Shown here: piece by piece, positions 1-64,000 of the stretch
Layout of the letters: each line of letters opens with the position of its first letter
Numbering within the stretch: the first letter of the stretch is position 1
Assembly (NCBI RefSeq): GCF_002209355.2
Contig: NZ_CP106855.1
Location: forward strand, 2,480,001-2,544,000
Direction of reading: 5' to 3'
DNA: 64,000 nucleotides
From: Bdellovibrio sp. SKB1291214
Lineage (GTDB): Bacteria; Bdellovibrionota; Bdellovibrionia; Bdellovibrionales; Bdellovibrionaceae
Notes under the pieces: model-generated
The model's input: the letters and a program-made list of their open reading frames with translations, nothing else
Databases searched by the model: none
What the model was told of the DNA's origin: nothing
Program-made: the position numbers and the translations under genes

Positions 1-266
1 TTAATGATCGCGGTATCTGCAGGTAGAGTTGCGGAATAGATCACATTCACTTTGTCTGCTGCGCTTGGGACATTGACGATAATTTTTTGGACGTCTTTTA
101 CATCCATATCATTTTGTGAAACTTGGGGGTTATAGTCAGCGCTGACGTTCTCCCATAAGATAGTATTGGAGTCGTGATCATACTCTTTGAGATTTTTATT
201 TTCGGGTCCACAAGCCGTCATTGCGCACACAAGAAGGCTTCCACAGACGAAATTCTTCAGATTCAT
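1..266 (-). CDS. Lipoprotein, C-terminus cut by window edge
   Basis: A reading frame runs leftward from an ATG at 266 and stays open to the window edge, giving at least 88 residues. It begins MNLKNFVCGSLLVCAMTACG, a short hydrophobic signal peptide ending in a lipobox-like MTAC, so it is probably an outer-membrane or periplasmic lipoprotein with Cys19 lipidated. The visible mature part is hydrophilic and I recognise no domain. The stop lies outside the window, so length and function are unknown. Confidence 0.6.
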   Translation of the reverse strand, partial: MNLKNFVCGSLLVCAMTACGPENKNLKEYDHDSNTILWENVSADYNPQVSQNDMDVKDVQKIIVNVPSAADKVNVIYSATLPADTAII

Positions 267-435
267 TGAACGCTCTTTTGTAAAATAGGTTGAGGGACTG
301 GAAAAATCTTATGAAGGTCGCCAAAGAATTGTCTCGTGAAACCTTTGAAATGGAACAATCGCGAATGGAGTGTTGTGACGCGCATAGCTAGAGTTAAACC
401 CCAAATTGTACAATTCCTAACGAGGGATTACACAT

Positions 436-1116
436 TTGTGCATGACTCAAGAATCTCTGCTTACGAAAAAAGAAATTCTAAAAATGATGGTCGGCTTTCG
501 CCGTTTTAGAGAGCGTTACTTTAAAGAGCACAATCACTCTGTTTATGACGCCTTGGCAACAGGTCAAAGTCCAAAAACTTTGATGATTGCTTGCAGTGAC
601 TCGCGCGTCGATCCGGCAATTTTATTCTCTTCTTCACCTGGAGAAATCTTCGTTGTTCGCAACGTTGCTAACTTGGTTCCGCCCTTTGAATCGAATATGG
701 GTTTCCACGGGGTTTCCGCTGCCATCGAATTCGCGGTCGTAAATCTGCAAGTGGAAAACATTGTGATCTTAGGTCATCGTCAATGCGGGGGGATTCGTTC
801 TTTGTTTCAACCCGAAGCTGTTCGCGAAGGTGGTTTCGTACAACAATGGATGACAATTGCGGGACAAGCGAAAGAAAAAGTTTTGAAAGCGCATCCAAAT
901 GCGGATCTTGATCAGCATTGTCGGGAGTGCGAAAAAACTTCGATCGTGACGTCGATCGAAAATTTGCGCACCTTCCCATTTATCGATTTCGCCATCAAAA
1001 GTCGTGGCCTGCAGTTGATCGGCGTTTACTTCGATTTGGAAGGCGGTCAGTTGTCTTTTTATGATGATCAAACCGATGCATTCCGGGAGCTCGAAATCTC
1101 TAAAGTTCAACCTTAA
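436..1116 (+). CDS. Beta-class carbonic anhydrase
   Basis: Interconverts CO2 and bicarbonate in the cytoplasm with a zinc ion. The 226-residue product has the beta-class pattern: ACSDSRVDP with zinc ligand Cys53 and the Asp55-Arg57 dyad, VVRNVANLVPP near 74-83, HGVSAAIEF, then GHRQCGG carrying zinc ligands His114 and Cys117. Length is typical for the family. The start shown is TTG at 436, eight bases after a GAGGGA; an ATG at 442 would shorten the protein by two residues and is the other reasonable choice. It stands alone, followed by its own terminator. Confidence 0.93.
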   Translation: MCMTQESLLTKKEILKMMVGFRRFRERYFKEHNHSVYDALATGQSPKTLMIACSDSRVDPAILFSSSPGEIFVVRNVANLVPPFESNMGFHGVSAAIEFAVVNLQVENIVILGHRQCGGIRSLFQPEAVREGGFVQQWMTIAGQAKEKVLKAHPNADLDQHCRECEKTSIVTSIENLRTFPFIDFAIKSRGLQLIGVYFDLEGGQLSFYDDQTDAFRELEISKVQP

Positions 1117-1140
1117 TATGAATTCATCTCGGTGGTAGCG

Positions 1141-1184
1141 CCTGAAAAGCGTGCTCAGCGCGCCTTTCAGGTGGAGGGTTTTTT
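1141..1184 (+). terminator. Rho-independent terminator after carbonic anhydrase
   Basis: An interrupted stem pairs CCTGAAA (from 1141) with TTTCAGG (ending 1171), closed further by GCG pairs, and a run of six T follows around 1178-1184. It lies 25 bases after the carbonic anhydrase stop. Confidence 0.65.
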
Positions 1185-1319
1185 GCTGCTTAAAAATTAA
1201 TCTCCCCAGATTTGGTTTAGTAAACAAAATATCTCTACATTGTTTCCTAACAAAAACCTGACAATTGAGTCTAACCTCTAGATATTCCACTAGATTCCAC
1301 GAATGCAAAATTTTCAATT

Positions 1320-1340
1320 TGCGACTCCATTGGAGTCGCA
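1320..1340. promoter_or_regulatory. 21-bp palindrome upstream of TIGR02147 gene
   Basis: TGCGACTCCA and TGGAGTCGCA are perfect 10-base arms around a single central T. It ends 55 bases before the ATG of the TIGR02147 regulator. There is no T-run after it, so a protein-binding operator is more likely than a terminator. Self-regulation by the adjacent HTH protein is an inference. Confidence 0.45.
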
Positions 1341-1395
1341 GCAGCATGGCATTTGCGTTGCGATTGTTTCTGTTTTGAAATAGTTAGCTGTATTC

Positions 1396-2169
1396 ATGGG
1401 GAATACATCAATTAAAAAAACATCAGAACTATCAAATTTCTTTAACGAGATTTTCTTAAATCGCCGCCGCAAGAATCCAAAGTATTCTATGCGAGCGTTT
1501 GCTCGCGATCTTTCTCTAACGCAAGGACGTTTGTGGGAGCTGATCCATGGAAGATATATTCCTGGGACAAAAGTGACCGAGCGTATTGCCGAGTTGTTGA
1601 AACTTTCACCGGAAGATAAGGCCCGCATGCAATCTTTGATTGCGGCTGAGAAAGCTCAACCGGTATCCACACTTCGTTCAGTTTCAAGTGATGAGTTCGC
1701 GATGATTTCAGATTGGGAACATTTGGCGATCTTTAACTTGATCTCAACTAAAGGTTTCGATCACACAGTGAATAGCATTGTATCTCGGTTGGAAATTTCT
1801 CAACTGCAAGCTGAGGGCGCTCTCAACCGATTGTTGGATGCAGGTCTTGTGGTGGAAGAAGACGGTCGTTACGTACCGGCTTACACAAACATCACGACTC
1901 AAAACGAAGTTCCCTCTCAAGTGATCCGTGAATTCCACCGTCAAATCATCGATCGCTCTGTCGCATCGTTGCAGCGTGATTCTGTAGAAGCGAGAAGCAT
2001 CACGAGTATGGTTTTCCCAGCCAACGTTAAAAATCTAGCGAAGGCAAAAAAGATCATTGCTGAATTCAACGTGCGCATGGCGGAGTTGATGGATAAAGGC
2101 GACACAACGGAAGTGTATAGCTTAGCAGTTCAATTGGTACCAATCACAGTAACGGAGGGTAGGGCGTAA
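1396..2169 (+). CDS. TIGR02147 family regulator
   Basis: A 257-residue cytoplasmic protein of the TIGR02147 type, a family expanded in Bdellovibrio and Fibrobacter. It starts with the family-typical block (SNFFNEIFLNRRRKNPKYS, then SMRAFARDLSLTQGRLWEL), a helix-turn-helix-like segment at about residues 30-75, followed by a second winged-helix-like region (about 95-150) and a C-terminal domain. The family is assumed to regulate transcription; targets are unknown. Its stop overlaps the next ATG by one base (TAATG), so the secreted neighbour is translationally coupled and may be functionally linked. No clear ribosome site precedes the ATG. Confidence 0.85.
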   Translation: MGNTSIKKTSELSNFFNEIFLNRRRKNPKYSMRAFARDLSLTQGRLWELIHGRYIPGTKVTERIAELLKLSPEDKARMQSLIAAEKAQPVSTLRSVSSDEFAMISDWEHLAIFNLISTKGFDHTVNSIVSRLEISQLQAEGALNRLLDAGLVVEEDGRYVPAYTNITTQNEVPSQVIREFHRQIIDRSVASLQRDSVEARSITSMVFPANVKNLAKAKKIIAEFNVRMAELMDKGDTTEVYSLAVQLVPITVTEGRA

Positions 2170-2852
2170 TGAATAAATTTTTGGTAAGTGTTTTGCTTGT
2201 TGGTTCGATTGCTTTCCCGACAATGGCTCAAGCGTGGACGTATGTTGGTAATGCCGGGAACGTCGTGCTTTGCAAAGACACTGTTATGGGTTTCTATGAT
2301 CGTTTTGAAATGGCTTTGCGCTATAAATGGGATTGGAAACGTGCGGGCGTAGGTCGTGCTTACAATTCTGAGCGTCCCGTCGAGGTTTCGATCGCTGCAG
2401 CTTACTTGGAGCGCATTAAAAATTTATCTCCGGCCTTGTACACGGAACTGAATACTTACTTGAGCACATTCATCGAAGACGCAAACTTTGTCGACGGTTA
2501 CCTTCCAAGTGTTGTGGATGACTCTGGCGTGGTTGTTCTTCCAGAAAAAGATTGCACATTGGAACTTTTGATTGTGCAAAGACCCGCTAAATTTCCTAAG
2601 AAAACTTATTATACAATCAACAAAATCTACTGGGATAAATTGCAAGCCCAAGATCGCGCTGTGGCGATCCTGCATGAGCTTATCTATCGTGTGATTTTGG
2701 TTCGTGGAAAAAACCCTGCGACGTCTGAAGGTGTGCGCATGGTAAATGAAGTTATCTTGTCTGCGAAAACAGCAGAAATGTCAGCGGAGCAGTTTGGTGA
2801 TCTGTTGATCACGTATTTGGGTGCCAATTACGGTAAAAAAATGGCTCAATAA
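2169..2852 (+). CDS. Secreted protein coupled to TIGR02147 regulator
   Basis: A 227-residue protein with a classical signal peptide (MNKFLVSVLLVGSIAFPTMA, cleavage near AQA-W). I do not recognise the mature domain. It contains AILHELIYR at about 174-182, which resembles the first half of a zinc-protease HExxH but lacks the second histidine, so I do not call it a protease. The ATG overlaps the stop of the upstream TIGR02147 gene, and a strong terminator closes the two-gene unit. Secreted genes beside TIGR02147 genes are a recurring Bdellovibrio arrangement as I recall it. Confidence 0.75.
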   Translation: MNKFLVSVLLVGSIAFPTMAQAWTYVGNAGNVVLCKDTVMGFYDRFEMALRYKWDWKRAGVGRAYNSERPVEVSIAAAYLERIKNLSPALYTELNTYLSTFIEDANFVDGYLPSVVDDSGVVVLPEKDCTLELLIVQRPAKFPKKTYYTINKIYWDKLQAQDRAVAILHELIYRVILVRGKNPATSEGVRMVNEVILSAKTAEMSAEQFGDLLITYLGANYGKKMAQ

Positions 2853-2876
2853 GAGCGAGAATCTAATTTTTCTGAT

Positions 2877-2912
2877 CTCACTTGGTTCACAATTGAACCA
2901 AGTGAGAATTTT
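2877..2912 (+). terminator. Terminator, 13-bp stem
   Basis: CTCACTTGGTTCA (2877-2889) pairs perfectly with TGAACCAAGTGAG (2894-2906) across a four-base loop, followed by AATTTT. It closes the TIGR02147 two-gene unit and lies between convergent genes. Confidence 0.8.
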
Positions 2913-2948
2913 GCCAGCACAGTCACAAGACATTAAGATCTAGAGTCT

Positions 2949-4169
2949 TCATTTCTGACTCTTGCGAAATCCTGTCAGCCACTCTGTAAAGAAATAAATT
3001 AGGGCGGTCGCAGGGAATAGTGCCCCCACAATTGTAGTCATCATCCAGCCACCATGAGCATAAGCCCATGCGCCAGCATAGGAGCCAGCAGCTCCACCAA
3101 CAAAGATCGTCGCAATGTAAAGGCCATTCAGTCTGCCTCGGTATTCAGGCTTTAAAGAAAAAATAGCTCTTTGGCCCAACACAAGCGTCGCGGTAATTCC
3201 AGCGTCCAGTAAGATCGCTGCAAACACTAATACTCCTAAGGCCACATAGGATCCCGGCTCCAGTATGTGAGTGACTGCAAACGAGGCGATGGCCGCAAGC
3301 ATGGCCACAATCGTTGCAGACGTGCTCATGCCTTTATCGGCCAGTCTTCCTGCAAAGGGGGCAGAGATCGCACCAGCCACGCCGGCAAAGGCGAAAATCG
3401 CAATGGCTGTTTGTGACAGGTGGTAAGTCTCACTCATTAAATAAAGGGGAGCTGACGTCCAGAACAGGCAAAAGGCTCCAAACATAAAGGCTTGATAGAT
3501 GGCGCGACGACGTAAAACTGGCGTCGTCACAAAGAGCTCTCCCATGGAAGCAATCAGTTTTCCATAGCGGATATTTTCGGTGTGCTCTGGCTTACGCGGC
3601 GGCAGAAATTTATATAGAATAAAAGCCATCGCTGTCATAAACGCTGCCGATAAGAAAAATACGGCATGCCACGAAAGTAAATCTGTCAGTAAGCTTGAGA
3701 TGGGTCGGGATAACATAATCCCTAGCATGAGGCCGCTCATAAGGCTTCCCACGACACGACCGCGATGGGATTCTGATGTCATGTGGGCGGCGTACGGTAC
3801 CACGATTTGCACTGCAGAAGTGCCGATTCCCAGAATGAAAGCGGCTGTAAAATAAGGAATAACGCTGGTTGAAAATGCCAAACCTAAAAGGGCTATTACT
3901 GCCACCATCATCAACGTGATGATTAATTTCTTATTTTCTAAAAGATCAGCCAGGGGAACTAAAAGTAAAACTCCCAATCCATATCCGACTTGGGTGAATG
4001 TCACGACCAATCCTGCTGAAGATGTAGCAATGCCTAATGCCTTGCTGATCATCGCCACGAGTGGTTGTGCATAATAGAGATTGGCTGCGATCACGCCGAC
4101 CGTCAGGCCTAACAGCAGGGTTAATGTTCTGGCGGGGACTTCCGCAGTGGGGTGGAACACTTGGCTCAT
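2949..4169 (-). CDS. MFS transporter
   Basis: A 406-residue inner-membrane protein with about twelve hydrophobic segments, of the major facilitator superfamily, resembling drug or arabinose-type efflux permeases. Loop motifs such as PLADLLENKK between TM2 and TM3 and FAGRLADKG in the second half are the expected A-motif positions. A GGAG lies eight bases before the ATG at 4169. It is transcribed divergently from an ArsR-type regulator, with two palindromes between them, so it is probably repressed by that protein. The substrate cannot be read from sequence. Confidence 0.85.
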   Translation of the reverse strand: MSQVFHPTAEVPARTLTLLLGLTVGVIAANLYYAQPLVAMISKALGIATSSAGLVVTFTQVGYGLGVLLLVPLADLLENKKLIITLMMVAVIALLGLAFSTSVIPYFTAAFILGIGTSAVQIVVPYAAHMTSESHRGRVVGSLMSGLMLGIMLSRPISSLLTDLLSWHAVFFLSAAFMTAMAFILYKFLPPRKPEHTENIRYGKLIASMGELFVTTPVLRRRAIYQAFMFGAFCLFWTSAPLYLMSETYHLSQTAIAIFAFAGVAGAISAPFAGRLADKGMSTSATIVAMLAAIASFAVTHILEPGSYVALGVLVFAAILLDAGITATLVLGQRAIFSLKPEYRGRLNGLYIATIFVGGAAGSYAGAWAYAHGGWMMTTIVGALFPATALIYFFTEWLTGFRKSQK

Positions 4170-4211
4170 GTTGAGGCTCCTATGAACTCCGATGGTGCCG
4201 GAGAGTATTTT

Positions 4212-4235
4212 ATTGTTCGATAGATATCGAACAAT
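4212..4235. promoter_or_regulatory. Operator-like palindrome 1, MFS-arsR gap
   Basis: ATTGTTCGATA and TATCGAACAAT form perfect 11-base arms around GA. The core TTCGATA-N2-TATCGAA resembles the second palindrome at 4275-4292; the centres are exactly 60 bp apart. Both lie between the divergent MFS and ArsR-type genes. Confidence 0.65.
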
Positions 4236-4274
4236 ATCCGTTATACTCTGCGCTTGTGGGATTACAAGATTAAT

Positions 4275-4292
4275 GTTAGATATTTATCTAAC
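4275..4292. promoter_or_regulatory. Operator-like palindrome 2, MFS-arsR gap
   Basis: GTTAGATA and TATCTAAC form perfect 8-base arms around TT, directly before the proposed regulator ATG at 4294. Dimeric ArsR-family repressors bind such AT-rich palindromes, so autorepression is likely. Confidence 0.65.
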
Positions 4293-4293
4293 A

Positions 4294-4599
4294 ATGGAAA
4301 CGATCACTCACCCGAAACTTAAAGATGTCAGTTTGGAACAGGTCTTAAAAGCCCTGGGCGATCCCGTGCGCATCTCTGCAGTTAAACAGCTGCTGGCCAT
4401 GAAGGGGGAGGAAAAAGTCTGCGGGACTTTTGAATATTCCATTACCAAGGCGACTTTCTCTCATCATTTAAAAATTCTGCGCGAGGCTGGTTTGATTCGT
4501 TTTCGCGACGAGGGAACGCGTCGTTTTGTCTCTTTACGTCTGCAGGATGTAAAGAAACGCTTCCCAGGATTGATGGAGATGCTTGAAAAAGACCTTTGA
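4294..4599 (+). CDS. ArsR family HTH regulator
   Basis: A winged-helix DNA-binding protein of about 101 residues. EQVLKALGDPVRISAVKQLL is the usual ArsR opening; TFSHHLKILREAGLIRFRDE is the recognition helix and start of the wing. An ELCVC-type metal-binding motif is absent, although one Cys lies at VCGTF, so it may not be metal-responsive. The frame is open back to 4192, but that would place both palindromes inside the gene; ATG 4294 (METITHPKL) or ATG 4273 is more plausible. It likely represses the divergent MFS gene and itself. Confidence 0.85.
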   Translation: METITHPKLKDVSLEQVLKALGDPVRISAVKQLLAMKGEEKVCGTFEYSITKATFSHHLKILREAGLIRFRDEGTRRFVSLRLQDVKKRFPGLMEMLEKDL

Positions 4600-4675
4600 T
4601 GCATTGCGCATTCCGTGAGGTCGGTGCCTTCAGTGGGTGCAAGATCGGGCAAAACCTGATAAATCTTAAGGACCT

Positions 4676-7600
4676 ATGACGAATGCAAACACCTCCAAAA
4701 CGACTCCGTATACAGCAGTAAAACCCGATGTCCAACTTGCCAAGCAAGAAGAAGGCATTCTTGATTTCTGGGATCAGCAAAAAATTTTCCAACAGACTCT
4801 AGATCCTCAGGGTAAAAAAACTTACAGCTTCTATGACGGTCCTCCGTTTGCAACAGGTCTTCCTCACTATGGGCATTTGCTGGCAGGTGTTTTGAAAGAC
4901 GTTGTTCCTCGTTATTGGACAATGAAGGGTTACACAGTGCCACGTCGTTTCGGTTGGGACTGCCACGGTCTTCCGGTCGAGTATGAAATCAACAAGACTC
5001 ACAAAATCGAATCTCGCAAAGACGTCTTCAAAATGGGTGTGGCTGAATACAACGACGCTTGTCGCTCGATTGTAAAACGTTACTCCACAGAGTGGAAAAC
5101 CACGGTTCGTCGCGTAGGTCGTTGGGTGGATATGGAAAATCCATATTTCACGATGGACGTGTCCTTCATGCAGTCTGTCTGGTGGGTGTTTCAAGAGCTT
5201 TTCAAAAAGGGCTTGATCTATGAAGGTTACAAAGTAGTTCCTTACTCTGTAGGGATCTCGACGTCGCTTTCAAACTTTGAAGCGAATCAAAACTATAAAA
5301 TGGTTCAAGACCCTGCGATTACGGTGATGTTTAAACTCATCAACCAACCTGATACAGCCGTGATGGCTTGGACGACCACACCTTGGACTCTTCCATCCAA
5401 TATGGCTTTGGCTGTTGGTTTGGAAATGGACTACGTCAAGGTTCAAGAAAAAGCGACAGGTCGTAAGTTGATCTTGGCGCAAGCATTGCTTCCATCGGTG
5501 TTTAAGAAACCAGATGAGGAAGTTGAAGTTCTGCAAATGATGAAAGGGACAGAGCTTGTAGGTCTGACTTACGAACCTCTATTCCCATTCTTTGGTGATC
5601 GCGCTGAAAAAGGTGCGTTCCGTATTATTTCTTCTGAACACGTGACGACTGAATCCGGTACGGGTGTTGTTCACATGGCACCCGCGTTCGGTGAGGAAGA
5701 CTACTATGCCTGTGCTAAGGCTGGCATCCCATTGGTAAACCCCGTGGACGATGATGGTATGTTCACAGCGGAAGTTCCTGACTATCAAGGTAAGCGTGTA
5801 AAGGAAGCTGATAAGGACATCATCGCGGCATTAAAAGCTAAAGGGAACTTGTTCAAACAAGATACGATCCAACATAGTTACCCATACTGCTATCGTTCCG
5901 ATACTCCGCTGATCTATCGTGCGGTTTCTTCTTGGTTTGTTTCTGTAGAAAAAATTAAAGAGCAATTGATCGCGAACAACAAGCAAACTCAATGGGTTCC
6001 TGATCATCTTCGTGATGGACGTTTCGGGAATTGGTTGGAAGGTGCTCGTGACTGGGCGATCTCTCGCAACCGTTTCTGGGGCACTCCGCTTCCTATCTGG
6101 AGAAATACAGAAGGTGAAGTGATCTGCGTGGGTTCCCGTGCGGAGCTTGAAAAACTGTCAGGTCAAAAAGTTGAAGATTTGCATATTGAATTTGTGGATA
6201 AAATCACGATCCCGTCTCCAACGGGTAAATCTGCTTTGAAACGCGTTGATGGCGTTTTGGACTGCTGGTTTGAGTCGGGTTCTATGCCGTACGCTCAATG
6301 GGGATTCCCTGATGCGAACGTGGAAGAATTCAAAAAAGCATTCCCAGCGGATTTCATTGCTGAGGGCTTGGACCAAACGCGTGGTTGGTTCTATACGTTG
6401 TCGATTATTGGAACTGCTTTGTTCAACCAAGCTCCATTCAAAAACGTCGTTGTGAATGGTCTGGTGTTGGCTGAAGACGGTCGTAAGATGTCAAAGTCTT
6501 TGAAAAACTATCCTGATCCAATGGAAGTATTGAATCAGCATGGTGCGGATGCGCTTCGCTTGTATTTGATCGATTCTCCGGTTGTGAAAGCCCAGGAATT
6601 GAAATTCTCTGAAAAAGGCGTTTACGATATCGTTCGTAAAATCTTGCTTCGTTGGTGGAATTCTTATTCATTCTTTGCGAACTATGCCAACATCGATGGC
6701 TTTGTTCCAAAAGGTGATGCTAAGAAATCTCCGAATATTTTAGACCAATGGGTTCTTTCTCGTTTGAATGGTTTGATTGCGAACACTCACAAAGAGATGG
6801 ACGCTTATCGCTTGTACAACGTTGTTCCTCACTTGCTTCAATTCATCGAGGATCTAACGAACACGTACATCCGTTTCAATCGTTCTTTGTTCTGGCAAGA
6901 AGGCATGCCTGAAACGAAACGTTACGCTTACGAGACTTTGCATGAAGTTCTTGTGACATTGTCTCGTTTGATGGCGCCATTTGCTCCGTTCATGTCGGAA
7001 GTGACTTATAAAAACTTGTCTCAAGTTCTTCCGAATAAAAAAGACTCCGTTCACTTGGAAAGCTTCCCACCGGAAGATCTTTCTATGCTTCGCCCGGAGC
7101 TTGAAGAAGCTGTGAAGGCGATGGATACATTGGTGACATTGGGTCGTAATCACCGTGAAAAAATCGGTGTTAAGGCGAAGATCCCGTTGAACGAAATCAA
7201 AATCATCCACAGAAGTGCGGCGTTGCTTGAAACTTTGAAAAAGTTCGAACCGTTCTTTGTTGATGAATTGAACTTCCGCAAAGTTGTTTATAACTCGAAC
7301 GAAGACCAATTCGTTCAAGTGACTGCGAAGGCAAACTTCCCAGTACTGGGTAAACGCTTGGGGCCTAAGATGAAATCAGTTGGCGCCGGCATTATGGCCT
7401 TGCCTCTTGAAAGCATCTTGAAACTTGAAACAGGTGGTTCAGTGACTGTTGACGGCGAAGAAATCACATTGGCTGACGTAGAAATCCGCAGAGCTCCTAA
7501 AGGTGGCAACGCGAATTTGTCAGTTCACCAAGTGGTATCCATCGAAGTGGATCCGACTGTGACGCCAGAACAAGAACGTGAAGGCCTAGCTCGCGAAATC

Positions 7601-7840
7601 ATGCGTAAGATCCAAGTCGCTCGTAAAACAGCGGACTTCAAACTAGATGACAAAATCACTCTAGAAATCGCCTGCGACGGCGCCTTGCTTGACGCTTTGA
7701 ACGCACACAAGGACATGATCACGTCAGAAACTTTGACTCACACGTTGAATATCTTGCCTCTAACTGGCACGCCAAAAGGTGCCCATGTAGACGACAGTGA
7801 TATCGACGGCGAGAAAATCAAAATCGGCGTGCAGAATTAG
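4676..7840 (+). CDS. ileS: Isoleucyl-tRNA synthetase, IleS2 type
   Basis: Charges tRNA-Ile in the cytoplasm. The 1054-residue protein has the class Ia catalytic core with PPFATGLPHYGH (signature HYGH at 64-67), GWDCHGLPVEYE, the CP1 editing domain with the TTPWTLPSN stretch, and KMSKS at 604-608, then the anticodon-binding domain. The HYGH-containing block and its context match the eukaryote-like IleS2 group rather than the E. coli-like IleS1 (PPYANGSIHIGH), and I see no C-terminal zinc finger. IleS2 enzymes are known for low mupirocin sensitivity, so natural tolerance is possible. The stop codon touches the repeat element at 7840. Confidence 0.96.
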   Translation: MTNANTSKTTPYTAVKPDVQLAKQEEGILDFWDQQKIFQQTLDPQGKKTYSFYDGPPFATGLPHYGHLLAGVLKDVVPRYWTMKGYTVPRRFGWDCHGLPVEYEINKTHKIESRKDVFKMGVAEYNDACRSIVKRYSTEWKTTVRRVGRWVDMENPYFTMDVSFMQSVWWVFQELFKKGLIYEGYKVVPYSVGISTSLSNFEANQNYKMVQDPAITVMFKLINQPDTAVMAWTTTPWTLPSNMALAVGLEMDYVKVQEKATGRKLILAQALLPSVFKKPDEEVEVLQMMKGTELVGLTYEPLFPFFGDRAEKGAFRIISSEHVTTESGTGVVHMAPAFGEEDYYACAKAGIPLVNPVDDDGMFTAEVPDYQGKRVKEADKDIIAALKAKGNLFKQDTIQHSYPYCYRSDTPLIYRAVSSWFVSVEKIKEQLIANNKQTQWVPDHLRDGRFGNWLEGARDWAISRNRFWGTPLPIWRNTEGEVICVGSRAELEKLSGQKVEDLHIEFVDKITIPSPTGKSALKRVDGVLDCWFESGSMPYAQWGFPDANVEEFKKAFPADFIAEGLDQTRGWFYTLSIIGTALFNQAPFKNVVVNGLVLAEDGRKMSKSLKNYPDPMEVLNQHGADALRLYLIDSPVVKAQELKFSEKGVYDIVRKILLRWWNSYSFFANYANIDGFVPKGDAKKSPNILDQWVLSRLNGLIANTHKEMDAYRLYNVVPHLLQFIEDLTNTYIRFNRSLFWQEGMPETKRYAYETLHEVLVTLSRLMAPFAPFMSEVTYKNLSQVLPNKKDSVHLESFPPEDLSMLRPELEEAVKAMDTLVTLGRNHREKIGVKAKIPLNEIKIIHRSAALLETLKKFEPFFVDELNFRKVVYNSNEDQFVQVTAKANFPVLGKRLGPKMKSVGAGIMALPLESILKLETGGSVTVDGEEITLADVEIRRAPKGGNANLSVHQVVSIEVDPTVTPEQEREGLAREIMRKIQVARKTADFKLDDKITLEIACDGALLDALNAHKDMITSETLTHTLNILPLTGTPKGAHVDDSDIDGEKIKIGVQN

Positions 7841-7941
7841 GTGCCAGGTCCTATTTACGTAAGCGGCGCATAAAAGCGCTGCTTGCTAATGGACCCGCAC
7901 ACTTCTTAAACGCACCGCTTACGTAAATAGGACCTGGCACC
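7840..7941. repeat. REPIN-like inverted-repeat element
   Basis: The 27-base sequence at 7840-7866 (starting GGTGCCAGGTCC) is repeated perfectly in inverse orientation at 7915-7941, with a 48-base spacer. The element runs from the last base of the ileS stop codon to the base before the trmO ATG, so it is the entire intergenic region. The terminal 13-mer AGGACCTGGCACC recurs at 20465-20477. Paired inverted copies of a short extragenic palindrome with GG..CC ends are the layout of REPINs mobilised by RAYT transposases, but no RAYT gene is in this window. Confidence 0.75.
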
Positions 7942-8688
7942 ATGCAAAAGCACGGAGAGAAATTTGAATTTTCAGCGGTAGGGCATGTGCAAACGCCCTT
8001 TCATGATAAATTTGGGATTCCTCGCCAGCCGGGGCTTGCGAATCCCGCTAAGGGCATTATCAAGCTTCTACCTAATCCGGATTTGTTAACTGCAATTCGC
8101 AGCATGGAAGAGTTCTCTCATTTGTGGATCGTGTTTGTATTTCACGAACACGGTGGCAAAAACTGGAAACCGAGCATTCGTCCACCGCGCTTAGGTGGCA
8201 ATCGTAAAGTGGGTGTGCTTGCTTCGCGCTCTCCGCACAGACCGAATCCAATTGGAATGTCGGCTGTAAAAATTGAAAAAATTGATTTTGATGCGAAGGG
8301 TGGACCTGAAATCCACGTTCATGGTGTGGATTTGCTCGATGGAACTCCGGTGCTTGATATTAAGCCCTATATTCCTTACGCAGACTCGATTCCTGAAGCG
8401 AATGCGGGTTGGGCCAGTGATCCTATTGAAAGAACAGACGTGGTGTTTTCTGACGAGGCTGAGGCGGAAATTAAAAAGCGCGATCCCTCGAACGAGAAAA
8501 ACCTTCGCAGTCTGATTATCAGTATTCTTGAATTGGACCCTCGTCCGGCTTTTCAAAAGCGCCAAGACCCGATCACTGATGAAAAAAGCTGGGGCCAGAA
8601 ATACGGCTTCGATATTTTAGGCTGTGACGTAAAGTACGAAATAAGAGACGGTCACTTTTACGTTTACGCGATTATGGACTTGAATTAG
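7942..8688 (+). CDS. trmO: tRNA t6A37 methyltransferase TrmO
   Basis: Member of the TrmO (YaeB/TsaA) family, which N6-methylates threonylcarbamoyladenosine 37 in tRNA using S-adenosylmethionine. The N-terminal block SAVGHVQTPF, the RPPRLGGNRKVGVLASRSPH stretch and RPNPIGMSAV are the conserved SAM-binding and catalytic features of the beta-barrel domain; a C-terminal half of about 100 residues follows, as in the full-length bacterial enzyme. The 248-residue length fits. The ATG directly abuts the repeat element, so no normal ribosome site is present; translation may depend on coupling with ileS or on sequence in the repeat. Confidence 0.9.
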   Translation: MQKHGEKFEFSAVGHVQTPFHDKFGIPRQPGLANPAKGIIKLLPNPDLLTAIRSMEEFSHLWIVFVFHEHGGKNWKPSIRPPRLGGNRKVGVLASRSPHRPNPIGMSAVKIEKIDFDAKGGPEIHVHGVDLLDGTPVLDIKPYIPYADSIPEANAGWASDPIERTDVVFSDEAEAEIKKRDPSNEKNLRSLIISILELDPRPAFQKRQDPITDEKSWGQKYGFDILGCDVKYEIRDGHFYVYAIMDLN

Positions 8689-8738
8689 GGCTACTGCCGC
8701 GGGCTAAAATAGTCGTATCAAAATCTAAGGAGCCTCCA

Positions 8739-9488
8739 TTGAATCTTAAAGGCGCTATCAATTTCCGCGATCTGGGCGGTCAATTGTCTGTTCAAGGTCA
8801 TAAGCTTAAATCTGGTCAATTCTATCGTTCAGGGGCTTTATCAAAGCTCACAGCAGATGATGTGTTATTGTTGCAAACGACAATCGGGCATGTGATTGAT
8901 TTCCGTGATCCATCAGAAGCCGCTCATGATAAAGATGTTTTGTGGGAAGGCGTTTCATACGAAAACTGTCCCGCAAATCCCGTCGCCTACAGAATGAGTG
9001 CGAACTTGGGCTCGTTCTTTACCAAAGAGCATTTAGAAAATATTCCTCCGCACTACATGGAAAAGCTGTATCGGCAGTTGCCCTTTGATAATTCTGCTTA
9101 TCGTCGCATGTTTGCGGTGATGGATGAGATGTCGGGTAAAGGCATGCTTCAGCACTGTGCAGTTGGTAAAGATCGCACCGGTGTAGGATCTGCTTTAATG
9201 CTTTTGGGACTGGGAATCGATGAATCCCAAGTGATGAAAGATTACTTGCTGACTCAGACGGGACTTGAGCCTTTCCGCAATGGCCTGATGATTCAATTTA
9301 AGAGTATTTTGTCAGATAAAGCGATGGAGGGATTCCAATACATGATGGGAGCCCATGAAAGTTTCTTAAGCGCTGCCATCGAAGAAATGAAGAGTAAAGC
9401 GGGCAGTATCCAGAAATTTTTACTCACTGAGTATGGCATCACTGAGGAGCGCCAGGCGAAGTGGCAGCAAAAATTCTTTGAGTCGTAA
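8739..9488 (+). CDS. Tyrosine phosphatase family protein
   Basis: A 249-residue protein with the NFRDLGG motif (8-14) and the P-loop HCAVGKDRTG (139-148; nucleophile Cys140, Arg146) typical of the Tyr_phosphatase3 / DSP-like family, which includes phosphoinositide and protein tyrosine phosphatases. The start is TTG at 8739, six bases after a good AAGGAG (8727-8732). No signal peptide is visible, so it is probably cytoplasmic. Substrate is unknown. Confidence 0.88.
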   Translation: MNLKGAINFRDLGGQLSVQGHKLKSGQFYRSGALSKLTADDVLLLQTTIGHVIDFRDPSEAAHDKDVLWEGVSYENCPANPVAYRMSANLGSFFTKEHLENIPPHYMEKLYRQLPFDNSAYRRMFAVMDEMSGKGMLQHCAVGKDRTGVGSALMLLGLGIDESQVMKDYLLTQTGLEPFRNGLMIQFKSILSDKAMEGFQYMMGAHESFLSAAIEEMKSKAGSIQKFLLTEYGITEERQAKWQQKFFES

Positions 9489-9550
9489 AGACCTTTGAAC
9501 CTTTAAGGGCGTTATGGGATAAAGAGGACCTATCTAAACGAGGTTTTCCC

Positions 9551-11152
9551 ATGGCGTCTTTGAATGATTTTGTCGAAACGGCTTTTGATCTTAGCTATCT
9601 CAATTTCCCTAAATATCCAGCGACTGAAATCAAATCTATCGGTATCTTGGGTGGTGGTACGGCCGGTTACCTTGCGGCCTTGGCTCTTAAAAAATTGCAT
9701 CCTAAAATTCAAACTTCGGTTATTGAATCCAGTAAAATTCCAGTCATCGGTGTGGGGGAAAGCACAACAACAGAGATCGTGCCCTTTTTGCACAGAACTT
9801 TGGGAATTGATCCGCAAGAATTCTTTCAAGCTGTGGAGCCGACCCTCAAGCTCGGTATTCGTTTTGATTGGGGTTGCCCCGGAGATTATCACTTTAATTT
9901 CAACTTTTTTGCGGGCCATCAGCAAGAGAGTTACTATTATGAAGATCATATCAACAATGCCAACTGGGCATCGGTGCTGATGGATCATCATAAAATCCCG
10001 GTGATTCGCGAGAAAAACGGAGAGATGATCTCTTTGCTTCAAAGCATTCCGTTTTCTTATCACATCGATAACAAGAATTTGATTGGGTTCTTAAATAAGA
10101 TTGTAAAACAGCGTCAGATTCCCATTATCGATGCTGTGGTTGAAAAAGTTCACCTGGATGACAATGACTTTGTAACATCTGTGGAAACAGATGACGGCAA
10201 AAGACACTCGTTCGACTTGTATATTGACTGCTCAGGTTTCCGTTCCCGAATTTTAGGTCAAGCCTTGAAAACAGAATTCATTTCATTCAAGTCCTCGCTT
10301 CGTAACAACCGGGCTTTGACGTTCGACCTTCCAAACAACAATGACATCCGACCTTATACACAATGTACGACGATGCCGAACGGTTGGTGCTGGACGATTC
10401 CAATGCGCGCAGAAAACCATTACGGCTATGTGCACTCGACAGATTACTGTGACGAAGCTCAAGCGGTGAAAGAAGCCCGTGAAAGATTCGGTCACTTTGA
10501 AAAATACAAAATGGTGGAGTTCCGGACCGGTCGCCACAAGCAAGCTTGGAATAAAAATGTCTTTGGTCTTGGCAATGCTTACGGCTTTGTTGAACCTTTG
10601 GAATCAACGGCAATCCAAACCGCCGTTCATAGCATTATGACGTTGTGTAAATTAATGCCAAATAATCACCAGGACTCTTCAAGTATTGCAGCTATCAATC
10701 AAGAGATCGCAGCAACGTGGGACACGTTCCGTTGGTTCCTAAGTATTCACTATAAATACAATAAGCAACTGGATACACAGTACTGGAAAGATTGCCGCGC
10801 GAACACTGAGATCGGGGACGCGAAAATGGTCGTAGACCTTTTCAACCAACGTGCACCACTCAGTGCCAGCAATCTAGGTACGAACTCTCCGTACACGGCG
10901 TGTGAAGCCTTGGTATTCAATAGCTATAGCTATGACACTCTTTTGTACGGTCAAAAAGTTTTAGAGAAGCCACCGATTCGCCCTAAGATGTCTAAGGAAG
11001 AGTATGTGCAGCGCACACTTTCTTACCAAGAACTGACTAAGAAATCCCTGACTCTGCATGAACTTTTCGCAGAGGACTATTTGATCGAGGGTGGGTTGCT
11101 TGAGCAATTGTTCGAAGACCAAGACACTTGGATCGTGGAAACAGAAGCCTAA
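9551..11152 (+). CDS. Flavin-dependent tryptophan halogenase-like protein
   Basis: A 533-residue member of the PrnA-type flavin-dependent halogenases. The FAD-binding GGGTAG is at 34-39, a VGES segment follows at 68-71, Lys100 in PTLKLGIRF is in the position of the catalytic lysine, and WCWTIP at 279-284 is the WxWxIP signature that separates halogenases from monooxygenases. Family members chlorinate or brominate tryptophan or other aromatics with reduced FAD. No flavin reductase or peptide/polyketide assembly genes are adjacent, so the substrate is unclear. GAGG lies seven bases before the ATG, and a terminator follows. Confidence 0.9.
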   Translation: MASLNDFVETAFDLSYLNFPKYPATEIKSIGILGGGTAGYLAALALKKLHPKIQTSVIESSKIPVIGVGESTTTEIVPFLHRTLGIDPQEFFQAVEPTLKLGIRFDWGCPGDYHFNFNFFAGHQQESYYYEDHINNANWASVLMDHHKIPVIREKNGEMISLLQSIPFSYHIDNKNLIGFLNKIVKQRQIPIIDAVVEKVHLDDNDFVTSVETDDGKRHSFDLYIDCSGFRSRILGQALKTEFISFKSSLRNNRALTFDLPNNNDIRPYTQCTTMPNGWCWTIPMRAENHYGYVHSTDYCDEAQAVKEARERFGHFEKYKMVEFRTGRHKQAWNKNVFGLGNAYGFVEPLESTAIQTAVHSIMTLCKLMPNNHQDSSSIAAINQEIAATWDTFRWFLSIHYKYNKQLDTQYWKDCRANTEIGDAKMVVDLFNQRAPLSASNLGTNSPYTACEALVFNSYSYDTLLYGQKVLEKPPIRPKMSKEEYVQRTLSYQELTKKSLTLHELFAEDYLIEGGLLEQLFEDQDTWIVETEA

Positions 11153-11159
11153 GAGCTTT

Positions 11160-11186
11160 AAAAGCCGCGTGGGAAGCGCGGCTTTT
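11160..11186 (+). terminator. Terminator after halogenase gene
   Basis: AAAAGCCGCG (11160-11169) pairs with CGCGGCTTTT (11177-11186) over a seven-base loop, with the U-tract formed by the end of the stem. Confidence 0.75.
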
Positions 11187-11333
11187 GAATTTGGATTTCA
11201 CCTGTATTGGCGTTAATAACAAATGTTAATTCTTTCGAAGCTTTTGCATCCGTTCCAATGAAAAAAACAAAAAAGGAACGACTTTTTGTACGAATCACGA
11301 TAGGTGATGAGCATTAAAACCAAAGGACGAATC

Positions 11334-11741
11334 ATGAAATCTGCAATTATCGCTTTCACAATGTTGTTCGCATCGATCTCTTTCGCCGACGAGCGTGTAT
11401 TTGACTGCCAAGCAACTCAGTTGAATAAATCCGCTGATGTTCCTGCCGAGATCAACATCCAAAAAAATCCAACGGTTTTGTTCCGTCATGGTTTGCAACA
11501 ATGGTCTTTGAATGTGGGCGACTATAAAATCGATACTGCTGATTTGAATGGTCCGGCATTGCATTTGGATATCGATTCAACTCAAACTTCCGTTGAATAC
11601 ATCTTCTCTGTAGAGGCTTCGACTGAATTCGAATTGTCGATCTCGGTCGTTGATCACACAGCAAAACTTTACTACTGGGGATTAGGAGAGAAAACTCACG
11701 TAGGTAACTTCAAATGCGAAGTTGTTGAACAAGCCCGCTAA
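11334..11741 (+). CDS. Secreted protein of unknown function
   Basis: A 135-residue exported protein: MKSAIIAFTMLFASISFA is a signal peptide ending before DERV. The ATG at 11334 was chosen because AAAGGA sits six bases upstream; the frame is open 30 bases further. The mature part has one Cys near each end (FDCQATQ and FKCEV), suggesting a disulphide-closed beta-rich fold. The convergent gene at 11799-12179 has a similar plan (signal peptide, Cys near each end), so they may be distant relatives. No function recognised. Confidence 0.7.
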   Translation: MKSAIIAFTMLFASISFADERVFDCQATQLNKSADVPAEINIQKNPTVLFRHGLQQWSLNVGDYKIDTADLNGPALHLDIDSTQTSVEYIFSVEASTEFELSISVVDHTAKLYYWGLGEKTHVGNFKCEVVEQAR

Positions 11742-11768
11742 ATCGTACGGACACACTTTGTCCCGATA

Positions 11769-11796
11769 AAGGCTCAGCACACGCTGGGCCTTTTTT
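11769..11796. terminator. Terminator between convergent genes
   Basis: GGCTCAGC (11771-11778) pairs with GCTGGGCC (11783-11790, one G-T pair), then six T. The stem is extended by AA/TT. It separates two convergent secreted-protein genes and is strongest in the plus direction. Confidence 0.8.
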
Positions 11797-11798
11797 AT

Positions 11799-12179
11799 TT
11801 AGAACGTCAGCTTGCAAGAAATTGAATGGGTTTGTTCTGCAAAGTCCGTGATATCCAAAGTGAACTGAGTCTCTGAATCCGTTTTGAAATCGAATTTGTA
11901 TTTCGATTTGCCGACTTTCTTTCCCTTAAAAAACTGGATGTCATTCCACGGCGAGACGAAGGCAATATCTTTTCCGCGCTCGTCACGAACGACCAGCATC
12001 AATGAATCATCTCGCTTGAGCAGGGTCGTGGGGTATTTTGTACTCAGCACGACGTCATTGGATTTTAATTTGTTGTGGACCGTCCAATTTCCTAATGTTG
12101 ATTCGCAAGTTATACGATCAAAAGCGAAAGCTTCGCCGCATAGGATGGAAAAAATCAAAGTGAAAGAGGTTAAATTCAT
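11799..12179 (-). CDS. Secreted protein of unknown function
   Basis: A 126-residue protein with a signal peptide (MNLTSFTLIFSILCGEAFA). The mature region starts FDRITCES and ends SISCKLTF, again with one Cys near each end, like the gene at 11334-11741 on the other strand. It is hydrophilic with alternating beta-like segments. I recognise no family. Confidence 0.65.
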   Translation of the reverse strand: MNLTSFTLIFSILCGEAFAFDRITCESTLGNWTVHNKLKSNDVVLSTKYPTTLLKRDDSLMLVVRDERGKDIAFVSPWNDIQFFKGKKVGKSKYKFDFKTDSETQFTLDITDFAEQTHSISCKLTF

Positions 12180-12265
12180 GTCTTCAATATCGGTCTATTG
12201 CTTATCGGGTTAAACACGACCCTGGTCTTGTTCAAAGTTGATGCGCGCTGACCGAAAAACACTGG

Positions 12266-14053
12266 ATGGTAAGTCTGATTTTCACGGTATTAATACTGCC
12301 TCATTTTGCTATGGCCCAAGTCGCAGCTGATAGTGCATCAGCCGGGGTTACTTATGGGAATTCCGCGGCGGGTGCTTATGGTGCCAGCCAAGATATGCAG
12401 ACCGCAAACCAAACGATTCAAAGTATTACAGTTAATCAGAAACAATCAGATGCCACTTTATCCCCAATCGCTACGGCAAACGATGTTGTTACGAAAATGC
12501 TCGATAAACTTCCTGACGGTGAAACCAAGAACGGTCTTAAAGAATACGTTTCGATTTTGGGAGCCAAGGAGTACGGTAATGCGGGTGCGGGAGGTTCCAA
12601 TAAAGGGTTGGTTGCGTACTTCAATAATCGGTTTAGCGACCAGAAAAATAGCTGTGTAAGAACGGCGGCGATTTCCTTTTATGATGAAATGGCTAAAACC
12701 CTCGAGTACGAAAAAAAGACAAAAGTAATTCGCCCAGGCATCTCTGAAGTCTCAGGTGAAGGACAGTTTAAAAATCTTGCGCCCGGATGGGTTTGGAAAC
12801 TAGCTTTAAAACATGCTAAGGGCGATCCCAATTCTGCGATGTTTTTAATCGGCATCTGTGGAAATGATGATACTGGCCATGGTCAGTTGTCATATCAAGA
12901 TTCCTCTCAGGAGGCTCTTGATCAACTGAGATTGAGAAAGCAAGATTATCTCACCACAAAAAGAGACTTAGAAAAACGAATTCAAGAGCTTTCAAAAAAT
13001 GCGGATGTAAACCAACAAGAGATATATGACACTCAGAAAATAGCTGCGGAATACGGTGCCGCGATCCATAAATTGGAAACTGAGAACTCAATAACTAAGA
13101 ACCTGAGTTGTCCGCCTCAGAATTCAGGGTTTTACGCTCCTCAGTCGTTGTCTAAAGACGCAGATATTCCACAGTCTCTAAAAAATGAAATTTTAGAAAC
13201 TCAAAAAACTGTCGATGGTGCTAAGAGGACCGCGGGAAAATATTATCACGTCTATGGATCTGCTTTCATGGCGTGTCAGTTAATTCAGAATGGAATTGGA
13301 CCAACCTCCGCATCGTTTATTCAGCAGCAAGCTGCCCGAGTTTATCGGGGTGTACGTATGTGTGAATCTGTTCGCCTCTTGTCAGCGTCTGATGATGTTG
13401 AAAAAACATTTAAGAAGTACAAGGTTCATAGCAAACCGGATTTAGCCATGAAGGTGATCGAAGCGATCAAATCTAAAAAGCTTGATTGCGAACATATTTA
13501 TAATAATAAGACTGGGACTTACGCTGAAATTCCTCCTGAGTGCAAAATTATTTACGAGGCCGGATACAGCCCTTCTATGTTCACAGAGGTTGATGGCGTT
13601 GGAGCGGAGCAGATCCAGAAAAAATTAATAGGTATGGGTCGCAATTCCGATGCGGCGTCGCTCTATAAATCGTGGTATCTGGGAGGCGGATCCATTCAGG
13701 GAAAGAAAATTCCGTGTTCTGATATTCGCATGTTTGGTCCTAATAACTTAATGAAACCGGACGCTAATTTTTTTGATAAACTTTCAAAGCCGGATGGCTG
13801 GTCCGACGAACGCTACCGTGCAGCTTCGCAAAAACTTGCAACTTGGGATAATGATTTTAAGTGGACTATTGCACAACATAAAGCAGGGGCGGAGTTCGCT
13901 GGTAAAAACTGTAAGAAGCGCGCTCCGGGTGAAAAGCCATTAAAAGGTATTTGTCCTGAGGGGCCTCCAGATGGGGAGGCGCAAGTCGACCTCTATAGCA
14001 AGCGCAATGGAAGTGCGCCTTCTCCAATAAAATCCACTGAAGGCACCCGATAA
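12266..14053 (+). CDS. Large secreted protein with coiled coil, unknown
   Basis: A 595-residue protein starting with a short signal-like sequence (MVSLIFTVLILPHFAMAQ). An Ala/Ser/Gly/Thr/Gln-rich region follows (about 18-75), then a probable globular part, a charged heptad-rich stretch at about 218-275 (LRLRKQDYLTTKRDLEKRIQ), and a Cys-containing C-terminal part with at least nine cysteines, consistent with periplasmic disulphides. The last 50 residues are basic and Pro-rich. The ATG has no good ribosome site. I recognise no family; it may be envelope-associated. Confidence 0.65.
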   Translation: MVSLIFTVLILPHFAMAQVAADSASAGVTYGNSAAGAYGASQDMQTANQTIQSITVNQKQSDATLSPIATANDVVTKMLDKLPDGETKNGLKEYVSILGAKEYGNAGAGGSNKGLVAYFNNRFSDQKNSCVRTAAISFYDEMAKTLEYEKKTKVIRPGISEVSGEGQFKNLAPGWVWKLALKHAKGDPNSAMFLIGICGNDDTGHGQLSYQDSSQEALDQLRLRKQDYLTTKRDLEKRIQELSKNADVNQQEIYDTQKIAAEYGAAIHKLETENSITKNLSCPPQNSGFYAPQSLSKDADIPQSLKNEILETQKTVDGAKRTAGKYYHVYGSAFMACQLIQNGIGPTSASFIQQQAARVYRGVRMCESVRLLSASDDVEKTFKKYKVHSKPDLAMKVIEAIKSKKLDCEHIYNNKTGTYAEIPPECKIIYEAGYSPSMFTEVDGVGAEQIQKKLIGMGRNSDAASLYKSWYLGGGSIQGKKIPCSDIRMFGPNNLMKPDANFFDKLSKPDGWSDERYRAASQKLATWDNDFKWTIAQHKAGAEFAGKNCKKRAPGEKPLKGICPEGPPDGEAQVDLYSKRNGSAPSPIKSTEGTR

Positions 14054-14086
14054 TTTAGGCACTCTGATTAGTATCGCCGAAGATAA

Positions 14087-14845
14087 TTATTGTTTGTTGC
14101 GCAAATCACGCAGATAAGTGAACTGCGAAACTGATTTCGCAAGCAAGAATGGGTTCACCCGCATTTCAACTGAAAGTTTCAATGGCACCGAGGGTAAATC
14201 CATTTCGCGACGGGATTGCAATTGGTTCGCATACATTTCTAACTCTTCGCTATCTCCCGTGATCGGGGAGTTGTCCAGGTTGGAAAGCATGTTACAGAAA
14301 ATCAGATTGGATTCGGTGTATTCGTGGGTGCAATACACGAGTGTTTCAGAGGGCAACTTTTTAAGTCGCTGCAGGCTCTCATATCCTTGCTCGTAAGTTC
14401 CTTCGAACAACCGACCGCAACCCAAGCCGAACAGCACGTCTCCTGAAAACAGCCATTTTAATTTCGGCTCCCAGTATGCCACATGTCCCAGTGTGTGCCC
14501 AGGAAGTTCGATGACTTCGAACTCGAAGGGGCCCAAGGGGATTTTCTGTCCTTCATAAACCCAAGTGTCCGCCGCGCCAATTTGGGTTTGGTTTTTCTTA
14601 GGGGCATATATAGGAGCCGGGTGTTCAGAAACTAAATCGCGCACTCCGCCGATATGATCATTGTGGTGATGAGTTAGCAGGACACCTTTGAGTTTTAAGC
14701 CGCTATCTTTTAAAAATTGAGATGTCTTAGAAGCTTCACCGGGATCCACGACAAGGACCTCTTGATTGTCTTGATCAATCAAGCAGAAGACATAATTGTC
14801 TTCAAAGATTGGAATCAGCTCAACGCGAGGTCTTGTGTTTGCCAT
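14087..14845 (-). CDS. gloB: Hydroxyacylglutathione hydrolase (glyoxalase II)
   Basis: Hydrolyses S-lactoylglutathione-type thioesters in methylglyoxal detoxification. This is a metallo-beta-lactamase fold with the metal-binding THHHNDH (58-64), PGHTLGHVAYW, FSGDVLFGLGCGRLFEGT and the glyoxalase II-type CTHEYT. From the ATG at 14845 (preceded by GAGGAG) the protein has 252 residues; the frame extends 20 codons further, but that would lack a ribosome site. The start lies inside the end of the upstream ATP-grasp gene (26-base overlap), so the two are translationally coupled. Confidence 0.9.
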   Translation of the reverse strand: MANTRPRVELIPIFEDNYVFCLIDQDNQEVLVVDPGEASKTSQFLKDSGLKLKGVLLTHHHNDHIGGVRDLVSEHPAPIYAPKKNQTQIGAADTWVYEGQKIPLGPFEFEVIELPGHTLGHVAYWEPKLKWLFSGDVLFGLGCGRLFEGTYEQGYESLQRLKKLPSETLVYCTHEYTESNLIFCNMLSNLDNSPITGDSEELEMYANQLQSRREMDLPSVPLKLSVEMRVNPFLLAKSVSQFTYLRDLRNKQ

Positions 14846-15689
14846 AAAGCTCCTCAGCATATTGAATGATGCTACTTGCAAGATTCTGCTGATTATATTT
14901 TTCAATGCCTTCCAGGCCGGGACAAGGGTTCGCCTCTAAAACCAGACTGCCTTTACGCGTTCGCAATAGATCGACACCAGAGACCTGCAAACCCAAAGTA
15001 CGAACGGTTTTTAAAATCAGTTCTGATTCGCTGGGCTGAAGTTCGCATGGCTCGCCTGTGGCGCCTAACGCTAGGTTGCTACGGAATTCTCCTGGCTGCG
15101 CTGTTCGCTTCATCACAGCTTTGATTTGATCACCAATTACGAAGGCACGAATGTCAGTACCGAAGGCTTCTGGAAAATATTCTTGTAACAATAATTCTTC
15201 GTCACCGGTTTTGGCGAATATCTCGGCAACTTCTTTCGTACTGTGAGCAAGGAAGACGCCTTCACCTTTACTGGATTCAAGTTTTTTCACAATCATGGGA
15301 AATTCCAAAGGTGGAAATGTCTCATCATAGCGGGTGATTAAATACGAGGGTGGGGACGCGATGCCGGCTTCTGTGAGGGCCACATAGGTGAACCATTTAT
15401 TTCGAGCGACCGTGTAGTTTTGAGACGGATTGATCAAGCATGGAAGGGGAGGATTGAACCTTGCTAGAACTTGACGTTCCATAGCTGCTAGAACCTTCAC
15501 AGCTTTGCTAAATTGATAGCTGCCCAGGCGTGGGATGATAATGTCCGGTTGAATTTTCAAACGAGCCAAAGGCCATTCCGGGTCCCACAGCAACATCGTG
15601 TGGCCTCGAGAAACGCCTTCCTCGACCAAGCGACGGCTGCTGTGAATTTCAAATTTACGACTGAGCAGTAGTATTTTGAGATTTAGCAT
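14820..15689 (-). CDS. rimK: RimK-like ATP-grasp ligase
   Basis: A 289-residue ATP-grasp protein of the RimK group, which adds glutamate or related amino acids to a C-terminus or small molecule. Visible features are the N-terminal preATP-grasp domain (LKILLLSRK, PDIIIPRLG), NKWFTYVALTEAGIASP, MIVKKLESSKGEGVFL for nucleotide binding, LLLQEYFPEAFGTDIRAFVI, and the metal-binding VLEANPCPGLEGIE. RimK proper modifies ribosomal protein S6, but other relatives exist, so the substrate is uncertain. It leads a two-gene unit with gloB. Confidence 0.83.
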   Translation of the reverse strand: MLNLKILLLSRKFEIHSSRRLVEEGVSRGHTMLLWDPEWPLARLKIQPDIIIPRLGSYQFSKAVKVLAAMERQVLARFNPPLPCLINPSQNYTVARNKWFTYVALTEAGIASPPSYLITRYDETFPPLEFPMIVKKLESSKGEGVFLAHSTKEVAEIFAKTGDEELLLQEYFPEAFGTDIRAFVIGDQIKAVMKRTAQPGEFRSNLALGATGEPCELQPSESELILKTVRTLGLQVSGVDLLRTRKGSLVLEANPCPGLEGIEKYNQQNLASSIIQYAEELYGKHKTSR

Positions 15690-15736
15690 AACTGGCCTTG
15701 GGACCCCTCATATCTTGGCCTATCATAATAGCTTAT

Positions 15737-16177
15737 ATGAAGATTAAAGTCGAACTCGACGGACGTGATTTTATCGAAGTGGATACTGAAGGAGAGACTC
15801 CTTCGGCGCCCGGACGAGTTTTGAAAGTGTCTCATGTGGGATGTACTGAATTTATGGATATGATGAAGAAAATGCGCCGCTCATTCGGTGCAGATATTTC
15901 GAAATGGCCCGTACCAGAAGGGCAAGATCACAGCAGCATGTTACTGCGTGAAATGGTTTTGCGTCTGCGTGGAGAGTGGCAAGGGACTTCGGCTGAGACA
16001 GAGGTTTGTCATTGCCGTAACGTCTCTGCGCACACAATTGATCAAGCTATTATTGCGGGAGCTCGTACTCCCGAGATCGTGACTCGTCAGACATCGGCGA
16101 GTGCTCAGTGCGGGACTTGTCGTCCTGAAGTTCACAAGATGATTCAAGCGCGTTTGAATCAGCAAAAAGCGTCTTAA
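15737..16177 (+). CDS. BFD-like [2Fe-2S] protein with N-terminal extension
   Basis: A 146-residue protein. The C-terminal 60 residues form a bacterioferritin-associated ferredoxin (BFD)-like domain with Cys91, Cys93, Cys125 and Cys128 (CHCRNVS ... CGTC) able to hold a 2Fe-2S cluster. The first 80 residues are an unassigned domain with one Cys (Cys36). The ATG at 15737 was preferred to an upstream in-frame codon. It converges on a second BFD-type gene only eight bases away. Confidence 0.8.
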   Translation: MKIKVELDGRDFIEVDTEGETPSAPGRVLKVSHVGCTEFMDMMKKMRRSFGADISKWPVPEGQDHSSMLLREMVLRLRGEWQGTSAETEVCHCRNVSAHTIDQAIIAGARTPEIVTRQTSASAQCGTCRPEVHKMIQARLNQQKAS

Positions 16178-16185
16178 TTTTTCCG

Positions 16186-16455
16186 TTATTCTTTTTTCTC
16201 GCCTTCATCCTTAACACCACCCTTGCCAGATAAATCTTCCTGAATTTTTTCAGGGAATTGACCGGTTCTCAGGTAGTGATCAAGAAGGGGGGCGAGCTTG
16301 CGGCGGCAAGATCCCCCGCAGGGTCCAACCCCGGCGGTGGTGGAATCGAATATCTCGTTCAGGGTCTTTGCCCCATCTGTAATAGCTTTCTCAATGGTCG
16401 CTCGAGACACATTGTTGCAGCGGCAGATGATTTCGGTTTTCTTCTTTTGACCCAT
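16186..16455 (-). CDS. BFD-like [2Fe-2S]-binding protein
   Basis: An 89-residue protein almost wholly made of a BFD-like domain: CRCNNVSRATIEKAI with Cys11 and Cys13, then PCGGSCRRKL with Cys46 and Cys50. The second pair has three residues between cysteines instead of the usual two. Such domains bind 2Fe-2S clusters and pass electrons, for example in iron release from bacterioferritin. The last 25 residues are charged and probably disordered. It faces the related gene at 15737-16177 tail to tail. Confidence 0.82.
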   Translation of the reverse strand: MGQKKKTEIICRCNNVSRATIEKAITDGAKTLNEIFDSTTAGVGPCGGSCRRKLAPLLDHYLRTGQFPEKIQEDLSGKGGVKDEGEKKE

Positions 16456-16593
16456 GAACTTATGGTACGCCGGTAAAATATGCGGCTCAATGCATTATCA
16501 AAATGCAGCGCGTCGAGTCTGGGGCGGGGGTGCGGGTTGATAAATTCGCGGAACTCCGGTAAAACTAATCTCCCTTTAACGGTGGAGATAGAC

Positions 16594-17082
16594 ATGTCTG
16601 TAGGTACAAACGACAAACTTCCAATGACAGTTCGCGGAAAAGCTATGCTTGAGGCAGAGCTTAAGAAGCTATTGTTAGAGGAAAGACCTTCTGTTATCGC
16701 GGCTATCGAAGAAGCTCGTGCGCAAGGTGATATCTCTGAAAACGCGGAGTACGAATCTGCTAAAGAGCGCCAATCCATGATCGAAGGCCGTATTGCTGAA
16801 ATCCAAGGCAAATTGGCGGGTGCTGAAGTGATCGACGTATCTACTATTAAAGCAGACCGTGTTGTTTTCGGTGCACACGTAAAAGCCGTTGATACAGAAT
16901 CTGAAGAAGAAGTGGCTTACCAAATCGTGGGTATTGACGAGGCTGACGTAAAGAAAGGGATGATCTCTGTTCTTTCTCCGTTGGCTCGCGCTTTGATCGG
17001 TAAAAAAGTGGGCGACACTGTAACTGTGCAAAGCCCTAAAGGTGACAAGGAATTCGAAATTCTTCACTTCGAATACAAGTAG
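16594..17082 (+). CDS. greA: Transcription elongation factor GreA
   Basis: Binds RNA polymerase's secondary channel and stimulates cleavage of backtracked RNA. The 162-residue protein has the N-terminal coiled coil with its acidic tip GDISENAEY (Asp46, Glu49) and the C-terminal FKBP-like domain (SPLARALIGKKVGDTVTV, FEILHFEYK). The ATG at 16594 was chosen for its GGTGGAGA at 16581-16588; an upstream frame extension has no support. Its position directly before the AsmA-like gene may be incidental. Confidence 0.95.
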   Translation: MSVGTNDKLPMTVRGKAMLEAELKKLLLEERPSVIAAIEEARAQGDISENAEYESAKERQSMIEGRIAEIQGKLAGAEVIDVSTIKADRVVFGAHVKAVDTESEEEVAYQIVGIDEADVKKGMISVLSPLARALIGKKVGDTVTVQSPKGDKEFEILHFEYK

Positions 17083-17133
17083 TCATTTCTAAAAAGACCT
17101 TGGCGGTCGGGACCTTTCAATCCAGAATAGGTC

Positions 17134-19104
17134 ATGGATCGCCGACATCGTTCTGATAAATATTTGATCTCTGAACAGCCAGGAATGAAAATCCTTTTAA
17201 CGGGTTTGATCCTGGCTTTTTTAATTGGCTATACGACAAAGTCTTTATTATCTCCTGCGCGCATTAAATCGCAGTTGGAAAAAGCCGCAAGTCACATACA
17301 CAAAGACATCAAAGTCAGTTTTGATTCGGCCGAGCTAAGTCTTGCTGATGGGATATTGCCGCGATTTGCTGTGGTGATTAAGCAAGTTCGCATGGAATCA
17401 GATCAAGCTTGTTGGATGTCGCCGGTGCTTGAGATCGATGAAATGCGTTTACCTGTTTCGGTGTGGGGACTCATCACCCGCAACTCTCCCATTAAAACGG
17501 TGGATGCAGATAACATGAAGCTGACTTTACGTGGGACCGTTGACGCTTGCGAAAAAGAAAAAAATGCTCTTCAAGATAGCACGGGGCGAGAAAAAGAGCC
17601 ATCACCTTTAGTCACACTCAGTCCCTCCGAACAAGCCGACAAATATCGTAACGACATTCGTGGTTTGAATATTCAAAGTTTTAAAATCATTTCGGCGCAA
17701 TACCCGCAGTATCCTTCAGAACTTTTGAATTTCCGTGCTTATGTGAAATCTTTTGAACCACGTGTGGTGGAAGTTCACGCAAAAACAAATTTCTTAAAAG
17801 ACGACACTGTCGGTGATTACTTATCCCACGCAAATCTGTTTTTGGAATACAAAGAGGTACCAGAACAGTCCCTTCAAGCTCACTTTTTCGGAAATTGGCG
17901 CGAGGGACACTACAGTGTGATTGCTCATTATTCTTTGGCAGACCACCTGTTGAATGTTGAAACCGACATGAAGCATATTCCGTTAAGCCAAGTCTTACAG
18001 GTTTTGCAAAAGTACGATTTGGTTTCAAAAGACTTAAATGGCAAGCAGGTGTGGGTTTCCGCCAAAGCACGCATGACGGGTGAAGCAGAAAAATTAAAGT
18101 CTGCTCCTTTGGAAGTGAAAGACTTCCGCATCGAAGGTGACTTGGGCGAGATGAGTGTGGACCAAGCCTCCTTCACTTCGATTGATCCTTTAAAATACAA
18201 GCCCTTTCTAATTGATATCCAAAACATGCGCATTGATAAATTAATGAACTTTATCAACCGCCCTCAGAAGGCGCGAAACTTTGGAGACTTGGGTTCATTT
18301 ACTGGTCAGGCGGAGTTTGTTTCTGAAAAAGACATTCGCTTGGTCGGCGAACATCAGGGACTGCAGTTTATTTTCGCCAATAAAGGCCAGCGTGAATTGC
18401 AGTATGTAGATCGTATTTCCGGATCGATGTCTTTAAAGGGTGATACGTGGAATATCGCTGTGAACCGTGCCGAACCCCGTGGTGGAAGTTTTATTGGTAA
18501 CGTAAAGGTTAAAGCGGATCGTGATTTTAAAGATGTGACGTTGAATGCGAACATCGACGAGCTGACTCTTGCTCCAGCAGTGCAAGCGATGATGACGGGC
18601 GGCGGAGAGATCGGTGTTCTTAGTGTTAATGCGGAAGCTCGCACTGACGATGGCAAAGTTTCTTACGTTAAGGGAACTGCTCAATTAAATATGTTGGATG
18701 TTGAAGGTATGACCTTCGGAAAAGCGAAAGCCAAATTCGATCTCAAACAAAAAGAGGTTGTTGTTCACGCTCAAGTGCAAAGTCTTGAAGTGGAAGGTGA
18801 CTCTGCGGGTTCAGAAGTTCTGTCTGGGATCACTCCGCAAAATTGGTGGGTGAATCAAAAGTTGGGTCTTAAAGATCTGCATGGCGAACTTCACTGGAAT
18901 AACACTGACAGTTTGCAGTGGATTGGCTTTGAAGCCAACGCCGGCAAAGGTAATAAAATCACCTCGTCTGGTTCTTGGAATGAGTTTGGCCAATTGCGCG
19001 GAACTGTTTCTGCGAAAGATGGTAAAGCCATCAAGAAATTTCAGATCGAAGGCCATCGTGACCTTCCAAAGTTCACGGAAGAAGTGGCTAAAGGTAAGAA
19101 ATAA
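17134..19104 (+). CDS. AsmA-like membrane-anchored protein
   Basis: A 656-residue protein with one N-terminal membrane helix (about 18-36, ILLTGLILAFLIGYTT) and a long beta-rich periplasmic part. Layout and the C-terminal stretch (MLDVEGMTFGKAKAKFDLKQ) resemble AsmA/DUF748-type proteins, relatives of bridge-like lipid transfer proteins that work between inner and outer membrane. Assignment rests on architecture and weak motifs only. The stop overlaps the next ATG by one base (TAATG), so it is coupled to a glycerophosphodiester phosphodiesterase, which fits a role in lipid handling. Confidence 0.65.
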   Translation: MDRRHRSDKYLISEQPGMKILLTGLILAFLIGYTTKSLLSPARIKSQLEKAASHIHKDIKVSFDSAELSLADGILPRFAVVIKQVRMESDQACWMSPVLEIDEMRLPVSVWGLITRNSPIKTVDADNMKLTLRGTVDACEKEKNALQDSTGREKEPSPLVTLSPSEQADKYRNDIRGLNIQSFKIISAQYPQYPSELLNFRAYVKSFEPRVVEVHAKTNFLKDDTVGDYLSHANLFLEYKEVPEQSLQAHFFGNWREGHYSVIAHYSLADHLLNVETDMKHIPLSQVLQVLQKYDLVSKDLNGKQVWVSAKARMTGEAEKLKSAPLEVKDFRIEGDLGEMSVDQASFTSIDPLKYKPFLIDIQNMRIDKLMNFINRPQKARNFGDLGSFTGQAEFVSEKDIRLVGEHQGLQFIFANKGQRELQYVDRISGSMSLKGDTWNIAVNRAEPRGGSFIGNVKVKADRDFKDVTLNANIDELTLAPAVQAMMTGGGEIGVLSVNAEARTDDGKVSYVKGTAQLNMLDVEGMTFGKAKAKFDLKQKEVVVHAQVQSLEVEGDSAGSEVLSGITPQNWWVNQKLGLKDLHGELHWNNTDSLQWIGFEANAGKGNKITSSGSWNEFGQLRGTVSAKDGKAIKKFQIEGHRDLPKFTEEVAKGKK

Positions 19105-19883
19105 TGTATTTCACTTTGCTGATTCTGGTTGCGATTGCGTTTTTAGCTTACAAGCATTTTTACTGGAAAGCGGACGCGTGGCCCGTAAATAGCATCAAGC
19201 CCCCTAAGTACCAAGGTCACCGGGGGTATTGGAAGGGGGGAGCGCAGGAAAACACGCTAGCCTCGTTTAAAGCTGCTAAAGACCGCGGCCTTACCATGGT
19301 GGAGATGGATGTGCGCTTATCCAAGGACGGCCACGTGGTGGTGTTTCACGATGATGATTTAAAGCGTATCGCAGGTGATCCACGTCGTGTGGATGAGTTA
19401 ACTGCCGCAGAGTTAAAGCAAATTGCAAATATCCCGACATTGCGTGACGTTTTACTGAGCCCCGATGTTCCGCGGTTTCTAAACATTGAACTTAAAACCA
19501 ACAAAGCCATGGATCGAAGGCTTGAGGAAAAAGTTGCACGCGTCGTCCGTGAAACAGATTCATTCACACGCATTCTGTTTTCAACTTTCAATCCCTTGGC
19601 AGTTAAGGAACTGCATCGCTTGTTGCCCCAAGTTCCGCGTGCCTTGCTTGCGACCAAAGAAAAAGATCCAGCGAATCGCTGGTATTTGAAGTTGCTGGTC
19701 CTTGGCCCGTACGTCCACGCGAACATTTTGCACTTGGATCATCGCTATGTGACGGCAAACGAACTTCGCAGATACATCAAGCGTGGAGTTCCCGTAAGCT
19801 TCTGGACCGTCAACGAACAATCCCGCGCCGACGAGCTATTAGCAAACGGCGCTCAAAGCATTATCTCCGACACACTCAGGTAA
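19104..19883 (+). CDS. Glycerophosphodiester phosphodiesterase
   Basis: Hydrolyses glycerophosphodiesters to glycerol 3-phosphate and an alcohol. The GDPD TIM-barrel motifs are all present: GHRG (His39, Arg40), QENT (Glu49), VEMDV (Glu67, Asp69) and FHDDDL with His82. Residues 2-16 are hydrophobic, so the enzyme is probably anchored in the inner membrane rather than cytoplasmic like UgpQ. It is translationally coupled to the AsmA-like gene upstream. Length of 259 residues is normal. Confidence 0.9.
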   Translation: MYFTLLILVAIAFLAYKHFYWKADAWPVNSIKPPKYQGHRGYWKGGAQENTLASFKAAKDRGLTMVEMDVRLSKDGHVVVFHDDDLKRIAGDPRRVDELTAAELKQIANIPTLRDVLLSPDVPRFLNIELKTNKAMDRRLEEKVARVVRETDSFTRILFSTFNPLAVKELHRLLPQVPRALLATKEKDPANRWYLKLLVLGPYVHANILHLDHRYVTANELRRYIKRGVPVSFWTVNEQSRADELLANGAQSIISDTLR

Positions 19884-19894
19884 CAGTTCCCTTT
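19878..19894 (+). repeat. 17-bp direct repeat, copy 1
   Basis: AGGTAACAGTTCCCTTT here is identical to 20401-20417. This copy overlaps the GDPD stop codon; the second opens the repeat element at 20401. The core GGTAACAGTTCCC is an imperfect palindrome of the kind seen at ends of REP-type elements. Confidence 0.6.
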
Positions 19895-19938
19895 TTTATC
19901 GACGCGCTCAGTAACCGGAGCGGGTGTGATGGTCTTTT

Positions 19939-20298
19939 TTATTTGATGTTCGTTCCCTGTAAATTCGATCCTTTGATCGTATAAACAGGAAGCTCAAGAT
20001 CGTCAGCTTGTTCAAAGATAGTTAAATTCATCGAAAACCAGATGTCGTCTTTATTGATAGCTTCATTTTGCAACCACTGAGTCATTTCAGAGTCTAAGGC
20101 TCCTGCCAATTGGCTGAAATACGGTGTTCCTGGCACTGGAAGGACGGGTTCAGAAAGGGTCGTGCCATTTATATTTCGTTGGCAGGAAATCGTAAGTTCT
20201 ATTTTCTGATTCTGTTTCAGAGAGAGCTCTTGGAAAAGAGATCCGTACCACTCAGTTAATGAATGCACTTCGTTTGATCTTCCAAGCCATTTTGACAA
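19939..20298 (-). pseudogene. 5'-truncated gene fragment
   Basis: A 119-codon frame that would have to start at TTG 20298. There is no ATG, but the frame stays open upstream with protein-like sequence (SETGKSAAVQFSHPNFALIT) as far as the repeat element at 20401-20477 and through it. The simplest reading is that the true 5' end was lost where the repeat now lies. The remaining product is hydrophilic, with one Cys, and I recognise no family. It could also be a short functional gene using a TTG start. Confidence 0.4.
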
Positions 20299-20400
20299 GT
20301 CTTTATCGCTTTGAATTGTAATTAAGGCAAAGTTCGGATGGGAAAACTGAACAGCAGCGCTTTTGCCAGTTTCTGAAAGGACCTGAGCGTAAAAAGATTT

Positions 20401-20477
20401 AGGTAACAGTTCCCTTTCTGAACCGCACCGCAGAACCGATCGGTTTTGAGAGGCGTCAAGAAACAGGACCTGGCACC
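20401..20477. repeat. Second REP-type element
   Basis: Bounded on the left by AGGTAACAGTTCCCTTT (second copy of the repeat at 19878) and on the right by AGGACCTGGCACC, the same 13-mer that ends the ileS-trmO element. Inside lies the palindrome AACCGATCGGTT. The two ends belong to different sequence types, so this may be a composite or decayed element. It sits at the broken 5' end of the gene fragment 19939-20298. Confidence 0.6.
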
Positions 20478-20490
20478 TTTTGGGAATAAA

Positions 20491-20523
20491 AAAAAGCCTT
20501 CGTGGTTTCCCAGAAGGCTTTTT
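20491..20523. terminator. Bidirectional terminator after tatA pair
   Basis: AAAAAGCCTTC (20491-20501) pairs with GAAGGCTTTTT (20513-20523). Both strands have A/T tracts, longest on the minus strand where it ends the tatA transcript. Confidence 0.85.
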
Positions 20524-20548
20524 ATTAGAACTAAATTTTCAAAAACAA

Positions 20549-20794
20549 TTAAGAGTTGTGTGGCTCTTTGTTTGTTTGAGTTTGGTTAACTTGTTGTCCT
20601 TGGTTTTGTTGGTGAGAAACTTGTTGAGCGGGAGGAGCATCTTTGATGTCCTCGTCAATTTCGTTCAAACCTTTTTTAAAACCTCGGATCGCTTGACCCA
20701 ATGAGGCTCCCAATTGAGGAAGTTTGCTTGGTCCAAAAAAGACTAAGAAAACAAGCGCGATAAGAAGTAAATGCGTAAGACTTAGTGAACCCAT
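20549..20794 (-). CDS. tatA: TatA/E twin-arginine translocase subunit, copy 2
   Basis: An 81-residue Tat pore component: N-terminal membrane helix (about 5-20), the FG hinge FFGPSKLPQLG, an amphipathic helix (SLGQAIRGFKKGLNEID) and a Gln/Asn-rich disordered tail. TatA oligomers form the passage for folded proteins with twin-arginine signals. It lies 18 bases downstream of a near-identical paralogue; the matching tails (QQVSH, GQQVNQTQ, HNS) show a tandem duplication. No tatB or tatC is in the window. Confidence 0.9.
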   Translation of the reverse strand: MGSLSLTHLLLIALVFLVFFGPSKLPQLGASLGQAIRGFKKGLNEIDEDIKDAPPAQQVSHQQNQGQQVNQTQTNKEPHNS

Positions 20795-20812
20795 TTATTC
20801 TCCAATCCTCAA

Positions 20813-21067
20813 TTAAGAGTTGTGTGTCTCTTTATTGTTTTGAGTTTGATTAACTTGTTGGCCTTGTTGATTTTGGTGAGAAACCTGTTGGTTGTTCACG
20901 TTGTCTTTGATGTCTTTTGCTTCAACGTCGATTTCGTTCAAACCTTGTTTGAATCCACGGATAGCTTTACCCAAAGATTGACCTAGTTGTGGTAGACGGC
21001 TTGGTCCAAAGAAGATCAAAAAGATCAGGCCAAGCAACAGAAGATGTGTAAGGCTAAACTCACCCAT
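20813..21067 (-). CDS. tatA: TatA/E twin-arginine translocase subunit, copy 1
   Basis: An 84-residue TatA-type protein, first of a tandem pair. It has the N-terminal helix, FFGPSRLPQLG hinge, amphipathic helix SLGKAIRGFKQGLNEID and a Gln/Asn-rich tail three residues longer than in copy 2. Within the membrane and hinge region the copies differ by conservative changes only (for example K/R after the Pro-Ser), while the linker before the tail has diverged. The shared terminator at 20491 suggests one transcript. Confidence 0.9.
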   Translation of the reverse strand: MGEFSLTHLLLLGLIFLIFFGPSRLPQLGQSLGKAIRGFKQGLNEIDVEAKDIKDNVNNQQVSHQNQQGQQVNQTQNNKETHNS

Positions 21068-21148
21068 TAGAAAGACTCCTCCCAGAGGTTTTAATCAGTC
21101 TACACGTTTTAGACCGCTCAGGGAGGAAAATCAATCCAAGACTAGGGA

Positions 21149-21625
21149 TTATTGGGCTGTAGTCTCATTTAAATCGTTTTGGTCTGGCAGAGCGACCTCA
21201 TTTTCAAGCGGCGCGTCTGAAGCCTGATGGGCTGCTACGGCATTCTCGTCAGACGTGTTCATATTCACTGGACCAGTCTCAGATTGATTCACTGTTTTTG
21301 CGGGAAGTTCTTTCGCCAAGCCTTTAGACTGTTTCGTGGTTTTTGCCGCATTGTTTGCATTCGCATTTGATGAACCCTTTTTAAGAGCTTTCAATTTTTT
21401 ATCATATTTGGCTTTCATAGCAGCCAGGTCTTTTTGATAGGCGTCGCGAATCGATTTAACTTGAGCTGTATTGTACTCATCCATGCACGTGGAGTAAGTC
21501 GAAGTCGCTATCTCCTTAGCTTTTGCACGGCACATGACTTCACCAGAGCTTGATGTTTGGTTAGCGGCTGCAAAAGTGTTGTTCGCGAAAAGAATTGTGA
21601 AAACGAAAGACAAAACAGTTTTCAT
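21149..21625 (-). CDS. Secreted Ala/Lys-rich protein, unknown
   Basis: A 158-residue exported protein with signal peptide MKTVLSFVFTILFANNTFA. The mature part has two cysteines (VMCRAKAK, TCMDEY), then a helical Lys-rich segment (DLAAMKAKYDKKLKALKKG) and a disordered, acidic Asn/Ala-rich tail. The ATG at 21625 has GGGAG five bases upstream; an in-frame ATG four codons earlier has none. No family recognised. Confidence 0.65.
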   Translation of the reverse strand: MKTVLSFVFTILFANNTFAAANQTSSSGEVMCRAKAKEIATSTYSTCMDEYNTAQVKSIRDAYQKDLAAMKAKYDKKLKALKKGSSNANANNAAKTTKQSKGLAKELPAKTVNQSETGPVNMNTSDENAVAAHQASDAPLENEVALPDQNDLNETTAQ

Positions 21626-21803
21626 AAAGACTCCCATAGAAAATCTACGGTTCCTGTTCCAAGTTCCGTGCCGAGGCTTGCTCCATCAGATTGCAGCAGA
21701 ATGGGGGAGGTGGGTGCTTTTTTCATATCTGTACAAGAAATTGTCAGTTGGCGCGCCGGTTTGCTTCGCTCGGCAAGCTAGTCTATCTGCATTTGTGAGA
21801 ACA

Positions 21804-21835
21804 AAAAAAAAGCCACTCTTTGGGAGTGGCTTTTT
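21804..21835 (-). terminator. Terminator of peptide-transport operon
   Basis: GCCACTC (21812-21818) pairs with GAGTGGC (21824-21830), extended by A/T pairs. The minus strand continues into a run of eight or more T, ending the dpp operon; the plus strand also has five T. Confidence 0.8.
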
Positions 21836-21856
21836 ATTACTGGGTTTATATAAAAA

Positions 21857-23074
21857 TTAGCGACGCACTGATTTTGGGTCGAGGGCGTCTTCAAGGCCGT
21901 CGCCCAAATAGTTGAAGCTGATAGTGGTCATTAAAATCAAGATACCTGGCAGGATTGCCAAGAAGGGAGCTTGGTAAATTAATTCTTGAGCGTTGTTAAG
22001 CATATTACCCCAGCTTGGTGTTGGCGGCATGATACCTAAACCCAAGAACGAAAGTGCTGCTTCAAACAAGATGGATTCGCCAACACCTAAAGTGATGGAA
22101 ACCAACATTGGGGCGATCACGTTCGGGAACATGTGGCGCACGATGATTGTGTAGTCCGTCGCGCCGATTGTACGTGCGGCTAAAATGAACTCGCGCTCGC
22201 GCAAAGACAGGATGCTACCGCGAACTAGGCGAGCCACAGTCATCCACGAGAACAAGCACAAGATGATAATCATTTTAAAGATAGACTCATTCTGCGTGCT
22301 GACAATGGAGCTTAATACGGGGATCTTCGTAAAGTCGATGGCCGCCATCACGATCAACACGGGGATTGTCGGCAAGCTTAAAAGTGCATCCGTGATACGC
22401 ATAAGGCCGGTATCAATCCAGCCGCCATAGTAACCTGCGAAGGCGCCGATCAAAAGTCCGATCAACGCGGAGGCAATGGCCACCAAAACGCCAACGCCCA
22501 TAGAAACACGAGTTCCATAAACCAAGCGAATGAAAACATCGCGGCCCAGTTCATCTGTTCCGAACAGGTGAAAAGTTTTGAAGCCATCAAAAACTTTTAA
22601 AAGACCTTTGGTTTCCGGAATGTCCAAAGACTTAAAGATTTTTACGGCCTCTGGAACTTCCTTAGCGCCAACATCATAGATCGCGTCTTCGGCGGGAACT
22701 GAAACCAATCCTTTTTCAACCAAAGTCTTTTGGATTTTATCAGCTGCTTCAGGATTTGCGTTGATGAATCTTTCGATTTCAGTTTCGCGAACATCTTGGC
22801 CTGCTTGAGTCGAAGTCCAAGGCGCCACGTAGCGATTCGCCACGTTCTGCGCGTCGGGATCAAGACCGGTCATGGATCTGATTTGATCAGCAAAGATCGC
22901 GACAAAAAGGAAAACAGCGATAACAACTGCGCTCGCAACAGCCAGTCGATGACGAAGAAATTGCGCCAGGACCATTTTCCACATGGGTTTTGCACGATCG
23001 ATTTCGGCACGGTCCTTATCAGAAAGAGCTGTAGCGACATTTACATTATTCATAGTCATTTCACTTCCAGACAT
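21857..23074 (-). CDS. dppC: Peptide ABC transporter permease, DppC type, with insertion
   Basis: A 405-residue inner-membrane permease of the DppC/OppC family. TM1 is at about 44-64; the family motif FGTDELGRDVFIRLVYG begins at 171, then five further helices with the EAA loop (ILAARTIGATDYTIIVRHMF). DppC proteins are usually near 300 residues; here about 75-100 extra residues lie between TM1 and the motif, hydrophilic and helical, on the periplasmic side. No ATPase genes of the system are nearby. It ends the sohB-dppABC operon, six bases after dppB. Confidence 0.9.
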   Translation of the reverse strand: MSGSEMTMNNVNVATALSDKDRAEIDRAKPMWKMVLAQFLRHRLAVASAVVIAVFLFVAIFADQIRSMTGLDPDAQNVANRYVAPWTSTQAGQDVRETEIERFINANPEAADKIQKTLVEKGLVSVPAEDAIYDVGAKEVPEAVKIFKSLDIPETKGLLKVFDGFKTFHLFGTDELGRDVFIRLVYGTRVSMGVGVLVAIASALIGLLIGAFAGYYGGWIDTGLMRITDALLSLPTIPVLIVMAAIDFTKIPVLSSIVSTQNESIFKMIIILCLFSWMTVARLVRGSILSLREREFILAARTIGATDYTIIVRHMFPNVIAPMLVSITLGVGESILFEAALSFLGLGIMPPTPSWGNMLNNAQELIYQAPFLAILPGILILMTTISFNYLGDGLEDALDPKSVRR

Positions 23075-23080
23075 CTTGGC

Positions 23081-24052
23081 CTACTTGTAAGCAATACGTG
23101 GATCGGCAAATCCGTAAAGGATATCTGCCACAAGATTCATTAAAAGCACCATACTTACAGAGATAACGAATGAGATCATCGCGACGTTGTAGTCATTGCC
23201 GATGATAGAGTCGTAAACCAGTTTACCAACGCCTTGGTAAGCAAAGACGGTTTCGGTCAATAAAGCCCCCGAGAACAATGTCGAAATGCTCAAGGCAAGA
23301 ATTGTGATCAAAGGAATCAAAGCATTGCGGAAAGCATGCTTCCAAATAACAGTCTGATTGCTAAGACCTTTTGCTTTCGCGGTCCGGATAAAATCATTTC
23401 TCATCGCCTCGGCCATGGCAGAACGAGTAAAGCGAGAAAAGCGACCAATTTGTTGGATCGACAGTGAAAGCACGGGAAGGATCAAGTACTTTGCACGGTC
23501 CATAACATTGGCCCAAAAGCCCATGTCTTCGACTCCGATGGTTTGTGTGCCACCGGCAGGAAGGATGGGGATCTTAATTGCAAAGATGATGATTAAAACA
23601 ATGGCTAACCAAAAGGACGGAATAGAAATTCCCGCAAACGAGAACAGATTCATAAAATAGTCTGTTTTGGAATTCGGTTTTAACGCCGAAATCACTCCTA
23701 ATGGAACCGCAATCAGAATCGACAAAATTAAAGAGGCCGCGGATAGAATAAAGGTGTTCCAAAGACGGGGTCCCATCAACTCTTCCACAGGCACACGATA
23801 GGTCCGACTGTAACCCAAGTCGCCAGAGACCAAAGAGGCCATCCAATTTCCGTAACGTTTATAAATTGGTTGATCCAATCCGTACAACGTTTTTAGGCGA
23901 GCAACGTCTTCAGCTGTGATCTTGGGATTAGAAGCCACCATCATGTCTACAGGATCGCCAGGCATTAAGCTCATCAAGACAAAGACAACGTAAGATAGGA
24001 CGGCTATCACTGCGAGTGTTTGCAAGATGCGACGGGTGATAAATGTAGTCAT
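23081..24052 (-). CDS. dppB: Peptide ABC transporter permease, DppB type
   Basis: A 323-residue permease with an N-terminal helix, the long periplasmic loop with MPGDPVDMMV and the EAA-type loop RTAKAKGLSNQTVIWKHAF. It pairs with DppC to form the membrane channel of a di/oligopeptide importer. The gene lies between dppA and dppC with short gaps on one transcript. Confidence 0.93.
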   Translation of the reverse strand: MTTFITRRILQTLAVIAVLSYVVFVLMSLMPGDPVDMMVASNPKITAEDVARLKTLYGLDQPIYKRYGNWMASLVSGDLGYSRTYRVPVEELMGPRLWNTFILSAASLILSILIAVPLGVISALKPNSKTDYFMNLFSFAGISIPSFWLAIVLIIIFAIKIPILPAGGTQTIGVEDMGFWANVMDRAKYLILPVLSLSIQQIGRFSRFTRSAMAEAMRNDFIRTAKAKGLSNQTVIWKHAFRNALIPLITILALSISTLFSGALLTETVFAYQGVGKLVYDSIIGNDYNVAMISFVISVSMVLLMNLVADILYGFADPRIAYK

Positions 24053-24077
24053 GGGCAGCCTCTTTTAAAAACTTAGA

Positions 24078-25769
24078 TTACAAAGACCAGTTTTCGATTT
24101 CGTTCGTTTCGTAATACTGGTGGCCAGACATTTTGAAGCCCTTCAAGTTTTTAGGAACAACAGAGATGTCAGCGCGATAGTACAATGGAAGTACCGGAAC
24201 TTCGTTCGTGTACTGCTTTAAAATGCTGTGGGAAAGTTCAACGCGTTTTTTAGCATCGAACTCAAGATCCAAAGCATCCAAGTCTTTATCAACTTGGGCA
24301 TTCACCCAGCCCATAAAGTTTTGGCCTGACCAACCATTTTTGCTGGAAGGAATTGCTTTTGATGAAAGAGTTGAACGAGGAGAACTTTCCGGAGAAGAAA
24401 CCCACGCAAATAAAGCCATGCCAGAGAACTTGCGTTTCGACATCGTATCACCAAAGAACACACGTGCTGGCTCGTTTTTAACCAGTACTTCGATACCGTT
24501 TTGCTTCCATTGGTTTTGCAAATAAACTTGTACTAACTCACGAGTTTTATTACCCGCCGTTGTTTGGAAGTTCAAAGAGAGGCGTTTGCCGTCTTTGGAG
24601 CGGTAGCCATCGGCTCCCATTTTCCAACCAGCCTCATCCAAAAGTTTTCCAGCAGTTCTTTTTGAGTAGGAATACAACGTCACCTGCTTTGGATCTTTTG
24701 TGAACCATGGATCTTTAGGGGAGACATTGTGCGCAGCCACTTCTTGACGGCCTTCGAACAAGGCTTTTACGAGGTCGTCACGATTGATCGAGTACAAAAG
24801 AGCTTTGCGAACTCTTTCGTCCTTTAGAATCGGGTTGTCCAAATTCAGATCGATATGTTCGTAAGTGATCGATGGAACAAATTGCACTTCGAAAGGCAAA
24901 CCTTCCGCTTTTGCTTTTTTCTCGAAAGCCAAAGCTTGGTCAAAATCCAAACCAAGAACTGAAATCATATCGATAGTGCCAGAGCGAAGATTCGCTTCCA
25001 ACGTGCTCGTATTTGGAATCAGTTTTACAATAACTTTTTGAATGTTCGGTTTTTTACCATAGAAGTGTGGATTCGGTGCCAAAGACACGTGAGAACCCAA
25101 TTTTACTTCTGTGATCACGTAAGGACCTGTGTAAAGACCTGGGTTGGTCGGGTTGCGAACATAGTGAGAGTTCTTTTCGTAGCCTTCTTTTTGCTTGCCG
25201 TATTTTTCAAATACTGAAAGCTCTAAGTGAGCCGGAACCGGCGCAAATTGACCCATTTGATAAAAATCCCATTTGGCCTTGTCATATTTGAAAGTGCATT
25301 TTTTAGGATTTTTTGGATCGATGTCGATTTTTTCGACTTGAGTCCATTGCTCTTTTTCACCCACTGCAACAGTCGGAGATACAGCGATTTTTTGAGCCGC
25401 TGCAAAGTCAGCACAGATCAAAGGTTTACCGTCGCCCCATTTAGCAGCGTCGATGATTTCCCAAGTGGCTACGATTTTCTTTTTACCGCCATCGTCGATG
25501 ATTTTCGCGGTCCCTTTTTCGATAGAAGGGATTTCTTTAGCAAGCTGTGCAACCCATTTACCTTCAGGAGTCAGGTTCACTAAGGTACGACCTGTCATGC
25601 GGTACATATACGAAGATGCCGACATCGTCATGATGATCGGGTTCATCGTCTCGAATTCTTGAGAGATACCGATTTTCAATTCAGCATTCGAGGGCGCAGC
25701 GATTGCTTGAGCGCCCATACCTAGAGCCACAGCTCCCAGCAATAATCCTTTTGCGATTGTATTCAACAT
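24078..25769 (-). CDS. dppA: Periplasmic peptide-binding protein
   Basis: A 563-residue extracytoplasmic solute-binding protein of family 5, with an N-terminal signal peptide (cleavage near AIAAPS). Family features include LKIGISQEFETMNPI at the start of the mature part, TGPYVITEVKLGSHVSL, and DERVRKALLYSINRDDLVKA. It captures peptides for the DppBC permease. It follows sohB by 21 bases. The length matches other peptide-binding proteins. Confidence 0.92.
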   Translation of the reverse strand: MLNTIAKGLLLGAVALGMGAQAIAAPSNAELKIGISQEFETMNPIIMTMSASSYMYRMTGRTLVNLTPEGKWVAQLAKEIPSIEKGTAKIIDDGGKKKIVATWEIIDAAKWGDGKPLICADFAAAQKIAVSPTVAVGEKEQWTQVEKIDIDPKNPKKCTFKYDKAKWDFYQMGQFAPVPAHLELSVFEKYGKQKEGYEKNSHYVRNPTNPGLYTGPYVITEVKLGSHVSLAPNPHFYGKKPNIQKVIVKLIPNTSTLEANLRSGTIDMISVLGLDFDQALAFEKKAKAEGLPFEVQFVPSITYEHIDLNLDNPILKDERVRKALLYSINRDDLVKALFEGRQEVAAHNVSPKDPWFTKDPKQVTLYSYSKRTAGKLLDEAGWKMGADGYRSKDGKRLSLNFQTTAGNKTRELVQVYLQNQWKQNGIEVLVKNEPARVFFGDTMSKRKFSGMALFAWVSSPESSPRSTLSSKAIPSSKNGWSGQNFMGWVNAQVDKDLDALDLEFDAKKRVELSHSILKQYTNEVPVLPLYYRADISVVPKNLKGFKMSGHQYYETNEIENWSL

Positions 25770-25790
25770 GAGGTCCTCCTGTGTTGATTC

Positions 25791-26810
25791 TTAAAGAAAG
25801 CGACGTGTTTCTAGTTCTTCGACGATGGACAAAGTTCCTTTTTTGATGGCTTTACCCAAAATGCCAGTCAGCTTGTCACTGAGAGATTGCTTTTGCTCGA
25901 ATGAGACTTTGATCACTTGGTGTTTTTCCGCCAAGGTCATTAAGTAATCATCGCTGGTGCGGATTTCATCAACTAAGCCCATGGAGATAGCTTGTTCGCC
26001 ATACCAGTATTCTCCGGTCGCAACCTGCTCAAGATTTAGTTGTGGACGGAATTTGCCGACGAAACCCTTAAATAACACGTGAGTTTCTTCAAGCTGTTGT
26101 TTGAATTTTTCCTCACCCTTAGGGGTGATCTCTCCCAAAAGGCTGACCGTGCGTTTGTATTCGCCCGCTGTGTATTCTTTGAAATCAACATCGTGTTTTT
26201 TTAGAACACGGTGAAGGTTAGGGACTTGAGCCACAACGCCGATAGAGCCCACGATCGCAAAAGGGGCACAAAGGATTTTGTTAGCTGTCACAGACATCAA
26301 GTAACCGCCAGAGGCTGCCACTTTGTCCACACAAACGGTCAAGGGAATGTTTTTTTCACGCACGCGCATCAACTGCGAAGCACAAAGGCCATAACCATGC
26401 ACCACGCCCCCCGGACTTTCCACACGAACAACAACTTCGTCTTGCGGAGTCGCGATCGTTAGAACAGCTGTGATCTCTTCGCGAAGATTTTCAACCGCCG
26501 ACGCTTTGACGTCGCCTTCAAAGTCGACGACGAAAATTTTCTTTTCATGGCCTTGGGCCTTTGAGTCGTTTGCTTTACGTTCTTCTTTAAGTTTTTTCTT
26601 AAGCTCTTTGCGTTCTGACTTAGAAACTGTGTGAGCTTTAAGGAGATTGCGGAAGCCTTTGTATTTCTTGTGCAAAAGTTCCACTTCAACTTCTGGTTTG
26701 TGTCCTGCTTTTGCGGCGATGATTGCGATGACAATGATGACTGCCAAAATAGCAAAGAGGATTAGAAAGGTCTGTGCTGCGAAGATTCCGATGCTCTGCA
26801 TTGCGTCCAT
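25791..26810 (-). CDS. sohB: SohB-type inner-membrane serine peptidase
   Basis: A 339-residue S49 (signal-peptide-peptidase-like) protease. A membrane helix spans about 10-33, a charged linker (60-88) precedes the crotonase-like domain. The catalytic pair is visible: Ser167 in VAASGGYLMS and Lys219 in YTAGEYKRTVSLLGE, plus ESPGGVVHGYG for the oxyanion region. It is the first gene of an operon with a peptide importer, implying that peptides released at the membrane are taken up. Confidence 0.92.
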   Translation of the reverse strand: MDAMQSIGIFAAQTFLILFAILAVIIVIAIIAAKAGHKPEVEVELLHKKYKGFRNLLKAHTVSKSERKELKKKLKEERKANDSKAQGHEKKIFVVDFEGDVKASAVENLREEITAVLTIATPQDEVVVRVESPGGVVHGYGLCASQLMRVREKNIPLTVCVDKVAASGGYLMSVTANKILCAPFAIVGSIGVVAQVPNLHRVLKKHDVDFKEYTAGEYKRTVSLLGEITPKGEEKFKQQLEETHVLFKGFVGKFRPQLNLEQVATGEYWYGEQAISMGLVDEIRTSDDYLMTLAEKHQVIKVSFEQKQSLSDKLTGILGKAIKKGTLSIVEELETRRFL

Positions 26811-26918
26811 GTGACTCCTTGATACAAGGGCATAAGTTATTCAGTAAATAGACAAAGGTCGAGCATCTTTTTTTGTTTGCTCAAAAAAAAGGAAGGCTCC
26901 TGATAGACTGGGTCAAGA

Positions 26919-27659
26919 ATGAATCTTCTAAGCAATTTGCTCCTCATTTTAGCGTTGACCCTAACAGCAACACTCTCGCATGCGATGGACGCGGATGAAG
27001 AGCGTCTGAGTGGTTTTGCTGAGCATCAAAGCAAGATCAAACGCTTTGATGAAGCCCGGGACGGCGGCAAGCGTGCGTTTCTTGAAAGCCAGGAGCAGTG
27101 GGACACGGAAAAAGAGCGGGATCTTGCGGAGTACAAAAAGAATAAACCTCAAACAGGTTTAGTCATGAACGAAAACAGTCCTGAATATCGCGAATGGGAA
27201 AACAAAAAGAAAGCCGAACAGGCTGAATACGAGGAATCGCGAAAAGATTTTGCGGCACAGTCTCACAAGCGTAAAGCTTTGGACCGCACAGCAAAAGGGC
27301 TTCCGACTTTAGCTCAAGAATTAGGGCTCGACGAGGAACGTCCACGTTTCGATTTCGCGAAACGTAACTTTGGAACTAAGACCGCCGGATCTGGTGGGTC
27401 TTCAGGTGGTTTTGGCCGCGGCGGGGGAGTTTCAAGCTCCAGTGGCAACTCCTCATTCCCACCTCCACCAACATTTGATGACTTCCAAGATGGTTATGTG
27501 CCAGCTCCAAATATTTCTCCTGAGGATTTTGGGGATGTGCCGCCACCACCACCGCCGCCAATGGCACCAAGTTTTGATGGTAATGGGTTTAGCAATGGCA
27601 GCGAGTTTATTCCGCCACCTCCGCCGCCGCCCGGGAATTTTGAATCCGGTGACTTTTAG
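26919..27659 (+). CDS. Secreted proline-rich protein
   Basis: A 246-residue protein with a signal peptide ending near SHA. Residues 25-125 are highly charged (Glu/Lys/Arg) and likely helical or coiled; residues 150-180 are Gly/Ser-rich; the C-terminus carries three polyproline blocks (FPPPPT, a seven-Pro run in DVPPPPPPPMAP and another in FIPPPPPPPGN) separated by acidic Asp/Phe/Gly segments. Such low-complexity stretches can span the periplasm or bind partners. No family recognised; the gene stands alone. Confidence 0.65.
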   Translation: MNLLSNLLLILALTLTATLSHAMDADEERLSGFAEHQSKIKRFDEARDGGKRAFLESQEQWDTEKERDLAEYKKNKPQTGLVMNENSPEYREWENKKKAEQAEYEESRKDFAAQSHKRKALDRTAKGLPTLAQELGLDEERPRFDFAKRNFGTKTAGSGGSSGGFGRGGGVSSSSGNSSFPPPPTFDDFQDGYVPAPNISPEDFGDVPPPPPPPMAPSFDGNGFSNGSEFIPPPPPPPGNFESGDF

Positions 27660-27681
27660 TGTCGGCCCGTGAAAAACGGTT

Positions 27682-28404
27682 TTAGGATTTCAGCAGTTCG
27701 TCGGTGTTTAGGCCGGAGTATTTTTTTACACCCTTCATGAGGTACCAGAAGATTCCTAGTAGGAAGGCCATGGATGGGACCATGATGATCGCCATGGACC
27801 ATGTGGTCATCTTGGCGATTTGCTCGTTAAGGATGACTGATTGGGCCTCGGCGGCTAGGTTGGTATCGATGTCTAGGAAGATCTTTCTTGCTAGGACAAA
27901 GTTACAGATCGCACTGAAAGCGAATGAGAGCGAGAGCCACATGGTAGCGCTTCTCATGTGCTGATGGAATTCGGCTTGTTTGCCATTTTCTTTCAATTTT
28001 TCTTCTAGCAGATCAACTTTCATCACGCCGGGGTTAAGGAAAAGGCTTTCGATGAATGGTTTTTTTGTGAAGGCAGAGCCAAAAACAAAGAGGCCCACTA
28101 AAGTGGGGAAGGCGGCTTCTTTCACTGCGAACCAGAATCCGTGAATTCCGATGACAGCAAGTCCTCCGGTTAAACCCACGTTCAGCAAACCCAGAACCGA
28201 AAAAGCATTTACTTTTTTACGCTTTAAAAGATCATAGATGCCGTAAATGATCGGAAAGGCTAAGGCCAAGATCAGCGCATTCATCGGACCGATGTGCTTT
28301 GTCAGTTTATTCAGAATCAAAACCGGCAACACGATGTTGAAGATTAAATTCAGCCAGCTATTTTCAGGTTTTGCTTGTGGGGTCGCTGCAGTCGTTTCAG
28401 TCAT
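27682..28404 (-). CDS. VC0807-like membrane protein
   Basis: A 240-residue inner-membrane protein with about six hydrophobic segments; it resembles the VC0807 family (LPVLILNKLTKHIGPMNALI, AFPIIYGIYDLLKRKKVNA) of unknown function. The ATG at 28404 (MTETTAA) is the likely start; the frame extends 15 codons further without support. It lies 75 bases downstream of ahpF on the same strand but is not obviously linked to it. Confidence 0.7.
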   Translation of the reverse strand: MTETTAATPQAKPENSWLNLIFNIVLPVLILNKLTKHIGPMNALILALAFPIIYGIYDLLKRKKVNAFSVLGLLNVGLTGGLAVIGIHGFWFAVKEAAFPTLVGLFVFGSAFTKKPFIESLFLNPGVMKVDLLEEKLKENGKQAEFHQHMRSATMWLSLSFAFSAICNFVLARKIFLDIDTNLAAEAQSVILNEQIAKMTTWSMAIIMVPSMAFLLGIFWYLMKGVKKYSGLNTDELLKS

Positions 28405-28479
28405 GGTGGGATATTTTTGTCGGCTTCGCGGCGAAATGCAAGGATGCATGCCGCGTCAGCCGACAAGAGGCAGGGTATT

Positions 28480-30051
28480 TTAGGCGTGGTCGTACATGCG
28501 ATCTTCAAAGGCTGCGAGCGCTGCCTTTGCGCCTTCGCCCATGGCGATGACAATCTGCTTATACGGAGTCGTGGTAACGTCACCGGCAGCGTAAATGCCT
28601 TTCACGCTTGTGCGGCATTTTTCGTCCGTGATGATTTCACCGAACTTGGTGAGTTCCACAGTCCCTTTTAGGAACTGGCTGTTTGGAACCAGCCCGATTT
28701 GCACGAACACACCATCCAGATCCAATTTTTCAAGCTTGTTGGATTCACGATCTGTGTATTCCAGCTGATGAACTTTCGCGCCATCACCCAAAACTTTTTC
28801 AGTTTTTGCACCTGTGATCACAGATACGTTGGGCAATGATTTCAGTTTATCAACAAGGATACGGTCCGCTTTAAGCTCATTATTGTATTCGATAACCACA
28901 ACTTCGCGAACGATACCAGCAAGGTCGATCGCTGCCTCGACGCCAGAGTTTCCTCCGCCGATAACAGCGACTTTTTTACCTTTATAGAATGGACCGTCAC
29001 AGTGAGGGCAGTACGCCACACCACGTCCCATGTATTCTTTTTCGCCTTCGACACCGAGTTCACGCCATTTCGCACCCGTTGTGACGATAATGGAATCAGC
29101 AACCATGTGTTCGCCACTTTCAAGCTCGATCGTTTTGATTTTGCCTTCGGTTTTGATGGTTTTCACACGGCGATTTTCCAAAACGCGCACGGGGTAACTT
29201 GCAACGTGTTGGTTAAGTTGCGCTGCTAGTTGAGGACCTTCAGTGTAAGTTACACCGATTAAATTCTCGATGCCCTTTGTCTCTTGCACCTGACCCCCGA
29301 TTTTTTCAGTGATCAAAGCTGTGCTGAGACCTTTGCGAACGGAATAAATCGCAGCAGAAGCTCCCGCAGGACCGCCGCCGATAACCAACACGTCAAAATG
29401 GCCTAAGTTTTTGTTCACGGGCTCAGCGGGTTCCGCAGAGGCGTTCGCATCGATGCCAAAAGTTTTTTCAAGCTTTTCAATCAAATCCAAAACAGAGATG
29501 CGACCCGAGTGGAACATTTTACCGTTACCAGCCAAACTTGGAACGCCTTGGATGCCCAATTTTTGAACTTCGTCTTGCACATAGCCACCATCGATCACTT
29601 CATGCTTCATGTTTCCGTGAGCCAGTGTGATCAAGTTCAAAGCTTGAACAACTTCAGGGCAGTTTTCACAAGTCAAAGACATAAACGTCTGAACTGTGAT
29701 GCCCTTGTTTAATCTGCGAACACGGTCCACAAGTAAGCTATCCAGCAACTTGCCTTTGCCGTCAGTGTTTAAAATCGCAAGGATCAGCGAGGTGAATTCG
29801 TGTCCACCTGGAATGCCTTTGAATGAAATTCCTGTCGGTTTGCCCTGATAGGCGATGTGGAACGCAGGAACTGGCGAAGTATTACCAGATTCTTTAACGA
29901 GGATGTTGGGAGATGTCTCTGCCACATCGTTTAACATTTCAAGAAGGTCTTTGTGATCTTCGTGGCTGCTGTTATCGATGAGGAGTTCTACCGGCTTTTC
30001 AAGTTTGCCGAATACAGAAACAAGTTGTTCGCGGAGTGATGAATCTAACAT
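28480..30051 (-). CDS. ahpF: Alkyl hydroperoxide reductase subunit F
   Basis: NADH-dependent disulphide reductase that recharges AhpC. The 523-residue protein has the N-terminal double-thioredoxin-like domain with TCENC (Cys128, Cys131), FAD-binding VIGGGPAGASAA, the thioredoxin-reductase-like redox site YCPHCDGPF and the pyridine-nucleotide site VIGGGNSGVEAA. All functional cysteines are present. It follows ahpC by 146 bases, a stretch with a small GGTGCGG/CCGCACC inverted repeat but no clear promoter. Confidence 0.95.
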   Translation of the reverse strand: MLDSSLREQLVSVFGKLEKPVELLIDNSSHEDHKDLLEMLNDVAETSPNILVKESGNTSPVPAFHIAYQGKPTGISFKGIPGGHEFTSLILAILNTDGKGKLLDSLLVDRVRRLNKGITVQTFMSLTCENCPEVVQALNLITLAHGNMKHEVIDGGYVQDEVQKLGIQGVPSLAGNGKMFHSGRISVLDLIEKLEKTFGIDANASAEPAEPVNKNLGHFDVLVIGGGPAGASAAIYSVRKGLSTALITEKIGGQVQETKGIENLIGVTYTEGPQLAAQLNQHVASYPVRVLENRRVKTIKTEGKIKTIELESGEHMVADSIIVTTGAKWRELGVEGEKEYMGRGVAYCPHCDGPFYKGKKVAVIGGGNSGVEAAIDLAGIVREVVVIEYNNELKADRILVDKLKSLPNVSVITGAKTEKVLGDGAKVHQLEYTDRESNKLEKLDLDGVFVQIGLVPNSQFLKGTVELTKFGEIITDEKCRTSVKGIYAAGDVTTTPYKQIVIAMGEGAKAALAAFEDRMYDHA

Positions 30052-30197
30052 TGAGAGAGCCTCCTTTAATAAAAAACGATCTTAAAGCTGCCATTCAGAA
30101 CTTGAATAGGACCTTTAAAATCGTCGATGGAGAGCTGGTGCGGGGAGAGAGCCACCGCACCAACCGTTGAAACGTTCGGTAACTGATCTAAAACAAA

Positions 30198-30764
30198 TTA
30201 GATTTTACCAACTAGGTCCAAACCAGGTTTCAAAGTAGATTTACCTGGAGTCCATTTAGCTGGGCATACTTCACCTGGGTTTGCAGCGATGTATTGAGCC
30301 GCTTGAGTTTTGCGGAACAACTCATCAGCGTTACGGCCGATACCGTTGTCTTGAACTTCAGCTAGTACGATTTTACCTTCTGGATTTACCAAGAAAGTAC
30401 CACGGTAAGCCAAACCTTCTTCTTCAATGTGAACGCCGAATGCGCGAGTCAATTGGAATGTAGGGTCTGCCAACATTGGGTATTTGATTTTTTTGATTGT
30501 TTCAGAAGCATCATGCCATGCTTTGTGCGTGAAATGAGTATCTGTAGAAACGCCGTAGACTTCTACGCCCAATTTTTGGAAATCAGCGTATTTATCAGCC
30601 ATGTCACCCAATTCAGTTGGGCAAACGAATGTAAAGTCAGCTGGGTAGAAGAAAAAGATAGCCCATTTGCCTTTAAGGTCGTTTTTAGTCACAGTTTTGA
30701 AACCGTTGTTGTGGTAAGCTTGCACTTTGAAATCAGGCACTTGCGTGTTGATGATAGTTTGCAT
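30198..30764 (-). CDS. ahpC: Alkyl hydroperoxide reductase C, 2-Cys peroxiredoxin
   Basis: Reduces hydrogen peroxide, organic peroxides and peroxynitrite. The peroxidatic Cys48 is in PADFTFVCPTELGD and the resolving Cys167 in GEVCPAKW; the C-terminal tail is that of AhpC-type typical 2-Cys peroxiredoxins. Length 188 is standard. Its ATG is followed upstream by an OxyR-type operator shared with divergent oxyR, so peroxide induction is expected. Confidence 0.96.
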   Translation of the reverse strand: MQTIINTQVPDFKVQAYHNNGFKTVTKNDLKGKWAIFFFYPADFTFVCPTELGDMADKYADFQKLGVEVYGVSTDTHFTHKAWHDASETIKKIKYPMLADPTFQLTRAFGVHIEEEGLAYRGTFLVNPEGKIVLAEVQDNGIGRNADELFRKTQAAQYIAANPGEVCPAKWTPGKSTLKPGLDLVGKI

Positions 30765-30860
30765 TTATTCTCCTAAGAATAATGGTGTTGTGTAGGGGAT
30801 CCTTGCGGATCAAATAACTTGCTACTTGATTAGACTAGAAGATCCGAGCCTATTAGTAAA

Positions 30861-30896
30861 ATAGATTATAAATATACCTTGATAGATTTTATCTAT
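30861..30896. promoter_or_regulatory. OxyR operator between ahpC and oxyR
   Basis: ATAGATTTTATCTAT at 30882-30896 matches the OxyR half-operator ATAGnTnnnAnCTAT at every defined position. A second block at 30861-30875, ATAGATTATAAATAT, matches all but one position. The blocks are six bases apart (21 bp centre to centre, two helical turns), close to the classical spacing of seven for a tetrameric OxyR site. Confidence 0.85.
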
Positions 30897-30930
30897 TGAC
30901 GTAGAATCCTTATAAGACAAGGGGTTCACG

Positions 30931-31893
30931 GTGAAATTAAAGGTTAACTTTTCTTTGACGCAGCTCGAATATGTCATGGCTGTCCATAAGTATGGACATT
31001 TTGCTAAGGCCGCAGACGCCTGCAACGTCACCCAACCTACGTTAAGCATGCAAATCCAGAAGCTCGAAGATGAACTTGGAGTCGTGATCTTTGATCGCTC
31101 CAAGAAGCCTATTCTGTTAACGGATGCAGGTAAGAAGTTAATTTCTCAAATGCAGACGGTCTTATTTGAAGCCCGAAAGATTGAAACGATCCTGCTTGAA
31201 GGTACAAAAGGTTCTCGCAAGGGAACGCTGACGGTGGCGATCATCCCGACGATAGCTCCATACTTGCTGCCTCGCTTGTTACCCGTGTGCGTGGAAACTT
31301 TGCCAGACCTAGAACTCAACATTAAAGAAATGCAGACGGATCAAATCATCGAAGCGTTAAACAAAGACGAAATCGATGTCGGGGTCCTTGCCACTCCGAC
31401 TCAGGTGCCGGCGATGTTTGAATATCCGCTTTACTATGAGCCTTTTTATGTCTTGTGCGACAAGAATCACGAATATGCTCAACATAAAAAAATCAAATAT
31501 CAGTCTTTGGGTATGGATGACATTTGGCTTTTAGAAGAAGGCCACTGTCTGCGTAATCAGATATTAGATCTGTGTTCCATCAAAAAGAAAAAAGGTGGGG
31601 TCGAACGCAAATATAAGTTCGAAAGTGGTTCTTTAGAAACGTTAAAGAATTTAGTGGATTTATATGGTGGCTATACATTGTTACCACAGCTGGCGACTCA
31701 TACGATCGGGGATCGCAGTCAAGTGGTGCAATTCGAGCGCCCCATTCCAGCCCGCGAAATCGGGATGGTCTGCCGTCGTGAGCATTATAAGTCAGAACTT
31801 GTCGATGCGTTGGGAGAAGCAATATTAAAAGCCATCCCTGAAGACCTTCGCAAAATTAAACCCAAAGACTTGGACGTGTTGCCAATCGCATAA
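30931..31893 (+). CDS. oxyR: Peroxide sensor OxyR
   Basis: A 320-residue LysR-type regulator. The HTH (HFAKAADACNVTQPTLSMQI) is at about 23-42. In the effector domain EGHCLRNQILDLC carries Cys206 and Cys215, nine residues apart as are Cys199 and Cys208 of E. coli OxyR, so a redox disulphide switch is expected. It starts with GTG at 30931, six bases after AAGGGG. Divergent orientation to ahpC with an OxyR-type operator between them supports the name. Confidence 0.93.
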   Translation: MKLKVNFSLTQLEYVMAVHKYGHFAKAADACNVTQPTLSMQIQKLEDELGVVIFDRSKKPILLTDAGKKLISQMQTVLFEARKIETILLEGTKGSRKGTLTVAIIPTIAPYLLPRLLPVCVETLPDLELNIKEMQTDQIIEALNKDEIDVGVLATPTQVPAMFEYPLYYEPFYVLCDKNHEYAQHKKIKYQSLGMDDIWLLEEGHCLRNQILDLCSIKKKKGGVERKYKFESGSLETLKNLVDLYGGYTLLPQLATHTIGDRSQVVQFERPIPAREIGMVCRREHYKSELVDALGEAILKAIPEDLRKIKPKDLDVLPIA

Positions 31894-31908
31894 GTGCGTT
31901 GGCGGGCT

Positions 31909-32079
31909 TTACGATTTGTGCTCTTTACGAACGCCTTTGAAAGGCGTTTTGTCTTCTTTTTGGTCGATGAATTTGCCGCTTTCATCTCGTTTTGTGAAAT
32001 CCTCATTGCGGGGATTTTCAACTTGGGAACGATGCTTGACGGCTCCTCTGCGAAAATTCTTGCCAGTATTTGTTGCCAT
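31909..32079 (-). CDS. Small conserved hydrophilic protein
   Basis: A 56-residue basic protein starting MATNTGKNFRRGAVKHRSQV and containing KRDESGKFIDQK and TPFKGVRKE. I recall short proteins in varied bacteria with this RRGAVK-RSQ ... PFKGVR layout and no known function, but cannot verify this here. It converges on oxyR with a 15-base gap. Codon use and motif layout look genuine despite the small size. Confidence 0.6.
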   Translation of the reverse strand: MATNTGKNFRRGAVKHRSQVENPRNEDFTKRDESGKFIDQKEDKTPFKGVRKEHKS

Positions 32080-32097
32080 AATCTTCTTCCATTAAGG

Positions 32098-32130
32098 AAA
32101 AAAGGAAGGGTGTGAGGCCTTCCTTTTTTT
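32098..32130. terminator. Bidirectional terminator
   Basis: AAAAAGGAAGG (32099-32109) pairs with CCTTCCTTTTT (from 32118), with A/T tracts on both sides. It ends the Ser-rich small gene on the minus strand. Confidence 0.8.
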
Positions 32131-32138
32131 AGAGAGAG

Positions 32139-32303
32139 TTATTCTTCATCTTCCATGGACGAAGAAGAGCTTCTGTTGGAGCTTCCAGAGCGTGAAGAGG
32201 AACCTTTATTAGAAGAGCCTCTGCGATTGCTGGAAGAGCTTGATTTCGAACTGCTGCCGGATTGTTTTGATGATCCCGAGCGAGATCCGCCTGAATTTTT
32301 CAT
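32139..32303 (-). CDS. Small serine-rich disordered protein
   Basis: A 54-residue protein that is about half serine, with Gly, Asn, Lys and Arg between and an acidic MEDEE end. The ATG at 32303 has a perfect AAGGAGG five bases upstream, strong evidence that it is translated. No fold is expected; a role as a disordered cytoplasmic protectant or binding partner is only a guess. It belongs to a series of similar tiny genes at 31909-32915. Confidence 0.6.
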   Translation of the reverse strand: MKNSGGSRSGSSKQSGSSSKSSSSSNRRGSSNKGSSSRSGSSNRSSSSSMEDEE

Positions 32304-32313
32304 ACGATCCTCC

Positions 32314-32496
32314 TTATTCACCTTGATTCATGCCGCTGCGTTGGCCTTGGTTTTGATTTTGATTAGAAGATTGTTGGTTGCCTTGGCCAGTTTGAGACGA
32401 AGATTTATTGCCGCCTTGTTGCTGGTTCCAATTTTCCTGACCTGTTTTTTGGCCCTGTTGTTGTTTGCCAGATTGATTGCTTTGTTGGTTAGCCAT
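32314..32496 (-). CDS. Small Gln/Asn/Gly-rich disordered protein
   Basis: A 60-residue protein starting MANQQSNQSGKQQQGQKTG, made mainly of Gln, Asn, Ser and Gly. AAGGAGG precedes the ATG at 32496 by five bases; the frame is open further upstream without a ribosome site. It sits 10 bases upstream of the Ser-rich gene on the same strand, so the two are probably cotranscribed. The composition is prion-like. Confidence 0.6.
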   Translation of the reverse strand: MANQQSNQSGKQQQGQKTGQENWNQQQGGNKSSSQTGQGNQQSSNQNQNQGQRSGMNQGE

Positions 32497-32689
32497 AAAG
32501 ACCTCCTTGTTATGCCTTGTTCGGGCAGTCTCAGCGTACGACTGAGCAGAGGTGGGCACCAGAGAGAATGTCGTGATTATGAACAGATTCACGACGAACT
32601 TCGAGTCATATCCTAGGATTCTCGGAACAAACAAATCATTTTAGGTTGTCTTTTTTTGATAACACTGCAAGGTCGCTGCGTGAAAATAC

Positions 32690-32724
32690 AAAAAACAACG
32701 GGAAGGCGTTGAACCTTCCCGTTG
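32690..32724 (-). terminator. Terminator after Asn/Ser-rich small gene
   Basis: CAACGGGAAGG (32696-32706) and CCTTCCCGTTG (32714-32724) form an 11-bp perfect stem; on the minus strand six T follow (32690-32695). Confidence 0.85.
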
Positions 32725-32729
32725 AATAG

Positions 32730-32915
32730 CTACTCATCATCATGGTTGTGTGAGGAGTTTTTAGGAGAGTTCCTTTCCGAACTCTTTGTGGGAATGTTCC
32801 TTTGTTCGTTGTGAATTATTGAATTCATAGTGTTCATAGAATTCATTGCGGAACTATTTTTATTCGATGAATTTGAGCGTTTCATGTTCGTTTTGGAGTT
32901 CATTGAGTGTTTCAT
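32730..32915 (-). CDS. Small Asn/Ser-rich protein
   Basis: A 61-residue hydrophilic protein beginning MKHSMNSKTNMKRSNSSNKN with repeated Met-Asn-Ser steps in the middle (MNSMNTMNSI) and an acidic end (NHDDE). GGAGG lies eight bases before the ATG at 32915 and a strong terminator follows, so it is a complete one-gene unit. Function unknown. Confidence 0.6.
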   Translation of the reverse strand: MKHSMNSKTNMKRSNSSNKNSSAMNSMNTMNSIIHNEQRNIPTKSSERNSPKNSSHNHDDE

Positions 32916-33180
32916 AAATTAAACCTCCATGGTTTAAGGCCGCACTGGCAGCCTTATACTAAATCCGTTTTCGGCAAGTGGATAAAAATAATTCTGGGCG
33001 TGGCGATCTCGAGACATTTATGCGCCAGTTATGGAAGAAGTTTTGAACTGGTAACTCGAAGTGGGATGGTTCTATGATGAATTTGTAAGATGCGTATTCA
33101 GTTGCTGCATCGCAAAGGCTCTGGTCGAATCAAGACCTTTCTGAAATCATCTTCGTACGAGTAAAATTTTAAGGGGATCT

Positions 33181-33534
33181 ATGAAAGCGTTATTTTCTTC
33201 TGTCGTGATTTTTCTGGCTGCTTCAACTTCTTTGGCGTCGGGTGTTTACCGCTGTCCTATCATCTCAGGGGACCTCGCAGGTGCGGATGCGGTGACGATC
33301 ATCGAGGACTGCCGGGACTCTTTGACGATGAAAATCACGGGCCGGGGAGAGACCCTGGCAACGAAGGTTGTTAAGTATGATTTCCAGAATTCCAACCCAG
33401 AAGTGATGATGTTTAAATCCGATGACCGTAAGACCTTCGTTTCTGTAGAAAAAGATTATGTCGGTTTAAAGGTGCAGGTGTCCGACATGAACTACATCGT
33501 CAGATCGAACTATTGCCAGCAGGTGGGATGGTAG
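33181..33534 (+). CDS. Small secreted protein, unknown
   Basis: A 117-residue exported protein with signal peptide MKALFSSVVIFLAASTSLA. The mature part has three cysteines (YRCPI, EDCRD, NYCQQ) and beta-like alternation. AAGGGG stands just upstream of the ATG. It is a single gene closed by a terminator at 33591. No family recognised; the Cys placement near both ends recalls the two small secreted proteins at 11.3-12.2 kb. Confidence 0.65.
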   Translation: MKALFSSVVIFLAASTSLASGVYRCPIISGDLAGADAVTIIEDCRDSLTMKITGRGETLATKVVKYDFQNSNPEVMMFKSDDRKTFVSVEKDYVGLKVQVSDMNYIVRSNYCQQVGW

Positions 33535-33590
33535 TCCCAGAGTGACGAAAAGCGCTGTCTAAAGTTTGAACAAGTGGGAAAGCATTGCAA

Positions 33591-33619
33591 AGCCTCAGGG
33601 TGACCCCTGGGGCTTTTTT
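33591..33619 (+). terminator. Terminator
   Basis: AGCCTCAGGG (33591-33600) pairs with CCCCTGGGGCT (from 33604) with one mismatch, followed by six T. Confidence 0.8.
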
Positions 33620-33675
33620 CATTCTGTGGTATAAGTTACACGTCTTGTTTCTCTAACTAATTGTCGGAGTGGTCT

Positions 33676-34260
33676 GTGAATACAATGAAATCTATTTTTT
33701 CAGTGATGATCGTAGCACTAGCAGTTGTCGGCTGTAATTCAAGTTCCGGTGGCGGCGGAGGTCCTGCTCCCGCCAATGAAGTTTATCCGCAAGGAACAGT
33801 TATCGGACCTTATGAGCCGGGCCAAGGTCCCCAAAATGGTCAATACGGTCAGTCCATTCAGCCTGGCACTTACGACGCAGAAATCCGTTGCGACAACCAT
33901 GCACGCATCACGGATGTGGCAATCGAGTTCTCGTTAAGACAAGACGGTGGTTATACACAAAGCATTTTTAATGTCGAAGACCGCTGCTGGCAAAACTGCA
34001 CGATGATTGGTGAAGGTACTTATTCTGCGACTGCAAATAGCATTACCTTCAATCAAACGCGTTTGGTGAACGAAGCAGGTGGCATGTTGCAAGGTCCTCG
34101 TAATAACATTTTGCAAATGGATATGTCAGCACCCGCACCTCGTCCAAGAAGAGGCAAACCGTCGACAAAAACTATTGTTCTTAGAGACAATGGCACGGAA
34201 AACGTTTGTGGTGGTCCCTTCAGCATGATCTTGAAAAAACAATCAGTTCGTCGCCACTAA
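33676..34260 (+). CDS. Lipoprotein, unknown
   Basis: A 194-residue lipoprotein from GTG at 33676, chosen because GGAG lies six bases upstream; ATG 33685 is the alternative. The signal ends in the lipobox VVGC followed by a Ser/Gly linker (NSSSGGGGGPAP) and a Gly/Gln/Pro-rich tether. The globular part (from about residue 65) has cysteines in EIRCDNH, EDRCWQNCTM and ENVCGG. The lack of Asp after the lipid Cys suggests outer-membrane sorting. Function unknown. Confidence 0.7.
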   Translation: MNTMKSIFSVMIVALAVVGCNSSSGGGGGPAPANEVYPQGTVIGPYEPGQGPQNGQYGQSIQPGTYDAEIRCDNHARITDVAIEFSLRQDGGYTQSIFNVEDRCWQNCTMIGEGTYSATANSITFNQTRLVNEAGGMLQGPRNNILQMDMSAPAPRPRRGKPSTKTIVLRDNGTENVCGGPFSMILKKQSVRRH

Positions 34261-34343
34261 TTGCCAGTGTTGATTGGCACTTTTGCGCGATTTTATAAAC
34301 ATTGATTTAAACTAAGGGCGTCCCTAACAGGAGGCCCTTTTTT

Positions 34344-34529
34344 ATGTCTAAATTCCAATCTCAAAAACAGTCACAAGAAAAAGCAGAGAAATCAACGGTT
34401 CAGCCCGCAGGTAAACAGTCCCCAAAACAGCCGGAGCCCCGCCAAATCAATCAGGCGATCCGTGATAACGAGGCCCTAAACTATGAAGACCAAGATCATC
34501 AACAATACGGGCGGTCTTTAAAGCACTAG
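34344..34529 (+). CDS. Small Gln/Lys-rich hydrophilic protein
   Basis: A 61-residue protein beginning MSKFQSQKQSQEKAEKSTVQ, rich in Gln, Lys, Pro and Glu, with no hydrophobic stretch. AGGAGG stands about ten bases upstream. Like the genes at 31.9-32.9 kb and 61.0 kb it is a tiny disordered protein. Its end overlaps the convergent LysR gene by four bases. Confidence 0.55.
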   Translation: MSKFQSQKQSQEKAEKSTVQPAGKQSPKQPEPRQINQAIRDNEALNYEDQDHQQYGRSLKH

Positions 34530-35443
34530 CTAGTCCTTGAAATCTTGGCCAACTCACTCTTGATGACGTTTCTGAACCACAAGCGCAGGGGATCTTTGTG
34601 AGTGCGTGAATGCCACACCATGCGCATGTTTATGGCCGGCATGGGATAAGGCGAGGGTTGAACTTGGATCGGGAAGTATTCAGCATATTTATTTAAAAGC
34701 AGGGTGGGAGCCGTCAGCACGAGGTCGGACTGGGACAGGGTGAAAGCTAAACCCGTAAAACTGTAAGAGCCAAAAACAATCTTTCGTGGCTTTCTTTTTT
34801 CTCCGGCCTTCTTGGTTAAGTCGTCTTTGAAATCCCCTTGCAGAGTGATCAAGGCGTGCTCTAATTCAGAATACTGTGCCGGCTTTATTTCGCCTTGTAT
34901 CAGAGGGTGCTTTTTTCGGTAAGCGGTTGAAAAGGTGTCTTCTAAAACTTTGGTTTCATAAAAGCCCTCAGGCAGATTTTTATAAAATCCCGCGATCGCC
35001 ATATCAAAGACTCCGCTTTCTAATTCGGTTTTTGGAAAATCTCCCCGCGTGGGGCGGATGGAAATTTGTAAATGAGGCGCTTCTGTTTTTAAGCGTTTTA
35101 GAATGGCTGGCATAACTAAAATCTCAATATAGTCAGAGGTCGCAATCGTAATGCGATCGCTGATCTTTAATGGATCAAACTTTTCGTTTTCTAGGGAAAG
35201 ATTCAAGGCTTTATGTACCAGATCTTCAATCTGAGGGCGGAGACGTTTGGCTGTTTCGGTCAGAGTCATACCTTTAGAGGCCCGTACGAAGAGAGGGTCA
35301 TTGAAGTGCTCTCGGAGTTTTTTCAGTCCATGGCTAATCGCAGATTGGGTCACGCTTAACTCTTGCGCGGTTTTTGAAACATTCAAAGTGCGATACAGAC
35401 TTTCGACAACAACTAAAAGATTTAAATCCAAGGGCTTTTTCAT
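34526..35443 (-). CDS. LysR-type regulator
   Basis: A 305-residue LysR protein: HTH in SKTAQELSVTQSAISHGLKK (about 22-41), LREHFNDPLFVRASKGM and a periplasmic-binding-fold effector domain. The typical NodD/Nac-like wing (DPLFVR) resembles regulators with aromatic or toxin substrates. The ATG at 35443 has AGAGG six bases upstream. It is divergent from the DJ-1/OYE pair and likely controls it. Confidence 0.85.
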   Translation of the reverse strand: MKKPLDLNLLVVVESLYRTLNVSKTAQELSVTQSAISHGLKKLREHFNDPLFVRASKGMTLTETAKRLRPQIEDLVHKALNLSLENEKFDPLKISDRITIATSDYIEILVMPAILKRLKTEAPHLQISIRPTRGDFPKTELESGVFDMAIAGFYKNLPEGFYETKVLEDTFSTAYRKKHPLIQGEIKPAQYSELEHALITLQGDFKDDLTKKAGEKRKPRKIVFGSYSFTGLAFTLSQSDLVLTAPTLLLNKYAEYFPIQVQPSPYPMPAINMRMVWHSRTHKDPLRLWFRNVIKSELAKISRTS

Positions 35444-35454
35444 AGGAACCTCTG

Positions 35455-35480
35455 ATATGAGTATAATCGATAGCTTATAT
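35455..35480. promoter_or_regulatory. Candidate LysR binding site
   Basis: ATATGAG (35455-35461) and CTTATAT (35474-35480) form an imperfect interrupted dyad with a T-N11-A layout, with ATCGAT between. It lies just upstream of the LysR gene in the 109-base gap to the divergent DJ-1 gene. Confidence 0.4.
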
Positions 35481-35552
35481 GAAAACAATGAATTGGATTT
35501 ATGAGGATCTGAGTGGCAGCGTATTACCTATAAATAGATCACGGAGGCTTCA

Positions 35553-36320
35553 ATGCTTAAAACGATAAATGCTTTAATTATGGGATGGGTTCTAACTGCG
35601 AGTTTTGCTGAGGCAAAGACAAAGAGGTCAGATGTGGAAAATCGTGCGCTCATTGTTATTTCGAGTCATAGTCAATTAGGTGAGACAGGAAAGCCCACTG
35701 GCTGGTATCTTTCTGAAGTCACCCATGTTTATTATCCTCTGGCAGCCGCTGGCTATCAGGTTGATTTCGCGAGTCCCCAAGGCGGAGCCGCTCCCATGGA
35801 TCCAGGCAGTCGTGAAATTAAAGACGAGGACAATAAAAAATTTCTGGCAGATCCAGGTTTGATGAAGCAAGTTCAAGAAACTTTGCCTTTGTCGAAAGTG
35901 GACCCAAAAAAATATCGCCTGGTTCACTTTGCGGGCGGTCACGGTGCCATGTGGGATTTTCCTAATAATAAAGACATCAGTCGCGTTGCTGCTGCAATTT
36001 ATGAAAATGACGGAATTGTATCAGCAGTCTGTCATGGGCCTGCAGCTTTGGTCGACATCAAGCTTTCAAATGGTGAGTACTTAATCAAAGGCAAACGTGT
36101 GAACGGCTTCACCAACGCGGAGGAGTCAGAAGTAGGCTTAACGAAAGTCGTGCCATTCTTGTTGGCATCAAAGCTTCAAGAGCGTGGAGCTAATTACGAG
36201 GGCGGAAAAAACTGGGAAGACAAAGTCGTTGTCGACGGTCGTTTAGTGACTGGACAAAATCCACAGAGCGCTCACAGTGTGGGACGTAAAGTGGTGGAGC
36301 TTCTGCAGTCTAAAAAATAG
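35553..36320 (+). CDS. Exported DJ-1/PfpI family protein
   Basis: A 255-residue DJ-1/PfpI superfamily protein of the Hsp31-like branch, which includes glutathione-independent glyoxalases. Glu55 (YLSEVTHVYYP), the nucleophile elbow SAVCHGPAAL (Cys160, His161) and FAGGHGAMWDF are present. Unlike cytoplasmic Hsp31 it starts with a hydrophobic, signal-like segment ending FAEA, so it may act in the periplasm. It is 12 bases upstream of the broken OYE gene and divergent from a LysR gene. Confidence 0.85.
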   Translation: MLKTINALIMGWVLTASFAEAKTKRSDVENRALIVISSHSQLGETGKPTGWYLSEVTHVYYPLAAAGYQVDFASPQGGAAPMDPGSREIKDEDNKKFLADPGLMKQVQETLPLSKVDPKKYRLVHFAGGHGAMWDFPNNKDISRVAAAIYENDGIVSAVCHGPAALVDIKLSNGEYLIKGKRVNGFTNAEESEVGLTKVVPFLLASKLQERGANYEGGKNWEDKVVVDGRLVTGQNPQSAHSVGRKVVELLQSKK

Positions 36321-36332
36321 GAGTTCTGGAAA

Positions 36333-37431
36333 ATGTCAGATTTATTCAGTGAATTTAAGTTGAAGGACGTGACATTAAGGAACCGCATTGCGGTTCCTCC
36401 GATGTGTCAGTACATGGCCACGGAAGGTGTGGCGAATGATTGGCATTTAGCCCATTACACATCTTTGGCCCGTGGTGGGGCAGGGTTGGTTATCGTTGAA
36501 GCGACAGGGGTCGCACCCGAAGGTCGTATCACCCCTGCGTGTTTAGGGCTTTGGAACGAGACTCAAATGCAAGCCCTTAGAAAAATAGCTTCAGGTATCA
36601 AAGCGGGCGGAGCTGTTCCGGGTATCCAAATTGCCCATGCTGGCAGAAAAGCCAGTGCTCATCTTCCGTGGCAAGGTGATGATCACATTGCTGCAGACGA
36701 TGCTCGTGGCTGGCAAACCATTTCTCCATCCGCATTGGCGTATGGGGCAAATTTGCCTAAAGTGCCGAAAGAAATGACCCATGAGGATATCCTCAGAGTG
36801 CAAAATGATTTTGTGAGTGCAGCAAAGCGTGCCGTGGAGGCGGGTTTTGAATGGCTAGAACTGCACTTTGCGCATGGCTATTTGGCCCAAAGTTTTTTCT
36901 CTGTGCATTCGAATCATCGTACGGACGAATATGGTGGCAGTGCTGAAAACCGTGGAAAATTCCTCCGCGAAACGCTCGCGGCCGTTCGTAAAGTATGGCC
37001 AGCCCATCTGCCTTTGACGGCACGGTTCGGTGTGATTGAGTTTGATGGCAGGGACGAGGAAACATTGTCTGAATCCATTGCCTTGATAAAGCAGTTTCGT
37101 GAAATCGGTCTTGATATGGTGAATGTCAGTATGAACTTCTGCACGCCCACGGCAACAATTCCGTGGGCGTGCAGCGTTCCTGGCGCCGTTTGCAGAACGT
37201 GTTCGTCGCGAAACTGGATTGCCTGTTGCAACTGCGTGGGGTGTGGATACTCCCATGTTGGCTGATAAAACCGTGCGTGAAAATCAGTTAGATGTCGTGA
37301 TGATAGGTAAAGCGCATCTGGCAAATCCACATTGGGTTTATCAGGCAGCGCTAGAACTTAAGAAGGAAACGCCTTCTTGGGTTCTGCCAGCTCCTTATGC
37401 CCATTGGCTGGAGCGATATACAAATAAATAA
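36333..37431 (+). pseudogene. Old Yellow Enzyme family oxidoreductase, frameshifted
   Basis: An FMN-dependent ene-reductase of the YqjM/NamA type. The first frame (36333-37265) contains NRIAVPPMCQYMA, IQIAHAGRKAS, HFAHGYLAQSFFS and DEYGGSAENR, then loses homology after ATIPW. The second frame carries the expected continuation: AAFLAPFAERVRRETG, then LPVATAWGVDTP, IGKAHLANPHWVYQ and LPAPYAHWLERY. Adding one G to GGG at 37165-37167 restores a single frame of about 365 codons (IPWG-R-AAFLAP). The gene is thus either inactivated by a one-base deletion or mis-sequenced there. Confidence 0.85.
37139..37174. repeat. 14-bp perfect hairpin at frameshift
   Basis: CTGCACGCCCACGG (37139-37152) pairs perfectly with CCGTGGGCGTGCAG (37161-37174) over CAACAATT. 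The G missing from the OYE reading frame would sit in the right arm as a bulge, so the deletion made an imperfect hairpin perfect. Confidence 0.85.
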
Positions 37432-37432
37432 A

Positions 37433-37465
37433 AAAAAGCCCAGGAGTTTATGCCTGGGCTTTTTA
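37433..37465. terminator. Bidirectional terminator
   Basis: AAAAAGCCCAGG pairs with CCTGGGCTTTTT over AGTTTATG. It lies between the convergent OYE and GST genes and has A/T tracts on both sides. Confidence 0.85.
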
Positions 37466-37490
37466 AGTAACATCTCTTTGCAAGTCAAAA

Positions 37491-38099
37491 CTAAAGGCGG
37501 ATGCCTTCAGCAGCAACAGCTTCTTTAACCGTTGGACGCTCTGACATATTGCCCATGAACTTTTGCAGGTTTGTGTGGTTAGAGATATCTACACCCACCA
37601 AGCCCGTCCAACGAAGAACATTGTAAGCATAAGCATCTGCCACAGAAAACTCATTGCCCAAAATGTAGGGAGTTTGCGACAAGTGATTGTCCAAAACAGC
37701 TAAGCGCAATCCCACCTTAGCTTTGATTTGCTCTTTCGTTTCTTCGTTCATCACAGCGCCACCGAACAGTGATCCTAAACCTTTGTGGATTTCAGTCGCG
37801 ATAAAGTTTAGCCACTCCATTGCTTTATAACGTTCCATCGTTCCAAATTTTGGAAGAAGATTTTTTTCTGGAACTTGATCAGCGATCCACTGCAAGATCA
37901 CCGCACCCTCAGTCATCATATGACCGTTTGGAAGTTGAAGTGCGGGGATATAACCTTTTGGATTGATTTTTTTGTAGTCGCCGCCAGCGTATTCTTTCGC
38001 TTTAAGGTCTACTTTAACAAGTTCGAAATTTAAACCGGCTTCACGAAGTGCAATTTGCGAAGCAAGTGCGCACGCGCCTGGAGAGTAAAACAAATTCAT
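37491..38099 (-). CDS. gst: Glutathione S-transferase, beta class
   Basis: A 202-residue cytoplasmic GST. The N-terminal thioredoxin-like domain has YSPGACALASQ with Cys10, the beta-class catalytic residue, and the cis-Pro region GYIPALQLPNG followed by MMTEGAVIL; the helical C-terminal domain has the N-capping motif FSVADAYAY. It conjugates or reduces electrophiles with glutathione. The TetR gene 82 bases upstream on the same strand may regulate it. Confidence 0.92.
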   Translation of the reverse strand: MNLFYSPGACALASQIALREAGLNFELVKVDLKAKEYAGGDYKKINPKGYIPALQLPNGHMMTEGAVILQWIADQVPEKNLLPKFGTMERYKAMEWLNFIATEIHKGLGSLFGGAVMNEETKEQIKAKVGLRLAVLDNHLSQTPYILGNEFSVADAYAYNVLRWTGLVGVDISNHTNLQKFMGNMSERPTVKEAVAAEGIRL

Positions 38100-38181
38100 A
38101 GAAACTCCTTGATGAGGAGCCGTAATGTAACAATAAAAGGCACATTAGTAAAGATGGAAATCAGTCGCTCCGCAATAATTG

Positions 38182-38742
38182 CTAGGCCTCAGGGGATTTT
38201 AGAATCCCACGCATCATCATTTCGATGAAATCTTCGACGATGTTTTTGGGATCCGTGTACCCTTGCTTTGTTGCCAGACTCATCCCATTTAGCAAAGAGA
38301 TATAGATTCCCACTAAACGCGTCAGCTCAAAAGCCTTAATCTTGTCGGAAGATTGTGCCATCGTTTCGCGGAGGGGGGCAAAAATCGATGTAGAAACTAA
38401 CTGCATGACTGTTTGCTTTGCAAGAGGACTCAAGTGGGGCATGTCCATTTGAGAGATCAGGGACATATTCATCGGCGGCTGCAAAATGTACCAGTGTGCA
38501 AATGACTTTAAGAATGTTTCCAAATCAGCACAATTCTGTTTCATCGCTTGAACTTGCTCGCGGTACTGATCCAATCTGTTGCGTAAGACTTCGACATAGA
38601 TTTCCTCTTTGCCGCCTGGGAAGTGATAGTACAAAGATGCTGGTTTGATTTGCATGCTGTCAGCAATCTCTTGAAGAGATGTGCCTTTGTAGCCATTGTT
38701 GAAAAACATTTTTTCCGCACTATCAATAATTTGTGTTTTCAA
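38182..38742 (-). CDS. TetR family regulator
   Basis: A 186-residue repressor. The N-terminal HTH is clear (FFNNGYKGTSLQEIADSMQI followed by KPASLYYHFPGGKEEIY), with the ligand-binding helical domain after residue 50. The start is probably TTG at 38742, four bases after GAGG. An ACCTAA/TTAGGT dyad (38759-38785) just upstream may be its operator. It is oriented with gst and divergent from the lipocalin-carotenoid operon, so either could be its target. Confidence 0.85.
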   Translation of the reverse strand: MKTQIIDSAEKMFFNNGYKGTSLQEIADSMQIKPASLYYHFPGGKEEIYVEVLRNRLDQYREQVQAMKQNCADLETFLKSFAHWYILQPPMNMSLISQMDMPHLSPLAKQTVMQLVSTSIFAPLRETMAQSSDKIKAFELTRLVGIYISLLNGMSLATKQGYTDPKNIVEDFIEMMMRGILKSPEA

Positions 38743-38835
38743 GGGACCTCGCAAAGTTACCTAACGATTATCGAATAAATTAGGTGGATAGCAATTCTAA
38801 AGATTCATAGAGTATGTAAACTTTTAGGAGATTGA

Positions 38836-39414
38836 ATGAGAAGCTTAACGGCATTACTAATTTTCTTAGGGTTTTCAATATTTAGCTCGTTTTCCTACGC
38901 CGACGTTAAAACTGTTTCTAAGGTAGATCTGACTCGATACATCGGAAAATGGTACGAAATCGCCTCCATCCCACACTCATTTCAAAAGCAATGTGTGGGG
39001 GGCGTCACAGCGGAATATAAAGATCTTGGCAACGGGAGAGTCGAAGTAGTTAACAGTTGTGAAACCAAAGACGGTTCCCGCTCTGTTTCTGAAGGCCAAG
39101 CCAAAGTGGTTAACACGGATTCAAATGCTGAACTGAAGGTCACCTTCGTTAAACTTTTCGGATGGATTTACGCTTTTGGCGGCGACTACTGGATTATCGA
39201 TTTGGATAAAGACTATCGTTACGCCGTGGTTGGCCATCCGACGCGTAAGTACGGTTGGATTTTGTCTCGCACACCTCAACTGGATTCTGGCGATTTAAAA
39301 AACATCACTCAAAATTTGAAAGATCAAGGCTACGATTTGTGCAGTCTTATGATGACAGTTCAAGCGGGCGGAGTCACTTCGCGCAGTCCACTTTGCGAAT
39401 ACATGAAACAATAA
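38836..39414 (+). CDS. Periplasmic lipocalin (Blc-like), carotenoid operon
   Basis: A 192-residue lipocalin. After a signal peptide cleaved near SYA-DV, the first lipocalin motif GKWYEIASIP (37-46) is followed by NSCETKDG, AKVVNTDSNAELKVTF and DYWIIDLDKDYRYAVVGHP, the bacterial Blc pattern. E. coli Blc is a lipoprotein, but there is no lipobox here, so this protein should be soluble in the periplasm. Its TAA overlaps the crtE ATG (TAATG), making it the first gene of the carotenoid operon and suggesting that it binds a hydrophobic pigment or lipid. Confidence 0.9.
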   Translation: MRSLTALLIFLGFSIFSSFSYADVKTVSKVDLTRYIGKWYEIASIPHSFQKQCVGGVTAEYKDLGNGRVEVVNSCETKDGSRSVSEGQAKVVNTDSNAELKVTFVKLFGWIYAFGGDYWIIDLDKDYRYAVVGHPTRKYGWILSRTPQLDSGDLKNITQNLKDQGYDLCSLMMTVQAGGVTSRSPLCEYMKQ

Positions 39415-40394
39415 TGCAGTACATGCAGGAAAAAATCTTTTTGGATAAATTGGACGCCGTCTCTCAGGTTTGGAAAGATTCTTTGTTTGGTCCTGTAGAG
39501 GAATTTCTTGCCAGACCTCGGAAGGATTTTCGCAGCGATTTGGTTCGCATTGGTTTCGGACTTCATCAAAGGGAGCCCGCCACGATGGAACAGTCGATGT
39601 CGTTGAATATTATTTGTGACGTTTTGGAATGGATTCATTCTGGCTCTTTAATTATCGATGACATACAAGATGATAGTGTGCAGAGGAGGGGCTCAGCAAC
39701 GATCCATCGACTCTATGGAATGCCGAAAGCTCTCAATGCAGGGAACTGGATGTATTTTAAAGCTTTAGAAAGCATTCATCGTCTGCCGATAACAATGGAG
39801 TGTCAGCTGCGACTTTTGCAGTGTGCTCATAACGTCATGGCAAAAGCCCATCAAGGACAAGCCTTGGACCTTGGGGTTGATTTGATGACGGCCAATAAAG
39901 ATGACATTCCTCATCTGGTTGAATCCAGTCACCTTATGAAAAGTGGGGCTTTGGTGGCGCTAGCACTTCAACTGGGAGCTTTAATCGCGAATCCTTCTGT
40001 GGATCTTTCCCGTTTAGATCACTTAGGTGCTGAATTGGGGGCCTCGTTGCAAAGGTTTGATGACCTGGGGAACCTCCGCTTTCAAAGTGAAGATCCGAAA
40101 TCCCTTGAAGATTTCAAACTGCGTCGCCCGTCGTGGTTGTGGTCCATTGTTGCGGAAAGCAGTGATGAATTAATTTGGCAGAAATTTAAAATGGCCGTGA
40201 CGGCTTTGCCGGATGAATCCGCACTTTTTAACTTTTTTGAAGAAACAAATTTTAAAAGCAAGGCCTTGCTTAAAGCACTGGATTTGCATTCTCGTCTGAC
40301 TCTTGACTTTGAAAAATATGAAACAGATCGGTTCAATCCTTCGGCACTGAAGGAATTGCTTAAGCTAACGGAGAAAATTTCTCATGCGTACTAA
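39414..40394 (+). CDS. crtE: Geranylgeranyl diphosphate synthase
   Basis: Polyprenyl synthase supplying GGPP for carotenoids. The 326-residue protein has the first Asp-rich motif LIIDDIQDDSVQRRG (Asp82, Asp83, Asp86) and a second motif QRFDDLGN (Asp216, Asp217) whose third acidic position is Asn220, as in eukaryotic-type GGPP synthases (DDYxN). The ATG at 39414 overlaps the lipocalin stop by one base; a second ATG nine bases on is also possible. The frame is open further upstream inside the lipocalin gene, but that is not coding. Confidence 0.87.
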   Translation: MQYMQEKIFLDKLDAVSQVWKDSLFGPVEEFLARPRKDFRSDLVRIGFGLHQREPATMEQSMSLNIICDVLEWIHSGSLIIDDIQDDSVQRRGSATIHRLYGMPKALNAGNWMYFKALESIHRLPITMECQLRLLQCAHNVMAKAHQGQALDLGVDLMTANKDDIPHLVESSHLMKSGALVALALQLGALIANPSVDLSRLDHLGAELGASLQRFDDLGNLRFQSEDPKSLEDFKLRRPSWLWSIVAESSDELIWQKFKMAVTALPDESALFNFFEETNFKSKALLKALDLHSRLTLDFEKYETDRFNPSALKELLKLTEKISHAY

Positions 40395-41874
40395 AAAAAG
40401 AATTGCAGTTATTGGAAGTGGGTTCGGCGGACTGAGCGCTGCCATTCGTTTGCAGGCAGCTGGTTTTCACGTGCGTATATTCGAAAAACGCGACATGCCT
40501 GGAGGCCGCGCTTATGTTTACAGGGACAAAGGCTTTACCTTTGATGCGGGACCCACGGTCATCACCGCTCCTGAATGTTTAGAAGAGCTTTTTGCCCTTA
40601 AAGGTAAAAAAATGTCTGACTATGTCGAAATGATGCCCGTTATGCCGTTTTACCGATTGCTCTGGGATGATGGTTATAAATTCGATTACAGCAATGACGT
40701 GAAATCCCTGGAAGGTCAGATTGAAAAAAAATCTTCTGCCGACCTGCAAGGCTATCGCAAATTTTTGAAATACTCCGAGGAGGTTTTTAACGAAGGCTAT
40801 ACCAAGCTTGCCGCTAAGCCTTTTCTTAATATTTGGAGCATGGTGAAAGTGGCTCCACAGTTGGTAAAACTGGAAGCGTACCGCAGTGTTTACGATGTCG
40901 TTTCAAAATTTATTAAGGACGAGCATCTTCGCCAGGCATTCTCTTTTCATTCCCTGTTGGTCGGGGGAAATCCTTTTAGTACATCGTCCATTTATACGTT
41001 GATTCATTTCTTGGAAAGGAACTGGGGCGTCTATTTTCCCAAAGGGGGAACAGGTGCTCTGGTTCGGGCGATGGTCAAATATTTTGAAGAGATGGGTGGG
41101 GAAATCGTCTATCAAAAGGAGATTGACCAGATTTTATCCTCTCACGGGGAAGTTTGCGGGATTCGTGCCCGTGACGGAGAGATATGGGATTGTTGTGCCG
41201 TGGTCAGCAATGGTGATGTGGTTCACACCTACAAGGATTTATTAAAGAACGAACCCCTGGTTCAAAAACGCGCCAAAGAAATTCAAAATAAGAGTTTCAG
41301 CATGAGTTTGTTTTTGATTTATTTCGGAACGAAACGCAAGTATCCGCACCTGGCCCATCATAATGTTCTTTTTGGTCCTCGCTATAAGGAACTTTTGGAG
41401 GACATCTTTCAAAAAGGCTCCTTGCCTGATGATTTTTCATTGTATCTGCATGTTCCAAGTTTGACGGACGCTTCCTTAGCACCGGAAGGTCACGAATGTT
41501 TTTATGTTCTGGCTCCCGTGGCACACTTAGGAAAAATGAATATCGATTGGAAAAAAGAGGGACCGATTTTTGCCGATAAGATTTTGCGTTATATGGAAGA
41601 GAAATACATGCCCGGGCTGCGAGAAAATATCGTGACGCAAAGAATTTTCACACCTGAAGACTTTGTGACTGAACTGAATTCTTATCATGGGTCTGCGTTT
41701 TCTTTGGAACCGAAGCTTACACAAAGTGCTTTTTTCAGACAGCACAATAAAGATTCTAAGCTAAAGGGCCTCTATTTTGTAGGTGCTGGAACGCATCCGG
41801 GGGCAGGAGTGCCGGGTGTAGTGAACTCCGCCAAGGCGACTGCGGGTCTGGTCATCGAGGATATTAATGTCTGA
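40384..41874 (+). CDS. crtI: Phytoene desaturase CrtI
   Basis: FAD-dependent desaturase that converts phytoene to lycopene or neurosporene. The 496-residue protein has the N-terminal dinucleotide fold GSGFGG (11-16), EKRDMPGGRAYVY, FDAGPTVIT and YFPKGGTGALVRAM, and the C-terminal carotenoid oxidase signature around LKGLYFVGAGTHPGAGVPGV. The number of desaturation steps cannot be read. It overlaps crtE by 11 bases and crtB by 8. Confidence 0.95.
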   Translation: MRTKKRIAVIGSGFGGLSAAIRLQAAGFHVRIFEKRDMPGGRAYVYRDKGFTFDAGPTVITAPECLEELFALKGKKMSDYVEMMPVMPFYRLLWDDGYKFDYSNDVKSLEGQIEKKSSADLQGYRKFLKYSEEVFNEGYTKLAAKPFLNIWSMVKVAPQLVKLEAYRSVYDVVSKFIKDEHLRQAFSFHSLLVGGNPFSTSSIYTLIHFLERNWGVYFPKGGTGALVRAMVKYFEEMGGEIVYQKEIDQILSSHGEVCGIRARDGEIWDCCAVVSNGDVVHTYKDLLKNEPLVQKRAKEIQNKSFSMSLFLIYFGTKRKYPHLAHHNVLFGPRYKELLEDIFQKGSLPDDFSLYLHVPSLTDASLAPEGHECFYVLAPVAHLGKMNIDWKKEGPIFADKILRYMEEKYMPGLRENIVTQRIFTPEDFVTELNSYHGSAFSLEPKLTQSAFFRQHNKDSKLKGLYFVGAGTHPGAGVPGVVNSAKATAGLVIEDINV

Positions 41875-42763
41875 AATAAAAAGACATCATGAGGCAATTC
41901 GCAAAGGCTCTAAAAGTTTTGCGGCAGCGTCGTTGTTTTTTTCGAAAGATCAAAAGCAGTCGGCGTGGAGATTGTACAGTTGGTGTCGTTATTGTGATGA
42001 CAGGATTGATGAAGTCCCTGCGCAAACGGCTATCGCTCGCTTGCAGGACTTACGTGTACAACTGAATGAAAAGCGAAATTCACAGGTTTTCGCTTTCCAA
42101 GGTTTGGCACAAGTGATCCAAAATCATGAGATTCCCGGTGCATATCCCTTGTATTTGTTGCGGGGGATGGAAATGGATGTTCAAGGGCGACGTTATCAAA
42201 CATTGAGTGATCTGGAAGAATATTGTTTCTGCGTTGCTGGTGTCGTCGGCTTGATGATGTGCCACGTGATGGGAGTTTATTCTGATCAAGCTTTGAAACA
42301 TGCGGTGGCACTTGGAAATGCCATGCAGCTGACGAATATTTGTCGAGACATTGCAGAGGACGCTCATCGAGGCCGCGTCTATTTGCCTTTGGAATGGTTG
42401 CTCGAGTATGATGTGCCGGTGGATGATTTATTAAACCCCGCTCATCGCGAAAGTCTTAAGCTTGTTCAAGATCGACTTTTGAACCGGGCTCAGGAATTAT
42501 ACTCCGTTGGTTATGAAGGACTTCGTTATTTAAGTTTTCGCTCTGCATGGGCGGTCTTGATTGCGGGTTTTGTATATAGTCAAATCGGAGCGAAAATTAA
42601 AAAATCCAAGTCCCGTGGACTGGATCAGCGTGTGTATGTCACGAGCTTTGAAAAATTAATTTTAGTTACTAAGGCAACAGCGACGTTGCTGTTAATGCGA
42701 ATTCGCGCCAAGGTGAGCACAGATTCTTTGCGAATTCCGCAGACCACCTGGAGGTTTGAGTGA
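41867..42763 (+). CDS. crtB: Phytoene synthase CrtB
   Basis: Joins two GGPP to phytoene. The 298-residue protein has the squalene/phytoene synthase features: SKSFAAASLFF, the first Asp-rich motif WCRYCDDRIDEV (Asp44, Asp45) and the second LTNICRDIAEDAHRGRVYLP. It lies between crtI and the membrane-protein gene with overlaps on both sides, typical of tight translational coupling. Confidence 0.95.
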   Translation: MSEIKRHHEAIRKGSKSFAAASLFFSKDQKQSAWRLYSWCRYCDDRIDEVPAQTAIARLQDLRVQLNEKRNSQVFAFQGLAQVIQNHEIPGAYPLYLLRGMEMDVQGRRYQTLSDLEEYCFCVAGVVGLMMCHVMGVYSDQALKHAVALGNAMQLTNICRDIAEDAHRGRVYLPLEWLLEYDVPVDDLLNPAHRESLKLVQDRLLNRAQELYSVGYEGLRYLSFRSAWAVLIAGFVYSQIGAKIKKSKSRGLDQRVYVTSFEKLILVTKATATLLLMRIRAKVSTDSLRIPQTTWRFE

Positions 42764-43341
42764 ACACAAGTTTTTTATATGAGACGTGGATTTATGCCAG
42801 CCGCGTGAGGGAATTTTCCTTAAAAGACTGGATCGTTTATATTCTGTGGGTCGGTATGATGTACGGTCTGTTTGCCGTGGTCGCCGCATTTATTGGCGTC
42901 GGATACACTCACGGTGTTCAATACCCAGCCTATGTATATAACATTCCTGTGGGAATATTTATTTTTTCGACCGCAATCGCATTCGATACAATCGGTCACC
43001 GAACTGTCTATAAAGAATTTCTGCAAAAGGCGGAGGCCTTGGTTCACCACATAACTATTTTTGCAGGAATTACCAGTGTGATCGTTTTATGCCTTGCTTA
43101 TCACTTTCCAGTTTTTCTTAGAATTCCAGCTCTGGTGTTGGTAAGTCTTAGCATCGTTTATTCCTTGATCGATGAAGGATTGCATTGGTATCGCTATTTG
43201 GCTCAACATTCAGATCGTGTCGAAATGTGGAGCCACTTTTTTATTTTCGTCGGTCACTTGATAATGATTCTGGCTTGGTGGCAGTGGTACAGTGAGGGCT
43301 ATCCTGGTGTTAACGAAACTCTTGCGCTTGGTATTTTTTAA
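42760..43341 (+). CDS. Unknown polytopic membrane protein in carotenoid operon
   Basis: A 193-residue protein with about five hydrophobic segments (roughly 25-50, 60-75, 92-112, 118-135, 155-172). It starts at GTG 42760 and overlaps the crtB stop (GTGA), so it is the last gene of the carotenoid operon. Conserved-looking polar residues lie at IGHRTVY, LVHHI, EGLHWYRYLAQHSD and WSHFF; the several histidines near membrane ends could bind metal, but no known carotenoid enzyme motif is complete. Candidate roles are a novel carotenoid-modifying enzyme or a membrane partner. Confidence 0.7.
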   Translation: MNTSFLYETWIYASRVREFSLKDWIVYILWVGMMYGLFAVVAAFIGVGYTHGVQYPAYVYNIPVGIFIFSTAIAFDTIGHRTVYKEFLQKAEALVHHITIFAGITSVIVLCLAYHFPVFLRIPALVLVSLSIVYSLIDEGLHWYRYLAQHSDRVEMWSHFFIFVGHLIMILAWWQWYSEGYPGVNETLALGIF

Positions 43342-44056
43342 AATAAAAAATCGCAAAAATTAAAAAGACCGCCGTGTAGGCGGTAAGTCCCCAAATATTT
43401 TCTGAATTCAGAGGGGTTTTCAAAAGACTGGCCCAGACAAATTCACCGAAAAAGCGAGTCGGTAAATATTTTGAAATTTCCTGGATACTGGCAGGAAGTG
43501 CTTGGGGTGGCATCCAAAGACCACCCGCAAAAGAAAGTGGAAGGTAAACCAAATTTGCCAGCGGCACAATGGATTTTGAATTCGCTGCGTAGCCAAGTCC
43601 CGCACCAAATAAAGCAAATGGAATGGCACCCAAGGCAAGAGCCGCCATAAAACTCCACCCCGAAATATCGGAATAATTCAAGGGAGTGCTGATTAAAGCG
43701 ACGGCGGTCACAGCTAAAACCGATAGACCAGCTATAAAAAAGCTGTTCAAAATTCTAGGGATCAATCGCAAAGAATCGGGAAGCGGCAGCACGCTGAGGT
43801 AATTCGACCAAGGCGTATTTTTTTCCTGGGCGATGCCTATGGAAAATTGAAACAGGACGACGCCTAAGACGGCAAAGCAAGAAAAAGATCCCACCAAAAG
43901 GAGGGCTGCATCCGAAGTCTTGGCATTCGGAACTCCAAAGAACCAAAAAAACATGGCAGGGAAAATAAGTGTGGAGACGACATACATCGGCTGTCGAAAA
44001 TGCTCAAGCAACTGAGTGTAAATGTGAATCCTTAATAGGCGCAAATAATTAACCAT
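43310..44056 (-). CDS. ABC-2 type transporter permease
   Basis: A 248-residue inner-membrane protein with six hydrophobic segments and the ABC-2 layout. It overlaps the ATPase gene upstream by eight bases, and its 3' end overlaps the last gene of the carotenoid operon by 32 bases tail to tail. Such two-gene ABC-2 systems export lipids, polysaccharides or small hydrophobic compounds. Its operon begins with a carotenoid-hydroxylase-like gene, so a pigment or lipid is a reasonable but unproven substrate. Confidence 0.85.
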   Translation of the reverse strand: MVNYLRLLRIHIYTQLLEHFRQPMYVVSTLIFPAMFFWFFGVPNAKTSDAALLLVGSFSCFAVLGVVLFQFSIGIAQEKNTPWSNYLSVLPLPDSLRLIPRILNSFFIAGLSVLAVTAVALISTPLNYSDISGWSFMAALALGAIPFALFGAGLGYAANSKSIVPLANLVYLPLSFAGGLWMPPQALPASIQEISKYLPTRFFGEFVWASLLKTPLNSENIWGLTAYTAVFLIFAIFYFKKYQAQEFR

Positions 44057-44903
44057 GATGTGCCTTGCGTATCTTTATGAAAGCTTCTTCCAGAGAAGCA
44101 GATGTGATCTCAAGATCTTCAAAGGTAAATCCCTTACCCATCAATTCATATAAAAGCTGCTCCGCATGTTCAGTTAACACATAATAAAATCCGTCTTCGA
44201 ATTTAGTCTCTAAAATATGTGTGGAAATGGGGGGCTTGTCGGATCGGAAGCGTAAGGTCTTTACTTTCAAGCTGCGAGTGATAGACGCGACTTCGCCTTC
44301 TTGCAGAACCTGACCGTGATCAATGATGATCACTCGATCGGCAATTTGCGAGACTTCGTTAAGGTCATGGGTTGATAGTAATACGGCACCGCCTGCGCGG
44401 GAAAATTCTTGAATTTCTTTCCAAAGATTTATTCTTGATTCGACGTCCAGTCCTGTCGTCGGTTCATCCAAGATCAATAATTCAGGAGATCCTAGTAAAG
44501 CACAAGCTAAGGCTAAACGCCTTTTTTCTCCACCGCTAAGTCCACCCGTCAAAGAATGAAGAAACCCTTCAAGTTGAAAGCGATGTATGATTTCTGTGAG
44601 TTGCACAGGTTTTTCATAATGGGCCTGAACCAGCTTAAGAACTTCGATGACTTTAAGATGCAAAGGAAAGGAAAGTTCCTGAGCGACATATCCAACCTTT
44701 TCGCGGCCAGGTACTTTTAAAAGACCGTGGTCTGCTTGACGCAGACCTAGTAAGATTTTTAAAGTCGTACTTTTTCCAGCACCATTAGGTCCCAGCAGGG
44801 CCACGATCTCCGACGTAGAGATTTTAAAGCTGACATTTTCCAGAGCTTTGCGAGTGCCGTAGGATTTTCGCAATCCCTCTGCCGATAAAACTTCACGATT
44901 CAA
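44049..44903 (-). CDS. ABC transporter ATP-binding protein
   Basis: A 284-residue ATPase. Walker A GPNGAGKST, the signature LSGGEKRRLALACALL, Walker B LLILDEPTTGLD and the H-loop STHDL are intact. The last 80 residues form the extra C-terminal domain typical of ABC-2 exporters (DrrA/CcmA-like). It overlaps the hydroxylase gene by 11 bases and the permease by 8, so the three proteins are made together. Confidence 0.93.
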   Translation of the reverse strand: MNREVLSAEGLRKSYGTRKALENVSFKISTSEIVALLGPNGAGKSTTLKILLGLRQADHGLLKVPGREKVGYVAQELSFPLHLKVIEVLKLVQAHYEKPVQLTEIIHRFQLEGFLHSLTGGLSGGEKRRLALACALLGSPELLILDEPTTGLDVESRINLWKEIQEFSRAGGAVLLSTHDLNEVSQIADRVIIIDHGQVLQEGEVASITRSLKVKTLRFRSDKPPISTHILETKFEDGFYYVLTEHAEQLLYELMGKGFTFEDLEITSASLEEAFIKIRKAHHG

Positions 44904-45711
44904 GCTTTACTTCCGTGTTTTGCTGAAATTGTTTTTCATATTCTGGGTGCTGAGTTCCCAAGATATGATCCCAGAACGTATAGAATAAGCCAAAATTATA
45001 TTTATAAAACCGATGATGACCTGCGTGATGGGTGCCAGAGATAAGCCACTTTCCAAAAATATTTTTGCCGGCACCTGCAGGCATGACCTCAAAGCCCAGA
45101 TGATTGATGATTGCCGAAAGAGTCGCCATCGTCAGATATGCGATGATTACTAGAGGATGGAGTGGCAAGAACAGGGTGATCAGAGGTAAGGGGATTGCTT
45201 CTATCAGCGATTCAATGGGGTGAAAAGAGAACGACGCCCAGGGTGACGGGTGGAGTGAAGCATGATGGACGGCATGAAAGCGTTTGTAAGCCCACGGCGT
45301 GTGAAGCCAGCGGTGTGTCACATAAAAATAAAAATCGTGAAGGACTGATACTAAAAAACCACTTAACAGAAGGTATAACCAGCCATATTGATCTAGCTTT
45401 AGATAGATTTTACTCCAGCCCAGTTGCCAGAAGACACCCATCAGCACTCCAGCAAATCCGAAGATGATGGAGCTCACACTGGACCATTTTATCTCGTACA
45501 GCTGAATCTTTTTATCAGGGAGCTTTGGATAGATTTGTCGAGTCTCACTCCAGCTCCAGCGTCGACGATAAAACACCAGGTAAAACATAAATGTGGTGGC
45601 CAAATAGCGAAAAAGGACCACGCTGGTTATGGCCGCGACTGCTATCGCAAAGTTTTTGGGAATCAGGAGATCGAATGGAACGTAGGATTCGAACTTTTCA
45701 AAGTGATTCAT
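44893..45711 (-). CDS. Sterol desaturase/CrtZ-like di-iron hydroxylase
   Basis: A 272-residue membrane protein of the fatty acid hydroxylase superfamily. The histidine clusters that bind two irons are all visible: HDFYFYVTHRWLH, FHAVHHASLH and THHAGHHRFY, with about four membrane helices around them. The family includes beta-carotene hydroxylase CrtZ and sterol desaturases. Position 38 bases from divergent lycopene cyclase and near crtEIB makes beta-ring hydroxylation the best guess. It leads an operon with an ABC exporter. Confidence 0.82.
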   Translation of the reverse strand: MNHFEKFESYVPFDLLIPKNFAIAVAAITSVVLFRYLATTFMFYLVFYRRRWSWSETRQIYPKLPDKKIQLYEIKWSSVSSIIFGFAGVLMGVFWQLGWSKIYLKLDQYGWLYLLLSGFLVSVLHDFYFYVTHRWLHTPWAYKRFHAVHHASLHPSPWASFSFHPIESLIEAIPLPLITLFLPLHPLVIIAYLTMATLSAIINHLGFEVMPAGAGKNIFGKWLISGTHHAGHHRFYKYNFGLFYTFWDHILGTQHPEYEKQFQQNTEVKLES

Positions 45712-45749
45712 ATATTGATTGCTAACCCACGCTGAGATATTTGTAAAAC

Positions 45750-46889
45750 ATGTTCGATAAAGTTGATCATCTTGAGTTTGATTGCGTTATAGTTGGCGGC
45801 GGTTTGTCGGGTGGTTTGCTTTTGCACGGCCTTAAAGTTTTTCAGCCAGATTTGCAGGTTCTCTTAATAGAACGTGAACCCCAATTATCCTCCCATCAAA
45901 CTTGGTGCTTCCATACGACGGATTTACCAGCTGATGCTCAGTGGCTCAGCACTGTCATTTCTAAAAAATGGTCGCGACAAAAAGTCGCCTTCCCTGATTA
46001 CGAAAGATTTTTGAATCAGGAATATAACGCCATCAGGGCTCACGAGTTCGCGGCCTTTCTAACAAATAATTATTTTGAATCTATCCGTTTTAACTGTGAA
46101 GTTTTAGGCCTGGACGCTCAGCATGTGGTCTTAAAAGATGGATCGACAGTTCAATCCAAGATGGTGATTGATGCAAGAGGTTGGTCTCAGTCCGAAAATA
46201 AGAATCACGGCTATCAAAAGTTCGTGGGCTGGGACGTGACATTAACTAAACCTCACGGTTTGGATTATGCCTTCCTAAAAGATGTGCGTGTGCCACAAAT
46301 TGATGGGTATCGGTTTTTTTATCTTTTACCTTGGACCGAGAAAAGCTTGCTGGTCGAAGACACGTATTATTCAAACTTCCCAGATTTAGATGCCGATGCT
46401 GTGGGGGAAAGAATTCAAGATTATCTGAATGAACAAGGATGGACGGTGGAGAGTATCGAGCGAAAAGAATCTGGATGTCTGCCTCTTCCATTTTTTGAGT
46501 CCCAAGCACGTCGCTCGGAGTATATCTGTCTGGGGGCGCGATCCGAATTATTTCACGCCGTCACTGGATATACGTTCCCGACGACGATCGCACGCATTGA
46601 TTTATTGGTGAAAACTCCCCTGGAAAAATGGACGTCTGTTTTAGCACAGCACGATCAAAAAATCCGTTCACAGCTGAGATTTTTGCCTGCTCTAAATCGC
46701 ATGCTCTTTTTGGCAGCCGCACCGGAGCAGCGCTATCAGGTTTTGCAACGATTTTACAAGTTGCCCGCGGACTTGGTCAGCCGATTTTATAAAGGAGAAT
46801 TACAGATTTCTGATTGGGCACGAATCCTTGTCGGAAAACCACCTGTGGCAATCAGAAAAGCCATAAAAAGTTTGTTGGCGTCCCGTTAG
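45750..46889 (+). CDS. crtY: Lycopene beta-cyclase CrtY
   Basis: Forms beta-ionone rings on lycopene to give beta-carotene. The 379-residue protein has the FAD site DCVIVGGGLSGGLLL, HQTWCFH, VIDARGW, FVGWDVTL followed by PHGLDYAF, DGYRFFYLLPW and LLVEDTYYS, all hallmarks of bacterial CrtY. The last five residues overlap nothing important; the stop overlaps the convergent small membrane gene by four bases. It is separated from crtEIB by the oppositely oriented hydroxylase-ABC operon. Confidence 0.93.
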   Translation: MFDKVDHLEFDCVIVGGGLSGGLLLHGLKVFQPDLQVLLIEREPQLSSHQTWCFHTTDLPADAQWLSTVISKKWSRQKVAFPDYERFLNQEYNAIRAHEFAAFLTNNYFESIRFNCEVLGLDAQHVVLKDGSTVQSKMVIDARGWSQSENKNHGYQKFVGWDVTLTKPHGLDYAFLKDVRVPQIDGYRFFYLLPWTEKSLLVEDTYYSNFPDLDADAVGERIQDYLNEQGWTVESIERKESGCLPLPFFESQARRSEYICLGARSELFHAVTGYTFPTTIARIDLLVKTPLEKWTSVLAQHDQKIRSQLRFLPALNRMLFLAAAPEQRYQVLQRFYKLPADLVSRFYKGELQISDWARILVGKPPVAIRKAIKSLLASR

Positions 46890-47164
46890 TAGGGCCAGTA
46901 GTAATAAGATACTCCGCAAAGCAAAAGTCCGACAACCCACGTATAAAGCGTTGATGTCACAAACAAGGGATAGATCATAAGGCCAAGACCCACCATAACA
47001 TTCGGCATGTGGGATTCTCGTCGGCCTTTACGGAACAACCATATGCCAATCAAACCAAAAATAGTTCCCGCAATCAAAGCTCCCACGCTGTAATCAAGTC
47101 CCAGGGACTGCATTGTTTCAAGGGGCGAGGGGATATTCGGGGGAGGCGTGTCGAATTCTTCCAT
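46886..47164 (-). CDS. Small membrane protein
   Basis: A 92-residue protein with a Pro-rich N-terminus (DTPPPNIPSP) and about three hydrophobic segments (about 27-43, 52-68, 73-88), the second after FRKGRRESHMPN. I do not recognise it beyond a general likeness to short transporter-annotated membrane proteins. It converges on crtY with a four-base overlap. Confidence 0.6.
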   Translation of the reverse strand: MEEFDTPPPNIPSPLETMQSLGLDYSVGALIAGTIFGLIGIWLFRKGRRESHMPNVMVGLGLMIYPLFVTSTLYTWVVGLLLCGVSYYYWPY

Positions 47165-47185
47165 GGGAATATTCTTTCAGAGAAT

Positions 47186-47209
47186 AAAGGGGATCGCAAG
47201 ATCCCCTTT
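47186..47209 (-). terminator. Hairpin with GCAA loop
   Basis: AAAGGGGATC (47186-47195) pairs perfectly with GATCCCCTTT (47200-47209) around the tetraloop GCAA. On the minus strand it is followed by TTTATT and lies downstream of the decayed hydrolase gene. Confidence 0.65.
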
Positions 47210-47251
47210 AATATTTGCTGTGACCACCGTCGTCCACACGTCTGGTTTCTT

Positions 47252-47937
47252 TTAAAGACTGCAAGCGGCCGTCATATTCTCGGATCGACGCATTTCGATT
47301 TCTTGGGCAAATGCCAGTAAGTCTGCATTGATCATTTGCTTGTGGGTTGCAGGCAATGCGTGATCGCCGCCTTTATAAACTTTCACCTGGGCGTGAGGAA
47401 CACTATCATTCCTTGGCTGACGTTATTACCAGGACGATTCGCTCCAAAGAAAGCAGTTGTAAACTCTTTGAAATATTGGGAACGATCGTTCATGACTCCG
47501 GCACGGATTCCGTCAAAAACCTCCATTGTCAGTCCGTGGGGATTTAAAAGTGATTTCATCATTCCTGGAGCCACCGCTCCAATTAAAACTGCGCCGGCAA
47601 CTCGACTTGTGCCATAGCGCCCGATGTAGCGGGTGATTTCGCCACCACCCGTGGAGTGTCCGACAAAGATGGCGTTCTTAACATCCAGGTGTTCAAGCAG
47701 TTGGGAAAGGTCATCTGCATAGGTATCCATGTTGTTACCATCCCATGTCTGTTCTGACTTACCATGACCTCGGCGATCGTGAGAAATCACGCGGTAGCCT
47801 TTGCTGGCGAGGAACATCATTTGATCCTCCCAGGCGTCTGAATTCAAAGGCCAGCCGTGACTAAATACGAAAGGTTGTCCGTGACCTTGATCTTTATAAA
47901 ATAATTTCGTTCCGTCGTTAGCGATAAATGTGTTCAT
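47252..47937 (-). pseudogene. Alpha/beta hydrolase (chloroperoxidase-like), internal deletion
   Basis: From ATG 47937 the first 176 codons encode an intact N-terminal part of a non-heme chloroperoxidase/esterase-type hydrolase ([23 protein letters not shown], and nucleophile elbow [10 protein letters not shown]). After [14 protein letters not shown] the frame changes and stops within about ten codons. The normal C-terminal end reappears in another frame ([18 protein letters not shown], then INADLLAFAQE) down to 47252. About 60 codons, including the catalytic acid region, are missing. The gene is a recent-looking deletion pseudogene. Confidence 0.8.
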
Positions 47938-48180
47938 AGCGTTCATCCTTTTTCTCTCGTTGTTTTTCAACGTTGTTGTTCATTGTTGATGAACTGAAGT
48001 TAGGGGAGGCTGACTCTAAAGAAAATTATTATATTTCTATGGACTCTATAGAAAAAGTTAATACAGTTCCCCAGATCCAGGTTGAGGTCATTGTCAGATG
48101 CTGTTTGTCTGTTATGTATGTTGACGAGTCCAATTGATAATTAATTGAGACTTCCTTAGGGTGACCGCATGGAGGTGTCG

Positions 48181-48711
48181 ATGGAAATTTACGAATTGTT
48201 GAAAACCGATCACGATAAAGTTAAAGGCTTGCTGAATGAACTTTTAAGTCTTAGCGAAGATGATAGCGAGGGCCGCGAGCGTTTAGTCAAAGAGATTCGT
48301 GACGACTTAATTCCACATTCCCGTGCAGAAGAGTCCGTTTTCTATAATTCCCTGCGCACCGTTGACAGCGCTAAAGAAATCGCGATGCACGGATACAAGG
48401 ACCACATGGAAGCGGAGACCTTGTTGCGCTTGCTTCAGTTGGAAGACAAAACCAATATGTCATGGAAAGCGACCGCTAAAAAATTGAAAGAAGCTTTAGA
48501 ACATCACATCCAAGAAGAGGAAGGATTGATGTTTGAAAAGGCGCGCAACAATTTTAGTTCAGAAGAAGCTCAGATGATGGGAGCTGCATTTGAAAAGATG
48601 AAACCAGAAATTAAAGAAGAAGGTCTGATGGGAACGACATGGGATATGATCGCAAATCTTATGCCGCCAAGATTCTCAGACACTTTCCGTAAAAATCAAA
48701 CTCACCGATAG
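48181..48711 (+). CDS. Hemerythrin HHE-domain protein
   Basis: A 176-residue four-helix protein with the hemerythrin-like di-iron pattern: LLKTDHDKVKGLL, IPHSRAEESVFY, AMHGYKDHMEAE and ALEHHIQEEEGLMF. Proteins of this type bind oxygen, sense it or handle iron and reactive oxygen. The ATG at 48181 follows GGAGGT by four bases; an ATG at 48169 overlaps that ribosome site and is less likely. The C-terminal 40 residues are an extension beyond the domain. Confidence 0.9.
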   Translation: MEIYELLKTDHDKVKGLLNELLSLSEDDSEGRERLVKEIRDDLIPHSRAEESVFYNSLRTVDSAKEIAMHGYKDHMEAETLLRLLQLEDKTNMSWKATAKKLKEALEHHIQEEEGLMFEKARNNFSSEEAQMMGAAFEKMKPEIKEEGLMGTTWDMIANLMPPRFSDTFRKNQTHR

Positions 48712-48712
48712 A

Positions 48713-49390
48713 CTATCTATAAACGGCGTGAGAGAGTTCAAAAGTGGGGCGGTCGAAAGAAAGCCCCACTGAAATATGATAGGACTGAGTTAAAGCCTTC
48801 GCTTTATGCCAATATCCAGCGGGAATATAAAGCCAATCGCCCGGGTGCAAAGTGCATTTGGTTTCATTCAAAAAATGCTCCTTGATCCAAACTTCTTTCT
48901 GGGAAATTCTGCGATCGGCAGCCATGGGCCAAAAGCTATTTTTGCGCAAAGTGAACTCTTTGACTCCTGAACTTTGCATGACAAACACATCTTCATAATC
49001 ATAATGCCAATCTAAACCTTCATTTCCTTCGGGCGTCAGATAAAGCTCAACATCATAAGGACGGGGGTAGTGATGCAGAAAGTGTCCTGCTAGCTTTTTG
49101 AAAGTCGGGTGTGCGAGTTCCGCGTGGGGTATGATTAACGTCGCCCCTTGAGTGAGACCCTTACAGACAGAATCAGCGCAGAGAGGGTTGTGTTCGGTGA
49201 TGACTTTTCCGTTTTTTGCTAAAAACGTTTTATCATACTGTGAATTGACGATTTCCATCGCCACAGACCAATTAAAAACATTTCTGATGTCTTGTGCGCA
49301 GGATGCTGCTGAGTAAGGCTTTTGCAGCAAGTAGTCGCAGTTGAATTCATTTAAAGTCATGGGTGCAATCATTTTATTAAGTAAATTCAT
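48713..49390 (-). CDS. JmjC/cupin-fold 2-oxoglutarate oxygenase
   Basis: A 225-residue Cupin_4/JmjC-type protein, the fold of YcfD-like ribosomal-protein hydroxylases. The HxD iron pair is in LDWHYDYEDVFVMQ, the basic 2-oxoglutarate region near GVKEFTLRK, and the distal His in YIPAGYWHKA. Predicted reaction is Fe(II)/2-oxoglutarate-dependent hydroxylation of a protein side chain; the substrate is unknown. It is shorter than YcfD (about 370), lacking the C-terminal winged-helix domain. GAGGG lies six bases upstream of the ATG. Confidence 0.75.
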   Translation of the reverse strand: MNLLNKMIAPMTLNEFNCDYLLQKPYSAASCAQDIRNVFNWSVAMEIVNSQYDKTFLAKNGKVITEHNPLCADSVCKGLTQGATLIIPHAELAHPTFKKLAGHFLHHYPRPYDVELYLTPEGNEGLDWHYDYEDVFVMQSSGVKEFTLRKNSFWPMAADRRISQKEVWIKEHFLNETKCTLHPGDWLYIPAGYWHKAKALTQSYHISVGLSFDRPTFELSHAVYR

Positions 49391-49535
49391 TCGAGCCCTC
49401 GAGATTGAAATTTATCAAAAAAATATTTTTCAAAGGATTACGAATAGGTAGTGAATGATAATTAATTTAAGAATTTGAGTTTAAGGGATGAAAATAAAAG
49501 AGTGACGTAATGTTATTAAATCAAAAGAGGTTGAA

Positions 49536-49796
49536 ATGAAATACGTGTTGTTTTGCGCACTGGTATCGATAGCGATGTCTGTGTCTGCGAATGAAGGGCA
49601 CTCAGAAAAATCGGCTCGTTCAGGGTCTTCACCGGAGATGTACGAAAATCAGGCTCAAAAATCGCAAGGGAATCGTAAAAAAGGAAAAAAACAGAACCGT
49701 CCGGATCTGGAGCGTGGGGTGAATACGGGAACTCCGGAACAGGGAAGTGGAATGCCGAACAATATGGATAAAAATCTAAAGCCCGAAAACGAATAG
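49536..49796 (+). CDS. Small secreted basic protein
   Basis: An 86-residue protein with a signal peptide ending near VSANE. The mature 68 residues are hydrophilic and disordered, with a basic patch (NRKKGKKQNRP) between acidic, Gly/Pro/Asn-rich ends. AGAGG precedes the ATG. It is followed ten bases later by a small membrane-protein gene. Function unknown. Confidence 0.6.
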   Translation: MKYVLFCALVSIAMSVSANEGHSEKSARSGSSPEMYENQAQKSQGNRKKGKKQNRPDLERGVNTGTPEQGSGMPNNMDKNLKPENE

Positions 49797-49806
49797 CACG
49801 GATCGA

Positions 49807-50139
49807 ATGATTGTTTTGGCGTGTCTTCAAATCGGATATTTTCTGATAACAGGTGTTTGGCCTTTAATTCATCGCAGGTCCTTTGAAGCAACCACGGGTC
49901 CGAAAGTGGACTGGTGGTTGGTGCAGATGGTGGGGCTTTTGACCGTTGTCATCGCGATCGTTCTTGTTTACGGCCTTCGTCAGGAAGATTACTTTCTGGT
50001 GCGTTTGATAGGAATGGCCAGTGCAGATGCTTTTATTATTATTGATCTAAGTTATGCTCTCAAAGGTCGAATTTCTAAAATCTACATTGCCGACGCGTTC
50101 ATTCAGTTCCTATTCTGCCTGGGATATTTAATTCTTTAA
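49807..50139 (+). CDS. Small four-helix membrane protein
   Basis: A 110-residue protein with about four hydrophobic segments (about 1-19, 36-55, 65-83, 91-109). DWWLVQMVGLLTVVIAIVLV and the FLVRLIGMASADAFIIIDL segment recall short integral membrane proteins of unknown function found in many bacteria. It follows the small secreted gene by ten bases and converges on the P450 gene with a four-base overlap. Confidence 0.65.
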   Translation: MIVLACLQIGYFLITGVWPLIHRRSFEATTGPKVDWWLVQMVGLLTVVIAIVLVYGLRQEDYFLVRLIGMASADAFIIIDLSYALKGRISKIYIADAFIQFLFCLGYLIL

Positions 50140-51431
50140 TGGTTCAGTAGTGACGAGAACTGCGTGCCGACGTTACCCGCTTGATTTTTCCAAGTAACGT
50201 CTTGCAATTTTATCGCATGAACTGGAAGTGGGGGCATTTCACTCAGTGCCAACCTTGGATCGGAAAGATCCATTTTGAACATAAGTCTGCGAGTAAAAAA
50301 ATCAAGGGCCACTTTCATCAGCTCCACAGTGATAGCTTCGCCGGGACAGCGGTGACCTGTGCGATAATTACCACCACCTTGAGGGATAAAGTTTTCGATC
50401 TCCTGCCAAGGTATTTCGCGGAAACGTTCTGGATTAAAGGTCATGGATTGGTACCAGAAATCTTTATCGTGGTTGATGCCATAGACATCTAACATGACTC
50501 TTTGTCCTTGTGGAATAAAGTAACCATTGAAATACAAATCGCGTCTGCTGACCGCAGATACCGCAGGGAAGAATGGATAAAAACGGCGGACCTCTTGAAC
50601 GAACAGATCTAGATATGAGGCTTCAGTTTGTAGCTTTTGGGCTTGTTCTGGATAAAAGGTGATTGCATGTAAACTAAAAATCATAAAAACGGAAATAGCC
50701 GTGATAGGACGAATCAAATTTAAAACCTCATCCGCCGCGTGAGGCACAGGCAAAAAGTTTCCTTGCGAGTCCTTGTACAGCGCGATTTTCTGCAAGGGCG
50801 TCGCCGCGGCTCCTAAATTTTGGCGACGTATATCGCGAACCATCTGACCAATCCATTTTCGTGATCTCCAACGTGCGAGACGAGATTTCATATGTTTGGC
50901 GATCGGCGAAGCTGCGTATTGAAACAGTGCACGCATATCAGCAGTTCTTTTTGGTTTTTCTTGTGCAGTTAAGGGAACACCGACCCACTCGCATCCAGAG
51001 ATGACCAAAAGATCGAGAAGCTCTTGATAGACATCGATCTCCTTTTCATGTGACCAACTTGGAATTCGCGATGTCCAAGCGTCGTCGAAAAGATGCGAAA
51101 GATGTTGAACTTGTTCGGGTGTCATAAATGACATAAACAGTTCTTTGCGTTTCTTATGTTCTTCGCCGTCGGTCCCTTGAACGCCTCCTTTTCCCAGAAG
51201 TGTGGCGCGAACGGGTTCGGGCATAGCACCTTTGCGAATAAAGTTCTGAGGATCATAAAAGAATCTCACGGCTCCGGGCCCTGAGATGACCGTTGTTTTT
51301 TTCAGCATGAGACGTACGTCAACCGCTGGACTGTTATTTCTTCTGCAAACGGTTGAAATAAATTCGTAAGGGCGTGACATAAAATCCCATGTGCTATCAA
51401 AACGTTGTTCTCGAGGCGGGCGATTCTGCAT
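50136..51431 (-). CDS. Cytochrome P450 peroxygenase, CYP152 type
   Basis: A 431-residue P450 with the heme Cys362 in GHRCPGEAITVELMK, the ExxR pair Glu280-Arg283 and, in the I helix, LNLIRPITAIS with Arg241-Pro242 in place of the usual acid-alcohol pair. That Arg-Pro and the GHRCPGE signature define the CYP152 group (P450 BSbeta, SPalpha, OleT), which use H2O2 directly to hydroxylate or decarboxylate fatty acids. Residue 85 is Gln, as in the hydroxylase BSbeta, not His as in the decarboxylase OleT. AAGGAG precedes the ATG. No redox partner is needed. Confidence 0.9.
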   Translation of the reverse strand: MQNRPPREQRFDSTWDFMSRPYEFISTVCRRNNSPAVDVRLMLKKTTVISGPGAVRFFYDPQNFIRKGAMPEPVRATLLGKGGVQGTDGEEHKKRKELFMSFMTPEQVQHLSHLFDDAWTSRIPSWSHEKEIDVYQELLDLLVISGCEWVGVPLTAQEKPKRTADMRALFQYAASPIAKHMKSRLARWRSRKWIGQMVRDIRRQNLGAAATPLQKIALYKDSQGNFLPVPHAADEVLNLIRPITAISVFMIFSLHAITFYPEQAQKLQTEASYLDLFVQEVRRFYPFFPAVSAVSRRDLYFNGYFIPQGQRVMLDVYGINHDKDFWYQSMTFNPERFREIPWQEIENFIPQGGGNYRTGHRCPGEAITVELMKVALDFFTRRLMFKMDLSDPRLALSEMPPLPVHAIKLQDVTWKNQAGNVGTQFSSLLNH

Positions 51432-51612
51432 GTCGTACTCCTTTTAAGAAGGAATAATGCCAAATGCTCCGTCATTTTTGAGAAAATAATGGATGCGCAT
51501 GCTGAAACACACCAGCTTACGTGATCATGTTTTTTAAAAGCGTTTTAAAACTAGGTCTATAAAATCAATTTTGTTTCAGACACATTGGAGGCAACTTAAA
51601 CCCGGAGGTTTT

Positions 51613-51744
51613 ATGAAAAAAACGATTCTTGTTTCAATCGTGATCGCTTTAACCAATGTAAGTTTTGCCGCTGATAGTTCTCAGTACAGAACTGATCAAC
51701 AAAGAAATACGACTGGTACCAGTTCAACTTCTCAAAAGTGGTAG
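51613..51744 (+). CDS. Tiny secreted protein, possibly frameshifted
   Basis: A 43-residue product with signal peptide MKKTILVSIVIALTNVSFA and a Ser/Thr/Gln/Asn-rich mature part. GGAGG precedes the ATG by four bases. Beyond the stop the +1 frame continues with Ser/Gly codons to a TAA at 51782-51784, ending GTTR; one base fewer in the A-run of CAAAAG near 51734 would join them to a 56-residue protein ending in a Ser/Gly repeat. It is either shortened by one inserted base or naturally short. Confidence 0.5.
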   Translation: MKKTILVSIVIALTNVSFAADSSQYRTDQQRNTTGTSSTSQKW

Positions 51745-51812
51745 CGGCAGTTCTTCCGATTCTGGTAGTGGTACAACTCGATAATCCATTTGAATATGTC
51801 TTAAAATTCATC

Positions 51813-51856
51813 CGTCACCTTAGATATTTTATGGCACTAAGGTGACGTCTTTTTTT
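51813..51856 (+). terminator. Terminator
   Basis: CGTCACCTTA (51813-51822) pairs with TAAGGTGACG (51838-51847), followed by TCTTTTTTTT. It ends the tiny secreted gene's transcript. Confidence 0.85.
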
Positions 51857-51987
51857 CTAATCCAACGGCGTGAAGTCGCTCTGTAAATTATCAAATCCTA
51901 AAAATATAGACTTTAAAGAAACCATCTATGGCGTGATGGTAGCGGTAACTGATCAGGTGCAGACTGTCTGTTCAGAAGGAGGTTAAA

Positions 51988-52884
51988 ATGTTTATGCATA
52001 ATAAACGACTTATGTATACAGTAAGGGTTTCGGAACCAAATCCTGTGCTAGCGGGCATGATGTTAGAACAGTTCGGTGGTCCTCAAGGTGAGTTGGCGGC
52101 AGCTATGCGCTATTTCACTCAAGGACTTGCAGATGTCGATCCAAAGCGCAAAGACATGCTGATGGATATCGCGACCGAAGAACTGTCGCATCTTGAAGTG
52201 ATTGGCAGCATTGTGTGTATGTTAAACGCCGGTGTGAAAGCAAAAGTCGCCGAAGGTCTTGAAGAGGGAATGCTTTTAAGAGAGTTAAACCAAGGTGGGG
52301 AAAGCCAAACGACGAGCTTGCTTTACGGCGGAGGAGCGGCGCTTGTGAACTCCGCGGGCGTACCTTGGACCGCAGCCTATATCGATACTATCACGGAGCC
52401 TACAGCCGATTTACGCTCGAACATCGCAGCAGAAGCCCGCGCTAAAATCGTCTATGAACGGTTGATAAATGTAACCGACGATCCTGGTATTAAAGATGCG
52501 TTGAAGTTTTTGATGACCCGTGAAGTGGCCCATCAAAAAGCCTTTGAAAAAGCCCTTTATGCAATCAAGGAAAATTTCCCTCCAGGAAAATTACCAGGAG
52601 AACCAGAGTTCTCGAACAAGTACTATGACTTGTCTCAAGGTGCGGGGAATGCTCGTGGACCTTGGAACGAAGGTGAACAATGGGAATTTGTGGAAGAGTA
52701 TCAAGAAATGCAAGCGGTTGATGGCGGCGATGGTATGGCCAGTGTTGTCTTAGAACCTGAAGAGGAAGCCTTGGCAATGAATGTACAGAAACGTACAGAA
52801 TCAAGTCTCAAAGATCCAACGACAGGTGCGGACCTAGGAGCTAAACGCGATGGTTCCGCTGGTAAAACAAAGTCTATACACTAG
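51988..52884 (+). CDS. Manganese catalase
   Basis: Non-heme di-manganese catalase that dismutates H2O2. The 298-residue protein has the expected ligands: Glu35 (GPQGELAAAMRY), Glu65 and His68 (ATEELSHLE), Glu149 (AAEARAKIVYE) and His182 (TREVAHQKAF). These positions nearly coincide with those of the Lactiplantibacillus enzyme. The C-terminal 60 residues are acidic and disordered. A perfect AGGAGG precedes the ATG. It is one of several peroxide enzymes in this part of the window. Confidence 0.94.
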   Translation: MFMHNKRLMYTVRVSEPNPVLAGMMLEQFGGPQGELAAAMRYFTQGLADVDPKRKDMLMDIATEELSHLEVIGSIVCMLNAGVKAKVAEGLEEGMLLRELNQGGESQTTSLLYGGGAALVNSAGVPWTAAYIDTITEPTADLRSNIAAEARAKIVYERLINVTDDPGIKDALKFLMTREVAHQKAFEKALYAIKENFPPGKLPGEPEFSNKYYDLSQGAGNARGPWNEGEQWEFVEEYQEMQAVDGGDGMASVVLEPEEEALAMNVQKRTESSLKDPTTGADLGAKRDGSAGKTKSIH

Positions 52885-52952
52885 ATGAAGGCGTACGCAG
52901 ATGAGAGGGGAATACCCCTCCATTTGCATATTAGACCCTAGTTTCTATTTTT

Positions 52953-53495
52953 CTAAAATGGCGCATTTTCACATAAGGTTTTTAACTTTCCTTTTGTATT
53001 GGGGGCTAAATGTGCCGGAACCAGATGACTTGCGTTATCATAGGCCTCGCGAATGCCGACTCCGATTTGCAATTGTTCAAAAATATTGTGAGCAAATTGT
53101 CCCAGTTGCAGAGCATGGGATTCATTAAGTTGCTTACGCATCACAGGAATCAAAAAGGCCTGCTGATTTGATTGGTACAAATTTAGATGAGCGCAAATTC
53201 TAAGGAGTGTGTCGCTGGCGTCTTGACCTTCTTGATGTTGCAGGAGTTTTATACTGTTCAGAATATCGCGCTGGTGACTTAACGATGTTTCGGTGATTTC
53301 ACTGTAGCTCATCGTGTTTAATAAAGGCAGATAAAAGGAAAGCTGTTCCACTTGAAATAGATCTTCCAAGTGGCGGTATAAGTCCTTGGTGAAGATCTTA
53401 CGGCTGCTTTGGTCAGAGCTGACAAGCCTATTAATTAACTCTGCCTTTTGCGTCGTTTGCATATGTTGAGTTGAAATAAAATCAAAAATATTCAT
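52953..53495 (-). CDS. Hemerythrin-like four-helix protein
   Basis: A 180-residue, largely helical protein. MNIFDFISTQHMQTTQKAEL and LYRHLEDLFQVEQLSFYLPLL resemble the first two helices of HHE hemerythrin proteins, but several iron ligands are not obvious, so metal binding is uncertain. The ATG at 53495 has GGAG six bases upstream. It lies between the Mn-catalase and the oxidoreductase genes. Alternative reading: an unrelated helical bundle. Confidence 0.5.
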   Translation of the reverse strand: MNIFDFISTQHMQTTQKAELINRLVSSDQSSRKIFTKDLYRHLEDLFQVEQLSFYLPLLNTMSYSEITETSLSHQRDILNSIKLLQHQEGQDASDTLLRICAHLNLYQSNQQAFLIPVMRKQLNESHALQLGQFAHNIFEQLQIGVGIREAYDNASHLVPAHLAPNTKGKLKTLCENAPF

Positions 53496-53507
53496 GTGCA
53501 TCTCCGA

Positions 53508-54614
53508 TTAATTGTGGGGGCTTTGAACATTCACAGTTTTTGGTTTTCTGTGGGGCGGGCGCATAATCATCTGGCCCTTGTGAGGTCGGGAGCGTTTGTT
53601 GGTTTGGTCAAGGCTGACAGCTTTTCTGGATTGTGCGGATTTAAAGATCGCATTCAATATTTTTACGTCTGCAAGACCTTCTAAGGCAGAGGGTTCTGGG
53701 TTTTTGTTATTTAGAATGCATTCGCTGAAATAGACGATTTCAGGTGCAAACTGATCTCTTTTTTTATATTCGCGCACTTGATCTTTGTCTTTTTTGGTGA
53801 CGGTCAAAGTCATGTCTTCCGTGTATTCATAGGCATTTTCTAAGCAGAGGGCTCCTTTTGTTCCGAAAACATCAAAATTTGCCGAAGCCTCTGTACCAAA
53901 ACTCACCACAAAGTTTGCAAGTTTTGCATTGGGATAGCGCAATGTGACCGCGGCCATTTCTTCGACCTCTTTAAAGCGGTCATCCCTAGGATGAGAAGCA
54001 ACAGTTGCGAACACTTCAATGGGCTCTTCTTTGAATAAGTAACGAGATGCATTTATACAATATGTGCCGATGTCGAAGAGGGGGCCACCGCCTTTTTCTT
54101 GTTTAAGACGAATATTATCCTGATCCGTTAACTGATAAGTAAAGGTGGAGTTGAACAGTCGTGGCTCGCCTATTTTACCATTGGCAATCAACTCGGAAGC
54201 GGTGATATTGGCTTTCTCAAAATGCAGACGGTATGCAACCATCAGCTTTGTTTTATTTTTCTGAACGGCGTTCATCATCGCAAGGCAGTCACTCTCGGTC
54301 GTTGCCAGTGGCTTTTCCACCAAGACGTGAATTCCGGCGTTTGCTGCCTCGACAGTATAGAGTTTGTGATCCACATTCGGCGTGCAGATATAAACGGCGT
54401 CGATCAGTCCGCTTTTAAGTAAGTCAGCGTATTCTTCATACGAAAAAAGATTTTCTACTTTATACTTTTTTCCAAGGGATTTTAGTTTGCGCTTGTCGCT
54501 TGAAACCAAAGCGACGAGTTCTGAATTGGATCGAGCGTTTTTAAATGCCGGAAGTACAGCGACTTGGGCGATGTGACCTAAACCGACGACTGCATAACGA
54601 ATTTTTCTTTTCAC
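53508..54614 (-). CDS. Gfo/Idh/MocA family oxidoreductase
   Basis: An NAD(P)-dependent sugar-type dehydrogenase of 368 residues. The Rossmann motif VVGLGHIAQ is at the N-terminus, the family EKP motif is LVEKPLA and the GGGPLFDIGTYCINASRYLF stretch carries the active-site region. The start is GTG at 54614 with AAAGGAG upstream; the open frame extends 31 codons further without support. The C-terminal 35 residues are a basic, Pro-rich tail not usual in the family. Substrate unknown. Confidence 0.88.
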   Translation of the reverse strand: MKRKIRYAVVGLGHIAQVAVLPAFKNARSNSELVALVSSDKRKLKSLGKKYKVENLFSYEEYADLLKSGLIDAVYICTPNVDHKLYTVEAANAGIHVLVEKPLATTESDCLAMMNAVQKNKTKLMVAYRLHFEKANITASELIANGKIGEPRLFNSTFTYQLTDQDNIRLKQEKGGGPLFDIGTYCINASRYLFKEEPIEVFATVASHPRDDRFKEVEEMAAVTLRYPNAKLANFVVSFGTEASANFDVFGTKGALCLENAYEYTEDMTLTVTKKDKDQVREYKKRDQFAPEIVYFSECILNNKNPEPSALEGLADVKILNAIFKSAQSRKAVSLDQTNKRSRPHKGQMIMRPPHRKPKTVNVQSPHN

Positions 54615-54835
54615 TTCACACTCCTTTGTTTCAGTCCGAACACGACACAGGCTAACTAACTTCATCAAATGTCCAAATGCTCTGCTTGGTGATGTGGGAA
54701 AATACAATATGTTTTAAACCAGTTGTGGGTGAATAATTCTGTAACTCTGGATCAAAGCTAGAATTACTGATCTATAACTGGAGTGTTATGCTGGGTTTGT
54801 TGATAGTGATCACAGATTTACCATCAGGAGGTTTT

Positions 54836-55351
54836 ATGAAAAAATATTCTGCATCCCTATTCACAGTCGCATCGTTACTGCTTTTTGCTTTGAATTGTTT
54901 CGCCTTAGATGACACCCATATTACGGAAATTATGAAAACTGCAAATACGGGAGAAATCGACGCTGGAAAGCTTGCGAAAAAACGTGCGACCAAAGATTCT
55001 GTGAAAACCTTCGCAGAAAAAATGGTTAAAGAACACACCGACAACCGCGATAAAGTGAAAGAAATCTCGAAAGACCAAGATATCAAAATGGTTGATAGTG
55101 ACGAAAGCAAAATGCTGAAAGACGACGCCAAAAAGAAAATCAAAGATCTGAAAAAGGTCAAAGGTGGCGAGTTTGATAAGGCCTATATGGGCACACAGGT
55201 CGCTATGCACCAGCAACTCCTAGACGATCTTGACCAAAAGCTGATCCCTCAAGCTAAGAATCCAAAATTGAAATCATATTTAGAAGAGACAAGAACCCAC
55301 GTACAAAATCATCTGAATGATGCCAAAACTATTCAAACAGAATTACAGTAG
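54836..55351 (+). CDS. DUF4142 exported protein
   Basis: A 171-residue protein with a signal peptide ending near CFA-LDD. The mature region is the helical DUF4142 (ferritin-like, former 'predicted outer membrane protein') domain: ITEIMKTANTGEIDAGKLAK, FAEKMVKEHTDNRDKVKEI, VAMHQQLLDDLDQKLIPQ and YLEETRTHVQNHL. The function of this periplasmic family is unknown; members are often stress-associated. A perfect AGGAGG precedes the ATG. Highly Lys/Asp-rich. Confidence 0.85.
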   Translation: MKKYSASLFTVASLLLFALNCFALDDTHITEIMKTANTGEIDAGKLAKKRATKDSVKTFAEKMVKEHTDNRDKVKEISKDQDIKMVDSDESKMLKDDAKKKIKDLKKVKGGEFDKAYMGTQVAMHQQLLDDLDQKLIPQAKNPKLKSYLEETRTHVQNHLNDAKTIQTELQ

Positions 55352-55359
55352 GTTTATCG

Positions 55360-55398
55360 GAAACTCCGATTGCTACGGAGACTTGCGGTCGGAGTTTC
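55360..55398. repeat. 10-bp inverted repeat between convergent genes
   Basis: GAAACTCCGA (55360-55369) and TCGGAGTTTC (55389-55398) are perfect inverse repeats with a 19-base loop. No T-run follows on either strand, so a terminator role is doubtful. Confidence 0.5.
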
Positions 55399-55416
55399 GA
55401 ATTAAGGGTTTCGCAG

Positions 55417-55950
55417 TTAGATGCCAAATTCGGGAGGGTACTCCACATAACCACTTGCTCCCTTTAACGCAGCGGGGGTGAGTTCATAAGCTAAAAAGGC
55501 CTCATCGGGAATATCAAATGGGGCCTTGATGCCCCAGTACGATGCCTGCTTGTATCCAAAGCGGGGCGAGTAGCCCGTTGGATCCGATAGAATCACCGAA
55601 TGAAATCCCAGGTCCCGTGCAACGCGGTGACCTTCATCGATCATCATTCCACCAATGCCGCGATTCTGATAATCGGGCGATACCGCGATCGAAGCGATTG
55701 CTAGTGAGTTAGGGAAATTTCCAGAGCCCGTGTTGATACCAAGCTTTGTAAATAAAATGTGTCCCACGATTTTTCCTTCAAGCAATGCCACCAACGATAA
55801 CTCCGGAACAAACGATGCCGAAAAGCGCAGAATGTGCACTAGGTGATGTTCGTTGCCGTCGGTGTGTTCAGCCCTCAAAAAAGCTTTTTGAATCAGCTGT
55901 TCAACTTGGGCGCGATCTTCAATGTGTTCTTGGCGAATAGTTAATTCCAC
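55417..55950 (-). CDS. GNAT acetyltransferase, YhbS-like
   Basis: A 177-residue N-acetyltransferase. The acetyl-CoA binding motif A is SIAVSPDYQNRGIGGMMIDE (Q/RxxGxG/A in the form QNRGIG), preceded by IVGHILFTK and followed by ILSDPTGYSPRFGYKQA. It matches YhbS-type proteins of unknown substrate. Single gene, convergent with DUF4142. Confidence 0.88.
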   Translation of the reverse strand: MELTIRQEHIEDRAQVEQLIQKAFLRAEHTDGNEHHLVHILRFSASFVPELSLVALLEGKIVGHILFTKLGINTGSGNFPNSLAIASIAVSPDYQNRGIGGMMIDEGHRVARDLGFHSVILSDPTGYSPRFGYKQASYWGIKAPFDIPDEAFLAYELTPAALKGASGYVEYPPEFGI

Positions 55951-56126
55951 GGGATCTATTTAACGATGTTTTCTGGAATACTAGAATATTTTAATAAGGT
56001 TCTTGGCGCGAATGTTGTCGAATCACATGACAGAACGCTGTTTTATAAAATGAAATACACTCCCGGTCTGCAAAAAACCTCAGAAGTTCGTCAGTATAGG
56101 ATTATCAAATGTTTAGGAGGATCCCC

Positions 56127-56405
56127 ATGAAAAAGCTAATTTTTGTCGCAGTGTCTTTAGTATGTCTTGCCGGCACTTCATATGCGGAAGGCACAAGAGC
56201 AAAATCGAAGTCTTCGACATATAATCAAAACTACAACCGCAACTACGATTCTTCATACAGAACGGAAGAACAAAGACGTGCCTTAGGTACAACGGACCGT
56301 CGTGATATCAACTCTAAAGAAAACAGAGCCTTGAACACGCAAGGCGGAGAGTTCCCGCAAAGCGAAACGACGGATTCATTGGTAAGTCCAGGAGCTACCC
56401 GCTAG
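56127..56405 (+). CDS. Small secreted protein, Arg/Asn/Tyr-rich
   Basis: A 92-residue protein with signal peptide MKKLIFVAVSLVCLAGTSYA. The mature part is Arg/Asn/Ser/Tyr-rich with a repeat-like NQNYNRNYDSSYR and TEEQRRALGTTDRR, and ends in GATR. AGGAGG precedes the ATG at 56127. Composition and the C-terminal TR recall the tiny secreted protein at 51613, but no family is recognised. Confidence 0.6.
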   Translation: MKKLIFVAVSLVCLAGTSYAEGTRAKSKSSTYNQNYNRNYDSSYRTEEQRRALGTTDRRDINSKENRALNTQGGEFPQSETTDSLVSPGATR

Positions 56406-56411
56406 TTTTTT

Positions 56412-56444
56412 AAAAAAAGATCCCGTGGGTCGTTCCCACGGGAT
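56412..56444 (-). terminator. Terminator of MFS gene
   Basis: ATCCCGTGGG (56420-56429) pairs with CCCACGGGAT (56435-56444); on the minus strand a T-run of seven (56412-56418) follows. Confidence 0.85.
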
Positions 56445-56446
56445 GG

Positions 56447-57640
56447 CTAATGAAGAGCGATGGTGTCGGCTGAAGCTTTAAAGTCACCGATGCGACGTTT
56501 TAAAGAAAGGGCGATTAAAAGCCCCCCGAACGCTAATGCCGTTCCGACCCACAATGGGGAATTGAAAGATAAGCCTGCTGCCAGAGGCAACCCTCCTAAG
56601 AAGGCTCCCAGCGAATTTCCCATATTAAAAGCTCCTTGTCCTATGGAGGATCCCAGAAGCGGGGATTCCTTGGAGGATTCCAGAAGTAAAATCTGTATTG
56701 GTGATCCCATCGCCATGGCATTTGCGCCCGTAATAAACGTCAGAAAAATCATCGGTACCAAGTGAGCGGAAAGCATCGAGTTCAATATCAATACGAGCGT
56801 CATAGACAACAGCAAGTAAACCGCCGCCTTGAGTGCTGACATCGAATCTGCCATTCGACCGCCCAACCAATTTCCCACGGTCATCCCAAGCCCGGCTAAT
56901 GATAAGAAGTAAGGGATGTACTCTTTGGCCACCGCCGTCTGATGAGTCAGAAGAGGATTGATATAGCTGAACCAAGAAAAAAATCCGCCAAAACCAATCG
57001 ACGCAATCGCAATTCCGAACCACAGGTTGGAGTTTTTAAAGATAACAAATTCATCTTTAGCACGCCCCCCTTTGGTGATGGGCTCTAATTCTGGCAACCA
57101 TAAATGGATCGCCGTAAACGTGATAGCGCCAATCACAGCCACCAATCCAAAGGCGGCTCTCCAGCTAGAAAGCTGACTTAAATAAGTAGCCAGCGGAACT
57201 CCAATGATGTTGCAAATAGTCAGGCCACCCAGCATCACGGCGATAGCGGAGGCGGCTTTTCCTGGAGGAGCAATTCGGGAAGCGACAACCGCACCCACAC
57301 CAAAGAAAGCCCCATGAGGCAGCCCCGAAAGAAATCTTAAAAGCAAGAATGTCCAAGAATTTGGTGCCAAGGCAGACAGACCATTAAAAACGGTAAAGAT
57401 AATCATCAGAATCTTTAAAAGTTTCTTGGGAGGATAAGACCTTCCTGCAAGAACAAGCAAGGGTGCTCCAACCACCACTCCCAAAGCGTAAGCCGCAATG
57501 TAGTGACCAGCTTGCGAGATCGTGACATTCATTGCAGCGGCTACTTCAGGCAAAAGACCCATGATCACAAATTCAGTCAGACCAATACCAAATCCGCCCA
57601 AGGCCAGGGAGATAAGACTTAACGGTATACGAGATCGCAT
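56447..57640 (-). CDS. MFS transporter, AraJ/arabinose-efflux-like
   Basis: A 397-residue twelve-helix inner-membrane protein. GFGIGLTEFVIMGLLPEVA at TM1, APLLVLAGRSYPPKKLL as the loop-2 motif and RFLSGLPHGAFFGVGAV at TM4 match the AraJ/YdhP-like drug:H+ antiporter group. The substrate is unknown. Stands alone, with a terminator directly after the stop. Confidence 0.88.
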   Translation of the reverse strand: MRSRIPLSLISLALGGFGIGLTEFVIMGLLPEVAAAMNVTISQAGHYIAAYALGVVVGAPLLVLAGRSYPPKKLLKILMIIFTVFNGLSALAPNSWTFLLLRFLSGLPHGAFFGVGAVVASRIAPPGKAASAIAVMLGGLTICNIIGVPLATYLSQLSSWRAAFGLVAVIGAITFTAIHLWLPELEPITKGGRAKDEFVIFKNSNLWFGIAIASIGFGGFFSWFSYINPLLTHQTAVAKEYIPYFLSLAGLGMTVGNWLGGRMADSMSALKAAVYLLLSMTLVLILNSMLSAHLVPMIFLTFITGANAMAMGSPIQILLLESSKESPLLGSSIGQGAFNMGNSLGAFLGGLPLAAGLSFNSPLWVGTALAFGGLLIALSLKRRIGDFKASADTIALH

Positions 57641-58046
57641 ATTAAATTTTCCAATGGGAAGTGAAAGAGTTCGTTCAGATCATTGCATATAAGAATGCAG
57701 ATTATTAGCTATTAATTAGAAAAAATGTTTTTCACATCCCGAAATAACTCAGCCTAAGAGGGTGCGTAGGAGTTCTACATTGTCGACGGAGAGTTGGATT
57801 AAAATGAGACATTTTTATGTGAATTCTCAGGCAAGTAACACGCGACAGGGGCTTGAACTCCATTTTAAATCGTCAAAACAATTATAGGCGAGGCATCTGT
57901 TTGCATTAATCTTATTTATTCTGGAAAGCTAATAGACAGCTTTAAAAGGTTCGACGATTTTAGTCATCCATTGCGACTTCAGTGGAAATGGCAAGCACGG
58001 GGGTTGCAATAGATGGGTTCTGGGTACTTCGTATCTAGGGGAGCCT
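57641..58046. other. 406-base gap without recognised gene
   Basis: AT-rich sequence between the divergent MFS and FQNC lipoprotein genes. I see no convincing ORF, RNA gene or hairpin; it probably holds the promoters of both. GGGGAG just before the ATG at 58047 serves the lipoprotein gene. Confidence 0.5.
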
Positions 58047-58934
58047 ATGAATTTTCAGAAGCTGCAAAAGTTGTCGTTGATGGTTTTAGCCGGTTCCAGC
58101 GTTGTTTTGTTTCAAAACTGTTCACCGTCTTCTAGTTACACGTTTGATCCCAAGTCACTGCAAAGTACAGATGGTTCCGATTATTCCCCCGTTGTTGATG
58201 GGCAAGACCCCAGCGACGAGGACAGCATTGTTTCCATTCCCGAGATGATAGATGGTGGAGATAAAACCTCGGATGCTTTCTGTCAGGCGATGTTAGATGG
58301 TAAGACTGAGATTGCTTACGACACCATGGCCGATCAGCAATCTCCTGAAAAATCTTTTGAGATTCATAGTGCGGGATCAAAAATTCAGTATGAGCGCATC
58401 GGATCTATTAGTAATGGTGCCGGGCAAAACCTATCGGTCCAAGCAAGATCGATTGCGAGTGTCAGCTCGTTTTCTTTACAAAACTTAAGTTTGAATGCTC
58501 AGGCAGTTGGCAAGGTTTCAAACTTCAGTGCTTCCTTGGTTCAAGTGGCTTCTCACTCGATCTCTGAAGTATCAAACTTTGCGGGAGTGTTTTGTGCGAG
58601 TGTGCAAACGATCGGCTCACTTCATGATCTTTCTTCGAAATTGTCTGTTTATGGACGTTCGGAGAATGGCGTGAAGGGTTCCATTTATGAAATCCATAAC
58701 ATGGCAGCGATGATCAGCTTGCACGATGTGGATGTGAATTCGATTTCTCAAGGCGCTATTAATGCGCGAATTGAAAATGGGCATGTGGGTAGCATCTCTC
58801 ACGGTTCAGGCATTGTTTATCTTGTCGATTCAAGAGTCGACAGCATTGATAACTTCGCCGGCGAGATTCATCTTATCGGGAATTCGTCTGTGGGTTCCCA
58901 AAGCTCTTCAAGCGTCAAAATCGTCAAGAAATAA
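58047..58934 (+). CDS. Lipoprotein with repeat-rich domain
   Basis: A 295-residue lipoprotein whose signal ends VVLFQNC, the FQNC lipobox common in Bdellovibrio lipoproteins. After an acidic linker, residues 105-295 consist of short beta-strand-like units with recurring hydrophobic-Ser patterns (for example IGSISNGAG, VGKVSNFSA, ISEVSNFAG, VGSISHGSG), about 15-20 residues apart, suggesting a beta-helix. Such domains mediate surface adhesion or carbohydrate contact; here only the architecture is supported. Confidence 0.65.
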   Translation: MNFQKLQKLSLMVLAGSSVVLFQNCSPSSSYTFDPKSLQSTDGSDYSPVVDGQDPSDEDSIVSIPEMIDGGDKTSDAFCQAMLDGKTEIAYDTMADQQSPEKSFEIHSAGSKIQYERIGSISNGAGQNLSVQARSIASVSSFSLQNLSLNAQAVGKVSNFSASLVQVASHSISEVSNFAGVFCASVQTIGSLHDLSSKLSVYGRSENGVKGSIYEIHNMAAMISLHDVDVNSISQGAINARIENGHVGSISHGSGIVYLVDSRVDSIDNFAGEIHLIGNSSVGSQSSSSVKIVKK

Positions 58935-58956
58935 AGTTGTAAAAAATGAAACAGGG

Positions 58957-58981
58957 AAAAGGGGCTACCAGCCCCTTTTTT
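58957..58981 (+). terminator. Terminator
   Basis: AAAAGGGGCT (58957-58966) pairs with AGCCCCTTTT (58970-58979), followed by further T. Confidence 0.85.
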
Positions 58982-58996
58982 TCATTTGAGGTCCAG

Positions 58997-59058
58997 TTTA
59001 CACTGCGCATTTACACAATATTTACATATCGCTTGTTATAGTGTAAATAATGTGTAAA
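58997..59058. promoter_or_regulatory. TTTACAC / GTGTAAA repeat array
   Basis: TTTACAC occurs at 58997 and 59010, a shortened TTTACA at 59021, and the inverse GTGTAAA at 59041 and 59052. The array lies 48 bases before the ATG of the unknown gene at 59106. Direct and inverted copies of one heptamer in 62 bases look like an operator for a dimeric or multimeric regulator. Confidence 0.5.
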
Positions 59059-59105
59059 TACTAACTATGTAGAGACGGGGCGGTACCTGTCTTAAAGGAG
59101 TTTGT

Positions 59106-59336
59106 ATGGGAGCGATGAAGGAAATTTACGAGGACTACAAATACGCGGGCGATACAGTGGATACGGCACCTGAAAACTTTATGGATTTTCTTCCAGCGTT
59201 CGAGGACGAAGAGTTAAAGGTAGGATCGCTGACTTTGGGTGCCGGCGGGGTGATGTTGCGCTTTACTCCCACAGGTGGGGTTTTATCTATGCATGAAATA
59301 GCGACGCCAATCAGACCACTTACGCAATCTAATTAA
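59106..59336 (+). CDS. Small protein of unknown function
   Basis: A 76-residue acidic protein starting MGAMKEIYEDYKYAG, with a Gly-rich centre (LTLGAGGVMLRFTPTGG) and no signal peptide or membrane segment. AAAGGAG stands six bases before the ATG, and the heptamer array at 58997-59058 lies upstream, so expression is probably regulated. I recognise no family. Confidence 0.6.
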   Translation: MGAMKEIYEDYKYAGDTVDTAPENFMDFLPAFEDEELKVGSLTLGAGGVMLRFTPTGGVLSMHEIATPIRPLTQSN

Positions 59337-59368
59337 AGTCTTACGGATGCTCTTTTTGGGATTAAGTC

Positions 59369-59599
59369 ATGGTTTACATTTTTGCAGAAAGAATCCCTGG
59401 GGATTTTATAGATCAGTCCAACCGTCTTAAAGAACACTTGCCGGAGAATCTAAAGCACTTGTCTTTGCATCCGGCAGAGATCGTGGATGACATAGATCAT
59501 GCGATTATCTCCCTGATTGCTCTCATTCAAAAATGGCGACAACTTCGGTTTGTCATTTTAGATGAAACTGGCAAATGCTTGGATGCATTTTTCTATTAA
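59369..59599 (+). CDS. Small protein of unknown function
   Basis: A 76-residue protein with a helical, partly hydrophobic middle (DHAIISLIALIQKWRQLRFV) and a C-terminal DETGKCLDAFFY. It follows the previous small gene by 32 bases and could share its transcript. The start has only a weak GGGA upstream. No family recognised. Confidence 0.5.
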   Translation: MVYIFAERIPGDFIDQSNRLKEHLPENLKHLSLHPAEIVDDIDHAIISLIALIQKWRQLRFVILDETGKCLDAFFY

Positions 59600-59649
59600 A
59601 GCAGATAATCATTTTGCATTCCGGATTTTTTAAGTCACACTTAAATACA

Positions 59650-59684
59650 CTCCGGATGCACCGGAGTTCGTCAGCATCCGGGAG
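59650..59684 (+). promoter_or_regulatory. Alternative hairpins over BON-gene ribosome site
   Basis: CTCCGG (59650-59655) can pair with CCGGAG (59661-59666), leaving the ribosome site free, or CTCCGGATGC (59650-59659) can pair with GCATCCGGGAG (59674-59684, one bulged G), which hides the GGGAG used by the ATG at 59692. Two exclusive structures sharing a strand are the layout of an RNA switch or thermometer. Confidence 0.45.
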
Positions 59685-59691
59685 CAGCAAC

Positions 59692-60015
59692 ATGATAAAG
59701 TATTTTGTGTTTTGTTGGATCTTATTAGGTTTTGTGACCAGTGCGAGGGCCGTTCCTGAAGCAGAGATTTCTGAAAAGGCCGATAGCGTTGTCGAAAAAC
59801 TCGATGTGACGGACGCCATTCAAGCGCTGTTTAAAAGCGACGTCACGTTGTCGCGATCTGCGCAAAATATCGGAATTATCCAAAAGCACAGCACGCTGAT
59901 CTTACGCGGAACTGTGAAATCTGCAGAAGAAAAAAAGCGAGTTGGTAAGATTGCTGAGGATGCAGCAGAGGGTCTTACTGTCATCAATGATACTCGCGTG
60001 AGCACTCAGGAATAG
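59692..60015 (+). CDS. Periplasmic BON-domain protein
   Basis: A 107-residue protein with a signal peptide (cleavage near ARA-VP). A BON domain covers the rest: IQALFKSDVTLSRSAQNIGI, then STLILRGTVKSAEEKKRVGK and EGLTVINDTRV. BON domains bind phospholipid and occur in osmotic-stress proteins such as OsmY. GGGAG precedes the ATG by seven bases and may be masked by a hairpin. Confidence 0.78.
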   Translation: MIKYFVFCWILLGFVTSARAVPEAEISEKADSVVEKLDVTDAIQALFKSDVTLSRSAQNIGIIQKHSTLILRGTVKSAEEKKRVGKIAEDAAEGLTVINDTRVSTQE

Positions 60016-60263
60016 CCAAGGGTCTTAACTCTTCTTTCACCCAGCATTTGCTGCTTGAGGCCTAGGCATTTGTTCGAATTTTTGTGGTGTTTATGTTTCG
60101 TTTGTAACACCAGTTTTCCTGTTCCTGTGAAATTGCATGAAGACTCAGAAAGAGGCTTAATAAACCTTTCTCAATGTATCCTTCATCGTTTACCTTGCTC
60201 TCCAAAGTTAATCAAAATTTAAACTGTGCCTTCCTAGGCACTTGGGGTGAAAGGATACGAGGT

Positions 60264-60971
60264 ATGCCGAAGCGGTTTCTATTGGTCGAAGATGACAGCG
60301 CCATTGCAAGGATTGTAACTGACAGCTTGATGTTGGATGGCTACTCCGTAGATTGGGAATATGATGGCTTAAATGCTTTGAAGAAGCTTTCCACCCGTCA
60401 TTACGACCTTGTTATTACAGATTTAAGACTGCCTTCCCTGAGCGGATTTGATTTACTCAAACACATCAAAAGCCATTATACGAACTTGCCTGTCATCATG
60501 TTAAGCGCGGTGGCGGACTTAGAAGAAAAACTTCAAGGGCTAAAAAATGGGGCTGAGGATTATATCTGCAAACCATTTTCTATCGGAGAACTTCAGATCA
60601 AGGTCGCAAAAATCATGCGATCTTACGAAAACACACCGGTGATATCCTGCGGTGATTTACGGTTGGATCGCATTAAGCGAGTGCTTACCAATCAAACCGA
60701 AAAAATCGACATTCAAGAGCGCGAATTTCATTTATTAGAAACGTTCTTTTTAAATCCCGACAAGGTGATTTCCAAAGAGCAGATACTAAGAAATATCTGT
60801 GGATATAATTTTGTGCCCAGCACGAATGTTGTGGATGTTCTTATTTGCCGCCTGCGCGACAAAATTGCCCATAAGAAAAGCTCGGTCTCTATAAAAACTG
60901 TGCGAGGAATTGGTTATCGAATACACACCGATCCTCATGGGAACGACGTTCAAGTTTCGCCGTCCACTTAA
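60264..60971 (+). CDS. OmpR-family response regulator
   Basis: A 235-residue two-component regulator. The receiver has ED at 9-11, the phospho-acceptor Asp53 (LVITDLRLPSLSG), and the Lys of DYICKPF; the winged-helix DNA-binding domain has FHLLETFFLNPDKVISKEQI and VRGIGYRIH. No sensor kinase is adjacent, so it is an orphan. The ATG at 60264 is supported by a GAGG/AAAGGA region; the frame extends 30 codons further upstream without one. Confidence 0.9.
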   Translation: MPKRFLLVEDDSAIARIVTDSLMLDGYSVDWEYDGLNALKKLSTRHYDLVITDLRLPSLSGFDLLKHIKSHYTNLPVIMLSAVADLEEKLQGLKNGAEDYICKPFSIGELQIKVAKIMRSYENTPVISCGDLRLDRIKRVLTNQTEKIDIQEREFHLLETFFLNPDKVISKEQILRNICGYNFVPSTNVVDVLICRLRDKIAHKKSSVSIKTVRGIGYRIHTDPHGNDVQVSPST

Positions 60972-61027
60972 AAAATATGTACCGCAAACGGCGGCCTTCC
61001 CAGGGGAGACTATCGGGATGGCCGTCG

Positions 61028-61180
61028 TCAATTGTATGTTTTAAAGTTTATAGAACGGGATTTTACGTTCCCGTCCTTTCCACCTTTGCTGTTTGAATCT
61101 TGTGACGTGTAAGGATCTTTATCTGGCTCCTGAGTTTGGGAGCCTTTGGTTTTTTCATTTTGATTTTTCTTAGTACTCAT
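61028..61180 (-). CDS. Small hydrophilic protein
   Basis: A 50-residue protein starting MSTKKNQNEKTKGSQTQEPD and ending RSINFKTYN, with no hydrophobic residues to speak of. AAGGG lies about eight bases upstream of the ATG at 61180. Its composition resembles the tiny Gln/Asn/Ser-rich genes near 32 kb and 34.3 kb. Confidence 0.5.
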   Translation of the reverse strand: MSTKKNQNEKTKGSQTQEPDKDPYTSQDSNSKGGKDGNVKSRSINFKTYN

Positions 61181-61200
61181 ACTTCGGCCCTTTCCTGTAT

Positions 61201-61290
61201 TTAAGAGTTTGAAAGAAAGTCGATAAAGAAAAACCCTACAAGAAATAAAGAAATGAACAGGGAGATCAAATACGAAACTGTGCTATTCAT
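61201..61290 (-). CDS. 29-residue single-span membrane peptide
   Basis: ATG 61290 opens MNSTVSYLISLFISLFLVGF followed by FFIDFLSNS and a stop, a single membrane helix. AAGG stands six bases before the ATG. It lies just upstream of the 50-residue gene on the same strand. Small size makes it tentative. Confidence 0.35.
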   Translation of the reverse strand: MNSTVSYLISLFISLFLVGFFFIDFLSNS

Positions 61291-61305
61291 ATTATACCTT
61301 ATAAG

Positions 61306-62247
61306 TTAATGAGAAGAACCCCAAAGCTCTTTACGATATCTTTCAAAGCAACGTTTGCCGGCGTTCAATCTTAACAACGCTCCTTCAGCGATTGGTTTTG
61401 CCAACGCAGGGTTTTCCGTCACCAGAGGGAACAATACTTCCGCATTCCATGCCTCGGAATGTTTAATGTCTAGACTGGAGTGAATTAGATAATATCTTTG
61501 GGCTTCCGGACTCAATCCCAATCGTTTAAGCCCATGATAGACTTTCAGTGCTCGGCCTGGCGCTGTCAGTTCAATCACCCCCAGAGCTCCAGCAGAGTGA
61601 TAAGCGTAACGGCGGTTTAAGGCCATAGCCATCATGATGTTTCCAAGAGCCGCTGCCTCTGGCATCGTTTCTTGAAGGGAGGGTGGTTCAATCTGCAATT
61701 CATGGGCAAGATTTGAAAGCATGGGACCGTGCATGCCTTTTTCATTTCCTCGCCCCATTTCGTCCCAATAGTTTCTTGCAAGTTCCAATTTTGGACGTGT
61801 TGGCATCTTCACTTGGGTCAGTGCCGTCAGATCTTCAAAACCAGCCTCGCCTGCGACCTCTTGACGAATAAACCAAGTCATTTCTTCGTGGTTCGCAGAC
61901 TCTTCCAGCCAATCGAAAAGTGGGTCATTTTGCCCAGGTCCTGTGAGGCGCAATTCCTCAAACCACTCCATAAATTTTTTTGGATCAAGGGGCATATCCA
62001 CCAAGCGTGATTGAATTTCGTCGAGTTCCGCATGAAGCATTTCGTTTTCTAAAATTCGTATAAATGCCTCTTCACCGATTTCTTGTTTCCAATTTTTCGA
62101 AGGTAATTTTGGATCCAGTCTGGATCGGTTAAATACTGCTAATTGCATGTGAATTTGCGATAAGTCAGCGTGCTGCTCTAATTTTGGTTGGCTGGAAATC
62201 GGATCAAAGTCCGTGATCATTGTTTCTGAGTTTTCAGTGATTCGCAT
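61306..62247 (-). CDS. Heme-oxygenase-like di-iron oxidase
   Basis: A 313-residue helical protein of the iron-containing redox enzyme (HDO) type, which includes N-oxygenases such as SznF and UndA. Candidate metal ligands are Glu130 (WFIRQEVAGE), Glu163 (NYWDEMGRGNEKGMH, with His173) and His256, Asp260, His263 (YYLIHSSLDIKHSEAW). GGGAG precedes the ATG. It is divergent from the arginine-deiminase-fold gene at 62383, so a shared pathway is possible. The substrate is unknown. Confidence 0.75.
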   Translation of the reverse strand: MRITENSETMITDFDPISSQPKLEQHADLSQIHMQLAVFNRSRLDPKLPSKNWKQEIGEEAFIRILENEMLHAELDEIQSRLVDMPLDPKKFMEWFEELRLTGPGQNDPLFDWLEESANHEEMTWFIRQEVAGEAGFEDLTALTQVKMPTRPKLELARNYWDEMGRGNEKGMHGPMLSNLAHELQIEPPSLQETMPEAAALGNIMMAMALNRRYAYHSAGALGVIELTAPGRALKVYHGLKRLGLSPEAQRYYLIHSSLDIKHSEAWNAEVLFPLVTENPALAKPIAEGALLRLNAGKRCFERYRKELWGSSH

Positions 62248-62382
62248 AGCAATCTCCCAATGAAAAAATCAAATTCTCTCAGTATTTAACGTTGCAGTGT
62301 TTATGCCATCTATATTGGCCCCATTTGTGCTTAATACAAATTATCTGTTGTTCATTTTCACCGTTGGATTCAGGAGGAGCCG

Positions 62383-63312
62383 ATGAAAAATTGCAGTCCC
62401 ACATTTTTTGTAAGTGCCACCTGTTGTCCTTCGCAGTGCTTGGAACATGAAGGCTGTGTCTACCAAATTGCGTGGAATATCAATCCTCACATGAAAATCG
62501 GAAGCTCATCACCGGAACTCTCGATGAGACAACACATGAAATTTGTAAGAACACTTAAGGAGTGTGGCGCCAACGTCATGGTCTTGCCGTTTATTCACGG
62601 GGCCTTTGATTCTGTTTTTATGAAAGATAGCGCGATTCTGAAAAGTACCTCTAAGGGACTCTCTGCGCTTGTGACTCGCCTGCGCTGCGAGCAGCGAGAA
62701 GTTGAGGCGATCGAAAGAAGAACTAACTTAGAAAAGCGGGGTATCCACGTTTGGGGGCAGGCTTCCAGTCATCTTGAAGGTGGCGACGTCGTGGCTTTTG
62801 AAAAAGGTCAAAAGATCTTTATGGGGCATGGCTTCCGATCAGATCGTGCAGTTACCAAATATTTAGAGAAATTTTTCGATTGTGAGGTTATTCCGTTGGA
62901 ACTCAAAGATCCAAATTTCTATCACCTCGATGTAGCCTTAGCGATTTTGCAAGATGGAACTGCCTTTGCCTGTAAAGATGCGTTCACTGCGCATTCCTGG
63001 GAAATCCTTAATAACAGTGGTCTCACCTCCGTCATCCCGGTAAGCCGACAAGAAACCATGAGTTTTGGTTTGAACTGGGTCGAGATTGGTGACTCGGTAA
63101 TTGTCGGAAGTTATGTGCCAAGAATGTCTGAGATTTTAAAGGCGATGGGAAAAACAGTAAGACACGTGCCACTGGATCAATTCCAACTGGCTGGTGGCAG
63201 CGCTGCCTGTCTGACATCGAAAGCCTATGATTTGGAATCATCCGCTAAGGGTGCACTGATGCCTTTAGCTGCTGTCGACGAATATATGTATAGTTTCGTT
63301 AACTGGAAATAA
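62383..63312 (+). CDS. Arginine-deiminase-fold hydrolase (DDAH-like)
   Basis: A 309-residue member of the guanidine-group modifying superfamily (arginine deiminase, amidinotransferase, DDAH). FMKDSAIL, HLEGGDVV (Glu132, Asp135), FYHLDVALAI (His181, Asp183) and GGSAACLT with nucleophile Cys277 are in place. It should hydrolyse arginine or a methylated or otherwise modified arginine. The first 35 residues contain five further cysteines (CSP, CCPSQC, GCVY), which is unusual. AGGAGG precedes the ATG. Divergent from a di-iron oxidase. Confidence 0.85.
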   Translation: MKNCSPTFFVSATCCPSQCLEHEGCVYQIAWNINPHMKIGSSSPELSMRQHMKFVRTLKECGANVMVLPFIHGAFDSVFMKDSAILKSTSKGLSALVTRLRCEQREVEAIERRTNLEKRGIHVWGQASSHLEGGDVVAFEKGQKIFMGHGFRSDRAVTKYLEKFFDCEVIPLELKDPNFYHLDVALAILQDGTAFACKDAFTAHSWEILNNSGLTSVIPVSRQETMSFGLNWVEIGDSVIVGSYVPRMSEILKAMGKTVRHVPLDQFQLAGGSAACLTSKAYDLESSAKGALMPLAAVDEYMYSFVNWK

Positions 63313-63401
63313 TTTGTTTGAAAACAAGATTAGATTAAAAGCACTGGCTGTGAATTTTAACCTCATTCATCATACGACAAGAATTATTGAAAGGAGCATT
63401 C

Positions 63402-64000
63402 ATGAATAATGATAGTTATAGAAATGGAAATGTGGAATTGAATGGTCATCGCCATTTGGTTTGTTGGCGCTCGGCACTTGCAGGGGTTGTCATTGGTTTA
63501 GTGACGATGATCGGCTTGCTGGCGCTGTCCGTGGCATTCGGTGGAATTGGTCTTGATGATGGATCGACAGTTAAAAATGCGACGATCTTTGCGGGTGTCA
63601 GCATCGTCGTGGCTTTGATCGTCGGAAACTTTACCGGCAGTTATTACTCGGTTCGCATTGCTCGTCGCCGTGTCGACGTTGTAGGTGTGATGCAAGGTTT
63701 GTTGGTGGGAGGCATCTGTGTACTACTGATGGTCTGCCATACGATGGCGTCAGTCGCAATGTTGGGTAAAGTGACAGGTTCTGCCTTGGGTGCTGCGGCT
63801 TCGACAGCAGGTGGTATCGCAGCGACGCAAGCACCAGTAATTAACGATATGATCCAAGACAGCCTGGGTAATCGTAAGTTGGCAGCGGATGCGGATGTGA
63901 TTGTTAAGGGGCTTGCTTCTCGTTTGGTGCGCGGCGATCAGGAGAGTGCAAAAAATTATCTGGCAGCACAAGCTGGCATGACTCCGGAGGAAGCTGACAA
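63402..64000 (+). CDS. Membrane protein, C-terminus cut by window edge
   Basis: From ATG 63402 (AAAGGAG six bases upstream) the frame is open to the window edge, at least 199 codons. It has three hydrophobic segments (about 25-46, 62-78, 97-118), with a Gly/Ala/Thr-rich stretch after them (GSALGAAASTAGGIAATQA) and a charged C-terminal part (ADADVIVKGLASRLVRGDQE) that looks cytoplasmic or periplasmic. ALAGVVIGLV resembles YrzE-type membrane proteins. Function unknown. Confidence 0.65.
   Translation, partial: MNNDSYRNGNVELNGHRHLVCWRSALAGVVIGLVTMIGLLALSVAFGGIGLDDGSTVKNATIFAGVSIVVALIVGNFTGSYYSVRIARRRVDVVGVMQGLLVGGICVLLMVCHTMASVAMLGKVTGSALGAAASTAGGIAATQAPVINDMIQDSLGNRKLAADADVIVKGLASRLVRGDQESAKNYLAAQAGMTPEEAD

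Follow-up and report, generated by a model that had tools for sequence, protein, structure and literature searches.

The window analysed here, a 64,000-nucleotide stretch of the Bdellovibrio sp. SKB1291214 chromosome (contig NZ_CP106855.1), contains an Old Yellow Enzyme gene whose reading frame is broken inside a long perfect hairpin. Which change broke the frame, and did the hairpin take part in making it? The features on which the answer depends are listed below in window coordinates.

35553-36320, + strand: DJ-1/PfpI family gene, directly upstream of the XenA gene with 12 bases between the two.
36333-37265, + strand: 5' open frame of the disrupted Old Yellow Enzyme gene (XenA type), 310 aa, stop codon at 37263-37265.
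37133-37179, + strand: extended imperfect palindrome, with GAAC/GTTC pairing (37133-37136 with 37176-37179) outside the perfect stem.
37139-37152, + strand: left arm of the hairpin, CTGCACGCCCACGG, in frame and encoding F-C-T-P-T-(A); putative donor.
37153-37160, + strand: loop, CAACAATT, 8 nt.
37161-37174, + strand: right arm, CCGTGGGCGTGCAG, the exact reverse complement of the left arm, holding the net +1; putative recipient.
37167-37173, + strand: GCGTGCA, seven bases where 18 of 19 orthologues have six (a Gly or Ala codon plus, mostly, a Pro codon).
37174-37431, + strand: displaced 3' part of the XenA gene in the +1 frame, AFLAPFAERV...APYAHWLERYTNK, stop codon at 37429-37431.

Residues 1-278 of the upstream frame are homologous to XenA, their nearest solved structures being those of Pseudomonas xenobiotic reductase A, and are followed by about 32 out-of-frame residues up to the stop. 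The remainder of the enzyme (AFLAPFAERVRRETGLPVATAWG...APYAHWLERYTNK) continues directly after residue 278 in a different frame; its 82 aligned residues are about 67-73% identical to the closest orthologues and contain zero internal stops. When the two frames were joined with the site masked, the match to XenA extended over residues 1-363 (E 2.6e-172). PF00724 was found on both halves of the gene, the second half alone scoring under the curated cut-off. Pseudomonas putida XenA (PDB 3L5L, 2H8X, 5CPL) is collinear with the gene over more than 360 residues spanning the break and has the same N-terminal LKDVTLRNRI and C-terminal APYAHWLERY; unlike in P. putida, the Bdellovibrio frame is broken past residue 278, which leaves the C-terminal quarter of the barrel out of frame. 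This homology identifies the gene product as an ene-reductase of the XenA type (class III Old Yellow Enzyme). Because of the break after residue 278, the locus is a pseudogene of the XenA family and not a working member, unless the record is wrong. The 310-aa product is without the last barrel quarter, including the region equivalent to XenA VGRAHLADPHW and APYAHWLERY, and this loss should presumably abolish FMN binding.

The sign of the change can be read from the frames themselves. Upstream of the break the first base of each codon has a position divisible by 3, and downstream of it the codons begin one position later, so that the downstream frame is +1 relative to the upstream one, which corresponds to one base extra (or two missing). 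The net change is a one-base insertion. The original prediction had instead assumed a one-base deletion, GGGG to GGG at 37165-37167; with GGGG put back, reading passes into the third, stop-ridden frame (GVQRSWRRLQNVF...) and the product is still broken. When single-base removals were tried around the arm, just the loss of C37168 brought back the conserved Ile-Pro-Trp-Gly. A codon-usage and codon-pair model trained on the same genome placed the frame switch, with no prior hint of the site, at 37169/37170, inside the right arm. The hairpin and the frame break thus coincide, and on this point the original prediction was right.

Nineteen XenA orthologues were compared with the gene at the DNA level, and 19/19 have a single reading frame. 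From the TGG codon to the codon pair equivalent to Ala-Phe, six bases are found in 18 of them, nine in one and seven here. The residues after Trp are Gly-Pro (13 orthologues), Ala-Pro (3), Gly-Thr (1), Ala-Glu (1) and Ala-Thr-Pro (1). The nine-base case, a Comamonadaceae plasmid (L161), carries an extra codon at the exact site (Trp-Ala-Thr-Pro-Ala), the sole in-frame length change there among the 19. Because glycine follows tryptophan, TGG GGN is present in 14/19 orthologues; the GGGG expected in relatives does therefore occur, but the extra G does not mend the frame here. The left arm keeps to the family pattern, its F-C-T-P-T-(A) resembling the F-S-T-P-T/N/D-A of the orthologues, with TPTA present in four of them.

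The hairpin itself was confirmed as predicted, with arms of 14 nt that are 100% complementary (14/14 pairs) around the 8-nt loop. Folded as single-stranded DNA, the region reached -23.3 kcal/mol (z = -4.8), and none of 200 shuffled versions was equally stable. It was also considered as a repeated element, and this was rejected: at 0 mismatches the arm sequence has these two copies alone genome-wide, and the whole hairpin is present once in the window. The rarity of such structures was assessed in a 464-kb sample consisting of the window and 20 evenly spread 20-kb stretches, with about 407 kb lying within ORFs. No other perfect hairpin of 14 bp or longer was found within an ORF in this sample, and in four Markov simulations of the same length the longest hairpin was 13 bp. 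Elsewhere in the sample, an 11-bp perfect hairpin (GTTCCTGGCGA/TCGCCAGGAAC) was seen in stretch L142 (10823-10853), a few bases before the end of a 524-codon ORF, and is probably a terminator overlapping the stop.

Taken with the orthologue comparison, these data point to recent inactivation of the XenA gene through template switching at a quasipalindrome in the course of DNA replication, as in the Ripley model, a reading to which we assign a probability of about 0.72. It is favoured because an ancestor with Trp-[Gly/Ala]-Pro would need a minimum of two edits to give the observed bases, against one copying event from the left arm; the observed right-arm bases all match those dictated by the left arm. 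As the left arm is in frame and family-like while the right arm departs, the left arm was probably the donor and the right arm the recipient. The ancestor would have been an imperfect inverted repeat with a loop-proximal stem of 7 bp (CCCACGG/CCGTGGG), and these inner 7 bp lie in sequence that still encodes the family residues Pro-Thr-Ala and Pro-Trp-Gly. During synthesis of the + sense strand, the nascent 3' end ...CCGTGGG would have folded back on the just-made left arm (CCCACGG), copied CGTGCAG off it, and rejoined the proper template at CAG|CG. The outcome would be a perfect 14-bp hairpin with one extra base in the reading frame and, given an ancestor with the proline usual in the family, the same event would also have substituted a base. 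The ancestral bases, reconstructed from protein constraint only, and the replication event with its strand are in this sense proposals.

Candidate ancestors that fit the family (e.g. ...TGG GGT CCA GCG...) fold with a bulge or mismatch and already contain the inner 7-bp stem; the fold energies are about -9 kcal/mol for the ancestor candidate, -14.5 kcal/mol with Ala for Pro and -20 kcal/mol for the perfect form. The mechanism named in the original prediction stands as the best explanation, whereas its mutation, sign, base and bulged arm do not; it had put an ancestral bulged G in the right arm, and a family-consistent ancestor would bulge on the left. Arm pairing in the orthologues is weak (best score 7 versus 15 here). 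Relatives do literally lack the hairpin, which had been proposed as a refutation; it is none, since the perfect hairpin would be the product of the event. Both the window (0.062) and its surroundings have a positive GC skew, but the profile along the chromosome is noisy. As a hint only, a positive skew would make the nascent + strand the leading one, as the E. coli bias predicts; in E. coli, the leading strand is the more mutable (PMC6357072). It should also be pointed out that the AAC codon of the outer GAAC pairing encodes Asn268, versus glycine in all aligned orthologues, and that the implied GG to AA double change strengthens the outer pairing. A second homogenisation event might conceivably lie behind it.

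The process is already known, and the XenA locus is a fresh natural example of it and not a new system. In E. coli, a stalled polymerase takes the nascent strand as its template, and the quasipalindrome becomes perfect (PMC7202029). The Ripley 1982 model, the E. coli thyA hotspot and the lacZ QP5/QP6 reporters (PMC7202029, PMC6357072) share with the XenA locus an imperfect inverted repeat turned perfect and a small frame-shifting indel templated by the opposite arm via the nascent strand. Unlike the reporters, the XenA allele, which has lost its frame and is apparently fixed, occurs naturally in a bacterial genome record; its ancestor is inferred, and no laboratory selection was involved. Homogenisation of inverted-repeat arms in S. 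cerevisiae (PMC8604942) and in RNA genes (PMC8794818) likewise turns one arm into the reverse complement of its partner and produces several differences from one event. The S. cerevisiae cases considered here (PMC8604942) are amino-acid-replacing multinucleotide substitutions, whereas at XenA the change is a net +1 and the gene is broken.

The strongest competitor to the template switch is a technical artefact, in which the living strain has an unbroken frame and the extra base came from a template switch during library PCR or from a basecalling or consensus error at the hairpin. The original caveat about polymerase or assembly error was fair, since template switching by PCR polymerases does occur at hairpins of like size, with 8- to 16-bp stems in lacZ (PMC5218489). 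The state of the gene also speaks for an error. Over 1,086 coding bases (1.09 kb) it shows no further stop or frameshift, and the counts of deviating invariant columns on the two sides of the break, 4/96 and 0/14, fall inside the spread seen among intact orthologues. With neutral decay, the probability of escaping a further lesion would be about 0.12 at 5% divergence and drop to 0.02 at 10%. The lesion is therefore recent, unless the record is in error. Against the artefact, reported PCR switching affects no more than 1.5% of reads, and mostly far fewer, so that a switched molecule should not win the consensus, and the reported PCR switches show as loop inversions (PMC5218489). The inserted base also lies outside any long homopolymer. 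Gel compression in hairpins tends toward loss of a base, not gain. As judged by a codon-model junction test, which misses frameshifts closed immediately by a chance stop, no other clear frameshift was found in the 464 kb sampled; the assembly is therefore clean. Among the 82 same-strand coding junctions in that sample, just the XenA switch has an upstream frame overrunning by about 95 nt, and at the others, which look like ordinary gene junctions, the upstream frame stops within about 50 nt and a start codon lies close by. On balance we regard an artefact as unlikely, though it deserves to be taken seriously.

An ordinary one-base insertion, independent of the hairpin and falling by chance in an old palindrome, is very improbable. 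Single insertions are common, and one edit would be enough if the ancestor already had Ala or Ser at the usual proline, the sole case in which it suffices. None of the 19 orthologues has either residue there. Moreover, when every possible single-base insertion in the sample is considered, just 1.5e-5 of them create a hairpin of at least 14 bp, so that chance fares poorly even with an Ala/Ser ancestor. We give slightly less credence still to a reversible or recurrent on/off switch, in which the hairpin makes both the templated insertion and its reversal frequent. If this were true, populations would hold both intact and broken XenA alleles, amounting to phase variation of a detoxification enzyme. 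The least probable reading is programmed frameshifting, with hairpin and offset functional and the ribosome making the full-length enzyme: both halves are conserved and stop-free and a strong stem lies at the shift point, but the needed shift is +1 (or -2) and falls within the right arm, where a position 5-9 nt before a stem would be expected, the sequence has neither a slippery heptamer nor an RF2-like stop context, the sole single-base skip restoring Pro-Trp-Gly falls inside the stem, and every orthologue is single-frame.

The origin of the gene was considered alongside its loss. In the other 23 genomes of the genus the best homologue is about 50% identical, while the closest copies, at 62-72% protein identity, come from Burkholderia, Pantoea and other proteobacteria, with one same-phylum genome at 68%. 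This difference suggests that the XenA gene was horizontally acquired. No close strain or species with an intact gene was found in 24 genus genomes, 369 phylum genomes and a scan of genome contigs; the nearest orthologues have 72% protein identity, and the relatives found at the DNA level are too distant. Two other Old Yellow Enzyme paralogues are present in the genome, so the loss of XenA is probably tolerated.

The surroundings of the gene (34526-38754) comprise a divergent upstream regulator gene (LysR-like by eye), the DJ-1/PfpI gene and the XenA gene, followed by a convergent glutathione S-transferase and a TetR regulator. The DJ-1/PfpI and XenA genes are likely in the same operon, and the whole region is likely an electrophile-stress cluster. 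On a Sphingobium plasmid (L166), a type 1 glutamine amidotransferase gene is likewise directly upstream of XenA.

Most of what is known about template-switch mutations comes from reporters and from comparisons among eukaryotes. The XenA locus would add a natural bacterial case in which the donor arm, the recipient arm, the consequence for the frame and the rarity of the structure can all be read. It also carries a caution, as the commonest guess for a frameshift, a homopolymer slip, gives the wrong frame at XenA. If the template switch is the right reading, such events can help to make newly acquired genes into pseudogenes.
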